Below, piece after piece: positions 1 to 64,000 of a stretch of DNA of 64,000 bases (position 1 is its first letter; each line of letters opens with the position of its first letter). This DNA is from Pseudomonadota bacterium. Its GTDB lineage: Bacteria > Pseudomonadota > Alphaproteobacteria > Rhizobiales > Hyphomicrobiaceae. Under the pieces are notes generated by a model. It saw only the letters and a program-made list of their open reading frames with translations. It did no database searches and was not told where the DNA came from. Made by a program: the position numbers and the translations under genes. The stretch spans positions 55,618-119,617 of the forward strand of contig JAFECE010000006.1 in assembly GCA_018242295.1 (NCBI GenBank), written 5' to 3'.

Positions 1-911
1 GCACCCTTCCATTTCGGATCGGAAGGGGGGAAGTGCTGGCCGATGTCGCCATCGCCGATCGCGCCGAGCAGAGCGTCCGTCAATGCGTGCAGCACGACGT
101 CGGCATCGGAGTGACCTTCCAATTTATGCGTGTGCGGAATTTTCACGCCGCCGAGCCAAACATGATCGCCGTCCGTAAAACGATGGACGTCAAAGCCCGT
201 GCCGGTGCGAGGTTCGCGCGCACTTGTCATCTGCCGGTCGGCCAATTTGAGATCCTCTGCCGTTGTAATTTTGATGTTCCCGATCGAATCCTCAACGACC
301 GCGACCTTGAGGCCAGCCCATTCCGCGATCGCCGCATCGTCGGTGAACGTATCCAATCCCTTTGCGGCCGCGGCGCGATGGGCATCGATGATCGGCGCGA
401 ATTGAAATCCTTGCGGCGTTTGTGCCCGCCATAGTCCGGCGCGCGCAACCGTCTCCGTCACGAGGCCGTCGCCGTCCGTTCGCTTCAAGGTGTCCGTAAC
501 GGGAAGTGCCGCGAGCGCCGCCGGACGCTCTCGAAGAGCCGCGATCACGTTCGAGATTGTTTTTGCCGAAACGAACGGCCGCGCCGCATCGTGGATCAGG
601 ACGACGTCGGGCGCTGCCGCTACCAAAGCCTCAAGCCCACGGAGCACCGACGCCTGCCTGCTCGCGCCTCCGGTCGCCGTCGCTGAAAGCTTCCTGGAGC
701 CGCACCCCTCGGTGGCATTTTTATAAAGGTCGGCATCGTCCGGATGGATGACGACCTTGATCTCATCGATCTCTGCATGATGTGCAAAGGCGTCGATGGC
801 GCGGGCAAGAACCGTCCTGCCTCCGATGGACGCATACTGCTTGGGGCCCGAACCCTGGGCAGCGGCACGCGTCCCCCGGCCGGCCGCGACGATCAAAGCG
901 GCAATGCGCAA
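1..911 (-). CDS. ispDF: Bifunctional IspD/IspF (MEP pathway), 3' end cut by window edge
   Basis: This gene encodes a fusion of 2-C-methyl-D-erythritol 4-phosphate cytidylyltransferase and 2-C-methyl-D-erythritol 2,4-cyclodiphosphate synthase, two steps of non-mevalonate isoprenoid synthesis. About 303 codons are visible. The IspD part starts with the nucleotide-binding stretch [10 protein letters not shown] and [10 protein letters not shown] and contains [10 protein letters not shown]. The IspF part starts near [11 protein letters not shown] and contains the metal and substrate motif [20 protein letters not shown]. Fused IspDF is typical of alphaproteobacteria (known). The start is a TTG at 911, chosen because AGGAG lies 8 nt upstream and the IspD N-terminus begins immediately. 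The C-terminal end of IspF lies outside the window. Confidence 0.93.
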
Positions 912-1191
912 GATGTGAACTCCTTAGAAATGCTCGATGCATGATGCCCCGGCCTTCCGTGCCTGCTGGCGGGATCTTACGCAACACCCCGCGGCCTAAG
1001 AAAATGATCCGGATGGAGCACCGGATGCCAATTTCAAAGCTGCCAGGTGCTCAGCCGCGTCAAATCGGCAATTGCCAAACGTCTTGTTCACCCTTGCGAA
1101 ATGGCCGCCCGACGCCTAGTCTGCCCAAACTCGCAGCACAAATGCGATCTGCACATGGAATAGGCAGAGGTTGGGGACTGGGTTCGCCCGT

Positions 1192-2178
1192 ATGTTAGAA
1201 GACATAGTAAACGGTGCACCGCCTGCGGTTCTGGCACCGATGTCGGGAGTGAGCGATCTGCCCTTCCGCCGGCTTGCGCACCGCCTCGGAGCCAGCCTCG
1301 TCGTTTCCGAAATGGTCGCGAGCGAGGAATTGGTCAAATCGCGCTTCGACGTGTTGCGCCGCGTCGAAGGCCGGGACCTCACCCCATTTGTCATACAACT
1401 CGCCGGCCGCGAAGAGCGGTGGATGGCCGAAGGCGCCCGCATTGCCGAAGCCAAGGGCGCGAACGTCATCGACATCAATATGGGCTGCCCTGCAAAAGAA
1501 GTGACGGGCAAGCTTTCGGGCTCCGCGCTCATGCGCAACCTCGACCACGCCCAGGCGCTCATCAAATCCGTCATTGGCGCCGTCAAGGTGCCGGTCACGC
1601 TGAAGATGCGGCTTGGCTGGGATCACGGCACCCGCAATGCCCCGGAGCTGGCGAAGCGTGCAGAGGCGGAGGGCGTCAAGCTGATCACCGTGCACGGCCG
1701 CACGCGATGCCAGTTCTTCACCGGCACGGCTGATTGGTCCGCAGTGCGCTCCGTGGTCGAAGCAACGTCGCTTCCCGTCCTGGTCAATGGCGACATTCTA
1801 AACCCAGAACATGCAAAGCAGGCGCTCGGCGCATCGGGTGCAAGAGGCGTCATGGTCGGGCGCGGCGCCTACGGCGCTCCTTGGATGCCTGGGCGGATAG
1901 CGAGCTTCTTATCCGACGGCCGCGACGGCGGCGATCCGGCGCTCGACGCACAGCGCGATATCGCCCTCGAGCACGTCGAAGCGATGTTCGCTCACTACGG
2001 CAACGAACTCGGCGTGCGCAACGCCCGCAAACACATTGGTTGGTATTTGGCATCAAGCGGCGCGAGCGAAGCGGTCGTCAAGTCCTGGCGAGCCAAGCTC
2101 TGCACGATGCTCGATCCCGGACGCGTCCTCGATGGCCTCAAGACGTTTTATGCTTCTACGGAGTCGCGCGCGGCATGA
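1192..2178 (+). CDS. dusB: tRNA-dihydrouridine synthase, DusB/NifR3 type
   Basis: An FMN-dependent enzyme that reduces uridine to dihydrouridine in the tRNA D-loop. The 328-residue protein has the N-terminal FMN-barrel motif [17 protein letters not shown], the catalytic-cysteine motif [19 protein letters not shown], the [11 protein letters not shown] active-site stretch and the phosphate-binding segment ending [14 protein letters not shown] chose ATG 1192; a TTG at 1171 is also open but adds residues not normal for the family. It stands directly before ntrBC with an ATGA overlap (start 2175, stop 2176-2178). The nifR3-ntrBC operon is a classical alphaproteobacterial arrangement (known), so its transcription probably drives the nitrogen regulators. 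Confidence 0.93.
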
Positions 2179-3341
2179 GTAGCAAGTCGGCATCGGTACG
2201 CAAATCTGAGCGCGCTTCGACACCGCCGCCCGCGCGGATCGTCGATTGCGAGGATTTATTGAGTGCGCTGCCGCACCCGATACTGGTCATCGCCAGCGAT
2301 CAATCCATTGTTTTTGCCAACGCCGCTGCCGAAGTATTTTTCTCGATGAGCGCTTCGGCGCTGACGCGAAGCCGGATCTCGGACATCGTTGCATTCGGTT
2401 GCCCGTTGCTCGGATTGATCGAGCAGGTTCAGGCCACGAGCTCGACCGTCAATGAATACGGGATTGAGGTCGCGACGCCGCGGTTCTCAGGCGCAAAACT
2501 TGTCGATGTCTACGGCGGCCCGTTGCCGGAAGAGCCGCGCAACATGTTCCTCATGCTGCAGCAGCGCTCGATGGCCCAGATGATCGAACGGCAGTTGACG
2601 CATCGCGCGGCCGCACGCTCCGTCTCCGGTATGGCCGGAGTTTTGGCCCACGAGATCAAAAATCCGTTGTCCGGCATCCGCGGCGCCGCGCAGTTGCTGG
2701 AGCCCGCACTTTCGGACGAAGATCGCGCGCTGACCCAGCTCATCTGCTCCGAAACCGATCGCATCCGTAATCTCGTCGATCGTATGGAGGTGTTCGGCGA
2801 CGAACGCCCGATCACGAAAGACGCGGTCAACATCCACGGCGTTCTCAATCACGTGCGCCGCATTGCCGAGCATGGGTTCGGCCGCAACGTCCGCTACGTC
2901 GAAGATTACGATCCCTCGTTGCCGAGCGTGCTCGGCAATCGCGACAAGCTCGTCCAGGTCTTCCTCAATCTTCTGAAGAACGCCGCGGAAGCAATAGGCG
3001 ACAAGACAGACTCCGGCCGCATCATCATGCAGACGGCGTTCAGGCCCGGTGTCCGCTTGTCGCTGCCCGGCACCGATATGCGCGTCAGCCTCCCGCTGAT
3101 GATCCAGATCGAGGACAACGGCTGTGGCATTCCCGAGCATCTGAAGCCGCACCTGTTCGACCCGTTCGTCACCACGAAAGCGTCCGGCAGCGGCCTCGGC
3201 CTTGCCCTCGTCGCCAAGATCATCGCCGATCACGGCGGCATCATCGAATGTGAAAGTGAGCCCAAGCGCACGATCTTCCGCGTGCTGCTTCCCATGCAAC
3301 GCACGCGGCCAGCTCCGGTGCCGACCACGAGAGAGACGTGA
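2175..3341 (+). CDS. ntrB: Nitrogen regulation sensor histidine kinase NtrB
   Basis: NtrB (GlnL) is a soluble sensor kinase and phosphatase for NtrC, controlled by PII proteins. The 388-residue protein has an N-terminal PAS-like region (about 25-130, [20 protein letters not shown]), the H-box [19 protein letters not shown] with the phospho-accepting His near 159, an N-box [15 protein letters not shown] and G-boxes [11 protein letters not shown] and [18 protein letters not shown]. The ATG at 2175 overlaps the dusB stop and gives the usual family length; longer open sequence upstream in this frame is antisense-like and not supported. It is directly coupled to ntrC. Confidence 0.95.
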
Positions 3342-4786
3342 TGGCCAGAGGCACTATCCTTATCGCCGACGACGATACGGCCATTCGTACCGTCTTGAAC
3401 CAGGCATTGGCGCGGGCCGGTTTCGCGCCCCGGGCAACGGGCAATGCCGCAACGCTTTGGCGCTGGGTGAGCCAGGGCGAGGGCGACGTCGTCATCACCG
3501 ATGTCGTCATGCCGGACGAAAACGCCTTCGATCTCATTCCGCGCATGAAAAAGCTGCGTCCGGATCTGCCGATCATCGTCATGAGCGCACAGAACACGCT
3601 GATGACGGCGCTGACGGCGGCGGAGAAGGGCGCCTTCGAATATCTTCCGAAACCGTTCGATCTCAACGAAGTCGTGGCTGTCGTTTCGCGCGCGCTGTCG
3701 GAGCCCGGCCGCAAACGCCAGACGGTGACGATGGAGCGCGAAACGGATGAATTGCCGCTCATCGGCCGCTCGCTGCCCATGCAGGACATTTATCGCGTCC
3801 TTGCCCGGCTGACGCAGAGCGATCTGACCGTCATGATCAACGGCGAGAGCGGCACGGGCAAGGAACTCGTCGCGCGTGTGCTGCACGACTATGGCAAGCG
3901 CCGTCACGGCCCGTTCGTCGCGATCAACATGGCGGCGATCCCGCGCGAGCTGATCGAGAGCGAACTCTTCGGCCATGAGAAGGGCGCCTTCACCGGCGCT
4001 CAGACCCGCACGCCCGGCCGCTTCGAGCAGGCCGAGGGCGGCACGCTGTTCCTCGATGAGATCGGCGATATGCCGCTGGAAGCGCAGACGCGGCTGTTAC
4101 GCGTTCTGCAGCAGGGCGAATACACGACCGTCGGCGGCCGCACGCCGATCAAGACCAACGTCCGTATCATTGCCGCCACCCACCGTGATCTGAAAACGCA
4201 AATTCAGCAGGGTCTCTTCCGCGAAGATCTTTTCTACCGGCTGAATGTCGTGCCGATCCGTTTGCCGCCGCTGCGCGAGCGCCTTGAAGATATCGGCGAT
4301 CTCGTCCGCCACTTCCTGAGACAGGCATCGCGGGAAGGCCTCGGACAAAAATCGATCGAGAGCGCCGCCATCGAACGGCTGAAGTCGCATCCCTGGCCCG
4401 GCAATGTCCGTGAGCTCGAAAATGTCGTCCGCCGCCTCGTCGCGCTCTACACGCAGGACACGCTGACAGCGCAAATCGTTGAGCAGGAGCTCGCGGGCTC
4501 CGCGCTCTCGCCGCAAGGCGGAGGAGCCACGGAAAGCGGCGACCTTGGAGAGGCGGTCGAACGCTACCTCCAGCGGTATTTTTCGACATTTGGCAACGAT
4601 CTGCCGCCGCCCGGCCTTTACGACCGGGTAATCCGCGACGTCGAGAAGCCCCTGCTCAGCGCCGCGTTGGCCGCGACGCGCGGCAATCAGATCCGTGCGG
4701 CGGAGCTTCTTGGCCTCAATCGGAACACGCTGCGCGCCCGTATTCGCGACCTCAACATCCGGGTTTTCCGGACCGTCGAAGGCTGA
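3341..4786 (+). CDS. ntrC: Nitrogen regulation response regulator NtrC (sigma-54 activator)
   Basis: NtrC is the phosphorylated enhancer-binding protein that activates sigma-54 promoters of nitrogen-scavenging genes. The 481-residue protein has a receiver domain with DDD at 10-12 and the phospho-accepting D54 ([12 protein letters not shown]), an AAA+ domain with Walker A GESGTGKE, the sigma-54 contact loop GAFTGA and Walker B LFLDEIGD, and a C-terminal Fis-type helix-turn-helix ([17 protein letters not shown]). A GTG codon at 3338 sits immediately before the ATG; either could start, and the ATG gives an overlap TGATG with ntrB. It is complete and conventional. Confidence 0.96.
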
Positions 4787-5047
4787 TCGCCAAAGCCGGC
4801 CAAACGATTCTGAACCCCAGAAGTTTTCCACAGACCTTGACCGAAGACGCGTTTGGCGCTTGATGTGCGCCACACCCGTCGCGAAAATGTCACAGTTAGG
4901 CTGTTGGTAATTCGCAGCTGTAGCGTTGTCGTCGCTGTCAGCGGGCCCGATACGAAGAAGCTCGATCGGGAATGACCGTCCTCCGATCTGGACGGGCGGG
5001 GTTATTGGGAACGAATTCAGAGTCGTAGTTGGATTGGTCGACAACTG

Positions 5048-7372
5048 ATGAACGCCAGCAACAGCAATGGCAAAGCCGACACGATCGCCGCGCGCGATAA
5101 GGTGCCTGCTGCTGCGCTGGTCGAGGAAGGAGCCACACCGCTCAATCCCTCCGACCGTGCGTTTTGGTTCGGCCTGGGCGTCGTTCTGCTCTCTCTGATC
5201 TCCGCTCTCGGAAGCTATCTCATCCTCACGGGCCTGACCGCGGTCACGCCGCGCAACGAATATGTCTGGACGGCGCTGGCGGTGAATGCCGTGCTCATCG
5301 TGGCGATGCTCGGCACAATCATCTGGCAGGCCTTGGGCCTCTGGAGCGCTTGGAAACAGAAAGTCCCCGGAGCCCGGCTGCACACGCGCATCGTCGCGCT
5401 CTTCACGCTGACGGCGGCGTTGCCTGCAGTGCTGCTTGCCGTCGCCGCCACGACAACCTTCTCGCGCTCCCTCGACGGCTGGTTTTCGGGGCGCACGCGC
5501 GCCATCGTCGAGAACTCCTATGACGTCGCGAAGGCCTACGTCGACGAGCACAACCAGATCATTCGGACCGACATCGTCAACATGGTCCGCGACATCAACG
5601 GCGAAGCCCCGACCCTCAACGTCGATCCGGACGCATTTCAGAAGTTTCTCATCGGCCAGGCGGGCCTGCGCGATTTAACGTCGGCCTACGTGATCGACGC
5701 GGAGGGCGTGCCAATTGTCCTTGCGCTCGATGATCCGAAATTGCCGTATGTGGTGCCGCCACCCGCGTCTATCCAACAGGCGGAATCCGGCCAGGTCGCC
5801 TTGTCGCGACCGTCGAGCGATTATCGCATTTCTGCAATCGCGAAAATCGACAGCATGCCGGGGCGCTATCTCTACGTCGCGCGCGGCGTCAGCCCGAAGG
5901 TCATCAGCCACCTTCAGAGCACCGAGCAGAATGTCTACGAATATACGCGGCTGAGACAGGCCAAGGGCGGCCTCAAGGTCGCGCACGGGCTCATTTACTT
6001 CATGATCTCGATGACATCGTTGCTCGCCGCCATCTGGGTCGGCATGTGGTTCGCAGGCCGGTTCGTCGCGCCGATCCGCCGATTAATCGCAGGCGCGCAG
6101 CAAGTGTCGAAAGGCAACCTCGAATTCGCGCTGCCCGAGATCCGCGGCGAGGGTGACCTCCGGCGCCTTTCGCAAACCTTCAACGTCATGACGCGCGATC
6201 TGAAGCAGCAGCAGAACGCCCTCGTTGCAACGAACGCGCAGTTGACGGAGCGGCGGAATTTCATCGAAGCCGTTCTGTCGGGAGTCTCCGCCGGCGTCAT
6301 CGGTCTCGACAGCGCCGATTGCATTACGCTCATCAGCCGCTCGGCCGAACGCTTGCTCGGCTTCTCGAGTGCGGAGGCCGTCGGCAAACCCCTGAAGGAT
6401 GTCGTTCCCGAGTTCGCGCCGGTTCTGGCGGGCGGGGAGGAGCCTAGTCCGAAGAACAAGCAGTACGAGATACAGAAGCAGATCGGCGACGATGAGCGAA
6501 CCTTTGCCGTCAGGATCACCCACGAGCGGGCAGGTGAGGGGGACGTCGGCTCCGTCGTCACCTTCGATGACATTTCCGAGCTCGTGCAGGCGCAGCGCAC
6601 CAGCGCCTGGGCGGACGTCGCACGGCGCATCGCACACGAAATCAAAAACCCGCTCACGCCGATACAACTTTCAGCCGAGCGGCTGCGCCGGAAGTTCGGC
6701 ACCCAGATCGGCGACAATCGCGAGTTGTTTGAAACGCTGACGCAGACGATCGAGCGCCAGACGGGCCAGATCAAAAGCATGGTCGACGAGTTCGCGTCGT
6801 TCGCCCGCATGCCGCAGCCCGTAATGGCCGATCAGGATTTGCGGCTTGCCGTCCAGGAGCCCGCAATCCTTTTCCGCGAAGGACACAAGGACCTCGACTT
6901 CAAACTCGTGCTGCCGGATCGCCCGGTCACGGCGCACTTCGATTTGCGGCTGATCTCGCAAGCCGTCACCAATCTCATAAAGAACGGCGCGGAAGCGATC
7001 GAGTCCTTCGGCGAGGCGCAGGGCCGTCCGCCGGGCTACAAAGGCGAGATCGAAGTGCGGCTCGTGCCGTCGCCGGATCGCGTCGCGATCGAGGTCATCG
7101 ACAACGGTATTGGTCTCCCCAAACAAAACCGCGCCAAGCTTCTCGAGCCCTATGTTACGACGAGAGCCAAGGGCACAGGCCTCGGTCTCGCAATCGTGCA
7201 GAAGGTCGTCGAACAGCACGGCGGCACGTTGGCCCTCGAGGATGCGCCGGCAAGCAATACGCGAACGCGCGGCGCGCTGGTCCGGCTGACGTTGCCGATC
7301 AAGGCCGGACCGTCCCGTGAGTTATCTTCAGATGAAATTCGCGCCGCAGTGCAGATCGCCGGCGGAGCATGA
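5048..7372 (+). CDS. ntrY: Membrane nitrogen/redox sensor histidine kinase NtrY
   Basis: NtrY is the membrane-bound kinase partner of NtrX, linked to nitrogen metabolism and to redox or envelope responses in alphaproteobacteria (known). The 774-residue protein has several N-terminal membrane segments (about 38-65, 75-100 and 118-140), an extracytoplasmic region, another segment near 315-340, a HAMP domain (VAPIRRLIAGAQQVSKGNLEF), a PAS domain (FIEAVLSGVSAGVIGLDSAD), the H-box [20 protein letters not shown], and a catalytic domain with NLIKNGAEAIE, VIDNGIGLP and GTGLGLAIVQKVVEQHGG. It is followed by ntrX after 33 nt. A 261-nt gap separates it from ntrC, so it may have its own promoter. Confidence 0.95.
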   Translation: MNASNSNGKADTIAARDKVPAAALVEEGATPLNPSDRAFWFGLGVVLLSLISALGSYLILTGLTAVTPRNEYVWTALAVNAVLIVAMLGTIIWQALGLWSAWKQKVPGARLHTRIVALFTLTAALPAVLLAVAATTTFSRSLDGWFSGRTRAIVENSYDVAKAYVDEHNQIIRTDIVNMVRDINGEAPTLNVDPDAFQKFLIGQAGLRDLTSAYVIDAEGVPIVLALDDPKLPYVVPPPASIQQAESGQVALSRPSSDYRISAIAKIDSMPGRYLYVARGVSPKVISHLQSTEQNVYEYTRLRQAKGGLKVAHGLIYFMISMTSLLAAIWVGMWFAGRFVAPIRRLIAGAQQVSKGNLEFALPEIRGEGDLRRLSQTFNVMTRDLKQQQNALVATNAQLTERRNFIEAVLSGVSAGVIGLDSADCITLISRSAERLLGFSSAEAVGKPLKDVVPEFAPVLAGGEEPSPKNKQYEIQKQIGDDERTFAVRITHERAGEGDVGSVVTFDDISELVQAQRTSAWADVARRIAHEIKNPLTPIQLSAERLRRKFGTQIGDNRELFETLTQTIERQTGQIKSMVDEFASFARMPQPVMADQDLRLAVQEPAILFREGHKDLDFKLVLPDRPVTAHFDLRLISQAVTNLIKNGAEAIESFGEAQGRPPGYKGEIEVRLVPSPDRVAIEVIDNGIGLPKQNRAKLLEPYVTTRAKGTGLGLAIVQKVVEQHGGTLALEDAPASNTRTRGALVRLTLPIKAGPSRELSSDEIRAAVQIAGGA

Positions 7373-7405
7373 TATGAAAACGCTTAACCCCCCAGGAGCG
7401 CAGCA

Positions 7406-8806
7406 ATGTCAGCTGATATATTGATCGTCGATGACGAGGCGGATATCCGGGATTTGATCGCCGGCATTCTCCAGGACGAGGGCCATCGCACCCGCCTTGC
7501 TCGCGACAGCGATGAAGCGCTCCGCGCGATCGAGGATCGACGGCCCCATCTCGTCATCCTGGACATCTGGCTGCAGGGAAGCCGCCTCGATGGGCTTGAA
7601 GTCTTGACCGTGATGAAGCGCACCTATCCGGATCTGCCGGTGGTGATCATCTCGGGCCACGGCAACATCGAAACGGCCGTCACCGCGATCAAGCGCGGCG
7701 CTTACGATTACATCGAGAAGCCGTTCAAATCCGATCGCCTCATCCTCGTCGCTTTGCGCGCTCTCGAAGCTTCCCAGCTGAAGCGCGAAGTCCGCGAGCT
7801 GAAGGAACGCTCAGTCGTCTCGGCCGAAATGATCGGCAAGTCGCCGGCGATCAACCAGCTGAAGAATAACATCGAAAAGGCCGGCCCGACCAACAGCCGC
7901 ATCATGCTCCGCGGCGCGTCGGGAACGGGCAAGGAACTCGCTGCCCGCGTGCTCCATCAGAAATCGCTGCGCGCCGACGGTCCCTTCGTCGTGCTCAATG
8001 CCGCCGCCATGGTTCCAGATCGTGTCGAGGACGAATTGTTCGGCACCGAAGACCGCACGGGTGGCCCGCGCAAGGTCGGCGCGCTCGAAGAGGCGCATAC
8101 GGGAACGCTTTACATCGATGAAGTCGCCGACATGCCGATGGAAACGCAGGGCAAGATCCTGCGCGTGCTCGTCGAGCAGAAGTTCCTGCGCCTCGGCGGA
8201 TCGCAGAAGGTTTCCGTCGATGTCAGGATCATTTCGTCGACTTCCCGCGATCTCGAACAGGACATCCGCGAAGGCCGCTTCCGGGAAGATCTCTATCATC
8301 GGCTGAACGTCGTGACGCTGCGGGTGCCGAGTCTCGCTGAACGCCGGGAAGATATTCCCGAACTCATCCAGTATTTCATCGGCCAGGTCGCGCAGACGTC
8401 GGGTCTCGCCCCCCGCCGCATCGGCGAGGATGCGATCGCCGTTCTGCAAGCGCACGATTGGCCGGGCAACGTTCGCGAACTCCGAAACAACGTCGAGCGT
8501 CTCTTGATCCTCGCCGGCGGCGAACCGAATGCGGCCATCACCGCCGACATGCTTCCCGACGAAATCGGCTCCAACGTGCCCCTGCCGGTCAATGGCGGCG
8601 CTGAACACCTGATGTCGCTGCCGCTGCGCGAAGCGCGCGAAATCTTCGAACGCGAATACCTGCTGGCGCAGATCAACCGGTTCGGAGGCAACATTTCGAG
8701 AACCGCCGAGTTCGTCGGCATGGAGCGATCTGCGTTGCATCGTAAGCTTCGTGCGCTTGGCGTTTCATCGGAACAGCGCAGCGGCGACTTGAGATCTGCG
8801 TCGTAG
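7406..8806 (+). CDS. ntrX: Response regulator NtrX
   Basis: The cognate regulator of NtrY. The 466-residue protein has a receiver domain (IVDDEADIRDLI; phospho-accepting Asp in LVILDIW; IEKPFK), an AAA+ domain with Walker A GASGTGKELAARVLH and LYIDEVADMP, and a C-terminal helix-turn-helix (ISRTAEFVGMERSALHRKL). Where NtrC has GAFTGA, NtrX reads FGTEDRTGGPRKVGALEEAH, so the sigma-54 contact loop is missing. That is a known trait of alphaproteobacterial NtrX and implies action independent of sigma-54. An RBS-like GGAG (around 7392) precedes the ATG at 7406. Confidence 0.95.
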   Translation: MSADILIVDDEADIRDLIAGILQDEGHRTRLARDSDEALRAIEDRRPHLVILDIWLQGSRLDGLEVLTVMKRTYPDLPVVIISGHGNIETAVTAIKRGAYDYIEKPFKSDRLILVALRALEASQLKREVRELKERSVVSAEMIGKSPAINQLKNNIEKAGPTNSRIMLRGASGTGKELAARVLHQKSLRADGPFVVLNAAAMVPDRVEDELFGTEDRTGGPRKVGALEEAHTGTLYIDEVADMPMETQGKILRVLVEQKFLRLGGSQKVSVDVRIISSTSRDLEQDIREGRFREDLYHRLNVVTLRVPSLAERREDIPELIQYFIGQVAQTSGLAPRRIGEDAIAVLQAHDWPGNVRELRNNVERLLILAGGEPNAAITADMLPDEIGSNVPLPVNGGAEHLMSLPLREAREIFEREYLLAQINRFGGNISRTAEFVGMERSALHRKLRALGVSSEQRSGDLRSAS

Positions 8807-8818
8807 GAGCCGGCTCGC

Positions 8819-9679
8819 TTGACCCGCATTGTTTATGTCAACGGCGCCTACAGGCCGTATGCGCAGGCCGCAATTCATGTCGAGGACCGCGGTTTTCAAC
8901 TCGCCGATGCGATTTATGAAGTCATTGAGATCCGCGACGGCGGGCTGGTTGATGCAACCCGTCATCTCGCGCGGCTCGCCCGGTCGTTGACGGAACTCGC
9001 AATCCCGCCGCCGATGTCGGACGGCGCGCTGCTCCACATCATGAATGTCGTGATCCGCCGTAATCGCGTGCGCGATGGCATCGTCTATATGCAGGTCTCG
9101 CGCGGCGCCGGGCCGAGGGATTTTGCCTTGCCGCCCGCCACGACCCCGCCGACGCTCGTCGTGCTGGCGCGCGCCCACAGGCGCGGATGGTCGGCTGAAC
9201 TCGCCGAAACCGGCATCGCCGTGAAGACCGTGCCCGACAACCGATGGGGCCGTTGCGATATCAAGACGGTGATGCTGCTTCCCGCTGTCCTGGCAAAAGA
9301 CGAAGCCCGCCGCGCCGGAGCCCGCGAAGCCTGGTTCATCGATACCGCGGGCAATGTCACCGAAGGCGCCTCAAGCAACGCCTGGATCGTCACCCCCGAC
9401 GGCACACTTGTCACCCGCCAGCTCGATCATCACATCCTTCCCGGCGTCACGCGCGCAACCGTCATGGACGTTGCAAAAACGGAGGGAATAAAAATTGAAC
9501 AGCGGACCTTTAGCCGGGACGAGGCGCTCGCGGCGCACGAAGCCTTTATTACGTCAGCGACGAACATCGTAATGCCGGTCGTAAAGATAGATAAAACCCC
9601 AATCGGCGACGGCCGGCCGGGAAAACTTTCCCGCCGACTACGGTCGAGATTTCATCAGGTTGCTGAATTTTCAGCGTGA
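8819..9679 (+). CDS. D-amino-acid aminotransferase (class IV PLP enzyme)
   Basis: A fold-type IV pyridoxal-phosphate aminotransferase, closest in look to D-alanine/D-amino acid transaminase. The 286-residue protein begins VYVNGAYRPYAQAAIHVEDRGFQLADAIYE, has GRCDIKTVMLLPAVLAKDEA with the probable Schiff-base Lys, and EGASSNAWIV followed by HHILPGVTRATVM, all typical of the BCAT/DAT family. The start is TTG 8819 with AGGAG 8 nt upstream, 12 nt after ntrX. A D-amino-acid transaminase between ntrX and hfq is frequent in Rhizobiales (known). Branched-chain aminotransferase or aminodeoxychorismate lyase are less likely alternatives. Confidence 0.85.
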   Translation: MTRIVYVNGAYRPYAQAAIHVEDRGFQLADAIYEVIEIRDGGLVDATRHLARLARSLTELAIPPPMSDGALLHIMNVVIRRNRVRDGIVYMQVSRGAGPRDFALPPATTPPTLVVLARAHRRGWSAELAETGIAVKTVPDNRWGRCDIKTVMLLPAVLAKDEARRAGAREAWFIDTAGNVTEGASSNAWIVTPDGTLVTRQLDHHILPGVTRATVMDVAKTEGIKIEQRTFSRDEALAAHEAFITSATNIVMPVVKIDKTPIGDGRPGKLSRRLRSRFHQVAEFSA

Positions 9680-9868
9680 GGCAATGTGCGAACGTTGCCG
9701 CATTGTGCGAGGCAACAATGGATGTAAAGTGCCCTCGCTCCGGTCATCAAGGCATTTCGTGGTGATCATTGCACCGGTGGTCCATCGCTGTCAAAACGCG
9801 GCGGCGCCAGTCGGCTAATAAGAGAAGACGCTAAATCAAGACGTCGAGATAAAAAACGGACAACAACA

Positions 9869-10117
9869 ATGGCGGCTGAAAAACCACAAAATTTGCAGGA
9901 CACATTTTTAAATTATGTTCGCAAAAATAAAACGCCTCTGACGATTTTCCTCATCAATGGCGTGAAACTCCAAGGCATTGTTAGCTGGTTTGATAATTTC
10001 TGCGTTCTCCTGCGCCGCGACGGTCACTCCCAGCTCGTCTACAAGCACGCGATTTCTACGATCATGCCGGGCGGCCCCGTCAATCTTAACGACCAGGATG
10101 AAAGCGCCACAGGTTGA
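9869..10117 (+). CDS. hfq: RNA chaperone Hfq
   Basis: Hfq forms a hexameric ring that pairs small RNAs with mRNAs. The 82-residue protein contains both Sm motifs: Sm1 ([20 protein letters not shown] and [20 protein letters not shown]) and Sm2 ([12 protein letters not shown]), the latter with the proximal-face uridine-binding YKH. The C-terminal tail is short, as usual in alphaproteobacteria. The 189-nt gap before it probably holds its promoter. It ends in a TTGA overlap with hflX, the widespread hfq-hflX pairing. Confidence 0.97.
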
Positions 10118-11529
10118 CTTCGCGCTCTAAGGACGGGGAAGGCGAAAAGCACGAGGGGGGACGAAATCGCGAGCGGCGCATCTCGAAGGAGACGAGAGCG
10201 CCGAGGACGCGAACGCTCGTCGTCGTGCCGGCGTTCAAGCGGCCCCTGAAATCCAAGACCGCTGCATCGGCCAAATCCTCCGCTCAAACGCACACTCCAG
10301 AAAATCGTTTGGCCGAAGCCGTAGGCCTGGCGAACGCCATCGACCTCGACATCATCGACTCGACGATCGTGCCGATCTCCGAGCCGCGGCCTTCGACGTT
10401 GCTCGGATCGGGAAAAGTCGAAGAGATCAAGGGTCTCGTCGAGGAGCTTGAGATCGGTCTCGTCGTCGTCGATTACAACATCACGCCGGTCCAGCAGCGA
10501 AATCTCGAGAAGGCGTGGAACGCCAAAGTTCTCGATCGCACGGGACTGATCCTCGAAATCTTCGGTGCGCGCGCAAGAACACGCGAAGGCGTGCTGCAAG
10601 TCGAGCTTGCGCATTTGACGTATCAAAAAGGCCGGCTGGTTCGCGCCTGGACCCATTTGGAACGGCAGCGTGGTGGCGGCGGCTTCCTCGGCGGCCCCGG
10701 CGAAGCCCAGATCGAACTCGATCGCCGCATGCTTCAGGATCGCATCGATGCGATCAAACGCGACTTGGCCGATGTCGTGAAAACACGCGATCTTCATCGC
10801 AAGGGTCGGCGCAAGGTGCCTTATCCCATCGTCGCGATCGTCGGTTATACGAATGCCGGCAAGTCAACGCTTTTCAATAAGATCACCGGCGCGGGCGTCG
10901 TTGCGATGGACCAGGTCTTCGCCACGCTCGATCCGACGATGCGCGAAGTGAAGCTCCCGAGCGCCCGGCGGATCATTCTGTCCGATACTGTCGGTTTCAT
11001 CTCCGATCTCCCGACGATGCTGGTAGCAGCGTTTCGCGCGACGCTCGAAGAGGTCGTCGAAGCCGATCTCGTTCTTCACGTCCGCGACATTGCCCATGAA
11101 GAGACGGACGCGCAGGCAGAGGACGTCGAGAAGGTGCTGACGGATCTCGGCATCGATACGCTGCCGGTTGAAAGTCATATTCTCGAAGTGTGGAATAAGA
11201 TCGATCTTCTGCCGGCGGATCGCCGGACGGAGCTGCAACACGAAATGCTCCGCAACGCGCGGCCTCCCGTACTCGTCTCGGCGGCAACAGGCGAGGGGAT
11301 GGCGCCGCTGCTTCACACGATCGACGACCGCCTTGGCGCGTCCGACGAGATCCTCGATGTCATCGTCCCGGGCAGTAATGGTTCGCTTCTCAATTGGCTG
11401 CACGAGACGTGTGACGTTCTCGCGAGAGAAGCGCGCAAGGACGGAAACATAGAATTGCGGCTTCGCGTGCCGAACGAAAAGAAGGCGCGCGTCATAGGAC
11501 AGCTTCGCAAAGCCGGGATATCGGTTTAA
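10114..11529 (+). CDS. hflX: Ribosome-associated GTPase HflX
   Basis: HflX is a GTPase that splits stalled 70S ribosomes, for instance after heat stress. The 471-residue protein has the HflX N-terminal domain ([39 protein letters not shown], the glycine-rich [19 protein letters not shown]) and a G domain with G1 [12 protein letters not shown], the G2/G3 region ([23 protein letters not shown]) and G4 NKIDLL. The TTG start at 10114 overlaps the hfq stop (TTGA), which suggests translational coupling. Residues 1-30 are charged and poorly conserved-looking, so a later start cannot be excluded. Confidence 0.95.
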
Positions 11530-11539
11530 GCTCGTCCGC

Positions 11540-12766
11540 GTGGATGAACGCGTCACATGCTGCATAGCCGGCGGCGGCCCGGCCGGGATGATGCTGGGAG
11601 TGCTTCTGGCGCGCGCCGGCGTTCGCGTTACCGTTCTCGAAAAGCACAACGATTTTTTCCGCGATTTTCGTGGCGATACAATTCATCCGTCGACGTTGCG
11701 TTTGATGGAAGAGCTTGGCTGGCTCGATGAATTTTTGAAGCTGCCGCATCAAGAGACGAAGAGTATTTATGCCCAGATCGGCGACACGCGCTTCGAGATG
11801 GCGAATTTTTCGCATCTTCCGATTACAACAAAGTTCATCGCCCTGATGCCGCAATGGGACTTTTTGAATTTCCTCGCGGAGAAGGGGAAGGCCTACCCGA
11901 ACTTTCGTTTGGAGATGAACGCGGAAGCGACCGGCCTCACATTTCAAGGCGATCGCGTAACAGGCGTGAAGGTGAAAACGCCGGCAGGCAACAAAACCAT
12001 CGAAGCCGATCTCGTGGTCGCGGCCGACGGACGGTCATCTATCCTGCGCGGCGCCGCGGGCCTCGTGAGCGAGAACTTCGGCGCGCCGATGGACGTCATG
12101 TGGTTTCGCCTGCTGCGGCTGCCGACCGATACGGACGAAACGCAGGGCCGGTTCGACGGCGGACATATCTTCGTCATGCTCCAGCGCGGAGATTATTGGC
12201 AGTGCGCCTACGTCATTCCGAAAGGCGGAGATGCAAGAATTCGCACCGCCGGCCTCGATGCTTTCCGCAAGTCGGTGGGAAAACTCCTGCCGTTCGACGC
12301 CGCACGCGCAAGTAATATTGCGAGCTGGGATGACGTCAAGCTTCTGACGGTCGTGGTTGATCGCCTGAAGACGTGGGCGCGGCCCGGCTTCCTTTGCATC
12401 GGTGATGCCGCGCACGCGATGAGCCCCGTCGGTGGCGTCGGCATCAATCTCGCGATCCAGGATGCAGTCGCCGCGGCCAATCTGTTACAGGGACCGCTGA
12501 AGTCCGGCCGCGTGACGCTTGAAGATCTCGAAGCCGTGCAGGCCCGCCGGGACTTTCCGACCCGCGCGACGCAACGTCTGCAACTCACCATTCAGAATAT
12601 GGTGATCGCAAAGACGCTCGGCGCGACAGGTCCACTGAAGCCGCCGCTGTTGGTCCGCATCATGACGGGACTGCCGTTTTTCTCCCGCATCCCCGCGCGG
12701 CTCCTCGGCCTTGGATTCCGGCCCGAACACATCTCCGAGGCGATACGGAACGCGAAGGGCGTCTAA
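11540..12766 (+). CDS. FAD-dependent monooxygenase (UbiH/PHBH-like)
   Basis: A group A flavoprotein hydroxylase of unknown substrate. The 408-residue protein has the dinucleotide motif CIAGGGPAGMMLGVLLARAG and VTVLEKH at its N-terminus, and the second FAD motif FLCIGDAAHAMSPVGGVGINLAIQDAVAAANLL near residues 280-315. The GTG start at 11540 lies 10 nt after the hflX stop, so it is probably cotranscribed. Its stop overlaps the mazG stop on the other strand by 3 nt. Relatives act on aromatic rings, ubiquinone precursors or tetracycline-like compounds (known); nothing here decides among these. Confidence 0.85.
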   Translation: MDERVTCCIAGGGPAGMMLGVLLARAGVRVTVLEKHNDFFRDFRGDTIHPSTLRLMEELGWLDEFLKLPHQETKSIYAQIGDTRFEMANFSHLPITTKFIALMPQWDFLNFLAEKGKAYPNFRLEMNAEATGLTFQGDRVTGVKVKTPAGNKTIEADLVVAADGRSSILRGAAGLVSENFGAPMDVMWFRLLRLPTDTDETQGRFDGGHIFVMLQRGDYWQCAYVIPKGGDARIRTAGLDAFRKSVGKLLPFDAARASNIASWDDVKLLTVVVDRLKTWARPGFLCIGDAAHAMSPVGGVGINLAIQDAVAAANLLQGPLKSGRVTLEDLEAVQARRDFPTRATQRLQLTIQNMVIAKTLGATGPLKPPLLVRIMTGLPFFSRIPARLLGLGFRPEHISEAIRNAKGV

Positions 12767-13656
12767 CCCTTCTCGATCGCTTTCGCCTCGTCCCAAAGCG
12801 CATCCATTTCAGCGAGCGACGATTGCGACGGAGATTTCCCGCGTTCACTCAGCGCCTTTTCTATGTGCGCGAAACGCCGGACGAACTTGTCGTTGGCCGC
12901 GCGCAACGCCGCCTCTGGATCGAGCTTCAGATGGCGCGCGATGTTCGCCATAACGAACAGCATATCGCCGAACTCCTCATTGATGGCGTCCTGGTTCGCG
13001 ACCGGAGCCAAGGATGCAACGGAGGAGTTACCTCTAGGATCGGCAGCGAATGCAACCTCCTCCAGCTCGGCAATTTCCTCCTTCAGCTTTTCGAACACCG
13101 GCTGAAGGTTGGGCCAATCGAAACCGACCCTTGCAGCTTTGTCCTGCAACTTGATGGCCCGCGTCAAAGCTGGAAGACCAACGGGAACATCCCCTAGCGT
13201 CGCCGCCTTGTGCGACGGAGTTGAGCCGGCGCCAGGTAGCCGCGAATGTTCCAGGGCTTTCTCGGCGCGCTCTGCCGCCTTGATCTCTTCCCACGTTGAT
13301 TTGACGGCAGCTGGATCGCGCGCGGGCCCGTCGCCAAACACGTGCGGATGCCGCCGGATCATTTTTTTCGTTGAGGAGAGGACGACGTCGCCCAGCGCAA
13401 ACGCACCTTGTTCTTCCGCGATCCGCGAATGATAGACGACCTGCAGCAGAAGATCGCCAAGCTCGTCCTTGAGGTCGACGAGGTCCTTCCGCGCGATCGC
13501 ATCGGCAACTTCGTAAGCTTCCTCGATCGTGTATGGCGCGATCGTCTCGAATGTCTGCTCGAGATCCCAAGGGCAGCCGGTCTTGGGCGTCCTGAGCGCC
13601 GCCATGATTTCGACCAGCCGCGAAATATCGCGCGAGGGTTTGAGTGTATCCGCCAT
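12763..13656 (-). CDS. mazG: Nucleoside triphosphate pyrophosphohydrolase MazG
   Basis: MazG hydrolyses (d)NTPs to monophosphates and pyrophosphate, for house-cleaning and stringent-response control. The 297-residue protein has a strong N-terminal MazG domain (GCPWDLEQTFETIAPYTIEE, then DELGDLLLQVVYHSRIAEE, giving the EExxE and ExxD metal ligands) and a second domain ending EEFGDMLFVMANIARHL. The start MADTLKPSRD at 13656 gives the normal family length; further open sequence upstream is arginine-rich and not supported. It is convergent with, and overlaps by 3 nt, the FAD monooxygenase. Confidence 0.94.
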   Translation of the reverse strand: MADTLKPSRDISRLVEIMAALRTPKTGCPWDLEQTFETIAPYTIEEAYEVADAIARKDLVDLKDELGDLLLQVVYHSRIAEEQGAFALGDVVLSSTKKMIRRHPHVFGDGPARDPAAVKSTWEEIKAAERAEKALEHSRLPGAGSTPSHKAATLGDVPVGLPALTRAIKLQDKAARVGFDWPNLQPVFEKLKEEIAELEEVAFAADPRGNSSVASLAPVANQDAINEEFGDMLFVMANIARHLKLDPEAALRAANDKFVRRFAHIEKALSERGKSPSQSSLAEMDALWDEAKAIEKG

Positions 13657-13723
13657 ATCCGTCCTCTTTCGATGGGCGGACAGTAGACGACGGACCCGAA
13701 ATCCACGAGAGCCAGTCCTGCGG

Positions 13724-14338
13724 CTATCTCGCCCAAGTTGGCTTGCCCGAGTTGAGGACGGCCGAAACGAAACGCGGCCTGGATAGAACAATCGACAAGG
13801 GCACCATCCAGCCGATCCACGCTGCAAGCGCATAGATTGGCTCGAACGGCAGGCTGAGGCCGATCGCGGTTCCCGTGATGACCCGGAACCAGACGGCGCC
13901 CGTCGTCACCGCAACCATCGCCATCATTAGATGAGCGTGCCGCGAAATGTTCCGCTGGCGGATCGCGATAACAGCCGCCCCGAAGAGATAGAGCCAGACA
14001 AGTCCCTGCACGAAGAACCCGGCCCGGGCCAGCGCCGGCGAGTGGCTCATGACAGCGACCGGTAACGACGTCAGCCCCCCAATCACCACAAATACGCCCA
14101 ACAGCCGGCCAAGCACTCTGTGAAGCTGAGCGCGATGTCTGACGGCAATGACGGCCGGAGCGATCAGCAACGCCATTGCGGAAGACAACATGTGCGCCGG
14201 AAAAAGGATCGGTGCACGGCCGGCGAGTTCGAACATTTCAAAGGGCAATGGTATGAGGCCGGTTCCTGATCCGATCGCAACCGCGCCAACAGGAATAACG
14301 AGGAAGCCGATGATCAGCAGGATGGCGACGCGAAGCAT
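13724..14338 (-). CDS. DUF2306-like integral membrane protein
   Basis: A 204-residue hydrophobic protein with about five to six membrane helices (MLRVAILLIIGFLVIPVGAV at the N-terminus; later segments around HMLSSAMALLIAPAV, LLGVFVVIGGLTSLPVAV, GLVWLYLFGAAVIAI and AHLMMAMVAVTTGAVWF). The helix pattern with HRVLGR and RHAHLMMAM resembles DUF2306 proteins, which have no settled function. I placed the start at 14338; MPSRF at 14353 is an alternative. It faces the divergent secreted-protein gene head to head with no spacer and is followed 67 nt later by mazG. Family call is from general resemblance only. Confidence 0.6.
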   Translation of the reverse strand: MLRVAILLIIGFLVIPVGAVAIGSGTGLIPLPFEMFELAGRAPILFPAHMLSSAMALLIAPAVIAVRHRAQLHRVLGRLLGVFVVIGGLTSLPVAVMSHSPALARAGFFVQGLVWLYLFGAAVIAIRQRNISRHAHLMMAMVAVTTGAVWFRVITGTAIGLSLPFEPIYALAAWIGWMVPLSIVLSRPRFVSAVLNSGKPTWAR

Positions 14339-14351
14339 GAACCTCGACGGC

Positions 14352-14927
14352 ATGACCAAAGGCGAAGTGCGCGAGCGCTTCGCGCGAACTTTAGCAGGAA
14401 TCGTTGTCGCCATATCGGTCATTGCGGCGGGCATCATGGCCTCAGGATTTGGCGGCTCTGCGGCGGCGGACGAAGCCGTCGCCACAAAGGCCGGCGAATC
14501 CGCCGTCCCCGTCTCGCTCGCTGGAAGATGGGTCGGCCGCTACTATGGCTACGGCCGGGGCAAAGATGCGCAAGACTGCGGCGCCGACGGCTGTGGCCTG
14601 ACCTACGATATCGTCGCGTGCAAAGAGGGCTGGTGCGGCATCGCCATCAAGGATGACAAGTCCTGTGGCGCAGTCGCCGTCCATCTCGCAGCCGACGCGA
14701 AAGAGGGCGACGCCGCATTCAAGGGCAAGCTCGAACTTGCGAAAGGCGCTGCCCCGTATACGGTCGAAGCTTGGTACTCGGCCGATACGGAAAGCAAAAC
14801 CGTTCAGCTCCATCTTCTCGGCGATACAGGACCCGAGCTCATGCTCTTTCGCCGCTCGTTTCCGCTAGAAGCCAACTTCGAGCGCGCTGGCGATGCAACT
14901 TGCAACATCGATAAGGCGACGAGCTGA
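14352..14927 (+). CDS. Secreted hypothetical protein with Cys-rich core
   Basis: Not recognised as a named protein. The 191-residue product has a charged N-terminus followed by a hydrophobic stretch (LAGIVVAISVIAAGIMASGFGGSAAA) that looks like a signal peptide, so it is probably periplasmic. The mature part starts near SLAGRWVGRYYGYGRG and contains a cysteine-rich segment with DCGADGCGLTYDIVACKEGWCG, then a likely beta-sheet domain ending CNIDKATS. The overall look is a small lipocalin-like or DUF2147-like periplasmic protein, but this is a guess. Start choice (14337 or 14352) is uncertain because of the divergent gene. Confidence 0.65.
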   Translation: MTKGEVRERFARTLAGIVVAISVIAAGIMASGFGGSAAADEAVATKAGESAVPVSLAGRWVGRYYGYGRGKDAQDCGADGCGLTYDIVACKEGWCGIAIKDDKSCGAVAVHLAADAKEGDAAFKGKLELAKGAAPYTVEAWYSADTESKTVQLHLLGDTGPELMLFRRSFPLEANFERAGDATCNIDKATS

Positions 14928-15007
14928 CGGCCGAAACGCGAACCGGCTCTTCCGCCCGTTGCCGAGCCCCGCGGCTCTGCTAGTCTCGACGGCGGAGCGG
15001 GGTAGCA

Positions 15008-15736
15008 ATGCACATTCTCTTCAATGGTCTCATGATGGCGCTGGAACTGGCGGCGATAGTCGCCATCGCCTGGACCGGCTTCACGGCGCCATTGATCTTC
15101 GCCGCCGGCACCGGATTGTTAGCGCTCGGCGTCGGCGCCGCCCTCGAAATCGCACGCCTCAAATACGAATTCCCTTTTTATTTCGATCGGGCGCCAGGCC
15201 GATCGATGATCGTCATCGTGACGGTCGGTGCACTGGAGGCCGTCACCAAGGCCATCCTCGCTGGCGTCGTCGGTCTCCTGACGTTCCTCGGCACGGATGA
15301 GGAACGCTTGAAACTCGTCGCCGTGATTTTCGCCGTTTCGCTTTTCCTCGGCGTACAGGCCGTTCGCTTCCTGATGGACCGGTTGAAAGCGCGTCCGCTG
15401 CGTTGGGGCTATTTCCGGCTCGCCGCGCCGCTCGGATTATTGTTCTCGGCCGGCCTGACGTTCCTGCCGGCCCCCGGCATCACCGAGCTTGCAAAGCGCG
15501 CCGCCTTCGATCTCCCGACGAAGCCGACCATGGAGCAGGCGAGCGAGTTCTTGTTTCTTTTGAAACAGAGCTTCGACGAAATCGTCGTCAGGATGCTGTC
15601 CTGGGTGTTCGATCCGGCACTGGCACAGGCGATCGGAGCCGTCGTCTCGGTCAACATGCTGTCGGGCTTCGTCCTGGCGCTTTATGCCGTTCTGATCGCC
15701 GAAGGCATCAGAACACTCGAACGCCGCGAGCCCTGA
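15008..15736 (+). CDS. Hypothetical multi-pass membrane protein
   Basis: Not recognised. The 242-residue product has about five or six membrane helices: near 5-28 (GLMMALELAAIVAIAWTG), 30-50, 75-98, 105-125, 135-152 and 210-232. Between the fifth and sixth lies a soluble loop (ELAKRAAFDLPTKPTMEQASEFLFLLKQSFDEIV). Codon use matches the neighbours. The ATG at 15008 follows a GGAGCGGGG region and no earlier start extends a sensible membrane protein. It is followed 20 nt later by a small DUF2007-like gene, so the two may be cotranscribed. Confidence 0.7.
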   Translation: MHILFNGLMMALELAAIVAIAWTGFTAPLIFAAGTGLLALGVGAALEIARLKYEFPFYFDRAPGRSMIVIVTVGALEAVTKAILAGVVGLLTFLGTDEERLKLVAVIFAVSLFLGVQAVRFLMDRLKARPLRWGYFRLAAPLGLLFSAGLTFLPAPGITELAKRAAFDLPTKPTMEQASEFLFLLKQSFDEIVVRMLSWVFDPALAQAIGAVVSVNMLSGFVLALYAVLIAEGIRTLERREP

Positions 15737-15756
15737 TTTGACCTTGAGGCAAAGAG

Positions 15757-16095
15757 ATGCCGCATGTGATTGCCCACACGAGCCTGATGCTCCCCGAGGT
15801 CCTTGTCATCGAGAGCCTGCTCGAGGCGCACGGCATTCGCTTCGTCACGGCCGGTAAGGATATCGTCACGCAATGCCCGCACTTCGCGGTGCTCTTTGGC
15901 GGAATTTCGATCCTGGTCGAGGAGGAAGATTTTGAAAATGCCCGGACGTTGATCGCGGATACACGCGACGTCCCGGGCTACAAATCCATAGAAAGCGATG
16001 GCTTCGAGAAACACCCCGTCCGCAACGCGGTGCTCGCGTTTCTGATCCTGATCATGGGGGCGCCGTTTCCGTTTTGGTACCGGAGAGGCAGCTAG
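15757..16095 (+). CDS. DUF2007-like small protein with C-terminal membrane anchor
   Basis: A 112-residue protein. Residues about 8-70 (LMLPEVLVIESLLEAHGIRF, FGGISILVEEEDFENARTLI) match the pattern of DUF2007 'putative signal transducing protein' domains, small alpha-beta folds that pick up a short extended segment in a partner protein (known only loosely). A C-terminal hydrophobic stretch (NAVLAFLILIMGAPFPFWY) may be a membrane anchor. AGAG precedes the ATG. No specific role can be read from context. Confidence 0.65.
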   Translation: MPHVIAHTSLMLPEVLVIESLLEAHGIRFVTAGKDIVTQCPHFAVLFGGISILVEEEDFENARTLIADTRDVPGYKSIESDGFEKHPVRNAVLAFLILIMGAPFPFWYRRGS

Positions 16096-16406
16096 GACCG
16101 CGCGCCGACTGACTGCGGTGCGAAACGGGGAGGCTCGCGATCGCCAAATGCATCAAAGTTCTGGGACGCCGAGAGCCGTAAGAGCCCCGGCGATGATCCG
16201 CCGGATGAACAATTGCAACGCAAGCGGTGTATTTTCGTCAGCATAGAGCGATAAAAGCCGCTCGTTTCGCATTTTGATGCGGAAAAAGCCCGCCCCAGCG
16301 CTAACCTTCGCTCGTATCGGACCTATCATTCGCCGCGACGTTGCCGCGCGGATTTTGCAATCACGCAATGACGGGAAGACCGCATCCGGCATGACGGGGG
16401 ATCGCG
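16096..16406. other. Intergenic stretch, no gene assigned
   Basis: This 311-nt stretch between the DUF2007-like gene and the GT17 glycosyltransferase contains a 79-codon open frame on the minus strand (16153-16392) without a family signature or clear Shine-Dalgarno, which I do not support as a gene. The segment near 16365-16405 (repeated GACGGG and CATGACGGGGG words) looks like a short intergenic repeat. The promoter of the glycosyltransferase gene is probably here but I cannot place it. Confidence 0.4.
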
Positions 16407-17255
16407 ATGATCTTCGATTGCTTCAGCTTCTTTGACGAACTCGATTTGCTCGAAGTGCGGCTCGACGAGCTTCACACGGTCGTCGATTACTTTGTGCTCG
16501 TTGAAGCGCGCCAGACCTTTCAAGGCACGCCAAAACCGCTCTATTACGCCGACAACGCCGATCGTTTCCGAAGCTATGCCAGCAAGATCATTCACGTCGT
16601 CATCGACTTCCCCGAGGCCAGAGACGCTTACCGGCTGAACACACGGCCACTCGATGGCAATTGGGCCCGCGAGCACTATCAGCGCAATCAGATCGCCCGG
16701 GGATTGGTCACTGCAACCCCGAGCGACTTGATCATCGTGTCGGACGTCGATGAGATCCCGAGCGCCGAGGCGCTGAAACGCGCTCTAGCCGAACGGCGGC
16801 CCGGAGACCTGACGATCTTCGAGATGCCGATGTATCGTGGCAGCGCCAACCGCCGGGTGAGGGACCTGCCTTGGGATCGGGGTCCGCGTCTCATCGAGTA
16901 CGGAAAATTCCCGGGCGGCCAACGTCTCCGCCAGAGCAAGATTTGGGCATCGGGACGTTGGCGCGGGACGGCGATCGGGCGCCTTCACACCCGAATCTGG
17001 AACTGGATCAATACCGGCATCACGAGTCCCGTTCGCGTTATTCCGAACAGCGGCTGGCACATCACGAGCTTGGGCGATTGGCAGACGTGGCGCCGCAAGG
17101 TTTCCGCTTACTCGCACACGGAACATAAGCTATGGGAGAGCTACGCGTGCCCAATCGCTTACGCGACGATCCTCGACGACGAGACGGAGATTGTCGGCAT
17201 CGACGAGATGCCCAATTTCATCCAGCAGAACCCCGCAAAATTCATCCTGGCCTGA
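16407..17255 (+). CDS. Glycosyltransferase family 17 (GnT-III-like) protein
   Basis: A 282-residue protein resembling the GT17 family, whose eukaryotic founder is beta-1,4-N-acetylglucosaminyltransferase III. Diagnostic stretches are the N-terminus MIFDCFSFFDELDLLEVRLD, then VDYFVLVEARQTFQGTPKPL, RNQIARGL and IIVSDVDEIPS, the last being the probable DxD metal/nucleotide-sugar site near residues 112-116. Bacterial members act on unknown glycans, often surface polysaccharide (known only by association). No other glycan gene is adjacent, so it stands alone. A hairpin (17297-17339) after its stop probably ends transcription. Confidence 0.85.
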   Translation: MIFDCFSFFDELDLLEVRLDELHTVVDYFVLVEARQTFQGTPKPLYYADNADRFRSYASKIIHVVIDFPEARDAYRLNTRPLDGNWAREHYQRNQIARGLVTATPSDLIIVSDVDEIPSAEALKRALAERRPGDLTIFEMPMYRGSANRRVRDLPWDRGPRLIEYGKFPGGQRLRQSKIWASGRWRGTAIGRLHTRIWNWINTGITSPVRVIPNSGWHITSLGDWQTWRRKVSAYSHTEHKLWESYACPIAYATILDDETEIVGIDEMPNFIQQNPAKFILA

Positions 17256-17296
17256 CCGCCCTCTAATTTCGCATAATATATATTATGGAAATAAAT

Positions 17297-17339
17297 TGGC
17301 GGACCAGCATATGTATCAGAACGATATGCCAATCCGCCA
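17297..17339. terminator. Bidirectional hairpin terminator between convergent genes
   Basis: Two nested stems: TGGCGGA (17297-17303) with TCCGCCA (17333-17339), and GCATAT (17307-17312) with ATATGC (17324-17329). It lies between the convergent glycosyltransferase and pepA genes, next to an AT-rich palindromic run (17271-17287), and could stop both transcripts. The pairing is seen in sequence; the function is inferred. Confidence 0.6.
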
Positions 17340-17358
17340 CTCATGAATTTCCGAAAAC

Positions 17359-18897
17359 CTAGGCCGCGTCTTTCTTGTCGGACTTCTCGTGTTGCTCCGC
17401 GAAGGAGTTGAGCAACCTCACGCCCCAGCCGGCGCCCCAGCTTTGGTTCGTGTCGTTGCGGCTACCGTCCATCGCCGTACCGGCGAGATCGATGTGGCTC
17501 CAGAGCGTATCCTTCTGAATGAAGCGCTGCAGGAACGCCGCCGCGGTCGCAGCGCCACCCCATCGGCCGCCGGCGTTCTTCATGTCGGCGTTCTTGGAAT
17601 CCATCATCTTGTCGAATGCCTTGTCGAGCGGCATCCGCCAAACTTTCTCTCCCGTGGCCTTCGAGGCCGACAGCAGCTCATCGGCGAGCTTGTCGTCGTT
17701 GGAGAACAGACCGGCGTACTCTTTGCCGAGCGCCACCATGATGGCGCCCGTCAGCGTCGCGAGATCGATGACGACCTTCGGCTTGAAGTTCTCCTGCGCG
17801 TACCAGAGGACGTCCGCAAGCACGAGCCGGCCTTCCGCATCCGTGTTGATCACTTCGATCGTCTGGCCCGACATCGACTTCACGATGTCGCCCGGACGGA
17901 CGGCGTTGCCCGACGGCATGTTCTCGACACAACCGATCAACCCCACGGCGTTGACGTTCGCCTTGCGCTCCGCGAGCGCATGCATCGTTCCGATCACGGC
18001 GGCCGCACCGCCCATGTCGCCCTTCATGTCTTCCATGCCGGCCGCAGGCTTGATCGAGATGCCGCCGGTATCGAAGACGACACCCTTGCCGACGAAGCAG
18101 ATGGGGCGCTGCTTCTTATTCCCCTTCGCGCCGTTCCAGACCATGACGGCAAGGCGGGACGGCCTGGTGCTGCCCTGACCCACGCAGAGAAGCGAGCCCA
18201 TCCCGAGTTTTTCCATGTCCTTGACGTCGAGGATTTCGACGCTGACACCGAGCTTTTCGAGGGCATTCGCCTTCTCGGCGAGTTCGACCGGGCCGAGGAT
18301 GTTTGCTGGCTCGTTGACGAGATCGCGCGCGACGTTGACGCCGTTGGCGACGGCCTTCAACGGCTGGAACGCAGCCTTGGCCTTGTCCGGATGCGGCACC
18401 TGGATGACGAGCTTTTTCAAGCCGTCTTTGTCGGGGGAATCTTCTCCAGACTTCTTCGTCAGATATTTTTTGAAGTTGTAGTGACGGAGCATTGCGCCCT
18501 GAGCGATCAGTGCGCCGGCTTCATCGGCCGACAAATTGCCCGCGCCTTCCACATCGACGATCACGCTTGCCGACGCCGTCTTGCGGCTCTGAATGGCCGC
18601 CAGGATCGCGCCGCCAAGATCGACGAGCTGCAGATCGGTCAGCGTCGCTGTCTTGCCGAGACCGCCGACGATCAGGCGATCGATCCCGATCTTGGCGGGA
18701 GCGAGAATCTCGATCGACGATTTGTATTTGCCTTTGAAATCGGCGGCAGCTGCAGCCTTGCTGAGCGCGCTGGCGGACTTCGTCTCGAACTCGCGTGCTT
18801 TGGATCCAAGGCTCATGCCGTCGCCCGCGAAGACAACCGTTACGGATTCGGGCTCGGCATTGAGCGGCGCAAAAGCGATTTCGAGGCGATCGGACAT
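17359..18897 (-). CDS. pepA: Leucyl aminopeptidase (cytosol aminopeptidase) PepA
   Basis: A family M17 two-metal aminopeptidase that trims N-terminal residues from peptides; in some bacteria PepA also binds DNA. The 512-residue protein has a variable N-terminal domain (1-190) and the catalytic domain with GKGVVFDTGGISIKPAAGME, MKGDMGGAAAVIGTM and NTDAEGRLVLADVLWYA, which carry the metal ligands and catalytic Arg. The start MSDRLEIAFAPL at 18897 gives normal length; upstream open sequence is arginine-rich noise. It is divergent from lptF across 386 nt, the usual alphaproteobacterial order (known). Confidence 0.96.
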   Translation of the reverse strand: MSDRLEIAFAPLNAEPESVTVVFAGDGMSLGSKAREFETKSASALSKAAAAADFKGKYKSSIEILAPAKIGIDRLIVGGLGKTATLTDLQLVDLGGAILAAIQSRKTASASVIVDVEGAGNLSADEAGALIAQGAMLRHYNFKKYLTKKSGEDSPDKDGLKKLVIQVPHPDKAKAAFQPLKAVANGVNVARDLVNEPANILGPVELAEKANALEKLGVSVEILDVKDMEKLGMGSLLCVGQGSTRPSRLAVMVWNGAKGNKKQRPICFVGKGVVFDTGGISIKPAAGMEDMKGDMGGAAAVIGTMHALAERKANVNAVGLIGCVENMPSGNAVRPGDIVKSMSGQTIEVINTDAEGRLVLADVLWYAQENFKPKVVIDLATLTGAIMVALGKEYAGLFSNDDKLADELLSASKATGEKVWRMPLDKAFDKMMDSKNADMKNAGGRWGGAATAAAFLQRFIQKDTLWSHIDLAGTAMDGSRNDTNQSWGAGWGVRLLNSFAEQHEKSDKKDAA

Positions 18898-19283
18898 TTT
18901 CAAAAGGACTCCAGGTTGAAGAGGATCGAGGCCGCGAACGGGCCAAGGAGGGATGAATGCAGGGACGCGGACGCCGATCCGCTGAATTTCCCGCACCCTG
19001 TCACGATGGCGGAGGAAGTGGCAAGAACCGGTGGCTGGACGGCCCAACTTAGTCGTTCGTGGGGGCGAGGCAAGGGAGCCGTTGCAATCGCTCTTCCATC
19101 TAAGGCTCTTTCGCGATCTAACCGTTTGTGCCCAAAGACCGTTTTTGGCGCCCACCAGACGGCCGGTACGGCGAAAAGCCGAAATTCCGCCACTGTGCTA
19201 TGGGAGCCGGACATATCCTCACAGGAGCCGGTGATGGGGAGTTTGCTTCGGCCAGTGTGGCCGGAGGGGGGAGCGGCTGACGA
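18898..19283. promoter_or_regulatory. Divergent pepA / lptF intergenic region
   Basis: A 386-nt gap between the divergent starts of pepA and lptF. Both promoters should be here. I could not assign clear -35/-10 boxes by eye. A GGAGGGGGGAG tract (about 19262-19272) serves as the lptF ribosome-binding region. Open frames crossing the gap are arginine-rich and read as antisense or run-on frames, not genes. Confidence 0.5.
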
Positions 19284-20474
19284 ATGCGAATTTTCTCGAG
19301 ATATGTCTTCCGGCAGGCGGTGGGCTCGTTTCTGCTCATCCTCGCGTCGTTGACGGGCATTGTCTGGATCGCGCTGGCGCTCCGCCAATTCAACGTCGTG
19401 ACGAGTCAGGGTCAGGACACCTGGATGCTCATCAAAATGACGTCCCTCGCCGTCCCCAACCTAATGGCGATCATCGCCCCTTTTTCATTTTTGATCGCGG
19501 CCCTCCAAACCCTCAACCGACTGAATACTGATAGTGAGCTCATCGTCCTCTCGGCCGCCGGCTCGAAGGTCTGGACGGTTGCGAAGCCCCTCATCCTTTT
19601 GGCCTTGCTTGTCAGCTGCTTTCTGGCATTCGTCGGCCACATCGCGCAGCCCTGGAGCATGCGGCTGCTCAGCGATTATCTCGTCCAGGTCAGAAGCGAT
19701 CTCTTGACCCAGGTCATACAGCCCGGCCGCTTCTCGAGCCCCGAACCCGACCTCATGTTCCATATCCGCGACCGCTCGGCCGACGGCGAGCTGCTCGGCC
19801 TCGTCATGCATGACACCCGGGACAAGGCTCAGACACAGAGCTATCTCGCCGAGCATGGGTCGATCGTGAAGCAGGACGGCACGGCCTATCTTGTCATGTC
19901 GACGGGCCACATCATCCGCCGGACGGATGCCGACGCGCCGCCACAGATCGTGGCGTTCGACAAATACGTCGTCGACCTCGACCGGTTCGAACCCCAGGAC
20001 GACGCATCGGGTGAGAGAAAGCCCCGCGAGCGCTATTGGAGCGAGCTCACGCAGCCGAGCCCCGACAGCAAGCTCTACAAGAGTTCGCCTGGCCAGTTCC
20101 GTGCCGAAATCCACGAAAGACTAGTGGGTCCACTCTATCCGATAGCCTTCGTCTTCCTCATTGTAGCGTTCGTCGGCCAAGCCAGGTCGACCCGCTCGAG
20201 CCGCATGCAAAGCCTTGTGTTGACATTCCTTTTCGCCGCCACCTGCCGCATGGCCGGACTGGCGCTGAATAGCGCCGTCACGCGCGATGCCTCGATGCTC
20301 GTCGCACTCTACGGGGTTCCCACCATCGCAATCGTTCTATCGCTGATCGTCATCAAGCGGGCTGACCGCCAGCGGTCGGGATCGGCACTCTTCGGACGCA
20401 TCCGCGATGCGGCGTCTGCAATGGCCGATCTTGCAATTCGCCTCGCCATGCCGCGCCGGAAGGCCGCAACATGA
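19284..20474 (+). CDS. lptF: LPS export permease LptF
   Basis: One of the two membrane subunits of the LptB2FG transporter that extracts lipopolysaccharide from the inner membrane and pushes it along the Lpt bridge. The 396-residue protein has the YjgP/YjgQ layout: helices at about 10-30, 50-80 and 95-120, a large periplasmic beta-jellyroll (about 130-270), then three more helices. MRIFSRYVFRQAVGSFLLIL and RLNTDSELIVLSAAGSKVW, with the coupling-helix sequence, are typical. The gene overlaps lptG by 4 nt and heads the lptF-lptG-lptD-surA-pdxA-ksgA run. Confidence 0.94.
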   Translation: MRIFSRYVFRQAVGSFLLILASLTGIVWIALALRQFNVVTSQGQDTWMLIKMTSLAVPNLMAIIAPFSFLIAALQTLNRLNTDSELIVLSAAGSKVWTVAKPLILLALLVSCFLAFVGHIAQPWSMRLLSDYLVQVRSDLLTQVIQPGRFSSPEPDLMFHIRDRSADGELLGLVMHDTRDKAQTQSYLAEHGSIVKQDGTAYLVMSTGHIIRRTDADAPPQIVAFDKYVVDLDRFEPQDDASGERKPRERYWSELTQPSPDSKLYKSSPGQFRAEIHERLVGPLYPIAFVFLIVAFVGQARSTRSSRMQSLVLTFLFAATCRMAGLALNSAVTRDASMLVALYGVPTIAIVLSLIVIKRADRQRSGSALFGRIRDAASAMADLAIRLAMPRRKAAT

Positions 20475-21565
20475 TCCGCTCGTTCACCCTCACGCGCTAC
20501 ATCGCGAAACTGTTCTTCGTCGCGATCGCCTCCACGCTTGCCGTCTGCGCGCTCTTGATCTTCATGATCGATTTCGTTGAGTTGCTCCGGCAATCGAGCA
20601 AAATGGGCAGTGTTCCAGTTACGACACTTGTCGGCATCGCCCTGCTCCGTCTCAGCGCGTATGTCGAATTCCTCATCGGCTTCGCCGTCCTTGTCGGCAC
20701 GATCAGCACCCTCATCTACCTCAACCGGAAGAGCGAACTCGCCGTCATGCGCGCCGGCGGCATGTCGGTCTGGCAATTCCTGGCGCCGGGGATCGCCGTC
20801 GGACTTTTGGTCGGCATCTTCGGCGTGACGGTCTACAACCCCCTCGCGGCCCGCGGCCGGGCCAAATCGGAACAGGTCTTCGCTAAGGCCTTCGGCAACG
20901 ACACCAACCTGCTTCGCGCCCAGGGTGGCGGGTCCTGGATCACGCAGAATGGAGTCGACGGCGAGTCGGTTTTGGGCGCCGCCGCGGCGACGAACCGGGG
21001 CTTGACGCTGAACGGCGTTATGATTTTCGCTTATGATCGCGACGGGCATTTCGCCGAGCGCGTGGACGCCAACCAGGCCGAGCTCAAGGACGGCTATTGG
21101 CAGCTGACCGATGCCTGGGTTTCGCGTCTCGGTCAGCAGCCCGAAAAGTTCCAGTCCTACCTTGTATCCACCTACCTCACCCCGGACCGTGTCCAGGAGG
21201 CGCTGGGCACCGTTTTCTCGGTCTCCTTCTGGGACCTGCCCGAACTCATCGAAGCAGCTGAAAAGGCAAAACTTTCGACCGAACGGCTCAAGGTCCAGTA
21301 CGAGTCCCTTCTAGTCCGTCCGTTACTATGTGTGGCTATGGTCCTTTTGGCGGCAACTGTGTCATTGCGGTCATTCCGCTCCGGTGGCATCCAGACTATG
21401 GTTACGACAGGGATGATCGGTGGGGTCGGGTTCTTCTTGTTCTCGGAAATCGCGAGACAAATTGGCATCGCAGGTCTGGCACCGGCGTGGGCGGCGGCAT
21501 GGTTGCCCGTCGCGCTAGTTTTGATCATTGCAACCACGGTGCTGTTGCACCAGGAGGACGGCTGA
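20471..21565 (+). CDS. lptG: LPS export permease LptG
   Basis: Partner of LptF in the LPS exporter. The 364-residue protein begins LTRYIAKLFFVAIASTLAVC and has the same topology of three helices, a periplasmic domain (about 115-265) and three helices. The coupling region LNRKSELAVMRAGGMSVWQ matches the family (E-L-x-x-M-R-A-x-G). The start ATG at 20471 overlaps the lptF stop (ATGA). Its stop is followed at once by lptD, whose ribosome-binding AGGAGG (21552-21557) lies inside the lptG 3' end. Confidence 0.94.
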   Translation: MIRSFTLTRYIAKLFFVAIASTLAVCALLIFMIDFVELLRQSSKMGSVPVTTLVGIALLRLSAYVEFLIGFAVLVGTISTLIYLNRKSELAVMRAGGMSVWQFLAPGIAVGLLVGIFGVTVYNPLAARGRAKSEQVFAKAFGNDTNLLRAQGGGSWITQNGVDGESVLGAAAATNRGLTLNGVMIFAYDRDGHFAERVDANQAELKDGYWQLTDAWVSRLGQQPEKFQSYLVSTYLTPDRVQEALGTVFSVSFWDLPELIEAAEKAKLSTERLKVQYESLLVRPLLCVAMVLLAATVSLRSFRSGGIQTMVTTGMIGGVGFFLFSEIARQIGIAGLAPAWAAAWLPVALVLIIATTVLLHQEDG

Positions 21566-21568
21566 GTG

Positions 21569-24097
21569 ATGCGTGAAGCGCGGACACCGCAAGAGGGTTG
21601 CGGGTCGTTTCGCGAGGGTTCTCGGCGCCGTAAGGCGCGCGGGGCCGCTCGTGCGCTTCTGCGCCTCGTTCTTGTCAGCTGCATTGCCTCCTTCTCGACC
21701 TTTGCGCACGCGCAGGACGTCGATGCCAACGGCGGGACGTTGCCCAGTTCGAAAAAGAACAAATCGTCCTTCGGCGCCGCGAATGCGCCGAGCGCGATCT
21801 TCGGCAAGGTCAACACGAACATCGATCGCGCTCAGCCCATGCGTTTGCAGGGCGATCAGCTGATCTACGACAAATCGGGCGATCGCGTCATTTCACGCGG
21901 CAACGTCGAAATCTTCTACAACAACTACATCCTGACCGCCGATGAGGTCGTCTACGATCAGAGCGGTGGAACGCTGACGGCCATCGGCAACGTCACGCTG
22001 AAAGAACCGCAAGGCAACATCGTCCACGCCGACCGCTACACGCTGACCGACGACTTCCGTGACGGCTTCGTGTCGGCGTTATCAATTGTCTCCGCCGACA
22101 AGTCCCACATCTCCGCCGACCGCGCCACCCGGCGCGAGGGCAACATTACCGAATTCGAGAACGGCAAGTTCACGCCGTGCCAGAGCGACGGCAACACGCC
22201 TCCCCTTTGGTGCATCAGCGCCGCGCGTATCATCCACGATCAGGAAGCCGCCACGCTGACCTATCAGGACGCGTACTTCCAGATTTACGGCCAGCCGATC
22301 CTCTACCTTCCGTATTTCCAGAGCCCCGACCCATCCGTGAAGCGGAAGTCCGGCTTCCTGACGCCTGACTACGGCCATTCATCGACCCTCGGCTACATCA
22401 CCGGCATCCCGTATTTCTGGAACCTCGCGCCGAACTACGACATCACGCTCGACCCGCTCTACATGAGCAACCAGGGCCTGTTCATGAAGGCCGAGTGGCG
22501 GCACCGTCTTGCGAACGGCGAATACACCGTCAAGCTCGCGGGCATCGACCAGAATGCGGCTGACCTTCCGGGCGGAGCAGCCGCTACTGGAAACGCGAAG
22601 CTCGATGGCTTCCGCGGCAGCGTCGAGACACACGGCCTGTTCTCATTGTCGAGCTGGTGGAAATTCGGCTGGGACGCGATCGTCGAAAGCGACGATCAAT
22701 TCCGCCGCTTCTACAAGCTCGACAGCGTTCTGGTTACCGATCGCGTCAATCAGGTTTACCTGACCGGTCAATCGGACCGGAACTACTTCAATGCGACGCT
22801 CTATCAGTTCGGCGGGCTGTTGACCAATGACACGCCGGAAACGGAAAGCTACACCCACCCCATCATCAACTACAATTACGTGTTCGCCGATCCCGTCGTC
22901 GGCGGCGAGCTCAAGTGGAACACGAATGTCTTGAGCTTCACGCGTACGGACGGCACCGTTGTCGATCCCTTTACCGGTCGTCAGCAAGACCAGAACATCA
23001 ACCGTATCGTAACCCAGCTCAATTGGCGTCGCCGTTTCACCGACACCATCGGCATCAGCTATACCCCATTCGCCGACATTCGCGGCGACGTCTACCAGTA
23101 TGAGAACATCGTTGATCCCACGAGCGTAACATTACTCAATCCCGAGGAGGTTAACCCCGCCACGACTCGGATAATTGGGAACGAAACCGTCACGCGCGGC
23201 GTCGTCGACGGCGGCTTGCTCGTCTCCTATCCCTGGGTTGCGAATAGGGCCGGCGGAACGCACATCATTGAACCGATCGGCCAGATTGTTGCGCACCAGG
23301 AAAGCCTGCCGCAACGCCGGCTGCCCAACGAAGACGCCCAGAGCCTCGTTTTCGACGACACCAACCTGTTTGCGACGACGAAGTTCTCAGGCTTAGACCG
23401 CATAGAGACCGGAACGCGGGTCAATGCTGGTCTACAATACACCTTCCAGTCCAACGACGGTGGTTACGCGCGCTTCCTGGCAGGCCAGAGCTATCAGTTG
23501 ACGGGAGACAATGCCTATCTGTTGCCGGGCCGTACCGGCGAGGGCAACTTCGTCTTTAATCCCATTAACGGCCTTGAGACACAAAAGTCCGACTACGTCC
23601 TCGGCGCCTATTTCGCACCGATCTCCGATTTTAGGATCATTTCGCAGAGCCGGTTTAACGAATCCAACCTCGCTTTGAAACGCGAGGATCTCGCCGCGGT
23701 CGCGAAATACGGCCCGCTGTCGGCTCAGGTAGGCTATTCGTATGACGCCGACGCCCTGTTTACGGACCCCGAAAATCCGGACGTGATCGCCGTTTCGACG
23801 CCGCTGCAGGAAGTCCTGGGCGCGGTCACTTTGCAGCTGACGAACCGTTGGAGCGTTGGCGGCTCGACACGCTATGATATCGAAACCGGCGACTTCCGGT
23901 ATGATAGCGTTAATCTCAAATACGCCGACGAATGCTTCGTCCTGACCGCCTCGTATATCCAGTCCAATTACTCCGATCTCTCGATCACACCCGACCAGAC
24001 GGTCATGTTGCGGTTCGAATTCAAGCATCTCGGAGATTTTGCGGCCTCGACCGGCAATCTGGACTTCAATATGGGCGGCGACCAGCGTACGAACTGA
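21569..24097 (+). CDS. lptD: LPS assembly outer-membrane protein LptD
   Basis: LptD is the 26-strand outer-membrane barrel that, with LptE, inserts LPS in the outer leaflet. The 842-residue protein has a long N-terminal region with a signal peptide ending FAHAQDVDANG, an OstA/LptA-like jellyroll (about 90-230, QGDQLIYDKSGDRVISRGNV and DRYTLTDDFRDGFV), and the barrel domain containing LYLPYFQSPDP, KSGFLTPDYG and ECFVLTASYIQ. The end MLRFEFKHLGDF is typical. The ATG at 21569 (GTG 21566 also possible) sits 3 nt after the lptG stop. Confidence 0.94.
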   Translation: MREARTPQEGCGSFREGSRRRKARGAARALLRLVLVSCIASFSTFAHAQDVDANGGTLPSSKKNKSSFGAANAPSAIFGKVNTNIDRAQPMRLQGDQLIYDKSGDRVISRGNVEIFYNNYILTADEVVYDQSGGTLTAIGNVTLKEPQGNIVHADRYTLTDDFRDGFVSALSIVSADKSHISADRATRREGNITEFENGKFTPCQSDGNTPPLWCISAARIIHDQEAATLTYQDAYFQIYGQPILYLPYFQSPDPSVKRKSGFLTPDYGHSSTLGYITGIPYFWNLAPNYDITLDPLYMSNQGLFMKAEWRHRLANGEYTVKLAGIDQNAADLPGGAAATGNAKLDGFRGSVETHGLFSLSSWWKFGWDAIVESDDQFRRFYKLDSVLVTDRVNQVYLTGQSDRNYFNATLYQFGGLLTNDTPETESYTHPIINYNYVFADPVVGGELKWNTNVLSFTRTDGTVVDPFTGRQQDQNINRIVTQLNWRRRFTDTIGISYTPFADIRGDVYQYENIVDPTSVTLLNPEEVNPATTRIIGNETVTRGVVDGGLLVSYPWVANRAGGTHIIEPIGQIVAHQESLPQRRLPNEDAQSLVFDDTNLFATTKFSGLDRIETGTRVNAGLQYTFQSNDGGYARFLAGQSYQLTGDNAYLLPGRTGEGNFVFNPINGLETQKSDYVLGAYFAPISDFRIISQSRFNESNLALKREDLAAVAKYGPLSAQVGYSYDADALFTDPENPDVIAVSTPLQEVLGAVTLQLTNRWSVGGSTRYDIETGDFRYDSVNLKYADECFVLTASYIQSNYSDLSITPDQTVMLRFEFKHLGDFAASTGNLDFNMGGDQRTN

Positions 24098-24238
24098 TCC
24101 GGCTGGCGGCGCCTGTACCCCTGAACCATGGGGGATCGGATTTTGGCCATTCTTGATGTGGATAAGCCCCCAGTCACCGGCCGCAGGCGCGGTATCCTGA
24201 CGCCCAAGCCGATTCGGACTTATGGATGTCATTCAAGC

Positions 24239-25576
24239 ATGCCCATGCCTCGGACCAGTGCCGCTCAATTCTCAGCCCATGCAGTGCGATGCGCGCTCGC
24301 CGGCCTCGCAAGTCTCGCGATGTCGTTCGCCGCGGCCGCACAAGGCGGCACGGTCGCGGTGACGGGCGACGGCACGTCGTCTCTGCCGAAGCCCGCAGTT
24401 GGTGATTCCACCGCCGACCCATCCACCGATGGTCAGGGCAAAGGCAAAAATCAGAAGAAGAAGCAGTCGCCGAAGGCCGCAGCCGCCGAGGAGGCAGGCC
24501 GGGATTTGGCCGCGCCTTCCAAAGACCAGCGCGCGATAGCAGTGCTCGTCAATGACGAGCCGATCACCGGCTTCGAGCTCGATCAACGGGCGATGATGCT
24601 GAGCGGCACCAACATTCAGCAGCAGGCGAAAGCCAACTTCGAGGCCATCGTCAAAAATCCGAAGACGTCGGAACGCCTCAAGGCGATCCTGCAGGAAACG
24701 GTGAAGGCAAACGAAGGAAAATCGCGCGACGAGATCATCGCGATTTTCGAGCGCCGCAAAAAAGAGTTCGGCATGAGCCTGCAGAAGCAGGCGTTCGAAG
24801 GCGCCAGGAACGCGGCGCTTCCCGCCATGAAGAAGCAGGCGCTCGAAGAGCTGATCGATGACCGGCTCAAGATGCAGGAAGCCAAGAAGCAGAGCGTCAC
24901 GATCGAAGATGCCGAGGTTGACCGCATCGTCACCGGCATCGCCGAACGCAATAAAATGACGCTCGAGCAATTCACGAAGCAGATCGGCGGCAGCGTCGAG
25001 CCGATCAAGGCGCGCATCAAGGCAACGCTCTCTTGGAATGAGGTCGTGCGCCGCCGGTTCGGTCCCTTGATCAACGTCACCAACAAGGACGTCGATAAGC
25101 TCGTCGCGGCGACCTCTGTCGCCGGCAACGACGATGTCGAATTGCAGGTGCAGCGCGTTCGGATTTCGATGCCCGTCAAGATCGAGGAGAATGGCGTCGC
25201 TGCGCGCATCCAGGAGGCCGACAAGATCAAGTCGAAGTTCGCCGGCTGCCAGACGACGGCCGCGGCGGTCACCGGCGTTCCTGGCGCGACGTTCGAAGAT
25301 CTCGGCAAGCGCCGGCCTTCGACAATCTCCGAGCCGACCCGGACGCTTCTGGTCAACGCCAGCGACGGCGAAATGCTCCCCCCGACCGTGAATGACGGGG
25401 CGATCGAGCTGTGGGTCGTTTGCGGCCGCAATGTCGTGAAAGCCGTCGACGAGAAGCGCAACCAGGCTGAAGGCGAACTCAAGCAGAAAGAGTTCGAGCT
25501 GATGGCCAAACGCTATCTGAAAGACCTGCGCGAAGACGCCCACATCGAGTACCGGATAAATGTCGGTTCCAAGTAA
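24239..25576 (+). CDS. surA: SurA-like periplasmic chaperone / peptidyl-prolyl isomerase
   Basis: A periplasmic chaperone that carries outer-membrane proteins such as LptD to the Bam machinery. The 445-residue protein has a signal peptide (RCALAGLASLAMSFAAAAQ), a long Lys/Ala-rich linker, a SurA N-terminal domain (IAVLVNDEPITGFELDQRAMM through EELIDDRLKMQEAKKQ and the VDRIVTGIAERNKMTLEQF helices) and a poorly conserved C-terminal part where a parvulin domain would lie. An in-frame start at 24128 would precede the signal peptide; 24239 is preferred. Position after lptD is the usual one. The parvulin active site is not obvious, so chaperone activity is more certain than isomerase activity. Confidence 0.85.
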   Translation: MPMPRTSAAQFSAHAVRCALAGLASLAMSFAAAAQGGTVAVTGDGTSSLPKPAVGDSTADPSTDGQGKGKNQKKKQSPKAAAAEEAGRDLAAPSKDQRAIAVLVNDEPITGFELDQRAMMLSGTNIQQQAKANFEAIVKNPKTSERLKAILQETVKANEGKSRDEIIAIFERRKKEFGMSLQKQAFEGARNAALPAMKKQALEELIDDRLKMQEAKKQSVTIEDAEVDRIVTGIAERNKMTLEQFTKQIGGSVEPIKARIKATLSWNEVVRRRFGPLINVTNKDVDKLVAATSVAGNDDVELQVQRVRISMPVKIEENGVAARIQEADKIKSKFAGCQTTAAAVTGVPGATFEDLGKRRPSTISEPTRTLLVNASDGEMLPPTVNDGAIELWVVCGRNVVKAVDEKRNQAEGELKQKEFELMAKRYLKDLREDAHIEYRINVGSK

Positions 25577-26609
25577 GGAGCCGCACGCGCCCCTGGCACT
25601 GACGATGGGCGACGCTGCGGGGATCGGCCCCGAGCTTGCCCTTCAAGCCTGGCGAGACCGTTTCGCCGATCGATTGCCCGCGTTCGTTCTCTATGCGGAT
25701 GTCGACCTGATGCGCGCCACCGCGCACGCGGCCGGCGTTGATCAGGCACGCATCGTACCCGTGGCGGATCTGTCGGCCGGCGCGGAGGTCTTTGAGGATG
25801 CGCTTCCGGTCTTCCCCATTCCCCTCGCCGAGCCTGCGAAGCCGGGGAACCCGTCGGTCAACAATGGGCCTGCCACGATCAATGCCATCCGCACCGCCGT
25901 GGCGGACGTCGCCGCCGGCCGCGCGTCGGCCGTCGTGACGAACCCGATCGCGAAATCGGTGCTCTATGGAGCGGGCTTCGAATTTCCGGGACATACGGAA
26001 TATCTCGGCGCACTGGCGGCGGAATTTTGGCCCCGCGAGCCTGCCGACCCGGTGATGCTGCTTGCCTCATCAGAGCTTCGCGTCGTGCCGCTGACGATCC
26101 ACGTCCCGCTGAAGGACGTGCCCGCCTTGCTGACGGCCGATAAGATCATCAAGACCGCGCGTATTATGGCGGCGTCGCTGCGGCGTGATTTCGGCATCGA
26201 AAGCCCGCGAATTGCCGTCGCGGGACTGAACCCACATGCCGGCGAAGACGGCGCGCTCGGCTCGGAAGATTCCGCGATCATACGCCCCGCAATCGAAGCC
26301 TTGCAGGCCGAGGGGCTTAACGTGACCGGTCCACACGCCGCCGACACGATGTTTCACGAAGCCGCTCGCAAGACGTATGATGCAGCGCTCGCCATGTATC
26401 ACGATCAAGGATTGATCCCAATCAAGACGCTGGCCTTCGATGAAGGGGTCAACGCCACGATCGGCCTGCCGTTCGTTCGCACCTCCCCCGATCACGGTAC
26501 GGCCTTCGGCATTGCCGGCAAAGGCGTTGCATCGGCCGCGAGTCTCAAGGCCGCCCTGAAACTCGCAGGCGAGATGAGCGCGCGCCGCCGTCGCGCGGGC
26601 ACAACATGA
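25560..26609 (+). CDS. pdxA: 4-hydroxythreonine-4-phosphate dehydrogenase PdxA
   Basis: An NAD-dependent, metal-using enzyme of the DXP-dependent pyridoxal-phosphate pathway. The 349-residue protein has [80 protein letters not shown] and [14 protein letters not shown], matching the family's substrate and zinc-binding His residues. The ATG at 25560 overlaps the end of surA by 17 nt in another frame, so translation may be coupled. It overlaps ksgA by 4 nt downstream. Confidence 0.96.
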
Positions 26610-27484
26610 AGGCCTCCACCGCTCCGGACGGACTGCCGCCCCTTCGCGAAATCATCGAACGCTATGGCCTCAGCGCCAAGAAATCGCTCGGACAGAATTT
26701 TCTGCTCGACCTCAATCTGACGCGAAAGATCGCGCGCCTCGCTGGCGATTTGAGCGATCGGACCGTCGTTGAAGTCGGCCCCGGACCTGGCGGCCTGACG
26801 CGCGCACTCCTGATCGAAGGCGCTAAGCGCGTCGTTGCCATCGAACGCGATGACCGTTGCCTCCCAGCGCTCGCGGAAATTGCGGAGCGGTTCCCCGGCA
26901 GGCTTGAAGTCCACGCCGACGATGCCCTCGATGCCGATTGGCGAACGATGCTGGCCGGCGCGGGGAAGGTCACGGTTGCGGCGAACCTTCCCTATGGCAT
27001 CGCCTCGCTGCTGCTCGTGAATTGGCTCGAAACCGAACCCTGGCCGCCGTGGTACGACCGCATGGTCTTGATGTTCCAGCGCGAGGTTGCCGAACGCATC
27101 GTCGCGGCACCGAAGTCGAAGGCCTACGGCCGGCTTTCCGTCCTCGCTCAATGGCGGACGGAGGCGAAGATCGTCATGAACCTGCCGCCGGAAGCCTTCA
27201 CGCCGCCGCCGAAAGTTGCATCAGCCATCGTTGAGTTTCGCCCGCGCGCAAATCCGGAGCCCCGCTGCGATGTCAAAACGCTTGCCCGCGTCACGGCGGC
27301 AGCCTTCGGCCAGCGCCGCAAGATGCTTCGCTCGAGCCTGAAACAGTTGACGCCGTTTCCCGAGCTTCTTCTGCAGCGCGCTGGGCTCTCGCCCGAACGG
27401 CGCGCCGAGGAACTCTCCGTTTTGGATTTCGCCCGCCTCGCCGCAATTCTCGACGAAGGCGGAAAGGCGCCCGCGGAAGCCTAA
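26606..27484 (+). CDS. rsmA: 16S rRNA dimethyladenosine transferase KsgA (RsmA)
   Basis: KsgA dimethylates A1518 and A1519 in helix 45 of 16S rRNA and acts as a late assembly checkpoint. The 292-residue protein has [20 protein letters not shown], the SAM motif [27 protein letters not shown] (motif II), and the catalytic motif [10 protein letters not shown], followed by [14 protein letters not shown]. It is the last gene of the lptF run, overlapping pdxA by 4 nt (ATGA), and its stop overlaps the gmk stop by 4 nt on the other strand. Confidence 0.96.
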
Positions 27485-28182
27485 AGGGCAGACTGCAATT
27501 TGCGAACGAAGTCCGATAGCCCGAGCTGGCGGCCGCGCTTCAGCCGCTCGGCGAGAAGAATGGCAAGCGCCGCCGCCGTGCTCTGTTCGATGTGCGAGTT
27601 GACGAGCACGTAATCATATTCCGGCCAATGGCTGATCTCGGACGCTGCCGCCGCCATGCGCTTCGCAACGACGTCCGCCGGATCCTGCGCCCGCGATTTC
27701 AGCCGGTTCTCGAGCACGTCGCCCGATGGCGGCAGAACGAACACCCTGACGACATCGCCGGGCATCTTCTCGGACAGCTGCTGCGCCCCCTGCCAGTCGA
27801 TATCGAAGAGAACATCGCGGCCTTCGCGAATGGCCTCTTCGACCGGAGCGCGCGGCGTGCCGTAATAGTTGTCGAAGACGCGCGCCCACTCGAGAAGCTC
27901 ACCGCGCTGCTTCATGCCCTCGAATGCGGCGTGATCGACGAAGTGATAGTCGACCCCATCTTGTTCGCCCGGACGCGGCGCCCGCGTGGTGACGGAAACC
28001 GACATCTCGATGTTGCTGTCGGCGGCGAGGACGCGCCGCGCCAGCGTCGTCTTGCCCGCGCCTGACGGCGACGAGACGATATAGAGCAAGCCCCGGCGCG
28101 CGATGTGCGGCTCGGCGATGCTCTCGTTGCTTGAACTGTGGTTCGAAGTGTCGGCGGCGTTTTTGGTCATTCTATTCGACAT
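27481..28182 (-). CDS. gmk: Guanylate kinase
   Basis: Gmk converts GMP to GDP with ATP. The 233-residue protein has P-loop [19 protein letters not shown], then [21 protein letters not shown] (GMP-binding), [29 protein letters not shown] and [18 protein letters not shown] Ser/Asn-rich N-terminal stretch of about 28 residues precedes the core, so a later start is possible. Its start overlaps the end of yicC by 11 nt. It is the distal gene of the fabD-to-gmk minus-strand block. Confidence 0.96.
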
Positions 28183-29062
28183 TTTGCACTTGTTCGCGAA
28201 GCTGGTCGATGACCGTCTTCAATTGCAGGCCGAGCCGCGTAATATCGACCGCATTGGCCTTGGAGCAAAGCGTATTGGCTTCGCGATTGAATTCCTGCGC
28301 CAGAAAATCGAGCTTTCGCCCAACGGCGCCGGGCTCTCCGATGATGTCGCGGGCTCCCGCAACGTGCGCGGCAAGCCTCTGCAGTTCTTCCTCGACGTCG
28401 GCGCGCGTCGCCAGCAGCATGGCTTCCTGATGGAGGCGGTCCTGATCGAGGGCCGCCGTCGCCTCGAAGAGACGCGCAATGGCATCCTTGAGCCGGCTGG
28501 CGATGGCTTCCGGTGATCGCGAAGGCGATGCGCGCACCTCCCCCGCCAGACGCTCGATCTGCGCGAGTTGATCGCGCACGATCTCAGCGAGCCGCGTGCC
28601 CTCAGCCCGCCGCGCTTCGCCAAGTTTGTCGAGCGTCGCTTCGAGGCTGCGCAGAACCGCACTTTCACGCGCCGCGCGGGCCTCACTGTCCTCGACCGTT
28701 TGATCCGCAGTCTCGAGAACGCCCTTGATCATGAGAAACTGCGCCGCATCCGGCTTCGACGCACCCGATAGCGCCGAAACCCGTTCCGCAGCCTTCATGA
28801 CGTCCGCGAGCACGAGTTCGTTCAACCGGACGGATCCATTGCCCTGCTGCCGTTCGAGCGCGAGCGATAGCGCGATGTTGCCGCGCGCGAACCGCTTGGA
28901 AACGGCGTCGCGCGCCGCGACTTCGAGCGCCTCGTAGCCCGGCGGCAGGCGCAAGCGAACATCAAGCCCGCGGCCGTTGACGCTGCGCGCTTCCCATGTC
29001 CATGCGAGGCCATCGTTCGAGCCATCGACACGGGCAAATCCCGTCATGCTGGATATTGTCAT
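28172..29062 (-). CDS. YicC family endoribonuclease-like protein
   Basis: YicC-family proteins are stress-linked endoribonucleases that can act on small RNAs (known for E. coli YicC). The 296-residue protein begins SSMTGFARVDG, has SVNGRGLDVRLRLPPGYEALE in the conserved N-terminal domain and the C-terminal DUF1732 part with GRKLDFLAQEFNREANTLCS and [15 protein letters not shown]. The ATG at 29062 puts the SSMTGFAR motif at residues 4-11; a start 15 nt upstream is also open. It overlaps gmk and follows mltG after 91 nt. Confidence 0.93.
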   Translation of the reverse strand: MTISSMTGFARVDGSNDGLAWTWEARSVNGRGLDVRLRLPPGYEALEVAARDAVSKRFARGNIALSLALERQQGNGSVRLNELVLADVMKAAERVSALSGASKPDAAQFLMIKGVLETADQTVEDSEARAARESAVLRSLEATLDKLGEARRAEGTRLAEIVRDQLAQIERLAGEVRASPSRSPEAIASRLKDAIARLFEATAALDQDRLHQEAMLLATRADVEEELQRLAAHVAGARDIIGEPGAVGRKLDFLAQEFNREANTLCSKANAVDITRLGLQLKTVIDQLREQVQNVE

Positions 29063-29153
29063 CGGGGAAGGTCTCATCGACGGGTGAGCTATGCGGCGCG
29101 CAACTTAACGGGAAGCGCCGCGCCCGCCAACAGGACTTATGGTCGAGCCCTAT

Positions 29154-30500
29154 CTATTGCTTTTTCGGCTTCCGGACAGGCAAAGGAACATCGGCCCCAT
29201 TGCTGTCCTGCGCGGCGGAACTGTCAGCTGAGGCCGCTGCCTTCGTCGATTTCTGCGCCTTCGTCGTGACGGGACCAGGTTTTGGGCCGCTATCGACACT
29301 TTGCGGAATGGGCGCCGTTCCGCTGTCCGGATCGGCGTCAGCCGCGCCCTGCTTGCCAGCCTTCGTCTGCTTCTCGACGGCGCGCCACTTCTGAACGGCG
29401 GAATTGTGCTCTTTCAGGGTTTCCGAGAACGTATGGCCACCGGTGCCGTCGGCGACGAAGTAGAGATCGGACGTCTTGGCCGGATGCAGAGCGGCCTGAA
29501 GCGCGGATTTGCCTGGGTTGCAGATCGGCCCCGGCGGCAGCCCGTTGATCTGATAGGTGTTGTACGGCGACTTCGTATCGATATCGGCCTTGGTAATGCC
29601 GCGGCCAAGGACGCCATGTCCGCCGACGATGCCGTAGATGATCGTCGGATCGGATTGCAGCCTCATGCCCTTTCTCAGACGGTTGTAGAAGACTGCCGCA
29701 ACCCGGTCGCGCTCGTCAGGACGGCCCGTTTCCTTCTCGACGATCGACGCGAACGTCACCAGCTCCTCGATGGACCGGACAGGAAGGTCAGCATCACGCC
29801 CCTCCCAGATTTCCGCCATGGCTTTCTCCATACCGTCGCGCATCCGGTCCAGGACCTCGTTTCGCGAAGCACCTTTCGAGAAATAGTACGTATCGGGAAG
29901 GAGCGTACCTTCCGGAGGAATGCTCGTTATCTCCCCACTGAGGTTCGGCTCGGCTTTGAGACGCTCGACGATCTGCTCGCTTGTCAGGCCCTCGGGAAGC
30001 GTCGCCTTATAGAGGATCGACTTGCCCTCGGAGAGGGTATCGATCACGTCCCGCATGGAAGCGTGTTCCTTGATCTCGTATTCACCCGCGCGAAGCTCGC
30101 TCGTCTTTTTCGAGCCGAGAAAGCCCTGCAGCAGATAACCGCCGACGAAGGTCCACCGGTTGGTGATGATGCCTTCTCTTTCCAGCCGTTCCGCGATCGC
30201 GATCCGCCCTTCGCCTTTCGGAATGACGATGGTGCGCGGCGCATCGAGCGGGCCGGGACTTTCGAAATTGTTGAAGATGGCGAACGCCGTTCCGCCGACC
30301 AGCACCATGACGATAAGCGATACCGTGAGAACGCCGCTGATGGCGCGGACGATGCCCCCCAGCGCCCGCGACGGCTCGCGGGCCTGCAGGCCGCGGGGAC
30401 GCCCCGGAGCACGACCCGGTTCCAACCGTTCGGCAGGGCTTCGAGCTCCAGCAGTCCGGGCCGTTCGGACGCCGTCCGGACGCTTCCTGTTTTGACTCAT
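29154..30500 (-). CDS. mltG: Endolytic murein transglycosylase MltG
   Basis: MltG cleaves nascent glycan strands and may set their length. The 448-residue protein has an Arg/Pro-rich cytoplasmic N-terminus, one membrane helix (about 54-75, GVLTVSLIVMVLVGGTAFAIF), a LysM-like region (IVIPKGEGRIAIAERLEREGI) and the YceG domain with the catalytic Glu in FASIVEKETGRPDERDRVAAV, followed by RLRKGMRLQSDPTIIYG and YNTYQINGLPPGPICNPG. A long Lys/Ala/Asp-rich tail (about 385-448) follows and is probably disordered. The start MSQNRKRPDG at 30500 is chosen over a frame extension to 30536. Confidence 0.95.
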   Translation of the reverse strand: MSQNRKRPDGVRTARTAGARSPAERLEPGRAPGRPRGLQAREPSRALGGIVRAISGVLTVSLIVMVLVGGTAFAIFNNFESPGPLDAPRTIVIPKGEGRIAIAERLEREGIITNRWTFVGGYLLQGFLGSKKTSELRAGEYEIKEHASMRDVIDTLSEGKSILYKATLPEGLTSEQIVERLKAEPNLSGEITSIPPEGTLLPDTYYFSKGASRNEVLDRMRDGMEKAMAEIWEGRDADLPVRSIEELVTFASIVEKETGRPDERDRVAAVFYNRLRKGMRLQSDPTIIYGIVGGHGVLGRGITKADIDTKSPYNTYQINGLPPGPICNPGKSALQAALHPAKTSDLYFVADGTGGHTFSETLKEHNSAVQKWRAVEKQTKAGKQGAADADPDSGTAPIPQSVDSGPKPGPVTTKAQKSTKAAASADSSAAQDSNGADVPLPVRKPKKQ

Positions 30501-30631
30501 GATACCGCGAGCACCGTCATTGAAAGAGCGCCGCATACGAGGCCTTTTGCCTCGAATTGCGCTGCTCGATCCCCCACCCGCGCGGGACGCTCAACGTAAA
30601 ATGTGGCAAAAACCCGTACTTGCCGCAGCTT

Positions 30632-31894
30632 TCACGCTACGCGGCGAAGAACGAGCGAAGCATTCGTCCCGCCGAAGCCGAACGAGTTCGAAAGCGCGGT
30701 ATTGATATCACGCTTTTGTGCCTTGTGAGGCACAAGATCGATGGCCGTCTCGACCGACGGATTGTCAAGATTGAGCGTTGGCGGAGCAATGTTGTCGCGA
30801 ATGGCGAGAGCGGAGAAAATCGCTTCGACGGCCCCGGCGGCGCCGAGCAGGTGCCCGATAGCCGATTTCGTCGACGACATCGCAAGTTTCCCGGCGCTGT
30901 TTCCGAACAGGCGTTCAACAGCCTTGAGCTCGATTTCGTCGCCCATCGGCGTCGAGGTGCCGTGAGCATTGACGTAGTCGATCTCGCTCGGGCCAATGCC
31001 TGCGCGTGCAAGAGCGGCCTTCATGCATCGATAACCGCCGTCGCCGTCCTCGGCAGGCGCCGTGATGTGATAGGCGTCGGCCGACATGCCGTAGCCGATG
31101 ACCTCGGCATAGATTTTCGCGCCGCGCGCCTTGGCGTGCTCGTAGCTTTCGAGAATGACGACGCCGGCACCCTCGCCCATGACGAAACCGTCGCGGTCCT
31201 TGTCGTAAGGACGCGACGCGCGCGTCGGAGCGTCGTTGAAGTCCGTCGAGAGCGCACGGCAAGCGGCGAAGCCCGCCATCGAGATCCGGCAGATCGGGCT
31301 TTCCGTTCCGCCCGCCACCATCACGTCGGCATCGTCGAGCGCGATGATACGCGCCGCATCGCCGATCGCATGCGTGCCGGTCGCGCACGCAGTCACGACC
31401 GCGTTGTTGGGCCCGCGCAAGTGATGCTTGATGGAAACGTAGCCGCCCGCGAGATTGATAAGCCGGCCCGGAATGAAGAACGGCGAGACGCGGCGCGGTC
31501 CCTTCTCCTTGAGAAGGATCGACGTATCCGCAATTCCCGAGAGCCCGCCGATGCCCGATCCTATGAGAACCCCGGCGCGTTCCTGCGCGTCGGAGGTGTC
31601 AAATTTCAAGCCGGAATCCGCAATCGCCTGATCGGCAGCCGCAACGGCATAGATGATGAAATCATCGACCTTGCGCTGCTCTTTTGGCTCCATCCAATCG
31701 TCAGGATTGAACTTGCCCTCAGACGTCTGCCCGCGCGGAATGAAGTTCGCAATCTGGCACGTAATGTCCGAAACTTCGAATTCCTCGATACGCCGCGCAC
31801 CGCTCTGTCCGGCCAGAAGGTTGGACCACGCAGCCTCGACACCGCATCCGACGGGAGTGACGAGACCCATTCCTGTAATGACGACACGGCGCAT
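30632..31894 (-). CDS. fabF: Beta-ketoacyl-ACP synthase II
   Basis: FabF condenses malonyl-ACP with acyl-ACP in fatty-acid elongation. The 420-residue protein has MRRVVITGMGLVTPVGCGVE at its N-terminus, the active-site cysteine in ACATGTHAIGDAARII (near 170), and the two catalytic His in VNAHGTSTPMGD and IGHLLGAAGAVEA, with the end NSFGFGGTNASLVL. The order fabD-fabG-acpP-fabF is standard. A 133-nt gap with a GC-rich hairpin separates it from acpP. Confidence 0.97.
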   Translation of the reverse strand: MRRVVITGMGLVTPVGCGVEAAWSNLLAGQSGARRIEEFEVSDITCQIANFIPRGQTSEGKFNPDDWMEPKEQRKVDDFIIYAVAAADQAIADSGLKFDTSDAQERAGVLIGSGIGGLSGIADTSILLKEKGPRRVSPFFIPGRLINLAGGYVSIKHHLRGPNNAVVTACATGTHAIGDAARIIALDDADVMVAGGTESPICRISMAGFAACRALSTDFNDAPTRASRPYDKDRDGFVMGEGAGVVILESYEHAKARGAKIYAEVIGYGMSADAYHITAPAEDGDGGYRCMKAALARAGIGPSEIDYVNAHGTSTPMGDEIELKAVERLFGNSAGKLAMSSTKSAIGHLLGAAGAVEAIFSALAIRDNIAPPTLNLDNPSVETAIDLVPHKAQKRDINTALSNSFGFGGTNASLVLRRVA

Positions 31895-31947
31895 CGATTT
31901 TGTCTTGTTTACCGTTGCTGTGATTGCGATCCACGTTGGGCACGTGA

Positions 31948-31971
31948 AGGGGGCCGGTTGCCCAGCCCCCT
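31948..31971 (-). terminator. Hairpin between acpP and fabF
   Basis: An inverted repeat AGGGGGC (31948-31954) and GCCCCCT (31965-31971) with a 10-nt loop lies downstream of acpP and upstream of fabF on the minus strand. It could attenuate read-through so that acpP, needed in large amounts, is expressed above fabF. There is no poly-U run, so a role as mRNA 3' stabiliser is equally possible. Confidence 0.45.
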
Positions 31972-32027
31972 ATAAAGCCTGTCCTTAAGGCGCAATTGCG
32001 CTCCGGACGAAACGGAAGGGCGGACTC

Positions 32028-32270
32028 TTAAGCCGCGCTCGCGTTCTTCTCGAGGAATTTGACGGCATCGCCGACGGTCAGGATGTGCTCAGCGGCATCG
32101 TCCGGAATTTCGCAACCGAATTCCTCTTCGAATGCCATCACGAGCTCAACAGTATCCAAGCTGTCTGCACCCAGGTCGTCGATGAAGCTTGCATTGTCGG
32201 TGACCTTGTCGGCCTCGACCCCAAGATGCTCTACGACAATTTTCTTCACGCGCTCTGCGACATCGCTCAT
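32028..32270 (-). CDS. acpP: Acyl carrier protein
   Basis: The acidic 80-residue carrier of fatty-acid intermediates. The phosphopantetheine site is the Ser in [20 protein letters not shown], followed by [20 protein letters not shown]. The start [20 protein letters not shown] at 32270 is preferred over the TTG 6 nt upstream; AGGATTGACG precedes it. It is separated from fabG by 396 nt, unlike the tighter spacing elsewhere in the cluster. Confidence 0.98.
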
Positions 32271-32276
32271 CGTCAA

Positions 32277-32666
32277 TCCTCGTGTCTTTCTAATTTTTGG
32301 CGGCCCTTTATTGCTCGCCCATTCGCCCTGCAGAACCCGCTAAAAGCCGCATGACAGGAATTCAACTTACGAGAAGTCTAGCCTGTTCGGATAGGGGTTC
32401 GCCCCGTTCAGAAGTCTTTTTTCCTTAGTCGCCGTAGCGCGAGTCTCGTCGCTAGGCACCGTCCCCAACTTGCACGGCGCCGAGTTGTCCCCAGCTACGC
32501 ACCGTCCCGATGACGTGATTTTGACGCCTCAAAACCGTGGTGTCGTTAACACACTTCAGGAGCAATGCAAAGCACGCGGTGACGCACCGTTCAGCCTCTG
32601 AAATCCAGATGCCCGAGTGGCCAATAAATCAGGCATTCTGGACGTTTACCAACTCGGTGGACGGTA
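32277..32666. promoter_or_regulatory. fabG-acpP intergenic region
   Basis: About 390 nt without a gene, between fabG and acpP (both minus). The near-palindrome CCAGATGCCC / GGCATTCTGG (about 32606-32642), just after the fabG stop, could be a terminator. A separate promoter for acpP is expected given its high demand, but I could not assign boxes with confidence. Confidence 0.4.
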
Positions 32667-33413
32667 TCAAACCATCGCCATGCCGCCATTGATGTGCAGC
32701 GTTTGCCCGGTGATGTACCCACCTTCGTTCGAGGCGAGATAGAGGCAGCCCGCCGCCACATCCAAGGGCTCGCCAAACCGCTGGGCGGGAATGATCTGAG
32801 CGATTTCGCCTTTCTGCTTTTCAGTCAGAACATCCGTCATCGCTGTTTTGATAAAGCCGGGCGCGATGCAGTTGGCGGTAATCCCGCGGGACGCGACTTC
32901 ACGAGCGAGCGATTTGGTCATGCCGATCATACCGGCCTTGGAAGCTGCATAATTGCCCTGGCCCGGATTGCCGAATACGCCCGAAACGGAGGCGATATTG
33001 ATGATACGGCCATAGCCCGTCTTCGAGCGCATCATGTGGCGCGAAGCGGCGCGGCACAGCATGAACGTCGAAGTCAGGTTGACGGCGATGACGTCATCCC
33101 ACTGGTCATCCTTCATCACCATGAAGAGATTGTCCTTGGTGAGACCGGCGTTGTTGACGAGGATATCCAGCCGTCCGCCCAGCGCCTTGACCGCCTCATC
33201 GACCAGTTTCGCAACGCTTGCGCGATCGGCGAGGTCGCACGGAACGACGTGAACACGGTCGCCGAGTTCCTTCGCCAAAGCCTCGAGCGCTTCGACCTTC
33301 CGCCCCGAGATGGCAACCGAAGCGCCAGCTTTGTGCAGCGTCCGCGCGATCTCCGCGCCAAGCCCGCCGGTGGCGCCCGTCACGAGCGCAGTCTTGCCGG
33401 TCAAATCGAACAT
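32667..33413 (-). CDS. fabG: 3-oxoacyl-ACP reductase FabG
   Basis: An NADPH-dependent short-chain dehydrogenase that reduces beta-ketoacyl-ACP. The 248-residue protein has the Rossmann motif ALVTGATGGLGAEIARTLH, DILVNNAGLTKDN, the catalytic Ser in IINIASVSGVFGNPGQ, and YAASKAGMIGMTKSLAREVA. The C-terminal GGYITGQTLHINGGMAMV is diagnostic for FabG. It starts 11 nt after the fabD stop, with AGGAGA before the ATG. Confidence 0.97.
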   Translation of the reverse strand: MFDLTGKTALVTGATGGLGAEIARTLHKAGASVAISGRKVEALEALAKELGDRVHVVPCDLADRASVAKLVDEAVKALGGRLDILVNNAGLTKDNLFMVMKDDQWDDVIAVNLTSTFMLCRAASRHMMRSKTGYGRIINIASVSGVFGNPGQGNYAASKAGMIGMTKSLAREVASRGITANCIAPGFIKTAMTDVLTEKQKGEIAQIIPAQRFGEPLDVAAGCLYLASNEGGYITGQTLHINGGMAMV

Positions 33414-33424
33414 TCAAAATCTCC

Positions 33425-34372
33425 TTACTTGGTGAGTGCGGCCATCGCCGCATCGATGTCTGCGGGCGTGCCGACGCTCGTCGCGTTGGCAGTTGACGCT
33501 GTGCGTTTGACGAGCCCGGCGAGGACCTTCCCCGCGCCGATTTCGTAAAAATCCGTTACGCCGGCGGCGACCATCGTCGCGACGCATTCGCGCCAGCGGA
33601 CGGTACCCGTAACCTGCTCGACGAGACGTTTTTTGATCTCATCCGGATCGGAAATAGGCTGCGCCAGAACGTTCGCAATCACCGGCACCGACGGCGCGCG
33701 AACCGTGACTGTCGCCAGCGCTTCGGCCATCGCATCGGCCGCGGGTTGCATCAGCTTGCAATGAAAGGGCGCCGAGACCGGCAGCGGCACTGCGCGGCGA
33801 ACGCCGAAAGCCTTGCCGATTTCCCCCACCCGGTCGATTGCCGTCTTGTGCCCGGAGAGCACGACCTGCGTCGGCTCGTTATCGTTCGCGATCTGGCAGA
33901 CATCGCCCTGCGCCGCCCCGGCGGCAACCTTTTCGGCAACTTCGACTCCGACTCCGAGAAGCGCCGCCATCGCGCCAACCCCGACGGGCACGGCCTTCTG
34001 CATCGCCTGGCCGCGAAGCCTGAGAAGCCGCGCGGCATCGGCGACCGATAATGCGCCAGCCGCGGTCAGTGCCGACCATTCGCCAAGCGAATGACCGGCG
34101 ACAAAATTCACATTGCCGGCGAGAGAAAAGCCCTTTTCCTTTTCGAGTACTCGCATGACGGCCACGGAAACGGCCATGAGCGCGGGCTGCGCGTTTTCGG
34201 TCAGCGTGAGGGTCTCTTTGGGACCCTCCCAGATGAGCGCCGAGAGCTTTTCACCCAGCGCATCATCGACCTCGTCGAAAACGGCTCGCGCGGACGGAAA
34301 CGCATCGGCAAGCGCTTTGCCCATCCCCACGTCCTGGCTGCCCTGACCCGGAAAAACGAATGCGCGTGCCAT
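33425..34372 (-). CDS. fabD: Malonyl-CoA:ACP transacylase FabD
   Basis: FabD loads malonyl groups from CoA onto ACP. The 315-residue protein begins MARAFVFPGQGSQDVGMGKA, carries the nucleophile motif GHSLGEWSALTAAGAL (Ser near 92), LRLRGQAMQKAVP with the carboxylate-binding Arg, and PVSAPFHCKLMQPAAD with the catalytic His. A start at 34465 is open but would put an Arg-rich 31-residue run before the GQGSQ motif, so 34372 is chosen. It heads the fabD-fabG pair. Confidence 0.96.
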   Translation of the reverse strand: MARAFVFPGQGSQDVGMGKALADAFPSARAVFDEVDDALGEKLSALIWEGPKETLTLTENAQPALMAVSVAVMRVLEKEKGFSLAGNVNFVAGHSLGEWSALTAAGALSVADAARLLRLRGQAMQKAVPVGVGAMAALLGVGVEVAEKVAAGAAQGDVCQIANDNEPTQVVLSGHKTAIDRVGEIGKAFGVRRAVPLPVSAPFHCKLMQPAADAMAEALATVTVRAPSVPVIANVLAQPISDPDEIKKRLVEQVTGTVRWRECVATMVAAGVTDFYEIGAGKVLAGLVKRTASTANATSVGTPADIDAAMAALTK

Positions 34373-34516
34373 CGTTGTGAGAAATACCTTGTGCTGGAAT
34401 GCCGGGAAGCCTCCCCCGCGGCGGGATTTGGCGGCCTTAGTCCACCCCCGCCCTGCCGGTGTCAAGAGACGCAGGGAATAGGGGGGGCTCTGTTTGAAAT
34501 TCTGAAACGTAGCCGC

Positions 34517-35239
34517 TTAAAGGACTGCGTTCGGTGGGGGCTTAATCGCCGGCCAGCGTTCGGCGATCGTCTCGCAGGCCGCCTTCATATTCTTGAAGCG
34601 GCGAACAGCATCCCCTGGCGCTGGGTAAGCAATGCCGCTGTAGGTATCTATTGTAAGGCAAAGCTGGTTTTCCGGTTCAGCGTCCTGCTCCCCGGTCTCC
34701 TTCAAATATCCGATCAGGAATGCGGATTGCCAATCGGCCACGTCCGGCGACAATGGTTTACCCTTGGCGTATCGGAACATTCCCCCGCCAACCCGAATCT
34801 TGTTGGTCTTGGTCAGACGGCGCAACCGGAACTGCAATTGGGGAGCGACTGATACGCCATGCAGAAGAATTGCTGGAGATTGCCCAATCGGCAAACGCTC
34901 GCATTCGGGTATGACAATTTGAGCGGCAACGTCTGCGAGGCGATCGATGTAATCAGCGTTATGATCAAGGACGTCGCGCTCAAAATCATCCGAAGCAAGC
35001 CGACCGCGCAATCTTCGCGCATCGTCCCTCAATTGCTCAAAATCCGCGCCCCCAGACTGAAAAAACTTCGAAGCCGAAAGCTTGGCTTCGTCATGCTGAA
35101 CCACCTTTGCGATTGGTTGGTATTTGCACTTTTGAACGATAGTGCGTTGGGCCGTGGCGGAGGCCGCCATAAAATCAGCGAGATAGCGGGCCGAAATTTT
35201 AGGTTTTTTAACTTCGCGATGTGTCTTCTTAGGTTCCAT
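34517..35239 (-). CDS. Hypothetical protein (ORFan-like)
   Basis: Not recognised. The 240-residue product is soluble and basic at its N-terminus (MEPKKTHREVKKPKISARYL), followed by a mixed alpha-beta region; two regions look more structured (VVQHDEAKLSASKFFQSGG; LRRLTKTNKIRVGGGMFRY). No membrane segment, signal peptide or known motif is visible. The ATG at 35239 has GGAG 8 nt upstream, inside a palindrome it shares with the divergent gene at 35260. The G+C content of this patch looks lower than that of the neighbours, consistent with acquired DNA. Confidence 0.65.
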   Translation of the reverse strand: MEPKKTHREVKKPKISARYLADFMAASATAQRTIVQKCKYQPIAKVVQHDEAKLSASKFFQSGGADFEQLRDDARRLRGRLASDDFERDVLDHNADYIDRLADVAAQIVIPECERLPIGQSPAILLHGVSVAPQLQFRLRRLTKTNKIRVGGGMFRYAKGKPLSPDVADWQSAFLIGYLKETGEQDAEPENQLCLTIDTYSGIAYPAPGDAVRRFKNMKAACETIAERWPAIKPPPNAVL

Positions 35240-35247
35240 AAGTTTGG

Positions 35248-35255
35248 CTCCGGAG
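35248..35255. promoter_or_regulatory. Palindromic CTCCGGAG giving ribosome-binding sites on both strands
   Basis: The self-complementary octamer CTCCGGAG supplies GGAG on the plus strand (8 nt before ATG 35263, 5 nt before ATG 35260) and on the minus strand (8 nt before ATG 35239). Only 20 nt separate the two start codons, so there is no room between them for promoters and both mRNAs must have 5' ends within the opposite gene. Confidence 0.6.
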
Positions 35256-35259
35256 TAAC

Positions 35260-35490
35260 ATGATGGGGCAGTTTTTCTTCAGTGCGAAAATCGATAACGA
35301 ACGCACGCTTTTCCTGGCGCCGCTTACAGAAAGGCGAAAACAAAACGCGACAGAAGTTATTGAAAACACAGACGATTATTTTTTGTACGAAAAGCGCGGC
35401 CAAGGTGACGACGCTGAGATCGAAATTATAGCGCGGGTCGATTCCGACGAGGCAGCTCTTCGTCTAAAGGATATCCTGAATCTCGACTAA
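35260..35490 (+). CDS. Small acidic hypothetical protein
   Basis: Not recognised. The 76-residue product (75 from the second ATG at 35263, which has the better spacing to GGAG) reads like a compact alpha-beta domain: IDNERTLFLAPLTERRKQ, TEVIENTDDYFLYEK and VDSDEAALRLKDILNLD. By hand count, 35281-35400 is about 45% G+C against about 60% in neighbouring core genes, pointing to horizontal origin. A CTTCCG/CGGAAG hairpin follows directly after the stop, supporting a real transcription unit. Confidence 0.6.
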   Translation: MMGQFFFSAKIDNERTLFLAPLTERRKQNATEVIENTDDYFLYEKRGQGDDAEIEIIARVDSDEAALRLKDILNLD

Positions 35491-35491
35491 G

Positions 35492-35508
35492 CTTCCGCAT
35501 TTCGGAAG
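35492..35508 (+). terminator. Small hairpin after the 76-residue gene
   Basis: CTTCCG (35492-35497) and CGGAAG (35503-35508) form a 6-bp stem 1 nt after the TAA at 35488-35490, followed by TTCTTC. It is a weak but well-placed terminator candidate. Confidence 0.4.
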
Positions 35509-35722
35509 TTCTTCAGCTGCCCTGGCTTCGATACAACTTCATTCATAAAACACGACAATATCTTCCATACTCCAAGGCTAGTCAGTCATGCGGGGGAGCG
35601 GGCGCAACGCGCAGCGTCTTATGAATCCGAATCAGATTATAGCAGAACGCCGCACGGCGACGGAAGTCCCTCGCCTCCTTCAGAAGGTTGCCAAACTTCC
35701 AGGCACTTTGTCAGGAACGGCC

Positions 35723-36247
35723 TTATGACGCGAGAACGGGTTCGCGCAGAAGATCCTCGAGGTCCAGAGACTGAGTGAACATCGCGATATTCCCCGCGGC
35801 ATCGCGCGGCCACTCGGCTTCGGAGCGGTCCCAATAAAGCTCCACCCCATTTCCGTCCGGATCATCGAGATAGAGAGCCTGGCTGACACCGTGATCGCTG
35901 GCACCCGTCAGCCGTACGCCCGCCGCAATCAGCCGCCGCAAAGCATCCGCCAGCGCCGCTCTCGTCGGATAGAGGATGGCGACATGATAAAGCCCCGTCG
36001 TGCCCGGAGGCGGCGGCGATCCCCCTTTGCTCTCCCACGTATTGAGGCCGATGTGATGATGGTATCCGCCGGCGGAAATAAAGGCCGCTTGGCTTCCGTA
36101 ACGCTGCATGAGCTCAAAACCGAGCACGCCAGTATAGAAATCGAGCGCACGCTGAAGATCCGCGACCTTGAGATGAACGTGGCCAATTCTGACCCCGCCA
36201 TCGATGGGCGAGGGCGCTACCGCCGCCGAATGAGGTTCGTCCGTCAC
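35723..36247 (-). CDS. VOC-family (glyoxalase/dioxygenase-like) protein
   Basis: A vicinal-oxygen-chelate metalloprotein, similar in layout to CatE-type catechol 2,3-dioxygenases. The 174-residue product has a first beta-alpha-beta repeat RIGHVHLKVADLQRALDFY with metal-ligand candidate His, then AFISAGGYHHHIGLNTWESKG, GLYHVAILYPTRAALADALR and ASDHGVSQALYLDDPDGNGVELYWDR (His and Glu ligands). The GTG start at 36247 has AGGAG 8 nt upstream and is preferred over a frame open to 36325. The substrate is unknown. Confidence 0.85.
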   Translation of the reverse strand: MTDEPHSAAVAPSPIDGGVRIGHVHLKVADLQRALDFYTGVLGFELMQRYGSQAAFISAGGYHHHIGLNTWESKGGSPPPPGTTGLYHVAILYPTRAALADALRRLIAAGVRLTGASDHGVSQALYLDDPDGNGVELYWDRSEAEWPRDAAGNIAMFTQSLDLEDLLREPVLAS

Positions 36248-36325
36248 GGATGAAACTCCTGAGTTGTCCTTGGCTGAGAAGATGGGCAGGTGCCGGCTGC
36301 GAGGCAAGAAGTCCAGTAAGCGCAC

Positions 36326-36352
36326 AAAAAAAGCGCCGCGAGAACGCGGCGC
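36326..36352 (-). terminator. Rho-independent terminator of the small gene at 36387-36629
   Basis: On the minus strand an 8-bp perfect stem GCGCCGCG-TTCT-CGCGGCGC is followed by seven U residues (plus-strand A run at 36326-36332). It lies 35 nt downstream of the stop of the small conserved gene, and separates it from the VOC gene. Confidence 0.85.
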
Positions 36353-36386
36353 CCCATGTGAAGGCGAATTGCGAAGTCCGTCTCGA

Positions 36387-36629
36387 TCAGCCGTCGACGG
36401 TTTCGACCTCGCATAGCTCTCCGTCGATCAGGTCGAAAAGCACGTCGCCGCCAGAGGCCTCGGCCTTGGCGAGGGCTTCCACGAGGTCGTCATCGATTGG
36501 CGCCACCTTGAGAGCTGCGACATCCGAGACGCCGTTCTCCTGCATCGTCGCCTCGCCTTCGCTTCTGGCGGTCGCTTCGTCATCCTCGACCGCCCAGATC
36601 GTTTCTTCCGTATAGGCTGCAAACTTCAT
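36387..36629 (-). CDS. Small acidic conserved hypothetical protein
   Basis: Not recognised by name. The 80-residue product is acidic (KFAAYTEETIWAVEDDEATA, PIDDDLVEALAKAEASGGDV) with no membrane segment, and looks like a single alpha-beta domain. The start MKFAAYTEE at 36629 has GAGGAGA 4-9 nt upstream; an in-frame start 21 nt earlier lacks this. It is divergent from rpsF and has its own strong terminator, so it is a monocistronic unit. Confidence 0.75.
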   Translation of the reverse strand: MKFAAYTEETIWAVEDDEATARSEGEATMQENGVSDVAALKVAPIDDDLVEALAKAEASGGDVLFDLIDGELCEVETVDG

Positions 36630-36763
36630 GGTCTCCTCGTCTCCCTTCACGCGCCGGGACGGTCCCCCGGCACCGCATCTAGGCCATGATTCCCGTGATG
36701 GACGGGTGGCACTTACGCGGCTATTGAGCAGAAATTGACGATGTGACCGCCAGTCCGCCCCGC

Positions 36764-36791
36764 TTGCCCTCTCCCGAAATTCCTGTATAAG
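36764..36791 (+). promoter_or_regulatory. Probable sigma-70-type promoter of the rpsF operon
   Basis: TTGCCC (36764-36769) and TATAAG (36786-36791) separated by 16 nt lie about 210 nt before the rpsF ATG. The match is good for a housekeeping promoter and leaves a long leader. Confidence 0.5.
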
Positions 36792-36824
36792 CCCGCTTTC
36801 CCGTGTCGGCAGGAGGCTGAACGG

Positions 36825-36862
36825 GGGCTTAGGTTGTACCGGCTGAACGGCCGTTTAAGCCC
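36825..36862 (+). promoter_or_regulatory. Leader hairpin upstream of rpsF, candidate r-protein autoregulatory element
   Basis: GGGCTTA (36825-36831) pairs with TAAGCCC (36856-36862), enclosing CCGGCTGAACGGCCG, which can form an inner stem with CCG and CGG. Many bacteria have an S6:S18-binding leader with a CCG element before rpsF (known). Whether this hairpin is that element is unproven. The rest of 36630-37000 holds no gene that I can support. Confidence 0.4.
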
Positions 36863-37000
36863 AAGGGGCGCTTCGCGCGTCGTCCCCCAGTGTCTTCTCC
36901 TATTTGGTACCAGATTGGCCTTTCTCGGCCTTTTGGGGCTTTGCGCCGGCGGGAAGTCCGGACGTCGCAAGACGTTGAACTCGAACCGAAAGGCCAACGT

Positions 37001-37552
37001 ATGCCGCTCTACGAGCATACCTTCCTGGCACGCCAGGACGTTACCCAGGCCCAAGTCGAAGCGCTCATGAAGGAATTTCAGGGCGTTATCGAAGAGGGCC
37101 AGGGCAAAATCACCAAGCAAGAATACTGGGGTCTCAAGAACCTCGCCTTCAAGATCAAGAAGAACCGCAAGGCGCACTACGCGTTCTTCAACGTCGATTC
37201 TCCCCCTGCCGCCGTGACCGAAATGGAACGGCGCATGGGCATCAACTCCGACATCATCCGCTTCATGACGGTCCGCGTTGAAGAACTCGAGGCCGAGCCG
37301 AGCGTTCAGATGCGCAAGCAGGATCGCGACGAGCGCGGTGATCGCGATCGTGGCTTCGGCGGCCCCGGCGGCGGCCGTGGCGGCCCGCCCCGTGGTGACC
37401 GTGGCTTCGGTGGTGGTCGCGAAGGCGGCTCCACGTTCCGTTCACGCCCGCCCCGTGAAGGCGGCGCACCTAGCGACCGCGGTCCGCGTCCGCCCCGCGA
37501 TGGCGATGCGCCCCGCGCACCTCGCCGTGATTCAACTGAGTCGGAGGGCTAA
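37001..37552 (+). CDS. rpsF: 30S ribosomal protein S6 with Gly/Arg/Asp-rich tail
   Basis: S6 binds S18 and helps assemble the platform of the small subunit. The 183-residue protein has the ferredoxin-like S6 core (MPLYEHTFLARQDVTQAQVE, NLAFKIKKNRKAHYAFFNVD, DIIRFMTVRVEEL; about 1-100). A tail from about 112 to 183 is low-complexity with repeats such as RGGPPRGDRGFGGGREGG and PPREGG. Extended S6 tails are seen in alphaproteobacteria (known), but this one is long. It is 3 nt upstream of rpsR. An earlier open start at 36890 is not supported. Confidence 0.95.
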   Translation: MPLYEHTFLARQDVTQAQVEALMKEFQGVIEEGQGKITKQEYWGLKNLAFKIKKNRKAHYAFFNVDSPPAAVTEMERRMGINSDIIRFMTVRVEELEAEPSVQMRKQDRDERGDRDRGFGGPGGGRGGPPRGDRGFGGGREGGSTFRSRPPREGGAPSDRGPRPPRDGDAPRAPRRDSTESEG

Positions 37553-37555
37553 CCC

Positions 37556-37810
37556 ATGGCTGAAATCGCCTCGTCAGGCGGCGGAGCCCGCCGTCCGTTC
37601 CAGCGTCGCCGCAAGACCTGCCCGTTCTCGGGCGCCGGCGCACCGAAGATCGATTACAAGGATGTCCGTACGCTCGGCCGTTACATTTCCGAGCGCGGCA
37701 AGATCGTGCCGAGCCGCATCACTGCAGTCTCGGCGAAGAAGCAGCGTGAGCTGGCCCGTGCCATCAAGCGCGCCCGCTTCCTCGGTCTTCTGCCTTACGT
37801 GATCAAGTAA
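37556..37810 (+). CDS. rpsR: 30S ribosomal protein S18
   Basis: The binding partner of S6. The 84-residue protein has [55 protein letters not shown] and [11 protein letters not shown], a complete match to the family. Its ATG lies 3 nt after rpsF, so the two are translated together. A palindromic repeat follows. Confidence 0.98.
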
Positions 37811-37814
37811 TCTG

Positions 37815-37914
37815 CTTTCCTTCTCCCTTGGGAGAAGGTGGCGGAAGGCCGGATGAGGGGGAGTTCTACGCCCCTCACCCTAGCCCTCTCCCCGTAAGAA
37901 CGGGGAGAGGGAAA
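37815..37914. repeat. REP-like intergenic palindromic repeat
   Basis: A mosaic of inverted words: TTCTCCCTTGGGAGAA (37821-37836), GCCGGATGAGGGG against CCCCTCACCCTAGCC, and CTCTCCCCGTAAGAACGGGG AGAG around 37886-37908. Such CCCTCACCCTAGCCCTCTCCCC units are widespread extragenic palindromes in Rhizobiales and other bacteria (known). It lies between rpsR and the DUF2232 gene and may act as transcription attenuator or mRNA 3' end protector. Confidence 0.75.
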
Positions 37915-37987
37915 TACCAAATCCGTTGGGTCGGAACGGGCAACCGGATCCGCCTCTAACCGCTTCAGATCGCGGGACAGCAGACGA

Positions 37988-38941
37988 ATGCAGTCGAAAA
38001 TTTTCATACTTGCCATCGGCGCCGGGTTGATCTCGGCAGTCGTCTTCGCTTCGGCGACGACGGGAGCGTTCCTGCTCCGCATCATTCTCTTTCTGCTGAC
38101 GCCGCTGCCGCTCTACTTGACGGGCCTTGGCCTCGGCCCCGTCGCCGCGGCCATCGCCGCGATCACCGCGACCGCCGCCGTTCTGCTGATCGCCAATCCG
38201 CTTGCCGGCGAAGTCTATGCCATCAGCACCGCCCTTCCCGCCGTCGTCTGCACGCGTCTCGCACTTCTGAGCCGCGAGTTCGACGGCGAACGCGAATGGT
38301 ATCCGATCGGACGCATCGCCGTTGCCGCCGCGATCTTCTCCGCCATCTTCGCGATGCTCGCGTTGATGCTGATGGGCGGCGACATGGAAACGCTGACGAA
38401 GCTGCTCCGCACCGTCGTCGAGAGTTTCGTCAAAACCGAGCTGTCGCGCGTTCCGGGCGCCCCCGAGATCGGCCCGGCCGAGATCGATTCCATCACGCGC
38501 TCGACACTCTCATCGCTGCCGTGGGCGCTGGGGCTTCTCTCGATGGGAACGATCCTGCTCAATCTTTGGCTTTCGGGGCGGATCACGCTGGCTTCCGGGC
38601 GCCTCCAACGTCCATGGCCGGATCTGGCTGCATTTTCCCTGCCGGGAACCGCTGTGTTCGCGCTGTTGATTGCTATCGCGCTATCGTTCGTCGGGGAAAT
38701 GCCGGGCCTTTTGGCAGCCGCTGTGGCCGCGCCGTTCACACTGGCCTTCTCCCTGGTCGGTCTCGCGGTCGTTCATACGCTGACGCGCGGCTCGCCATGG
38801 CGAGCGTTCATTCTGACCGCTCTCTATACCGGCATTCTTTTCGTTCCCTACATCGGACTTCTGCTCGCCATCACCGGCTTGGCTGAAACCGTTTTTCACT
38901 ATCGAGCGGCAGGGCGGCCGCCTGAAACACCCGCCGAATAA
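37988..38941 (+). CDS. DUF2232 family membrane protein
   Basis: A 317-residue protein with about eight membrane helices, the usual companion of rpsF/rpsR/rplI in alphaproteobacteria and other lineages. Visible features are an N-terminal helix pair (SKIFILAIGAGLISAVVFAS; FLLRIILFLLTPLPLYLTGL), a central helix (IAVAAAIFSAIFAMLALMLM), then a periplasmic-looking loop (GAPEIGPAEIDSITRSTL), and a C-terminal GLAVVHTLTRGSPWRAFILT segment shared with DUF2232. Function is unknown. Confidence 0.85.
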   Translation: MQSKIFILAIGAGLISAVVFASATTGAFLLRIILFLLTPLPLYLTGLGLGPVAAAIAAITATAAVLLIANPLAGEVYAISTALPAVVCTRLALLSREFDGEREWYPIGRIAVAAAIFSAIFAMLALMLMGGDMETLTKLLRTVVESFVKTELSRVPGAPEIGPAEIDSITRSTLSSLPWALGLLSMGTILLNLWLSGRITLASGRLQRPWPDLAAFSLPGTAVFALLIAIALSFVGEMPGLLAAAVAAPFTLAFSLVGLAVVHTLTRGSPWRAFILTALYTGILFVPYIGLLLAITGLAETVFHYRAAGRPPETPAE

Positions 38942-38980
38942 TTCAACCCCATCATCTGATCCCAACAGGAGCTACAAACG

Positions 38981-39556
38981 ATGCAAGTTATTCTTCTCCA
39001 GCGTATCGGCCGCCTCGGCCAGATTGGCGATATCGTCAACGTCAAGGACGGCTACGCCCGCAATTACCTGCTGCCGCTGAAAAAGGCGCTGCGCGCAACC
39101 GAAGATAACAAGAAGGTCTTCGAAGGCCGCCGCGCCCAGCTCGAAGCCGACAACCTCGCCCACAAGTCGGAAGCCGAAGCCGTTTCGGCGAAGCTCACGG
39201 GCAAGTCGTTCGTCCTCATCCGCGCCGCCGGCGATACCGGCCAGCTGTACGGTTCGGTTTCCACCCGTGACATCGCAACCGTGATCACCGAAGGCGGCTT
39301 CACCGTCGACCGCAACCAGATCGTCCTTGAAAAGCCGATCAAGGCTCTCGGCGTGACCTCTGCCAAGGTTCAGCTTCACCCGGAAGTCGTCGCCAGCATC
39401 AATCTGAACATCGCTCGTTCGCAGGACGAAGCCGATAAGCAGGCACGCGGCGAAGACGTCGCCGTCGTCAAGGAAGAAGCGCTGGAACTCGAGACCTTCA
39501 ACCCCGACGCAGTCTTCGAAGGCGGCCGCCCCGCTTCGGAAGACGAATCGGCCTGA
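38981..39556 (+). CDS. rplI: 50S ribosomal protein L9
   Basis: L9 binds 23S rRNA domain V and supports reading-frame maintenance. The 191-residue protein has the N-terminal domain [30 protein letters not shown], a long connecting helix, and the C-terminal domain [19 protein letters not shown] and [15 protein letters not shown] tail of about 40 acidic residues ([17 protein letters not shown] onward) extends the usual length. AGGAG lies 9 nt before the ATG. A strong hairpin after the stop probably ends the ribosomal unit. Confidence 0.97.
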
Positions 39557-39578
39557 GCCGAGCCGCTTAGAATCGCTG

Positions 39579-39614
39579 GTGCTTGGCCGTGGCGTGATTC
39601 CCACGGCCAAGCAC
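39579..39614 (+). terminator. 14-bp perfect hairpin after rplI
   Basis: GTGCTTGGCCGTGG (39579-39592) and CCACGGCCAAGCAC (39601-39614) with an 8-nt loop, followed by TTCTCTC. It lies 23 nt after the rplI stop and before dnaB, so it likely separates the ribosomal operon from the dnaB-alr-radA unit. Confidence 0.75.
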
Positions 39615-39705
39615 TTCTCTCGCCCCGTGTTGATATCGGGGATGCTTTGCGGGTTGTATGCCCACAGGCGAAGTACGCGCCGCGGAATCTGCTAGCGTCG
39701 GCGCC

Positions 39706-41217
39706 ATGGCAAATCCCGCATACCTCGCAACCGAGAAGCTGAAGCAAGCCGTCTCGGCCGATGAGGCACTGACCTTCCGTCAGCCGCCTCACAATCTCGA
39801 AGCCGAACAGGCGCTTCTCGGTGCGATCCTCGTCAACAACGAGGCACTCGATCGCGTTTCCGGCTTTCTCTCACCCGCACATTTCTTCGATCCGCTGCAC
39901 GGGCGAATCTTCGAAACGCTGGCGACCCTCATTCATGCGGGCAAGACGGCGACGCCGGTGACGGTCAAAACATTCTTCGAGAATGCCGAGCCGATCGACT
40001 CAAATCTGACGGTACCGCAGTATCTCGGCCGTCTCGCAGCCAACGCCACCACGATCATCAATGCCGCCGAGTATGGCCGCACGATTTATGATCTTTCGAC
40101 TCGCCGGTCGCTGATCATCATCGGCGAAGACCTCGTCAATACCGCCTACGACAGCGCCGTCGACCACCCGCCCCGGGCACAGATTGAGGAAGCCGAGGGC
40201 CGCCTCTACTCGCTCGCCGAGCAGAACAAGTACGGCAAGGGATTCGAGACCTTCAAATCCGCGCTCATCACTGCCGTCGAGATGGCGAACAGTGCCTTCC
40301 AGCGTGCCGGACATCTCTCGGGCGCGTCGACGGGCCTTTCCGATCTCGACAACAAGCTCGGCGGCTTGCAGCGGTCGGATCTCATCATCCTCGCGGGCCG
40401 TCCGTCGATGGGTAAGACGGCGCTGGTCACGAATATCGCCTACAACGTCGCCAAGGCCTATCGCGGCGAACGCCAGGCCGACGGCTCGATGAAGACGGTC
40501 GACGGCGGCATCGTCGGCTTCTTCTCGCTCGAAATGTCGTCCGAGCAGCTCGCGACACGTATCCTTGCCGAGCAGGCGGAAATCAGCTCGGAAAAGATCC
40601 GCCGCGGCATGATCGACGAGAACGAATTCCGTAAGCTCTCCGAGGTCGCCTCGGAGATGTCCCGCATTCCGCTTTACATCGATCAGACCGGCGGCATCAC
40701 CATCGCGCAGCTCTCGGCGCGGGCGCGAAAGTTGAAGCGCCAGAACGGTCTCGATCTTCTCGTTGTCGACTACCTGCAGCTGCTCGCCGGATCGAAACTG
40801 AGCAGCAGCGCCAACCGCGTGCAGGAAATCACCGAAATCACGACGGGCCTCAAGGCACTGGCGAAAGAACTGGGCGTACCCATCATCGCGCTCTCGCAGC
40901 TTTCTCGTCAGGTCGAGCAACGCGAAGACAAACGCCCGCAGCTTTCCGACCTTCGCGAATCGGGCTCGATCGAGCAGGACGCCGACGTCGTGATGTTTGT
41001 CTTCCGCGAAGAATATTACGTCGAGCGCCTGAAGCCTGCCGAAGGAACGCCTGAATTTGCCGATTGGATGACCAAGATGAGCCTCGTATCGGGCAAGGCC
41101 GAGGTCATTATCGGCAAGCAGCGCCACGGTCCGGTCGGCACCGTCGAACTGGCATTCGAAGGCCAGTACACGCGCTTTGGCAATTTGGCTCGGGACTATA
41201 TGGTGCCCGAGCGATAA
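39706..41217 (+). CDS. dnaB: Replicative DNA helicase DnaB
   Basis: The hexameric fork helicase. The 503-residue protein has the N-terminal helical domain (RQPPHNLEAEQALLGAILVN), a linker helix, and the RecA-like domain with Walker A LAGRPSMGKTALVTNIAYN, FFSLEMSSEQLATRILAE, Walker B DLLVVDYLQLLAG, ALAKELGVPIIALSQLSRQVE and the arginine-finger stretch SGSIEQDADVVMFVFRE. No intein is present. The start MANPAYLATEK at 39706 is preferred; ATG 39658 is also open. Confidence 0.97.
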   Translation: MANPAYLATEKLKQAVSADEALTFRQPPHNLEAEQALLGAILVNNEALDRVSGFLSPAHFFDPLHGRIFETLATLIHAGKTATPVTVKTFFENAEPIDSNLTVPQYLGRLAANATTIINAAEYGRTIYDLSTRRSLIIIGEDLVNTAYDSAVDHPPRAQIEEAEGRLYSLAEQNKYGKGFETFKSALITAVEMANSAFQRAGHLSGASTGLSDLDNKLGGLQRSDLIILAGRPSMGKTALVTNIAYNVAKAYRGERQADGSMKTVDGGIVGFFSLEMSSEQLATRILAEQAEISSEKIRRGMIDENEFRKLSEVASEMSRIPLYIDQTGGITIAQLSARARKLKRQNGLDLLVVDYLQLLAGSKLSSSANRVQEITEITTGLKALAKELGVPIIALSQLSRQVEQREDKRPQLSDLRESGSIEQDADVVMFVFREEYYVERLKPAEGTPEFADWMTKMSLVSGKAEVIIGKQRHGPVGTVELAFEGQYTRFGNLARDYMVPER

Positions 41218-41239
41218 GAGATCGGGTGGAAACGGCGAG

Positions 41240-42382
41240 ATGACGGTCAATATGCGCATGCCGGAAAGCCTTGCCAGCGCCACCGGTACGATCACGATTG
41301 ATCTCGCACAGATCGTGGCGAACTGGCGGGCGCTCGCCGCCACAGTCGCGCCCGCGCGCTGCGCCGCTGTCGTGAAGGCGGATGCCTATGGCCTCGGCGC
41401 CAAGCGTGTCATCGCTGCCCTCGCGCGAGCGGGCTGCAACACCTTCTTCATTGCGACACCCGAGGAAGCCGAAGTCGCGCGCAAGCATGCGCCGAAGGCC
41501 GACATCTATGCATTGGACGGGCTCGTCGGAAATTCCGCCCCCGCCTTCGACCGGCTTTCGGTCAAACCTGTTTTGTCGACGCTCGACGACGTCGTCGCCT
41601 GGTCGGCGCTCAGCCGCGCTTGCGGCGGAGAATTGCCAGCCGCGCTTCACATCGATACGGGCCTCAATCGTCTCGGCCTGCCTGTCCGCGACGTTCGCCG
41701 TCTCGCGGAAGAGCCATCGATGATGAAGGGCGTCACGCTCGAACTCGTCATGAGCCACTTGGCGTCCGCCGATAATCCCCGCGACCCGAAAAATCGCGAT
41801 CAGCTTCTCACCTTCGAAACGCTTTCGGCACTCTTCTCGAGGGTACCTCGAAGCCTCGCCGCGTCCGATGGCCTGATGCTCGGACCGGCCTATCACTTCG
41901 ATCTCGTAAGACCCGGCTATGCGCTCTACGGCGGCCAAGCCTCGCAAAGCACGCCGACCCCGGTCAAACCCGCAGTGACGGTCGCAGCGCGCATTCTCGC
42001 CGTGACCGATGTCGTCCGCGGCGAGACTGTCGGCTACTCGGCGACATGGCGTGCCCATAGGCCGAGCCGCATCGCCACGATCGCGGCCGGCTACGCTGAC
42101 GGCGTCCCGCGGAGTGCCAGCGCGCCCGACGGCAAGCCCGGTGGGCAGGTCCTAGTCAGCGGCCATCTCGCACCGATCGTCGGACGTGTTTCGATGGACC
42201 TCATCACCGTCGACGTCACTGATCTTCCCGAAGGCGCCGCAAGGCCCGGCGAGTTCGCGAAACTGATCGGCGATGGGTTGACGATCGAAGATGCCGGCTT
42301 CGCGGCAGGCACGATCGGCTACGAAATCCTGACGCGTCTGGGCCATCGCTTCACGCGCCTCTACCTCGATGACAATCCTTAA
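41240..42382 (+). CDS. alr: Alanine racemase
   Basis: A PLP enzyme making D-alanine for peptidoglycan. The 380-residue protein has the Schiff-base Lys (about K46) in AAVVKADAYGLGAKRV, the substrate-binding HIDTGLNRLGLP, ELVMSHLASADNPRDPKN, RPGYALYGG and the second catalytic Tyr region TVGYSATWRA, and MDLITVDVTD. The ATG at 41240 is chosen over an open extension to 41177 that overlaps dnaB. It follows dnaB by 22 nt and precedes radA by 3 nt. Confidence 0.96.
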   Translation: MTVNMRMPESLASATGTITIDLAQIVANWRALAATVAPARCAAVVKADAYGLGAKRVIAALARAGCNTFFIATPEEAEVARKHAPKADIYALDGLVGNSAPAFDRLSVKPVLSTLDDVVAWSALSRACGGELPAALHIDTGLNRLGLPVRDVRRLAEEPSMMKGVTLELVMSHLASADNPRDPKNRDQLLTFETLSALFSRVPRSLAASDGLMLGPAYHFDLVRPGYALYGGQASQSTPTPVKPAVTVAARILAVTDVVRGETVGYSATWRAHRPSRIATIAAGYADGVPRSASAPDGKPGGQVLVSGHLAPIVGRVSMDLITVDVTDLPEGAARPGEFAKLIGDGLTIEDAGFAAGTIGYEILTRLGHRFTRLYLDDNP

Positions 42383-42385
42383 GCC

Positions 42386-43762
42386 ATGGCAAAAGCTTCT
42401 CGATCGCTCTACGTCTGTCAGTCCTGCGGAGCGACGTCGTCGCGCTGGGCGGGAAAGTGCACGTCGTGCGGTGAATGGAACGCGCTCGTCGAAGAAACCG
42501 ATGCCGGACCGCCGCCCGGTTCCGGCGTCACGCGGCAAACCAAGGGACGCATCGTCAAGCTCGAGCCGCTCAAAGGCGAAGCCGAGGAAGCGCCGCGCTT
42601 TTCAAGCGGCATCGCCGAACTCGATCGCGTGACCGGAGGCGGCATCGTTCCGGGATCCGCAATTCTGATCGGCGGCGAACCCGGTATCGGCAAATCGACG
42701 CTGTTGCTTCAGGTCGCCGCGCATGTGGCGCGCGGTGGCGGACGCGCCGTCTATTTCTCTGGCGAAGAAGCGGTCGCGCAGGTTCGTCTGCGCGCAGCAC
42801 GCCTCGGCCTCGATAACGCCCCCGTCGGTCTCGCATCCGAAACGAACCTGTCGAATATTCTCGCGACGCTTGGCGACGAGCGTCCGCCCGATCTCATCAT
42901 CATCGATTCAATCCAGACGCTCTGGGCGGACACGCTCGATGCGGCACCCGGCACCGTCAGCCAGGTCCGCGCCGCTGCGCTCTCCCTCATCCGCTATGCC
43001 AAGATGGCGGGCTCCGCCCTGCTGCTCGTCGGCCACGTCACGAAGGACGGCCAGATTGCCGGCCCCAAGGTCATCGAGCACATGGTCGACACCGTGTTGT
43101 ATTTCGAAGGTGATCGCGGCCTCACCTATCGCATCCTGCGCGCCGTCAAGAACCGGTTCGGACCGAGCGACGAGATCGGCGTTTTCGAAATGGTGAGCGG
43201 TGGCTTGCAGGAGGTCGCCAACCCGTCGGAGCTCTTTCTCGGCGACCGCGAAAGCCGCAGTCCTGGCGCCTCGATCTTCGCGGGCGTCGAAGGCACCCGC
43301 CCCCTCCTCGTTGAAATTCAGGCGCTTGTCGCGCCGTCTGGGCTCGGAACGCCCCGCCGCGCCGTCGTCGGCTGGGACAGCAACCGGCTCGCCATGCTGC
43401 TCGCGGTGCTGGATGCCCGCTGTGGCGTGTCGTTCAGCAGCCACGACGTTTATCTAAATGTGGCAGGCGGCCTCAAAATCACTGAACCGGCCGCAGATTT
43501 GGCAGCAGCGGCAGCACTCCTGTCATCGATTTCCGGGGTGACGCTGCCACGGGATGCCGTTTATTTCGGCGAAGTCTCGCTGTCAGGAGCAGTCCGGGCG
43601 GCCTCCATGATGACATCAAGACTGAAAGAAGCCTCAAAACTGGGCTTTGGACGCGCCTTTTTGCCCGAAAGCGGCGAGGTCGATGTACAAGGGATGAAGT
43701 TGTCGCTATCTCGCCTCTCCCATCTCAAGTCGCTTGCGGAGGCCACGGCGCCATGCGACTGA
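42386..43762 (+). CDS. radA: DNA repair protein RadA
   Basis: A RecA/Lon-like helicase that extends heteroduplex in recombination. The 458-residue protein has a C4 zinc finger (C11, C14, C25, C28 in CQSCGATSSRWAGKCTSCG), Walker A GGEPGIGKSTLLLQVA, Walker B LIIIDSIQTLW, the RadA signature KNRFGPSDEIGVFEM, and a Lon-type C-terminal domain (SSHDVYLNVAGGLKITEPAADL, VSLSGAVRAASMM). It is complete and 3 nt after alr. Confidence 0.97.
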   Translation: MAKASRSLYVCQSCGATSSRWAGKCTSCGEWNALVEETDAGPPPGSGVTRQTKGRIVKLEPLKGEAEEAPRFSSGIAELDRVTGGGIVPGSAILIGGEPGIGKSTLLLQVAAHVARGGGRAVYFSGEEAVAQVRLRAARLGLDNAPVGLASETNLSNILATLGDERPPDLIIIDSIQTLWADTLDAAPGTVSQVRAAALSLIRYAKMAGSALLLVGHVTKDGQIAGPKVIEHMVDTVLYFEGDRGLTYRILRAVKNRFGPSDEIGVFEMVSGGLQEVANPSELFLGDRESRSPGASIFAGVEGTRPLLVEIQALVAPSGLGTPRRAVVGWDSNRLAMLLAVLDARCGVSFSSHDVYLNVAGGLKITEPAADLAAAAALLSSISGVTLPRDAVYFGEVSLSGAVRAASMMTSRLKEASKLGFGRAFLPESGEVDVQGMKLSLSRLSHLKSLAEATAPCD

Positions 43763-43817
43763 ATTTCCGCGCGAGTCTGAAGCGCGGGGAGCTGTCGATC
43801 AACGAGGGATTTTGGCC

Positions 43818-44453
43818 ATGATCGGTCCATTCACCTACTTGGACCTGGCACTGATCTGCGTTGCCTTCATATCCGGTCTGCTTGCCATGTACCGGGGCTT
43901 CGCACGCGAGCTTCTTTCGATCGTGTCGTGGATTGCCGCAGCCGGCGTCGGCTACTGGATCTTCGCGACCAAGAAAGAAATGACGGCCGATATCGCGGCG
44001 CAGACAAGCCTGCCGCCCCAAATTGCGACAATCGCCGTGGCCGTCGTCGTCGCGCTGATCGTTTTAATCATCGTGCACCTCATCACGGCTCGCATATCTG
44101 ATGCGATCCTCGACAGTCAGATCGGGATGATCGACCGGGTCTTGGGCTTCATTTTCGGCGTGCTGCGCGGATTCCTGCTCTTCGTCATTCCCTATATGGC
44201 GTACGAGGCCTTCATCTCGCCGGACAAAGAAAAGCAGCATCCCCTTGTTCGCGACGCATATTTCCGCGATTACGTAAAAGGCACGGGCGAAGCGATACGC
44301 AATGTCCTGCTTCAGGTGATCCCGCAGCCATCGACGGCGCCACCACCACCGTCGCCCAACGAACAGCCTGGACAGCAAGGATTTAATGACCAAAAGGGTC
44401 GTTCAGTCGCGCTGGTCATTGGCGGCAAGCGGTACTATATGACGCTCGCGTGA
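43818..44453 (+). CDS. CvpA family membrane protein
   Basis: The 211-residue protein has an N-terminal CvpA domain with four membrane helices (YLDLALICVAFISGLLAMYRG, SIVSWIAAAGVGYWIFATKK, IATIAVAVVVALIVLIIVHL and VLGFIFGVLRGFLLFVIPYM) and a soluble Pro-rich tail. In E. coli CvpA is needed for colicin V production and lies before purF, as here. The start MIGPFTYLDLAL at 43818 is preferred over an open extension to 43734, which would place charged residues before the first helix. It overlaps an open GTG of purF by 4 nt, but purF starts later. Confidence 0.9.
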   Translation: MIGPFTYLDLALICVAFISGLLAMYRGFARELLSIVSWIAAAGVGYWIFATKKEMTADIAAQTSLPPQIATIAVAVVVALIVLIIVHLITARISDAILDSQIGMIDRVLGFIFGVLRGFLLFVIPYMAYEAFISPDKEKQHPLVRDAYFRDYVKGTGEAIRNVLLQVIPQPSTAPPPPSPNEQPGQQGFNDQKGRSVALVIGGKRYYMTLA

Positions 44454-44536
44454 CGAAGGCGCCGAACGTATCGAAGCGTTCAGTTGTTAACCGATGTATC
44501 GAGCAGAGCGGGCGGCTCAATCGCGGGAGGGTGCCT

Positions 44537-46021
44537 ATGGCACAAAGCGGCGTGACCACAATCGACGGTCTGACCTTTACTCGCTATGGCGATGATCGCC
44601 TTCGTGAGGAGTGCGGGGTCTTCGGCATCTTTGACCATCCCGATGCCGCAGCCATAACGGCGCTGGGTCTCCACGCACTCCAGCACCGCGGCCAGGAAGC
44701 AGCAGGCATCTGCTCCTACGACGGCCGCAACTTTCACTCCGAGCGCCGCATGGGCCTCGTCGGTGATAACTTCTCCAAGCCAGATGTCCTCGCCCGCCTG
44801 AAAGGCCGTATGGCCATCGGCCATGATCGCTACTCGACGACCGGCGAAGCCCTCATCCGAAACGTCCAGCCACTCTTCGCAGATATCGATACCGGCGGCT
44901 TCGCCGTCGCCCACAACGGCAACCTCACGAATGCTCTGACGCTCAGGCGCGAGCTCATCTCCTCCGGCGCAATCTGCCAGTCGACCTCCGACACCGAAGT
45001 TATTCTCCACCTTCTCTCGCGCTCGAAGAAGCGCCGCATCGTCGAACGCCTGATCGATGCCATCCGCCAGATCGAAGGCTCTTACGCTCTGGTCTGCCTG
45101 ACGAACGATATGATGATCGGCGTTCGAGATCCCATCGGCATCCGGCCTCTCGTCATCGGCCGTCTCGGTCAATCCTACGTTCTTGCTTCCGAAACCTGCG
45201 CGCTCGATATGGTCGGCGCCGAATTCGTTCGCGAAGTCGATAACGGCGAAGTCGTCGTCATTACCGACGGCGGGCTCGAAAGCCACCGTCCCTTCCCGAT
45301 CCGCCCGGCGCGGCCGTGCATCTTCGAATACATCTATTTCGCGCGCCCCGATTCAATCGTCGGCGGCCAGACCGTTTATGACATCCGCAAACGGATGGGC
45401 GTCGAGCTGGCCCGTGAAGCCAATACGGGCGCCGACGTCATCGTTCCCATTCCCGACTCAGGCGTTCCCGCCGCGATTGGCTACAGCCAGCAGAGCGGCA
45501 TCCCCTTCGAACTCGGCATCATTCGCAACCATTACGTCGGCCGCACCTTCATCGAGCCGGAGCAGCGCATTCGGCAGCTCGGCGTCAAGCTGAAGCATTC
45601 GGCAAATTCGGGCGTCATCCGCGGCAACCGCGTGGTCCTGATCGATGACAGCGTCGTCCGCGGCACGACCTCGAAAAAGATCGTCCAGTTGATCCGCGAC
45701 GCGGGCGCCGCCGAAGTCCATATGCGCATTTCTTCGCCACCCATCACCCACCCTGATTTCTACGGGATCGACACGCCGAGCAAAAAAGACCTGCTCGCAG
45801 CGAACATGTCGCTCGACGAGATGCGGGATTTCATGGAGGCCGACAGCCTGGCGTTTCTGTCGGTGGATGGCATCTACCGCGCCATCGGCCTCGATGGCCG
45901 CGACGACCGCGCGCCGCAGTTCACTGACCATTGCTTCACCGGCGATTACCCGACGAACCTGACCGATTACGGTGGTGAGGCGGTGCCGCGACAGCTTTCT
46001 CTCTTGGCCGAAGTCGGCTGA
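44537..46021 (+). CDS. purF: Amidophosphoribosyltransferase
   Basis: PurF makes phosphoribosylamine from PRPP and glutamine, the first step of purine synthesis. The 494-residue protein has a short propeptide-like N-terminus before the Ntn nucleophile C26 (REECGVFGIFDHPDAA), GLHALQHRGQEAAGICSYDG, RYSTTGEALIRNVQP, and the phosphoribosyltransferase motif VVLIDDSVVRGTTSKKIV. The ATG at 44537 has GGGAGG 7 nt upstream and is preferred over a GTG at 44450. It follows cvpA and is followed 30 nt later by an SDR. Confidence 0.96.
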   Translation: MAQSGVTTIDGLTFTRYGDDRLREECGVFGIFDHPDAAAITALGLHALQHRGQEAAGICSYDGRNFHSERRMGLVGDNFSKPDVLARLKGRMAIGHDRYSTTGEALIRNVQPLFADIDTGGFAVAHNGNLTNALTLRRELISSGAICQSTSDTEVILHLLSRSKKRRIVERLIDAIRQIEGSYALVCLTNDMMIGVRDPIGIRPLVIGRLGQSYVLASETCALDMVGAEFVREVDNGEVVVITDGGLESHRPFPIRPARPCIFEYIYFARPDSIVGGQTVYDIRKRMGVELAREANTGADVIVPIPDSGVPAAIGYSQQSGIPFELGIIRNHYVGRTFIEPEQRIRQLGVKLKHSANSGVIRGNRVVLIDDSVVRGTTSKKIVQLIRDAGAAEVHMRISSPPITHPDFYGIDTPSKKDLLAANMSLDEMRDFMEADSLAFLSVDGIYRAIGLDGRDDRAPQFTDHCFTGDYPTNLTDYGGEAVPRQLSLLAEVG

Positions 46022-46051
46022 GCCGCCCACCCCTAGCTTCGTAAGTGAACC

Positions 46052-46819
46052 ATGACCGACAGCCCGCTTTCCGGTCGAATAGCCCTTGTGACGGGCGCGT
46101 CGCGGGGGATCGGTCGCGCGGTCGCGCTGGGCCTCGCCAAAGCCGGCGCTCATGTCATCATCGCGGCACGCTCGATCGGAGCGCTCGAATCCCTCGATGA
46201 CGAGATCCAGGCAATTGGCGGCGCTGCCACCCTCCTTCAACTGGATCTGAAAAAGGGCGATCGCGTCGATCAGGTTGGCCCGACGATCTTTCAGCGCTGG
46301 CAGCGTCTCGACATCCTGGTGGCAAACGCCGGCATTCTCGGCCCCCTTTCGCCGCTCGGCCACACGACGGACGATGGCTTCGTCTCGACGATCGATATCA
46401 ACCTCATCGCCAATTGGCGGTTGATCCGGACGCTCGATCCTCTGCTGAAGCGCTCCGACGCCGGCCGTGCCATTTTCGTGACGTCGGGCGCGGCGAGCGG
46501 CAAGTACGCCTATTGGGGCCCCTATGCGGCATCCAAGGCAGGCCTCGAGGCCCTCGTGAAATCCTGGGCTGCAGAACTCGAGAATACGTCCGTCAGGGCA
46601 AACCTGATCAATCCCGGCGCGACACGCACCGGCATGCGCGCGAAAGCCTTCCCCGGCGAAGATCCGGAAACGCTTCCGCCGCCCGAAGCGCTCGTGCCTC
46701 TGTTCATCGAACTCGCCTCTCCCGGCTACGAACGCAACGGCGAGATCGTGAATTTCCGCGAATGGCGCATGGACCAGGATGCGACGTCGCCATCCATCGG
46801 ACTATCGCCAGACGCGTAA
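46052..46819 (+). CDS. Short-chain dehydrogenase/reductase
   Basis: A 255-residue classical SDR with IALVTGASRGIGRAVALGLA, HVIIAARS, DILVANAGILGPLSPLG, the catalytic Ser region IFVTSGAASG, and WGPYAASKAGLEALVKSWAA (Tyr and Lys). The C-terminal part contains INPGATRTGMRAKAFPGEDP. The substrate is unknown. An SDR of this type commonly follows purF in Rhizobiales (known). AAGTGAACC precedes the ATG without a clear SD. Confidence 0.9.
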   Translation: MTDSPLSGRIALVTGASRGIGRAVALGLAKAGAHVIIAARSIGALESLDDEIQAIGGAATLLQLDLKKGDRVDQVGPTIFQRWQRLDILVANAGILGPLSPLGHTTDDGFVSTIDINLIANWRLIRTLDPLLKRSDAGRAIFVTSGAASGKYAYWGPYAASKAGLEALVKSWAAELENTSVRANLINPGATRTGMRAKAFPGEDPETLPPPEALVPLFIELASPGYERNGEIVNFREWRMDQDATSPSIGLSPDA

Positions 46820-47035
46820 ACGCCTCCGCGTGCCGTCCCAACAGCGGCAATGAAGCTTTTGCGACATAAGCCAGACCCCTCGCGAAGAAGCTGCCTATCA
46901 TTCCCGCGCCGCATTGAAGGCCTGCAGACTTTCGCCTCATTACGGACACAACCTCGCGCGCTTTGACGGTGGCGGTCGGGGGGCCGTTTTGGGACCGGCG
47001 AGAGCCGTGCAGGGACACTGGGGGAAGCTAACGGA

Positions 47036-47428
47036 ATGCTTGCAGCGAGAACTCTCGTGATGCTGCTCGTCTTGGCGGGCGGCACTGAAACGGCTTTGGC
47101 CGATGCTTCGATGGACAAGGTGCTGAAGGAACTCGAACCCGAAGAACGTGCCCATCAGGTCTGCAATTTGCGCGGCATCGATGCGGTACGGAAGGGAAGT
47201 CATCTCAAAGGCGTCGATCGTGTCACCACCACCCTTCAGAAGCCTGCGGTTTTCAAAAATAACGTGGTCGTCGCCAAGAGCGCGGCTGTACGCGCGAAAA
47301 ACCGCTGGTACTTTCTGGATTTCACCTGCGCCGTCAGCGGCGATCAAATGAAGGCGACGTCGTTCGACTACAAGCTCGGCGGCGAAATCCCCGAAAACAA
47401 ATGGGAAGACTACGGCCTTTGGAAGTGA
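47036..47428 (+). CDS. DUF930-family secreted protein
   Basis: A 130-residue protein with a signal peptide (LVMLLVLAGGTETALADA, cleavage probably after ALA). The mature part starts SMDKVLKELEPEERAHQVCN and contains two Cys (VCNLRGIDAV and FTCAVSGDQM) that may form a disulfide. This pattern fits DUF930, small periplasmic proteins of Rhizobiales with no assigned role. GGGGGAAGC lies before the ATG at 47036. It is convergent with the MBL hydrolase gene. Confidence 0.8.
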   Translation: MLAARTLVMLLVLAGGTETALADASMDKVLKELEPEERAHQVCNLRGIDAVRKGSHLKGVDRVTTTLQKPAVFKNNVVVAKSAAVRAKNRWYFLDFTCAVSGDQMKATSFDYKLGGEIPENKWEDYGLWK

Positions 47429-47461
47429 CGTCGTCTGGTTGAGACGAGTAAGACCGCGCTA

Positions 47462-48259
47462 TCAGGTGAACGTAATCATCATGCCGTCATAGGCGGGCTC
47501 GACGCCTTCCGGCAGTTGTCGCGTGAGCGTCTCATAGTCGAGTTCACTCGTCATATGCGTTAGGATCGTGCGCTTCGGCTTCAGGCGCGCCGACCAAGCG
47601 AGCGCGTGTTTGACGCTGAAATGCGATTCATGCGGCGTATGACGCAAGGCATCGACGATCCACACGTCCAGCCCTTCGAGTAGCGGGATCGACTTTTCCG
47701 GGATGTCATTGACGTCCGGCGAATAGGCAAGGTTCGAAACGCGGAAGCCGAGCGATTGCATGGAACCATGCCACTGCGGTATCGGCTGCGCAACGATTGG
47801 ACCGCCACCGCCCTCGACGACAACCGGAGAAACCCCGTCGATCTCGTGAGCGTTCAGCACCGGCATGTATTCCGAGCCCTTCGGCGTTTCGAAACAGTAG
47901 CCGAAACGTGTCTTCAGGCTGCTGCCCGTTTCCTTGGTGAAATAGACGTCCACCCGCCGCTTCATCGCGAACGCGACCATGCGCAGATCATCGATGCCGT
48001 GCGTGTGATCCGCATGATCATGCGTATAGAGCACACCATCAAGTGCCATCAGGCGCGTCGCTAAAAGCTGTTCGCGGAAATCCGGCGACGTATCGATGAG
48101 CACGGACGTTCGCCCGCCCGAGCCGGTGCGTTCGACAAGAGCGGAACATCTGAGCCGGCGGTTCTTCGGGTTGTTGGGATCGCACGAACCCCAATTCATC
48201 CCGATGCGCGGCACGCCGCCCGATGAGCCGGAACCGAGTATCGTACAGCGAAAACTCAT
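47462..48259 (-). CDS. MBL-fold metal-dependent hydrolase (PhnP-like)
   Basis: A 265-residue metallo-beta-lactamase-fold hydrolase with an RNase Z/PhnP look. Features are CTILGSGSSGGVPRIGMNWG and a CDPNNPKNRRLRCSALVER segment that may bind zinc, then the metal signature YTHDHADHTHGIDDLRM, and further His near HGSMQSLGFR and TLRHTPHESHFSV-like positions (ALRHTPHESHFSVKHAL). It overlaps tatD by 4 nt. In E. coli PhnP is a cyclic phosphodiesterase; the substrate here is not known. The tatD-MBL pair next to metG is a common alphaproteobacterial arrangement. Confidence 0.88.
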   Translation of the reverse strand: MSFRCTILGSGSSGGVPRIGMNWGSCDPNNPKNRRLRCSALVERTGSGGRTSVLIDTSPDFREQLLATRLMALDGVLYTHDHADHTHGIDDLRMVAFAMKRRVDVYFTKETGSSLKTRFGYCFETPKGSEYMPVLNAHEIDGVSPVVVEGGGGPIVAQPIPQWHGSMQSLGFRVSNLAYSPDVNDIPEKSIPLLEGLDVWIVDALRHTPHESHFSVKHALAWSARLKPKRTILTHMTSELDYETLTRQLPEGVEPAYDGMMITFT

Positions 48260-49065
48260 GCCGCGGCGGATCCCGAGACGCCGGCCGCCGGCCGCTTCGC
48301 TTTGCTGTAGAGCCTGAAGAAATTCTCCGTCGTCGTCCGTGCGAGATCGTCGGCGGCGACACCCTTCACGTCGGCAAGCGCCGCGGCGGTGCGGACAACA
48401 TATGCCGGCTCATTGCGCTTCCCGCGAAATGGAATCGGCGCCAGAAACGGCGCATCCGTTTCGACAAGCAGCCGGTCGAGCGGCACGTCGCGCGCAATCT
48501 CGCGCAAGGCTCCCGAATTCTTGAACGTGATCACGCCGCTGAACGACACGTAGAGCCCGAGATCAACCGCGCGCATCGCCAACTCTCGTCCGCCCGTAAA
48601 GCAATGCAGCACCGCCGGGAACGCACCCTTGGCGTGCTCTTCCTGAAGAATGGCGATCGTATCGGCATCGGCTTCGCGCGTGTGAATTTCAAGTGGCAGC
48701 CCGGTTTCGCGCGCGGCCGCGATGTGCCGGCGAAAGCCTTCCGCCTGCGCTTCGGGCGTCGAGTGCTGATAATGATAATCGAGCCCGGCTTCCCCGATCG
48801 CCACGACTTTAGGATGTTTCGAAAGCTCGACGATCCGCTCGAGAGGAATATCGAGTTCCTCATGCGCGTTGTGGGGATGCGTCCCGACCGAGCAAAAGAC
48901 ATCGTCGAACCGTTCGGCGACGGCTTTTACATTGTCGAACTTGCGAATGCGTGTCGAGATCGTGACGAGCGTCCCGACGCCAGCCTGCTGCGCACGCGCC
49001 ACGACCTGATCGAGTTCCGGAGCAAACTCGGGGAAATCGAGATGGCAATGGTGATCGACAAGCAT
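48256..49065 (-). CDS. tatD: TatD family metal-dependent DNase/hydrolase
   Basis: TatD proteins are metal-dependent 3'-5' nucleases or phosphoesterases. The 269-residue protein has LVDHHCHLDFPEF (HxH), GTHPHNAHEELD, VAIGEAGLDYHYQHSTPEAQ, PLEIHTREADADT, LHCFTGGRELA and LVETDAPFLAPIPFRGKRNE, covering all family metal ligands. It starts 54 nt after metG and overlaps the MBL gene. Its role in this organism is not clear; E. coli homologues have roles in DNA repair and turnover. Confidence 0.93.
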   Translation of the reverse strand: MLVDHHCHLDFPEFAPELDQVVARAQQAGVGTLVTISTRIRKFDNVKAVAERFDDVFCSVGTHPHNAHEELDIPLERIVELSKHPKVVAIGEAGLDYHYQHSTPEAQAEGFRRHIAAARETGLPLEIHTREADADTIAILQEEHAKGAFPAVLHCFTGGRELAMRAVDLGLYVSFSGVITFKNSGALREIARDVPLDRLLVETDAPFLAPIPFRGKRNEPAYVVRTAAALADVKGVAADDLARTTTENFFRLYSKAKRPAAGVSGSAAA

Positions 49066-49119
49066 CAGGTCTTTTACTCTTCGGAGGCGCGCATCCGCCG
49101 TGCGGCGCGTTGTCGTCGC

Positions 49120-50658
49120 TTATTCGGGCTCCACATAGCGCGGGAAAACGCCCTGCGGTTCCGGGATTTTGCCAGCCGGCTGCAGACGGCCCTTTTCGCC
49201 GAGGCTTGCAAAACTGCGATTCTCCGGTGAAATGGCAAGAAGGTCGAGCAGCTTCGCGGCGCTTTCCGGCATCACCGGCTGAATGAGAATGCCGAACTGG
49301 CGAACGATCTCGGCCGTGACGTAAAGGATCGTCGCCATCCGCGCCGGATCCGTCTTCTTTTTCGCCCAGGGCTCTTCCGCCGCGAAATAGCGGTTTGCGT
49401 CGGCGATCACGTTCCATACGGTATCGAGATATTTGGTGACGGCCTGCCGCTCCATCTCGGCGCGTGCGACGACGTAAAGACCATCCGTCGCTGACAGGAT
49501 TGCCTGATCTGCATCGCTGAGTTGACCGGGTGCCGGTATCGCGCCCTCACAGTTCTTGAAGATCATCGACAGCGAGCGCTGCGCCAGATTTCCGAGATTG
49601 TTGGCGAGATCGGCGTTGATGCGATTGACGATGACGTCGGATGAATAGTTCCCGTCCTGACCGAACATCACTTCGCGCAGGAAGAAGTAGCGCACGGCAT
49701 CGCGCCCATAGGCCTTCACGAGATCGAACGGATCGACCACGTTGCCCACCGATTTCGACATCTTCTCGCCGCGGTTGAACAGAAATCCGTGCGCGAAAAT
49801 CCGTTTCGGAAGTTCGATACCGGCGGACATCAAAAAGGCCGGCCAATAGACGGCGTGAAACCGCACGATGTCCTTGCCGATGATGTGAACGTCGGCGGGC
49901 CAATACTTCCACTTCGCCGCGTTCGTATCCGGATATCCGGCAGCGGTGATGTAGTTCGTCAACGCGTCGACCCACACGTACATCACGTGCTTGTCGTCGC
50001 CCGGAACAGGCACGCCCCACTTGAGCGTCGAACGTGAAATCGAAAGATCCTTGAGACCGGATTTGACGAAGCTCGCGACTTCGTTGCGCCGCTCAACGGG
50101 CCCGACGAAATCCAGATCGCTGTCATAAAGCGCGAGCAGCTTGTCCTGGTAAGCCGACAACCGGAAGAAATAGCTCTCTTCCTCGTTCCACTCGACCGGC
50201 GAACCGAGCGGCTCGCGCCGTACGCCATCCTCGCCGACGGTCGTCTCCTTCTCGTCGAAATAGGCTTCCTGCCGCACCGAATACCAGCCGCCGTAGCGAG
50301 CGAGATAAATGTCGCCGTTCGCGGCCATCCGTTCCCAGATCGCTTGGCATGCCGTGTAGTGGCGTGGTTCTGTGGTGCGGATGAAATCGTCGTTCGAGCC
50401 GCCGAGCGTTTCGATCATCGAGCGGAAGATTGCCGAATTCCGGTCCGCCAGCTCCTTGGTCGGAATCCCCTCCTTCTCGGCGGTCTGCTGCATCTTGAGA
50501 CCATGCTCGTCGGTGCCTGAGAGAAAGAACACGTCCTTTCCATCGAGCCGAGCAAAGCGCGCCAGCGTGTCGCTCGCGATCACCGTGTAGGCGTGGCCGA
50601 TATGCGGCTTGCCGTTGGGGTAGAAAATCGGCGTCGTGATGTAAAATTTTTCCGCCAC
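49120..50658 (-). CDS. metG: Methionine-tRNA ligase
   Basis: A class I synthetase that charges initiator and elongator tRNA-Met. The 512-residue protein has [20 protein letters not shown] (HIGH motif), no long zinc insertion, the stretch [38 protein letters not shown] and [10 protein letters not shown] (KMSKS). It lacks the C-terminal tRNA-binding EMAP-like domain, as in the short Rhizobiales form. It lies 48 nt after holB. Confidence 0.97.
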
Positions 50659-50706
50659 TCTCGGTATCTTTCGTTATCGCAATCGCAGGATGCGACCGCA
50701 CCCGCC

Positions 50707-51828
50707 TCAACCGCGGCTCGCGGCCTCGAGGCGCGCGAAAGTTCCGAGGATGAGCGATTTGCGATCAAGGTTGAGGGAAACGACATCAGCCTTTTCGCGG
50801 GCCAGTGTTTCCCATAGCTCGGCAAAAGTGGCAAGGCGGCCCTCGCCGATAAGCCGTTTTGCGAGCTGGACGTCCCGTTCCGGCCCCTTTCCGGTGGCGG
50901 CAGCGGAAATAAGACGCGCCAGCGACGTTTGCAGAAGATCCATGAAGAGCTGGAACTTGCGGTCCTGTGCCGCCGGCTGCAGTTCGTCCGAAATGGCATG
51001 AACCGTCTTGAGATCGAGGCGCGGCAGGCCCGAAAGCACCTGATCGATCCTCGACTGAAGTGCGAGACCACCCCCGCCGAGCAAAATGAGCGCTCGGCCA
51101 ACGCTACCCTCGGCGAGAGGCGCGAGCGTCTCCCACTCGTGTTGTTCCGGAACGGCTTTGCCGGCCGCCGTGAGCGCCTGCGCCGCGGCGCGCTTCAAAT
51201 CGCTTTCGGCGAGCGGACCCATCTGGATCGTCCGGCAGCGCGACCTGATTGTCGCAAGCAGCCGGCCGGGCGCGGACGTCATCATCAAGAAAATCGTTCG
51301 CGGCGGCGGCTCCTCGAGCGACTTCAACAGCGCATTGGCCGCGTTCTGATTGAGTTCGTCGGCCGTATCGACAATGATGACGCGCCGCCCCCGCCCCGTG
51401 GCGCTGTGCGCTAGAAAGTTTTTGACCTTGCGGACCTCGTCGATCGGAATGCTTTGCGGAAACCGCTTCGTCTTCTGATCGAACGGACGCCTGATGATCA
51501 TCATCGACGGATGCGATAGCGCCCGCACCTGCCGGTCCGTTCGCGAGTCGGGTTCGATCGCGAGGCCCTGCCCGAATAGATCGTGCTCTTCCGGTTCCGC
51601 AAGCGCAGCCTTCGCGACCTGATAGGCGAGCGTCGCCTTACCAACGCCGGCCGGCCCCGAAAGAAGCCACGCGTGATGCATGCGCTCGCCGGCCAGCGCT
51701 TCGGCAAAAATCGATTGCGCTCCCTCCTGACCATAGAGAGCCCGCGTTTCTCTGGGATGCGGAAAGTCGTCGAGCCGATCGGCCTCGGGAAGGACCTCGA
51801 CGTCGGCGGCGAGCGGAGCCCGCGCCAT
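50707..51828 (-). CDS. holB: DNA polymerase III subunit delta'
   Basis: Part of the clamp-loader. The 373-residue protein has a Walker A AWLLSGPAGVGKATLAYQVA, RRVIIVDTADELNQNAANAL, LKSLEEPPPRTIFLMMTSAP (SRC region: LATIRSRCRTIQMGPL), and an alpha-helical C-terminal domain. The start MARAPLAADVEVLPEA at 51828 overlaps the tmk stop by one base (TGATG). Order dac-tmk-holB-metG-tatD is typical of alphaproteobacteria (known). Confidence 0.94.
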   Translation of the reverse strand: MARAPLAADVEVLPEADRLDDFPHPRETRALYGQEGAQSIFAEALAGERMHHAWLLSGPAGVGKATLAYQVAKAALAEPEEHDLFGQGLAIEPDSRTDRQVRALSHPSMMIIRRPFDQKTKRFPQSIPIDEVRKVKNFLAHSATGRGRRVIIVDTADELNQNAANALLKSLEEPPPRTIFLMMTSAPGRLLATIRSRCRTIQMGPLAESDLKRAAAQALTAAGKAVPEQHEWETLAPLAEGSVGRALILLGGGGLALQSRIDQVLSGLPRLDLKTVHAISDELQPAAQDRKFQLFMDLLQTSLARLISAAATGKGPERDVQLAKRLIGEGRLATFAELWETLAREKADVVSLNLDRKSLILGTFARLEAASRG

Positions 51829-52457
51829 CAATTGGCCTCGGCCAGCAGGTGCGCCGATACCGCCTGCCAAACGGCCGTCTCGACGCTAGAGACCGACAGG
51901 CTGGCATCGATCAGCACGCAACGTAACGGCTCCGCATCGGCGATCTCGAGAAAGCCCTCGCGCAAGGTCTCGTGCGTCTCGATGCGTTCGGCGTCGTAGC
52001 GCGAAAGCGTGCCGCGCATCTGCGCCCGCTCGACACCGGCACTTGCCGGCAGATCGAGGATCAACGTGAGATCCGGATAATCCGGCGCGACCGTGTAGCG
52101 CTCGAGCTGAGCGATGAACTCCGGCTCCAAGCCATAGAGTTTGCCCTGATAGACACGCGTCGAGTCCATGAAGCGGTCGGAGATTACCCACGTCCCATCG
52201 TCGAGCGCTGGACGAATGACCGACGTCACATGCTCGGCTCTCGCCGCAGCAAACAGCAGCAGCTCCGTGACGGGATCGGTCGGGCGATCCCTCATGATGA
52301 GATCGCGCACGTCCTCGCCGACCGGAGTACCGCCCGGTTCGCGCGTGACGACGACCGAGATACCGGCACGTTCCAGCCGTTCTGCGAGGCGTTTCGCCTG
52401 GGTCGACTTGCCAGCCGCTTCCCCGCCCTCGAATGTAATGAATTTTCCGCGTTTCAT
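51828..52457 (-). CDS. tmk: Thymidylate kinase
   Basis: Tmk phosphorylates dTMP to dTDP. The 209-residue protein has the P-loop ITFEGGEAAGKSTQAKRLAE, the DR(Y/H)-like lid stretch TREPGGTPVGEDVRDL, SDRFMDSTRVYQGKLYGLE and LTLILDLPASAGVERAQMRG. It lies 27 nt after dac and overlaps holB. Confidence 0.96.
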   Translation of the reverse strand: MKRGKFITFEGGEAAGKSTQAKRLAERLERAGISVVVTREPGGTPVGEDVRDLIMRDRPTDPVTELLLFAAARAEHVTSVIRPALDDGTWVISDRFMDSTRVYQGKLYGLEPEFIAQLERYTVAPDYPDLTLILDLPASAGVERAQMRGTLSRYDAERIETHETLREGFLEIADAEPLRCVLIDASLSVSSVETAVWQAVSAHLLAEAN

Positions 52458-52484
52458 GGTTCGCCTCTATTCCCGGCGGGTAAT

Positions 52485-53675
52485 CTAGAGCGCCAGGCGG
52501 CGCAAGGCCATCAGAACAAGCGAATCGACGCCCTGCCGCACGATGCCGCCATTGACCACGTCTTCCGTCGCGTAGAGCGGTACTTCGGTCGACGCACTGC
52601 TGGTACTTGTAATTTTAAGTATCGCGACCTGATCGCCCTTCTTCACCGGGGGCTTCAAGGGCGCCTTATAGACGATTTCCGCCGAGAGTTTTTGCGCCGC
52701 TGGATATTTCGGCATCGTAAACATCACATCGCCCTTCGGCGCGAGCGGCACATACCAGGTCTTTCCGCCCCAGACCCGCGCTTTGCCAACGATCTCGCCG
52801 TCATCGAAGACCTTGACCGCGCTGAACGAGCGGAAACCCCATTCGAGAAGTTTGGCGGCCTCGTCCTTGCGCTGGTCGGCTTTCTCGAGACCGCTGACGA
52901 CGACGATCAGACGCTTCCCTTCCTGCACCGCCGACCCGACGAGACCGTAGCGGGCGATTGCGGTGTGGCCGGTCTTCAGTCCGTCGGCACCGATATTCAA
53001 AAACAAAAGCGGATTGCGATTGATGAACTTGTGCTTGCGATACAGAAATTCCTTCTGTCCGAAGACGGGGTAGAAATCCGGATATTCGGTGATCAGATAG
53101 CGTGCCAGCATGGCGAGCTCGCGCGCCGTCATCAGATGGTTCGGCGCCTCAAGTCCCGTCGCGTTGGCGAATGTCGATTTGACGAGACCGATGCGGCGCG
53201 CCTCGTCATTCATCATGCGGGCAAAGGCTGCTTCTGTCCCAGCCATGCCTTCCGCAACACACATCGCTGCGTCGTTGCCGGACTGTACGGCGATGCCTTG
53301 AATGAGCTCATCGACCGTCGCCTTGGTGTTCACCGGCACCATCATCGCCGATGTGCCCGATGGCGCGCCGCCGTTCCGCCACGCATTGACGCTCATGATG
53401 AATTCGTCGGTCTTGTTGATGCGCCCTTCCTTGATCGCGCGGAAAAGCACGGCCAGCGTCATCAGCTTGCTCATGCTCGCGGGCGGCGCCAGCTCGTCGG
53501 CATTCTGCTGGAACAGGATCGCACCGGATTCCGAATCCATAAGGACGGCGCGCGGTGCTTTCGTCGCAAAGGCCGATTCGGCTGCTGTTACCGAACTCAA
53601 TGGCGCCAGGAGCGACGCCACGATCGCCACGACGGCGAACCATATGCTGCAAGTTTTCGACATCGATCGGACCAT
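52485..53675 (-). CDS. D-alanyl-D-alanine carboxypeptidase (PBP5/6 family)
   Basis: A penicillin-binding carboxypeptidase that trims peptidoglycan stem peptides. The 396-residue protein has a signal peptide (MVRSMSKTCSIWFAVVAIVA, then VTAAESAFATKA), the active-site SxxK in LAPPASMSKLMTLAV, the SxN box AVQSGNDAAMCVAEG and the KTG box GLKTGHTAIARYGLVGS. A C-terminal PBP5-type domain (KVFDDGEIVGKARVWGGK) and a C-terminal amphipathic helix (DSLVLMALRRLAL) that would hold it at the membrane follow. dacC/dacF assignment is not decided. Confidence 0.94.
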   Translation of the reverse strand: MVRSMSKTCSIWFAVVAIVASLLAPLSSVTAAESAFATKAPRAVLMDSESGAILFQQNADELAPPASMSKLMTLAVLFRAIKEGRINKTDEFIMSVNAWRNGGAPSGTSAMMVPVNTKATVDELIQGIAVQSGNDAAMCVAEGMAGTEAAFARMMNDEARRIGLVKSTFANATGLEAPNHLMTARELAMLARYLITEYPDFYPVFGQKEFLYRKHKFINRNPLLFLNIGADGLKTGHTAIARYGLVGSAVQEGKRLIVVVSGLEKADQRKDEAAKLLEWGFRSFSAVKVFDDGEIVGKARVWGGKTWYVPLAPKGDVMFTMPKYPAAQKLSAEIVYKAPLKPPVKKGDQVAILKITSTSSASTEVPLYATEDVVNGGIVRQGVDSLVLMALRRLAL

Positions 53676-53778
53676 GCTCGCCCGGCGCCGCTCTGATCGG
53701 CAGCGCCCTCCTTCATTAAGATAGGAGTATCCGGCCCGATCATGACATGGTCAACGCTAGGCTAACGGGAGTTTGGCC

Positions 53779-54945
53779 TCAATCGCTGACGATTGCCGTA
53801 CCGGCGACGCCATATGTCGCGATTTGGCTTTGTGCGCGCGACGCGTCGGCTTGTGAAAACGGCCCCACACGCACGCGGTAGGCTTCCGACCCGCTACCGA
53901 CTTGTAGCGGCGCCACTTCGACAGGTCCGAGCGATCCAAGCTCGCGCCGCAATCTCTCGGCGTTCGAACGGTCGCGGAAAATACCGACCTGGACGTAGGT
54001 CCGATCCGCGCCATAGGCCCGGCCGGCATCCATCCCGCTCGCATCGCCCGAGGCCGCCGCAAACCGCTGCGGCACGAAGGGTTGCGGGGCGGAAAGCGCC
54101 ATCCGGCCCTGCCCCGCTTGCGGTTCAGTGTAGCTTGCCGTCTCCGCGAACGGTCGATACGCGGGCGCCGGCCGCGAAGGCTGAACGGTCTTGCCGGCGA
54201 GCGCCGCGCGATAGGCCGTCGCCGACCAGCGGTCCGACGAGTCGGCGGGCAACCCGGAATACCTCGACTCGGCCGAAGCGTACTGTCGTGCAGGCGCAAC
54301 GGGCGCCCATTGATCCGGACGCTGGCCCCGCTCTTGGGACGCCAGAAATTGCTTCTCGCGGGTATCATCGCCATTGAGCGGCGCCAATCCGGCGAAACGA
54401 ACCCGCACCCGCGCCCGCCCCTTGTCGATATACCCAAGCTGCTTCGCGGCCGCGTAGGACATATCGATAAGCCGGTCGTTCACATAAGGCCCGCGGTCGT
54501 TGACGCGGACCAGCACCGTCTTCCCGTTCTCGAGATTGGTGACGTAGGCATAGCACGGCAGCGGCAGCGTCGGGTGTGCCGCAGTCAGGGCCTTCGCGTC
54601 GAAGACTTCACCATTCGCCGTTCTGCGGCCGTGGAAATCAGCGCCGTACCATGAGGCCACGCCGTATTCTTGATAATTGGGATCTTCGCGCGGAACATAC
54701 CATCGCCCCGCCACCTTGTAGGGCGAACCGAGCTTGAAGTGTCCGCCGCCTTTGGGAACGGATTCTGAGGCAACACGCGGGCTGCTTTTCACGCCGTATT
54801 CGTCTTCCGAGAAGACGGAGCGCGAGACGCCGGTCAGCGACCCCGGCGACGGGTTATTCGAAGAACAGGCAGTTGTAAGGGCAGCTACAATCGCAGCAAC
54901 TGCCAGCCGGCACGCGGCCAGCGCGCCGGATACACGCCTCTCCAT
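53779..54945 (-). CDS. rlpA: RlpA-like septal lipoprotein with SPOR domain
   Basis: RlpA is a lytic transglycosylase or cell-division lipoprotein of the outer membrane. The 388-residue protein has a lipobox (AALTTACSSNNPSP, Cys near 27), a double-psi beta-barrel (GVASWYGADFHGRRTANGEV, LPCYAYVTNLENGKTVLVRV, NDRGPYVNDRLIDMSYAAAK) and a C-terminal SPOR domain (TYVQVGIFRDRSNAERLRRE, YRVRVGPFSQADASRAQSQI) that binds denuded septal glycan. A Pro/Ala/Arg-rich linker of about 100 residues joins them. It is monocistronic upstream of dac. Confidence 0.94.
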   Translation of the reverse strand: MERRVSGALAACRLAVAAIVAALTTACSSNNPSPGSLTGVSRSVFSEDEYGVKSSPRVASESVPKGGGHFKLGSPYKVAGRWYVPREDPNYQEYGVASWYGADFHGRRTANGEVFDAKALTAAHPTLPLPCYAYVTNLENGKTVLVRVNDRGPYVNDRLIDMSYAAAKQLGYIDKGRARVRVRFAGLAPLNGDDTREKQFLASQERGQRPDQWAPVAPARQYASAESRYSGLPADSSDRWSATAYRAALAGKTVQPSRPAPAYRPFAETASYTEPQAGQGRMALSAPQPFVPQRFAAASGDASGMDAGRAYGADRTYVQVGIFRDRSNAERLRRELGSLGPVEVAPLQVGSGSEAYRVRVGPFSQADASRAQSQIATYGVAGTAIVSD

Positions 54946-55273
54946 TACGCAAACTCACATGATACGCTACGCCCGCCCAAGCGCACCCTCACGGCGTATC
55001 AAGCACGCAAAGGTAGGCCGAAGCTTGCTGGAATAATGACAAATGCGGCTTAGGATCAGGTTAAGCCCCCTGGGCGCCTTGATTGGACGCCGGACCGGCG
55101 CGCCAGATGCGCCCCGATAATGCAGCAAGACGCCGCTGACCGCGTACAAAGCCTTGTCCGTGCACCCGTTAGCAAGTAAACGGTCGCATTCGACCGAAAC
55201 GACGGTCCATTGCGGCTCCGGCGATCATCATTGGCGCGGCAGGCCAATCCCGCGTCGTTGAAATCGCATGCTT
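54946..55273. other. Intergenic stretch before tRNA-Ser, nothing assigned
   Basis: This 328-nt stretch between the divergent rlpA start and the tRNA holds no supported gene. Short open frames in it are under 65 codons without an SD or family signal. It should hold the rlpA promoter and the tRNA promoter; I could not assign boxes with confidence. Confidence 0.4.
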
Positions 55274-55363
55274 GGAGGGGTGGCCGAGTGGTTTAAGGCA
55301 CCGGTCTTGAAAACCGGCGTGGGCGCAAGTCCACCGTGGGTTCGAATCCCACCCCCTCCGCCA
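55274..55363 (+). tRNA. tRNA-Ser (anticodon UGA)
   Basis: A complete 90-nt class II tRNA with encoded CCA (55361-55363). The acceptor stem GGAGGGG pairs with CCCCTCC, the anticodon stem is CCGGT/ACCGG and the loop CTTGAAA gives anticodon UGA (55308-55310). The variable arm GGGCGCAAGTCC and the GTTCGAATC T-loop are typical for tRNA-Ser. It reads serine UCA codons. tRNA genes are common integration sites, but no integrase or direct repeat is seen next to it. Confidence 0.97.
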
Positions 55364-55424
55364 CCGGCCTTTATCCGACGTCGTCCGAGCTGTTCCAACG
55401 CGCTCCAAAAAAGTAACCCGAAAA

Positions 55425-55448
55425 GCCGGAAGTCAGTTTGCCTCCGGC
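55425..55448. terminator. Hairpin between tRNA-Ser and the Spy-like gene
   Basis: GCCGGA (55425-55430) pairs with TCCGGC (55443-55448) across a 12-nt loop. On the minus strand it is followed by TTTTC, so it fits the end of the Spy-like gene; it may also stop tRNA-Ser transcripts. Confidence 0.55.
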
Positions 55449-55470
55449 CTTCCGTCCCCGTGCCGCAATC

Positions 55471-56106
55471 CTACTCGCGGCCCATGCCGGTCTCGCCTGC
55501 ACCGGCGCCGATCATGGCTCCGCCACCTTCATCTTCCATCTGCTCGCGCCGGGCCATTACGCCTTCCCTCATCCTGTGCAGAACGAGGACGCCAAGAACG
55601 CGCATCCGCCGCTTCTGAGCGTCGTCTAGGGTCGAATAAAGGGGCTGCCATGCGTCAGCGAGCTTTTTGATCTCTGCACCGCGCTCTGACAGATTTTCAG
55701 CTCGAGCTTGCAAGACCTGCACAAAGTTCCGGTCGAATTGACCTTCTTCCATGCGGGACATCGTGTTCTCAATTCTTTGGCAGCGTCCTTCCGCACGCGC
55801 ACGGATCGCCTCCTCGATTGCGGGCCAGTACTGCATTTGATCGGGCCTTAGCTGCAAGGCGGCCTTCACAATATCGATCCGATTATCGGTCACGTCATCG
55901 GCTTGCCCTCTTTGCATCCCTAGAATGGGGTGCGTGCCCTGCATTCCTTGCATCGGTTGCATCCCTTGCCCTTGCATCGGCTGCATTCCCTGCATTGGCT
56001 GGCCCTGCACTGGTTGGCCTTGCATCGGCTGGGCCGTTTGCGCGATGGCGAGTGATGGAGCGGCAGTTAGGAGTGCCGCAAAGCCGTACGCGATAAATCT
56101 CGACAT
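55471..56106 (-). CDS. Periplasmic Spy/LTXXQ-like protein with Met/Gln/Gly repeats
   Basis: A 211-residue secreted protein. It has a signal peptide (MSRFIAYGFAALLTAAPSLA, cleavage probably AIA-QT). The mature N-terminus is a low-complexity run of QPMQGQ and GMQPMQGQ-type repeats (about 24-66, roughly a fifth Met and a quarter Gln). The rest is helical (DIVKAALQLRPDQMQYWPAI, ALKADSAR-type spacing; DDAQKRRMRVLGVLVLHRMR) and fits Spy/CpxP LTXXQ chaperones, with LRPDQM and LDDAQK in the place of the LTxxQ motif. The Met-rich region could bind copper or other soft metals, by analogy only. Confidence 0.75.
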   Translation of the reverse strand: MSRFIAYGFAALLTAAPSLAIAQTAQPMQGQPVQGQPMQGMQPMQGQGMQPMQGMQGTHPILGMQRGQADDVTDNRIDIVKAALQLRPDQMQYWPAIEEAIRARAEGRCQRIENTMSRMEEGQFDRNFVQVLQARAENLSERGAEIKKLADAWQPLYSTLDDAQKRRMRVLGVLVLHRMREGVMARREQMEDEGGGAMIGAGAGETGMGRE

Positions 56107-56545
56107 GTTGAACTCCTGTTTCTATCGCGATTGTTAGAAGCTACGAGTAAGCCGGCTGCATGTTGGCCGATGCGTCGTCTTCGTGGATCGATATCGAAGT
56201 TCTGGAGTCTTGCCTCGGGCGACGTGCCGATAGCGTCGTTTATGATCGCAGAGCTGTTCTTAAGTGTCGGCCACGCTGACGGAGGACAACCAAGCGTTAT
56301 CATCCGTTTTTATTGCGTGACCTGTGGGTCCGCCCAAAAGAATTGGCGGTCATTCCCATCAGACCTGCGTCATGCCATCAGGCCAATGCATTGCGGCGGA
56401 CTATCTCGCATGCCATCGCTCGGGTCAATTGCAGCGTCCACCCGTTCGGAGATCATGAGGTGTGCGACTGGCGCGCGGCATTGGTTCATCGCAAACAAGT
56501 ATAATAGTTTGTGTAATGTCTAAAAATATTCTGTGCTTGTCCGAC
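56107..56545. other. Intergenic stretch, no gene assigned
   Basis: About 440 nt between the start of the Spy-like gene and the terminator of the guanidine operon. A 130-codon open frame on the plus strand (56131-56523) has no SD, odd composition (Arg, Ser, Cys, Trp) and no family signal, so I do not support it. The region near the 56107 end should contain the promoter of the Spy-like gene. Confidence 0.4.
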
Positions 56546-56579
56546 TGTGAGACAAGTCCCAGACGGGACCTGCCTCACA
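56546..56579 (-). terminator. Strong hairpin terminating the guanidine operon
   Basis: A 15-bp stem (two G-U pairs on the minus-strand RNA) with a 4-nt loop: minus-strand TGTGAGGCAGGTCCC, loop GTCT, GGGACTTGTCTCACA. It begins 15 nt after the stop of the HupE gene. There is no immediate U-run, although TTTTT follows about 20 nt later. It marks the 3' end of the operon that starts at 61431. Confidence 0.75.
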
Positions 56580-56594
56580 CTCGCACAAAAGCTG

Positions 56595-57218
56595 TTAGCC
56601 CATTGCTCCGAGCAGTAGTGACAAGCCGACAAGGCCGCCGATCACGCCGGACACGCGTTTGAGCGTGAGCGCCGCCGATGGTTTCAGCTGATCGATGCAG
56701 AAGCTCGAGACCATTCCCGATACGTGGAGGAGCGAAGTTGCAGTTACGAATCCCACAGCATAGGGAAGGAAGGCGAAGCCCAGTCCGGCTCCCTCGTTAC
56801 CATGGGCATGACCATGGAAGACCGCGAAAAGTCCAACCACAGCCATCGCGATGACAGTCGGCGGGCGAACTCCAAGCCCAACCGCCACGCTTAAGGCAAC
56901 GACCGACAAGCCGATACCTTGTTCGACCATCGGCAGCGGCCAACCCTCATAGCCAAGTACGCCACCGAAAATCATCGCGGCGACGAATGCCGTGGGCACG
57001 AGCCACCGTGCGGATCCACCGATGTTCATGGCAAAGAATCCGACGGCCACCATCGCGATGATGTGGTCGATGCCGCTCATCGGATGCAGAAAACCCTGAC
57101 TGAACGTGTGGACGGCGCCCAACCCCACGTGAGCCGAAGCTGGCGCGGCCGCCGCGAACATCAGGACCGAGCCTGCGGCAAAAGCTTTTAGAACGTACTG
57201 TGCGCGTAAAAATTTCAT
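56595..57218 (-). CDS. hupE: HupE/UreJ-family nickel permease
   Basis: A 207-residue membrane protein of the HupE/UreJ nickel transporter family. It has a signal-peptide-like N-terminus (FAAGSVLMFAAAAPASA), then AHVGLGAVHTFSQGFLHPMS with the diagnostic HX5DH nickel motif (H45, D51, H52 in HPMSGIDH), and about six membrane helices, with a second His-rich motif in VFHGHAHGNEGAG. Its ribosome-binding AGGAGG overlaps the stop of the guanidinase gene, giving an 11-nt spacing and likely translational coupling. Nickel transport by this family is known; supply of the neighbouring nickel enzyme is inferred. The start MKFLRAQYV at 57218 is preferred over an open extension. Confidence 0.9.
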   Translation of the reverse strand: MKFLRAQYVLKAFAAGSVLMFAAAAPASAHVGLGAVHTFSQGFLHPMSGIDHIIAMVAVGFFAMNIGGSARWLVPTAFVAAMIFGGVLGYEGWPLPMVEQGIGLSVVALSVAVGLGVRPPTVIAMAVVGLFAVFHGHAHGNEGAGLGFAFLPYAVGFVTATSLLHVSGMVSSFCIDQLKPSAALTLKRVSGVIGGLVGLSLLLGAMG

Positions 57219-57229
57219 CGTATGCCCTC

Positions 57230-58459
57230 CTACTTCATGACTTTGCCGCGATGGCCGATTTTGCCGTTCGCCACCAGGGTTCCAAGCACATCGAGCACGA
57301 CCCGGCAGGCAAGCTGCGCCGTGTTGTCGTTGACGTCGTACGGCGGCGACACTTCGACGACTTCCATGCCGCACAGGCCCTCCGCCGCAATCGTATGGAT
57401 CATCTCAAAGGCCTCGCGCGGTAATAATCCGCCAGGCTCCGGCGAACCGGTTCCCGGAGCGAAGCCCGGATCGATCGAGTCGATATCGAACGACAGGTAG
57501 ACCGCCTTGCAGCCTTCCCACGCCATCTCGAGCGCGATTTCGGCCGCCTTCTTCGGACCGTGGTGCTGCACGTCGTGCATCGTCAGCACGCTCGTTCCTC
57601 GGCGCTTGGCAACGGCCGTGCCTGGACGGTTGCCGTACCAGCCGCCGATGCCGATCTGCACGAGATTTTTCGGATGGCAGTTCGGCAAGCCGACATCGTG
57701 CATGTGGCTATGGTCACGATGCGAGGCGTGCGTCCCTTCGTTCGTCGTCCAGAACCAAGGCGTCGTATGCATACGCTCATCCATATCCTTCTCTTGGATA
57801 TCGATGTGCCGGTCGATGTGGATGATGCCGACGTTGCCGTCGATGTGCGGAGCAATGCCCCTGACGTTGGGGAAGCCCAAGCTGTGGTCGCCGCCGCAAA
57901 TGATCGGGAAGACTCCCGACGTGTAGATATGCGAAACGGCCTTCGTCACCTGGTCGAACGTCTTCTCGATGTTGCCGGGAATGACGAAGATGTCCCCCGC
58001 GTCGCAAAGATCGAGTTCCTCGTAGATATCGACGCCGCCGTCGAACCAATAGCCGTCATAGAGCGCCGAGATCCGGCGAACGGCTTGCGGTCCGAAACGC
58101 GTGCCCGGCCGGTAGGTCGTCGCCGAGTCGAATGGCGCGCCGACGAAAGCCGCTTCGTAGTTACCGATCTTGCGGATGTCTTCGCAGTAGGGCGCCTTCA
58201 TGAACGTGTTGATGCCCGCGAACGCAGGCTGATGGCCACGACTGAACAACGAGATGTTGCGATCGATAACGGAGTCCGCAGCCTCGAGCCCATACTCAAG
58301 CGATCGGGAGACTTCCTCGTCCTGCTTTTTCTGAGAGATGCGAGACAACGTCTCCATGCTCTTCGCACCGTGCGTTTCATCACGCTTTACGCCATGGGAA
58401 TGGCCATGACGGTGCGTGTGGGGATGGTCGTGATCGTGATCCTTGGGGCTACGCGCCAT
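57230..58459 (-). CDS. gdmH: Guanidine hydrolase (GdmH-type ureohydrolase) with His-rich tail
   Basis: A 409-residue ureohydrolase that pipelines would call agmatinase. The metal site is H192 (CGGDHSLGFP), D216, H218, D220 (HIDRHIDIQEKD) and D325, D327 (SFDIDSIDP). Residues 70-92 (SLFSRGHQPAFAGINTFMKA) and DRH instead of the DAH of agmatinases match, from memory, the nickel-dependent guanidine hydrolase Sll1077 of Synechocystis, which makes urea and ammonia from guanidine. Agmatinase proper lacks these. Residues 8-22 are HDHDHPHTHRHGHSH, alternating His; a second insert, 241-262, adds six His. No signal peptide, so cytoplasmic. It follows the ABC transporter and precedes the nickel permease. 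Agmatinase remains the alternative. Confidence 0.83.
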   Translation of the reverse strand: MARSPKDHDHDHPHTHRHGHSHGVKRDETHGAKSMETLSRISQKKQDEEVSRSLEYGLEAADSVIDRNISLFSRGHQPAFAGINTFMKAPYCEDIRKIGNYEAAFVGAPFDSATTYRPGTRFGPQAVRRISALYDGYWFDGGVDIYEELDLCDAGDIFVIPGNIEKTFDQVTKAVSHIYTSGVFPIICGGDHSLGFPNVRGIAPHIDGNVGIIHIDRHIDIQEKDMDERMHTTPWFWTTNEGTHASHRDHSHMHDVGLPNCHPKNLVQIGIGGWYGNRPGTAVAKRRGTSVLTMHDVQHHGPKKAAEIALEMAWEGCKAVYLSFDIDSIDPGFAPGTGSPEPGGLLPREAFEMIHTIAAEGLCGMEVVEVSPPYDVNDNTAQLACRVVLDVLGTLVANGKIGHRGKVMK

Positions 58460-58522
58460 TTCGAAGTGACCTTTGCTGTGAGATATTTGAGACGATCGCA
58501 GAGTTGTCGAGTTTGCGAGCCG

Positions 58523-59668
58523 CTACTGCGGACCGAGCCGACCGATCCATCTGTTCGACGAGTATTTGGTTCCAAAGCCATCAGCCGCGATCCCAGCAAG
58601 AAGCGACGTGTCGAAGGCCTCGCTCGATTTGACCCTCTTCTGAGAAACGCCGGCCCCGAAATACGTGTCGCTGAACAGATCCCAAGTCGCTTCCGCATAA
58701 CCGGCAGTGCAATCAGGCCCGTTAAACAGCGAACCCCAGCCCTTGCCGTCAGGGGCGCGGGGCGCCTCTGGCGGCAGGCTTTCGCAGAGTGGCTTCCCGC
58801 CCGCCAAACCGAGGGCACCCATGTTCTGATTGATGTTGAGCATGATCGCGCCGTACTGATTGAGCTTCACGTCGGCGACAGGCCAGGAAAGACCGGCGGC
58901 GACGATCGCATCGCCTTCCTCCGGATTTTCCTTCCACCAGTTGACGGCCTCGAACCACGCGCGAAGCAGCTCCTTGGCGACCGCCGGTTTCGCGGCGAGC
59001 CACGCTTCGTTGCAGGCGATGGCATCGGAAATGAGCCCGCGTTCCCATGTGCGGTCTGTGAGGCTCGATTTGAATACCTTGGCGCCATCCCGCTTCAGAG
59101 ATTGGGAAGCGAACGGATCGTAATTGACGTCGATGTCGATGCCGCCGCTCGCGAACGCCGCCGCGCTCTCCTGCGGAAGCATGACAGCGTGTTGCAGCTC
59201 CTTCATGTCGATGCCTGCCCGCTTCATCGTGAGCAGCATCCACATATGATTGAGGAAGCCGTAGTCGGCGCCGAACTTCTTGCCCTTGAAGTCCTCGACC
59301 GTATTGATGTCCTTGGTCACCACCATCTTGTCGAGGCCGTAGGACATATCCGAAAACGCGACGACCTTGACCGGAAGATCGCCTGCGCGCGCCAGCACCA
59401 TGCTGTCCATGGTGTTGTTCATGCATTGGACCTGACCCGACGTGATCGCCGCGTTCTTTTCCGTGATGCCTTCGATGATCTTGACGTCGAGATCGATATC
59501 CTTCGCGAGGCCCTTCGCCTTGACGATGTACCAGGGCGCATAGGGCGAGAATGAAATAATCGCCACACTGACCTTTTCGGCAGCGCTGGCCAATGGTGCG
59601 CCTAGAGGCGCAGCCACGGCCGCCAAGCCGAGAGCGAGCAACGTGTTCGTGAACGACTTCGTTTTCAT
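58523..59668 (-). CDS. ABC transporter substrate-binding protein (NMT1/NitT-TauT type), probable guanidine binder
   Basis: A periplasmic binding protein of the SsuA/NrtA/THI5-like class. The 381-residue protein has a signal peptide (TNTLLALGLAAVAAPLGAPL, cleavage after ASA) and the start of the first lobe EKVSVAIISFSPYAPWYIVK, then GLAKDIDLDVKIIEGITEKN and FADYGFLNHMWMLL-like segments (KKFGADYGFLNHMWMLLTMK). The start MKTKSFTNT at 59668 has GGGAGA about 10 nt upstream. It sits between the ATPase gene and the guanidinase gene. The class covers taurine, nitrate, sulfonate and urea-like ligands; guanidine specificity is inferred from context. Confidence 0.88.
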   Translation of the reverse strand: MKTKSFTNTLLALGLAAVAAPLGAPLASAAEKVSVAIISFSPYAPWYIVKAKGLAKDIDLDVKIIEGITEKNAAITSGQVQCMNNTMDSMVLARAGDLPVKVVAFSDMSYGLDKMVVTKDINTVEDFKGKKFGADYGFLNHMWMLLTMKRAGIDMKELQHAVMLPQESAAAFASGGIDIDVNYDPFASQSLKRDGAKVFKSSLTDRTWERGLISDAIACNEAWLAAKPAVAKELLRAWFEAVNWWKENPEEGDAIVAAGLSWPVADVKLNQYGAIMLNINQNMGALGLAGGKPLCESLPPEAPRAPDGKGWGSLFNGPDCTAGYAEATWDLFSDTYFGAGVSQKRVKSSEAFDTSLLAGIAADGFGTKYSSNRWIGRLGPQ

Positions 59669-59726
59669 TTTTTGTCGTCTCCCTGAACGATCTTCGATCC
59701 CTGGATTTTTCGTCAAAGCAAATTGG

Positions 59727-60533
59727 TTATTTGATTTCCTCGCGCATCATCGCGAACAGCTGCCGCTCGAGCTCCGCATATCCCGGCATTTCGAGAAGCT
59801 CTTCTTTTTGCTTGATGCGCCGTCCGCCTTTGAAGGTGAGCGGGATATCGGCTTTGATGCGGCCGGGCTGGCGGCTGAAGAAGATGATGCGATCAGCCAG
59901 ATAAATCGCTTCCTCGATATCGTGCGTGATCGCGACGACCGTCTTCTTCTCACGCTCGATCAACTCGATCATGAGCTCCTGCATCTCCCAGCGAACCTGT
60001 GCGTCCAACGCGCCGAACGGTTCATCCATCAGGATGATCGCCGGATTTTGCGCCAGCGTTCGAGCGAGCGCGACGCGTTGCTTCATGCCGCCGGATAGAG
60101 CGCGCGGATACGCGTTGGCGAACTTCTCGAGATGCACGAGCTTCAGAAAATTCATCGTGCGTTCGCGCCGCTCTGCGGCGGGAACTTTCAGGATCTTCAT
60201 CCCGTATTCGACGTTCTGCATGGCCGTGAGCCACGGAAACGACGTATACGCCTGAAAGATCATGCCGCGATCGGGGCCGGGCCCTTGCACGTTCTTGCCG
60301 AACACTTCGAGCCGCCCGCGTGTCGGATACTCGAGACCGGCGATGATGCGCAGCATCGTCGTCTTTCCACAGCCTGACGGACCGACGAAGGCTGTGATTT
60401 GGTTGTCGTGCAGCTCGAACGAGACGTCGTCGAGCGCCTTGAAGGAACCGCCCAGATACTCTTTGGTGATGCGGGTCGCCTTCAGCGGGGGAACGTTTGT
60501 CACCGGCGTAAAGTCCTTTGCGACGATATTCAT
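59727..60533 (-). CDS. ABC transporter ATP-binding protein (NitT/TauT type)
   Basis: The 268-residue ATPase of the importer. It has Walker A FVGPSGCGKTTMLRIIAGLE, the Q-loop IFQAYTSFPWL, signature ALSGGMKQRVALARTLAQNP, Walker B AIILMDEPFGALDAQ and the switch His VVAITHDIEEAIYLAD. It is 1 nt after the permease gene, which suggests coupled translation, and 58 nt before the binding-protein gene. Confidence 0.95.
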   Translation of the reverse strand: MNIVAKDFTPVTNVPPLKATRITKEYLGGSFKALDDVSFELHDNQITAFVGPSGCGKTTMLRIIAGLEYPTRGRLEVFGKNVQGPGPDRGMIFQAYTSFPWLTAMQNVEYGMKILKVPAAERRERTMNFLKLVHLEKFANAYPRALSGGMKQRVALARTLAQNPAIILMDEPFGALDAQVRWEMQELMIELIEREKKTVVAITHDIEEAIYLADRIIFFSRQPGRIKADIPLTFKGGRRIKQKEELLEMPGYAELERQLFAMMREEIK

Positions 60534-60534
60534 T

Positions 60535-61431
60535 TTACGATCTCCGCTCGACGTTCCACGGGAACAGCACGCGGCAGGCCCCCCGGAAAATCAGGTCTGT
60601 CAGCAGGCCCAACGCACCGATCGTGACGATGCCGGCCATGATCACGTCGACGTTGAGAAAACGTCCGGCGCGCATCATCACGGCTCCGATGCCATCCTGC
60701 GCACCGACGATCTCCGCGATGACCAGATAGGTCCAGCTCACCGCGATCATGTTGCGCATGGAGTCGAAGATTGCCGGAAGAGCCGCTGGGACGACGATCC
60801 CGGTGAGAATGACGCGGCGTGATGCGCCCATCGTCAAACCGGCTTCCACGAACTCTTTTTGGATAGCGGTGGTGTTATCGAGAACCAGCGAGATCAGGAA
60901 GAAAATGACACCGATGAAGAGGAGCGCAATCTTCGCCTGATCTGTCGGCCCGAACCAGACGAGCAGCAGCGGAATAAAGGACGCGGCTGGCAGATACCTC
61001 CAAGCCGTCAACGTCGGATTGAAGAGCGCGCGAATGTTTCCGAAGCAGCCCATCAGAATGCCGATCGGCACGCCGATCGCCGACGCCGCCAGGAAGCTGA
61101 CGAAAATCCGCCCGCAGCTGATAGAGACGTCGTGGAGGAAGTTGCGTTCGGCGAACAGAACGTAAAGGGCGGACCCCACCTCGCCGATCGACGGGAAGAA
61201 CTTGCGAGCCGGCGCTGGCGTTAGATAGTGGCCGGCCTCCCACAATCCGAAGAAGGCCAGCGCGCCGATGAACGCCAGAACGGCGGCTCGCTGTGCACTC
61301 GGCTGTCTTCTAAACTCGAAAAACCGCTCTTTCGGTGGAATATAAAGTGGCGCGGCTTCCGCGTTTTCGCTTGGCAGATTTTCAAGCGAGGAAACTGAAG
61401 CGTCGCGCGATTTGGACATCGCACTTTCCAA
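60535..61431 (-). CDS. ABC transporter permease (NitT/TauT type)
   Basis: The 298-residue inner-membrane subunit. Helices are visible at about 50-68 (AAVLAFIGALAFFGLWEAG), 100-130, 150-170, 180-200 and at the C-terminus. The EAA coupling loop is VEAGLTMGASRRVILTGIVV. TTG 61431 has GGAGGG 7 nt upstream; the ATG at 61419 (GGAAAG upstream) is an alternative. It is the first gene of the operon after the 209-nt leader. Confidence 0.93.
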   Translation of the reverse strand: MESAMSKSRDASVSSLENLPSENAEAAPLYIPPKERFFEFRRQPSAQRAAVLAFIGALAFFGLWEAGHYLTPAPARKFFPSIGEVGSALYVLFAERNFLHDVSISCGRIFVSFLAASAIGVPIGILMGCFGNIRALFNPTLTAWRYLPAASFIPLLLVWFGPTDQAKIALLFIGVIFFLISLVLDNTTAIQKEFVEAGLTMGASRRVILTGIVVPAALPAIFDSMRNMIAVSWTYLVIAEIVGAQDGIGAVMMRAGRFLNVDVIMAGIVTIGALGLLTDLIFRGACRVLFPWNVERRS

Positions 61432-61449
61432 GGCTTACCCTCCCGACAA

Positions 61450-61480
61450 AGACTGAAAAATCAGGCGTTTTGTTCAGTCT
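61450..61480 (-). promoter_or_regulatory. Leader hairpin just before the permease ribosome-binding site
   Basis: AGACTGAA (61450-61457) and TTCAGTCT (61473-61480) form an 8-bp perfect stem with a 15-nt loop, on the minus-strand RNA 10-15 nt before the GGGAGGG of the permease gene. It could act as attenuator or translational control element. It does not match any guanidine riboswitch class that I know. Confidence 0.45.
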
Positions 61481-61548
61481 GAGTTGCTGTGAAGAAGGTA
61501 GCGGGGCGGGCATCTCCAAGAAAACGCCCAAAATCGGAATGGAAAGCA

Positions 61549-61569
61549 TTGCCAGCACCTATGGTGCAA
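61549..61569. promoter_or_regulatory. Dyad in the operon leader, candidate LysR operator
   Basis: The perfect 13-bp dyad GCACCTATGGTGC (61555-61567) lies inside a wider TTGC...GCAA frame, about 120 nt upstream of the operon start and 70 nt after the LysR gene. LysR-type regulators bind dyads of this kind in the -75 to -35 region (known). The assignment is by position and symmetry only. Confidence 0.45.
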
Positions 61570-61640
61570 CGCGAACGCCGCCTACGATGGCAGTGCACCC
61601 AAGCGCATGCACTTTCGACTTCGGCGATTGCGGAATTTAG

Positions 61641-62609
61641 TTAGTCAGCCGCCTCGTCAGCACCGACGAGTGCGCGAAGTCGGTTTGCTTCGGCGATGAC
61701 AAGCTTCAATTCTTCAATGAAAAAGATGTGAGCCATGTGCCAAGGCCGGTCGGGATTTGAGATGATGAAAATTTCCATCGCCGGCGCATTGCGTTTTCCA
61801 AGCAGTGGCCACAGTCGGCCTGTCGAAACGTCGGGCGCCGCATAGCCATCGGGAAGAAAGCACACCCCCACGCCCAAAATCGCAAGCCGGCGCGCCTCTT
61901 CCAGATGTTGAGAGATTCCCGACACCTTTTGCCCAATTCCGTATTTCAGCCGGAAATCGGAGAGCTGATCGGGTTCGTCGGCGCCGGTCAGGATGAACGA
62001 CTCCTGCGCCAGTGCTTTGGGATCGAGAATTTTATGGCCATAGAGGCGATGACTGCGCCCGCAATAGGGACGATGAATTTCGCGAAACAACGGATGATAA
62101 ATGAGATCCGCCCGTTTGCTTCGCGATGGCGCGACGCCGATGTCGATCTCCTTCCGAAGCAACGCGTTGATGACATCCGACCAGCTCGCCACGTCGACGA
62201 TCAACTCGACATTCGGACACTTCCTGTGAAAAGACGTGATCACGTCGTCAAAAACTTCGCTGACCACATTGCTGATCATTTTGATGCGCACAGGGCCGCT
62301 GACCATGTTGACCGAATCGGCCATGGCGTCTGGAATGCCGCGAACCAGCGCCTTCAATTTCATGCAGGTATCGGCGAGTGCGCGGCCCTCGTCCGTCAGC
62401 TCGAAGCCGCTCGGGCCTCTTTCACACAGACGTACATTGAGGTGACCTTCAAGCCGTTGCAGAGCAAGGCTTATCGAGGGCTGTTTGCGCCGCAAAAGCT
62501 CGGCGGCCGATGTGACGCCGCCCGTTTCGGCGATGATGCAGAAGATCTTGAAAAGGTTCCAGTCGAGATTCCGGATAAAGTCGTCGTGCCGAATGTTCTT
62601 CGAAGACAT
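61641..62609 (-). CDS. LysR-type transcriptional regulator
   Basis: A 322-residue LTTR. The N-terminal winged helix-turn-helix is DWNLFKIFCIIAETGGVTSAAELLRRKQPSISLALQRLE, about 16-55, followed by a linker helix and an effector domain (VRIKMISNVVSEVFDDVITS to the C-terminus). It lies upstream of, and in the same direction as, the transporter-guanidinase operon with a 209-nt gap. Control of that operon, and guanidine or urea as effector, are inferred from position. Confidence 0.92.
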   Translation of the reverse strand: MSSKNIRHDDFIRNLDWNLFKIFCIIAETGGVTSAAELLRRKQPSISLALQRLEGHLNVRLCERGPSGFELTDEGRALADTCMKLKALVRGIPDAMADSVNMVSGPVRIKMISNVVSEVFDDVITSFHRKCPNVELIVDVASWSDVINALLRKEIDIGVAPSRSKRADLIYHPLFREIHRPYCGRSHRLYGHKILDPKALAQESFILTGADEPDQLSDFRLKYGIGQKVSGISQHLEEARRLAILGVGVCFLPDGYAAPDVSTGRLWPLLGKRNAPAMEIFIISNPDRPWHMAHIFFIEELKLVIAEANRLRALVGADEAAD

Positions 62610-62772
62610 TGCTGCACCGCCGTATTAACCGCTCGAAAATCGCCCGTAGAAACGGTCGTTCCCGACAGGAATGTTAAGTGAGTTCGGCGGCGGGTGGCAA
62701 GCTCAGGCTCGATGACAATAACGTGCACGCGCATCATCGTATGGCGTGCACTCCAAATCTAGCGCGCGGACC

Positions 62773-63675
62773 TCATACGCTGCGCGCAACGGCACGGAAT
62801 GTATTGGCGGGAGAGCCGATGGCATTCAACGAACGCTCAGCCGAGCTGATCGTGTTGACGAGCAGCATTGTCACCGTCATCGGGCCAACGCCGCCCGGAA
62901 CCGGCGTGATCATCGACGCGCGCCGGCGCACGCCTTCAGAATCGCAGTCGCCGACCAGCTGACCGTTCGCCAAACGATTGATACCGACGTCGATAACGAC
63001 GGCGCCCGACTTGACCATCGGCGCGGTAATCAGGTTGGGATATCCCGCCGCTACGATCAGAATGTCGGCCAGAATGGTGAATTGTGCGAGATCGCGTGTC
63101 TTCGCGTGACAGACGGAGACCGTCGCCTCGCGCTGCATTAGCATCAGCGCCATCGGCTTGCCGACGATGTTGCTGGCGCCGACAACGACCGCGTTGCGAC
63201 CGGAAACCTCGACACCCGCGCTGTCGAGAAGCAGCATGACCCCGTACGGCGTGCAGGGCGGAAACACCGTATCGCCGATGACCAAGCCGCCGACGTTGTA
63301 GAGATGGAAGCCGTCGACGTCCTTCTCCTGATCGATGGCACCGAGAACTGCCTTGACGTCAAAATGTTTCGGTAGCGGCAGCTGCACCAGGATGCCGTGG
63401 ATCGACGGATTGGCGCTCAGCTCTGCAATTTTCTGAATGACCGTCGACTGCTCGACGTCCGCCGGAAACAGGAACTTGCGCGAATCGATGCCGACGTCGG
63501 CGCAGGCCTGGATCTTCTTTCGCACGTACACGGCCGACGCCGGGTCTTCCCCGACCATGATGACCGCAAGGCCGGGCGACACGCCAAATTGCTTTTTGAG
63601 AACATCGACCCGTTGCCGGCACTCTTTACGAACACCCGCTGCCACGGCCTTACCGTCGATAATTTTGGCTGTCAT
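62773..63675 (-). CDS. folD: Methylene-THF dehydrogenase / methenyl-THF cyclohydrolase FolD
   Basis: FolD interconverts methylene- and formyl-tetrahydrofolate. The 300-residue protein has GLAVIMVGEDPASAVYVRKK (catalytic Tyr and Lys), ILVQLPLPKHFD, DVDGFHLYNVGGLVIGD, PPCTPYGVMLLLDS, NAVVVGASNIVGKPMALML (NADP) and TPVPGGVGPMTVTMLLVNT. The start MTAKIIDGKAV at 63675 is the family norm; longer open sequence to 63774 is not supported. It lies downstream of fhs on the same strand, as in methylotrophs. Confidence 0.96.
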   Translation of the reverse strand: MTAKIIDGKAVAAGVRKECRQRVDVLKKQFGVSPGLAVIMVGEDPASAVYVRKKIQACADVGIDSRKFLFPADVEQSTVIQKIAELSANPSIHGILVQLPLPKHFDVKAVLGAIDQEKDVDGFHLYNVGGLVIGDTVFPPCTPYGVMLLLDSAGVEVSGRNAVVVGASNIVGKPMALMLMQREATVSVCHAKTRDLAQFTILADILIVAAGYPNLITAPMVKSGAVVIDVGINRLANGQLVGDCDSEGVRRRASMITPVPGGVGPMTVTMLLVNTISSAERSLNAIGSPANTFRAVARSV

Positions 63676-63829
63676 TTGTGTTGCTCGCTGAAGTGCTGCA
63701 GCGCTCTCAGAAGAGTCCTGCAGCGCGTTGGCAGAAGTTGGATCGAGGCATTCCGTGCGCGTCGGGCGCATCATCGTTGATTGACGCCGGCGACTCTCCT
63801 GCGGGGAGCGAGCCGCCGGCGCCCTACTC

Positions 63830-64000
63830 TTAAAACAATCCCTGGATCTGGCCCTTGTCGTCGAGGCGGATGGAGTCGGCCGACGGCACCTTCGGCAGTC
63901 CCGGCATGGTCATGATCTCACCGGTGACGACGACGATGAACTCGGCGCCCGCCGACAGCCGAAGCTCGCGGATGGGCACGATGTGCCCGGTCGGCGCGCC
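63830..64000 (-). CDS. fhs: Formate-tetrahydrofolate ligase, C-terminal end only
   Basis: The last 56 codons of a gene that continues past the right window edge. The visible peptide [20 protein letters not shown], followed by [20 protein letters not shown] and [16 protein letters not shown], matches the conserved C-terminus of Fhs, which joins formate to tetrahydrofolate using ATP. It sits 154 nt before folD; together they form the formate-to-methylene-THF branch used by methylotrophs and serine-cycle bacteria. Confidence 0.9.

Follow-up and report, generated by a model that had tools for sequence, protein, structure and literature searches.

Gene organization at the locus

The stretch of DNA analyzed here (64,000 nucleotides from a Hyphomicrobium-type bacterium, hereafter the window) carries six genes in one row on the minus strand. 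In order of transcription they encode a LysR-type regulator, an ABC permease, an ABC ATPase, a binding protein, a hydrolase and HupE.

61641-62609, minus strand: LysR-type regulator, first in the row (PF00126 and PF03466)
60535-61419, minus strand: ABC permease (PF00528)
59727-60533, minus strand: ABC ATPase (PF00005)
58523-59668, minus strand: periplasmic binding protein, NMT1/SsuA type (PF09084)
57230-58459, minus strand: arginase-family, nickel-type ureohydrolase (PF00491, 252 bits)
58394-58438, minus strand: hydrolase residues 8-22, a His-rich stretch near the N terminus (translation)
58115-58117, minus strand: codon of Thr115, equivalent to Thr97/Thr105 (alignment)
57686-57745, minus strand: hydrolase residues 239-258, a His-rich insert that follows the DERMHTTPW loop and ends in HRDHSHMHDVGL (comparison with Trp-type enzymes)
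57443-57445, minus strand: Ser339 codon; the guanidinases have Trp305/Trp313 here (alignment)
56595-57218, minus strand: HupE/UreJ nickel permease (PF04955, 164 bits)
56546-56579, minus strand: hairpin 3' of HupE, 15-bp stem and 4-nt loop (RNA fold)

All six same-strand genes of the original prediction are present at these coordinates. The spacings, which it had called short, are 1 nt between permease and ATPase, 58 nt between ATPase and binding protein, 63 nt between binding protein and hydrolase, and 11 nt between hydrolase and HupE. The gap between LysR and the permease, however, is 221 nt, and LysR may therefore have a transcript of its own, distinct from the importer-hydrolase genes. The hairpin predicted to close the unit was recovered, with a folding energy of -41.2 kcal/mol against -19.6 for shuffled sequences (z -7.5). 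It was absent from the output of the terminator scan, presumably because the T-run does not follow the stem immediately.

The identical gene order, with folD ahead, was found in three further Hyphomicrobium records (L070, L071 and L072). The line-up in the window is therefore not due to chance, and the idea that the genes form one system is borne out. The arrangement is not new in itself: PMC8390497 and PMC11410670 already describe operons that combine an ABC importer with a GdmH-type enzyme.

The hydrolase and its clade

Among solved ureohydrolases, guanidinases gave the highest scores with the window hydrolase (439 and 437 bits), followed by a guanidinobutyrase (161 bits). Its identity is 55.9% to Sll1077 (7ESR) and 53.6% to the N. 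inopinata enzyme (9FEK), and 29-33% to the other ureohydrolases compared. The alignment showed that the six metal-ligand positions (H192, D216, H218, D220, D325 and D327) are kept, as are Thr115, His231 (His 222 in the guanidinase) and Glu369 of the substrate site. Ser339, however, stands where both proven guanidinases carry Trp305/313, the residue demanded of a guanidinase in the available text of PMC11410670. The His-rich insert gives the window hydrolase 20 residues at a place where Trp-type enzymes have 5. In one scan, Ser or Thr was found at the Trp place in all 39 readable insert-bearing relatives, and the insert was absent from all 34 Trp-bearing relatives. An AlphaFold model of the hydrolase from a seven-row alignment had a mean pLDDT of 34.9 and was not used.

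The insert-bearing enzymes are monophyletic in the hydrolase tree (99/99; hereafter the insert clade). A split in the tree (97/83) has this clade on one side and 9FEK and 7ESR on the other (93/85), so that the insert clade lies opposite the characterized guanidinases. The scores with curated agmatinase and arginase models were below their cut-offs (TIGR01230, 153 vs 174.3 bits; PRK02190, 197 vs 302; rocF, 108 vs 228), and with this placement the identification as an agmatinase was rejected. The outcome is divided: the enzyme is nearer to the guanidinases and is no agmatinase, but it belongs to a sister clade outside the guanidinase side. That guanidine is the substrate, as first proposed, is not supported by this placement and the replacement of Trp by Ser339.

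The insert clade includes Hyphomicrobium, Methyloceanibacter, Aminobacter and Mycoplana, which we take to be methylotrophs. HupE or a NicO-like nickel permease recurs at 17 of the 41 insert-clade loci, in line with the suggested tie between nickel permease and ureohydrolase. Relatives of LysR (at least 42% identity, within 6 kb of the hydrolase) were found at 18/41 insert-clade loci but at 0/34 Trp-type loci. At L073, L078 and L144 an APC permease adjoins the hydrolase, scoring 844-861 bits with a trimethylamine N-oxide permease model (cut-off 690). The partners in part of the clade are polysaccharide-deacetylase-like, allantoinase-like, amidohydrolase and AllG-type genes. Since partners differ, substrates may vary inside the clade. 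Among viral contigs, 84 stretches fitted a pattern, and none of them encodes a hydrolase relative.

Such neighbors would agree with a hydrolase acting on another guanidino compound (a guanidino acid, hydroxyguanidine, or a creatine- or purine-derived compound) that the transporter imports, as would guanidinobutyrase 3NIO, which is likewise small (Thr) at the Trp place. These neighbors are, however, missing from the window operon. The low identity to the other ureohydrolases and the dmgH-type linkage and importer kinship described below also speak against such a substrate, which we regard as unlikely.

The importer and its link to dimethylguanidine hydrolase operons

The transporter had been taken for a guanidine importer. 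The binding protein, however, shares 25-27% identity with four guanidine-type binding proteins, which share 62-71% among themselves, and scored 48 bits with the guanidine-type model TIGR03427 (cut-off 334). The window importer also lies outside the guanidine-operon importers in both the permease and ATPase trees, and this assignment is not supported. The comparison with guanidine importers is weaker than it appears, because Trp-type loci in other phyla also employ other importers. Because importers of still further kinds occur at Trp-type loci of Bacillota and other phyla, the idea that importer orthology by itself fixes the ligand was abandoned.

Thirteen insert-clade permeases form a group (100/99) that is joined to two dmgH-operon permeases (100/100), and the 13 insert-clade ATPases are joined to two dmgH-operon ATPases (100/98). 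The ligands of the importers in dmgH-type operons are themselves putative. The two trees also took in importers not in line with the hydrolase, namely those of L073, L095 and L100 (4-6 kb off) and that of L086 (opposite strand, at a distance of 72 nt). All of them place elsewhere, and the clade label therefore needs two changes in the permease tree and four in the ATPase tree.

Relatives of the binding protein (at least 50% identity, within 6 kb) adjoin the hydrolase at 14/41 insert-clade loci, one of which (L098) is labeled Gammaproteobacteria, and at 0/34 Trp-type loci. In L092-L094 and L147 they lie on the strand opposite to the hydrolase. These facts suggest that the linkage outlived rearrangement. 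It is therefore very improbable that the genes are neighbors without a common function and that the importer takes up a ligand resembling sulfonates or taurine, although most NCBIfam matches of the binding protein are to sulfonate or taurine families, all under cut-off.

At two of the 41 insert-clade loci, L080 and L098, hypB and dmgH alpha-beta genes adjoin the hydrolase (0/34 for Trp-type loci; p 0.50, alone not significant). In an order-level sample of 397 genomes, the insert clade was found in six, a dmgH-type alpha in four and both in two (p 0.0011, kinship ignored); the four dmgH-type genomes belong to a single family, and two are just 61-71% complete. A class-level sample of 385 genomes, with the insert clade in two (the host among them) and dmgH-type genes in none, was too sparse for co-occurrence. 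Among dmgH-type alpha subunits, that of L080 has Ser aligned to Ser339, whereas L098 and L168 have Ala. According to the literature text available to us, the residue at this place is part of a triplet proposed to determine DmgH/MefH specificity. The window enzyme itself lacks the adjacent alpha and beta genes and the close MefH alpha kinship of DmgH/MefH: the operon has one hydrolase gene, whose product shares 31-33% identity with the alpha and 29-30% with the beta subunits of L080 and L098.

Proposed function and comparison with known systems

The urea produced had been expected to feed a urease elsewhere. No credible urease alpha gene, the only subunit sought, was found in the host genome, which leaves this expectation without support. 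A PF00449 match of 24.5 bits is formally above the cut-off (23), covering 48 of 121 positions in a 471-residue frame. With the full-length model TIGR01792 this frame scored 28.6 bits (cut-off 680; genomes above it score 717-1000); it was therefore taken as a distant amidohydrolase and rejected as urease alpha. Urease is present in 4/6 insert-clade genomes tested, so that its lack is no hallmark of the clade. In the host, two genes score above cut-off as type III glutamine-synthetase-like; methylamine-fixing GmaS enzymes are often annotated as type III glutamine synthetase. In the host no methylamine dehydrogenase light chain was found; a HypA chaperone was not found either. Methylotrophy is typical of the genus Hyphomicrobium.

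A guanidine-I riboswitch occurs at 8/8 Trp-type loci tested. An Rfam search found no guanidine riboswitch in the window; this feature is common but not universal for GdmH-type guanidinases. At permissive thresholds the only match around the operon was to vertebrate telomerase RNA, with an E-value of 0.48, which we attribute to chance. The host has a separate guanidine carboxylase operon (G000:C4), which carries a guanidine-II riboswitch and encodes an importer of its own. A second hydrolase copy in Hyphomicrobium facile is preceded by a borderline guanidine-II riboswitch match (32.5 bits, threshold 32). This match, the guanidinases as nearest characterized relatives and the conserved metal and Thr/His/Glu positions would fit a true guanidine operon, in which Trp would be replaceable and the insert would take over its role. 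We consider this doubtful, however, in view of the lost Trp, the sister position of the clade, the missing riboswitch, the non-guanidine kind of importer, and a host with another guanidine operon and no credible urease.

As far as can be judged from sequence, there is about an even chance that the operon serves uptake and hydrolysis of an N-methylated guanidine, most likely N-methylguanidine, or of another N-alkylguanidine. The ABC importer would carry the methylguanidine cation into the cell and HupE would import nickel. The dinuclear ureohydrolase, presumably nickel-loaded, would cleave N-methylguanidine to urea and methylamine, and LysR, as the presumed sensor, would mediate induction. The role of HypA in holding nickel may fall to the His-rich stretches. 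Methylamine would be the product of worth to a methylotroph host, which would account for the host not needing urease.

This function is favored by Ser339 and the clade position, by the importer kinship, the L080 and L098 linkage and the order-level co-occurrence, by the APC neighbors and methylotroph members, and by the glutamine-synthetase-like genes, lack of a credible urease and separate guanidine operon of the host. It is weakened by the H. facile match, by the single-family origin of the co-occurrence and the non-significant linkage, by the putative dmgH importer ligands and the missing dehydrogenase light chain, and by urease and other partners in part of the clade. Somewhat short of an even chance, the Ser/Thr, His-insert clade may consist of undescribed single-gene nickel N-methylguanidine hydrolases of methylotrophs and other proteobacteria, the missing methylguanidinase sequence, feeding methylamine metabolism and served by importers of the same lineage as those in dimethylguanidine hydrolase operons.

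If so, genes named agmatinase by pipelines, or guanidinase by homology, would degrade methylated guanidines, and Ser/Thr for Trp plus the His-rich insert would be a simple rule separating the two enzyme types. GdmH homology alone would then be poor ground for calling guanidine use. The reason for a bacterial dimethylguanidine-specific system is called unclear in the available text of PMC11399263; another enzyme family, supplied by a sister importer, would suggest a natural methylguanidine pool as carbon and nitrogen source.

The proposed reaction is presumably that of methylguanidinase (EC 3.5.3.16), for which we know of no sequence; the likeness lies in the reaction, and no sequence link is made. 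GdmH-type guanidinases (Sll1077, PDB 7ESR/7OI1; N. inopinata, 9FEK) share with the window enzyme the family (54-56% identity), the six metal positions and the substrate-site Thr, His and Glu, and Sll1077-type operons also include an NMT1/SsuA-type ABC importer. The window enzyme differs in Ser for Trp, the His-rich insert and its sister clade, and the operon in lacking a guanidine riboswitch and HypAB-type chaperone genes, in including HupE and in having an importer of another lineage. The host operon G000:C4 resembles it in an NMT1-type ABC importer and the breakdown of a guanidine compound, but has a guanidine-II riboswitch, a TIGR03427 binding protein and carboxylase/deiminase/allophanate hydrolase chemistry. 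DmgH/MefH operons likewise encode nickel ureohydrolases with a small residue at the Trp place; HupE lies downstream in those published, as far as the available text goes, as in the window, and the dmgH operons G038 and G079 have an ABC importer related to the window importer. DmgH/MefH are, however, alpha-beta heteromers with HypA/HypB, whereas the window enzyme is encoded by a single gene.

The operon and the active site of its hydrolase

The genes concerned were located in the window as follows.

55274-55360: tRNA gene (64.5 bits), preceding the gene for an LTXXQ-motif protein
56546-62609, minus strand: LysR, ABC permease, ABC ATPase, NMT1-type binding protein, arginase-family hydrolase and HupE (region including the hairpin)

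The intergenic gaps from LysR to HupE are 221, 1, 58, 63 and 11 nt. The four short spacings originally noted on this strand were confirmed; the gap between LysR and the permease is not short. The 15-bp hairpin originally noted after the last gene is present and stable. The whole gene set, with folD in front, was found in the same order at three related loci (L070, L071 and L072). Among the 103 family genomes searched, a copy with at least 90% identity was found in nine, of which two have two copies, and a copy with 58% identity in two.

The best solved-structure matches of the hydrolase were the N. inopinata guanidinase (9FEK, 439 bits) and Sll1077 (437 bits), followed by a guanidinobutyrase (161 bits). 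The protein was below the cut-offs of every agmatinase, arginase and hutG model that it matched. In the alignment, the six metal positions are kept, as are the Thr, His and Glu residues with a proposed role in guanidine hydrolysis. Ser339, however, aligns with Trp305 of Sll1077 and Trp313 of the N. inopinata enzyme. According to the available part of PMC11410670, guanidine specificity hinged on that Thr and Trp, and Thr, His and Trp were all needed for a guanidinase call. Two His-rich stretches were also seen in the window protein, one at the N-terminus and one as an insert immediately after the DERMHTTPW loop.

Distribution and phylogeny of the hydrolase clade

With a threshold of E <= 1e-60, a homologue was found in 45 of 397 genomes of the order (46 matches), and 34 of the matches were read for the site and the insert. 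Seven of these, including that of the window, have Ser or Thr at the Trp place together with the insert (hereafter the insert clade); they came from six genomes and are at least 74% identical to the window hydrolase. The other 27 have Trp and no insert (hereafter the Trp type). The remaining 12 matches, judged by their identity of 56-63%, are predicted to fall outside the insert clade.

A scan of species genomes gave 80 loci. The insert was present in 41 of them (19 Ser, 20 Thr, two cut before the site, no Trp), a share set by the search, since the patterns were derived from the clade and one lay within the insert. Trp was found in 34 loci, none with the insert, and Ser or Thr without the insert in five. 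In a 94-row tree, the 37 insert-bearing rows formed one clade (support 99/99). Together with three further rows, which have Ser and come from Arthrobacter, Pseudarthrobacter and an uncultured bacterium (L103, L104 and L105), this clade made up one side of the tree (97/83). The other side (93/85) contained 9FEK, Sll1077 and two Thr-bearing Bacillota rows. The original assignment of the hydrolase as a guanidinase agrees with the nearest structures and with the missed agmatinase and arginase cut-offs, but not with Ser339 or with the position of the clade outside the guanidinase side.

Two smaller groups are worth noting. L103, L104 and L105, the sister group of the insert clade, lack the insert and have Ser in place of the Trp and DERMHTTHF/Y in place of DERMHTTPW; this is perhaps a third specificity. 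The Bacillus and Paenibacillus proteins of L113 and L115 lie on the guanidinase side, yet they have DERMHGTPW, and Thr replaces the Trp, an independent change.

HupE or a NicO-like protein was found within 6 kb at 17 of the 41 insert-clade loci from the species-genome scan and at none of its 34 Trp loci; the NicO calls are sub-threshold Pfam matches, and 4 kb on both sides was available at only 24 of the 41. HupE is no mark of the insert clade, since in the order-level set its kin occur at three of 14 Trp loci (L039, L047 and L048), with a partial one at L046. Searches for HypA detected it in four of six Trp-type genomes; the host and three of the five other insert-clade genomes tested gave no match. 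We infer that the window hydrolase depends on nickel.

Importers, riboswitches and a proposed link to methylated guanidines

The host has a separate guanidine operon, on contig G000:C4, where a guanidine-II riboswitch (37.7 bits) lies between two gene groups on one strand. One consists of the importer genes, for a binding protein (TIGR03427, 540 bits), a permease and an ATPase. The other encodes two carboxyguanidine-deiminase-type proteins (TIGR03425 and TIGR03424), a carboxylase matching TIGR02712 at 1891 bits and an allophanate hydrolase (775 bits). In NCBIfam, the names of these proteins refer to urea. By a manual count on a printed alignment that ends before target position 1584, the residue of the carboxylase at K. 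lactis position 1330 is Asp; Asp is the guanidine-type residue in the available part of PMC11410670. Elsewhere on this contig, a guanidine-II-like match (98033-98073, or 6034-6074 of L066) scored 31.2 bits, just below the cut-off of 32, and a lanmodulin gene (NF053806, 157 bits) lies about 490 nt downstream of it.

Compared with their counterparts in this carboxylase operon and at the Trp-type loci L047, L048 and L050, the importer proteins of the window show identities of 25-27% (binding protein), 24-29% (permease) and 35-41% (ATPase), whereas the importers of those three loci are 53-64% identical to the host guanidine importer. This contrast is only suggestive, because Trp-type loci of other phyla have importers of yet other kinds. 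The nearest outside kin found were the importers of dimethylguanidine hydrolase (dmgH-type) operons in two genomes, G038 and G079, with identities of 50% for the permease, 55-58% for the ATPase and 28-31% for the binding protein. Trees of the permease (39 rows) and the ATPase (42 rows) united the two sets with supports of 100/100 and 100/98. In G038, the three importer genes (permease, binding protein, ATPase) and dmgH alpha are consecutive on one strand; the order in G079 is permease, binding protein, ATPase, HypB-like protein, HypA, dmgH alpha, an additional ORF where beta would be expected, UreF and urease alpha.

Two relatives of the hydrolase lie beside dmgH-type genes. At locus L080, hypB, hypA, dmgH alpha, dmgH beta and a Ser-type hydrolase follow one another on one strand. 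At L098, a binding protein and a Ser-type hydrolase are followed by an opposite-strand AsnC-type regulator, hypB, dmgH alpha and dmgH beta, the alpha and beta subunits matching those of metformin hydrolase at 576 and 508 bits, respectively. Residues 288-290 are Ser-Thr-Ser in DmgH and Asn-Ser-Ala in MefH (PMC11399263, available part; 8SNF_D numbers are one higher); in the alignment, the alpha subunit of L080 has Ser-Thr-Ser, and those of L098 and L168 have Thr-Thr-Ala. The third residue of this triplet aligns with the guanidinase Trp and with Ser339. Among the 397 genomes of the order, the insert clade occurred in six, dmgH-type alpha in four and both in two (p 0.0011, ignoring kinship; all four dmgH-type genomes are of one family). 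In a class-wide sample of 385 genomes, the insert clade was found in two, one being the host, and dmgH-type genes in none. At L073, L078 and L144, the hydrolase has as its neighbour a member of the trimethylamine N-oxide permease family.

No guanidine riboswitch was found in the window, or around the operon even at a permissive threshold. With Rfam, guanidine-I riboswitches were found at all eight Trp-type loci submitted (taken from 14 fetched) versus none of six Ser/Thr loci (p 0.0003, ignoring kinship), although an upstream element could be missed at L035, one of the six, because its contig starts 1.4 kb before the hydrolase. The best evidence against a methylated guanidine as substrate is a borderline guanidine-II match (32.5 bits, threshold 32) at another of the six, the second hydrolase copy of Hyphomicrobium facile. 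There (L033, 8007-13123), it precedes a different LysR, an APC transporter resembling the TMAO permease, the hydrolase and HupE.

Other neighbours were observed in relatives. At L092, L093, L094 and L147, the hydrolase adjoins an amidohydrolase (assigned to PF04909 at L092, with kin at the other three loci), with a copy of the window-type importer on the opposite strand; L092-L094 have an additional polysaccharide-deacetylase-like gene. An AllG-family protein (PF06545) lies near the hydrolase at L074, L079, L087 and L088 (1287-2546, about 90 nt upstream). An APC permease and a protein of about 259 residues, without a Pfam match in L084, are common to both enzyme clades (L084, L127, L080 and L081; Trp-type L110-L112).

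Proposed route and described systems

We prefer the reading that an N-methylated guanidine would be imported under LysR control and hydrolysed at a dinickel centre, yielding urea and methylamine. The methylamine may then be used via glutamine-synthetase-III-like enzymes. Two such genes were over the cut-off in the host, and at least one was found in all 12 genomes tested versus one of 14 controls. The methylamine dehydrogenase light chain was found in two of the 12 genomes and not in the host.

The urea would be lost or slowly used. The original prediction had it feed a urease elsewhere in the host, which did not hold: by TIGR01792, urease alpha was over the cut-off in 10 of 12 genomes, the host and G140 being the two without it. 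The sole PF00449 match in the host was short and only 1.5 bits over the cut-off, and was rejected.

No description of the insert clade was found in the available parts of the literature on guanidine and methylguanidine hydrolases (PMC11410670, PMC11271267, PMC11399263, PMC8390497, PMC12508155, PMC12930504 and PMC12186494). One class in a figure legend of PMC11410670 is labelled 'inferred not guanidinase', and that figure may include the clade. The methylguanidine route described in the available part of PMC12508155 is a different one, via a dioxygenase and a lyase.
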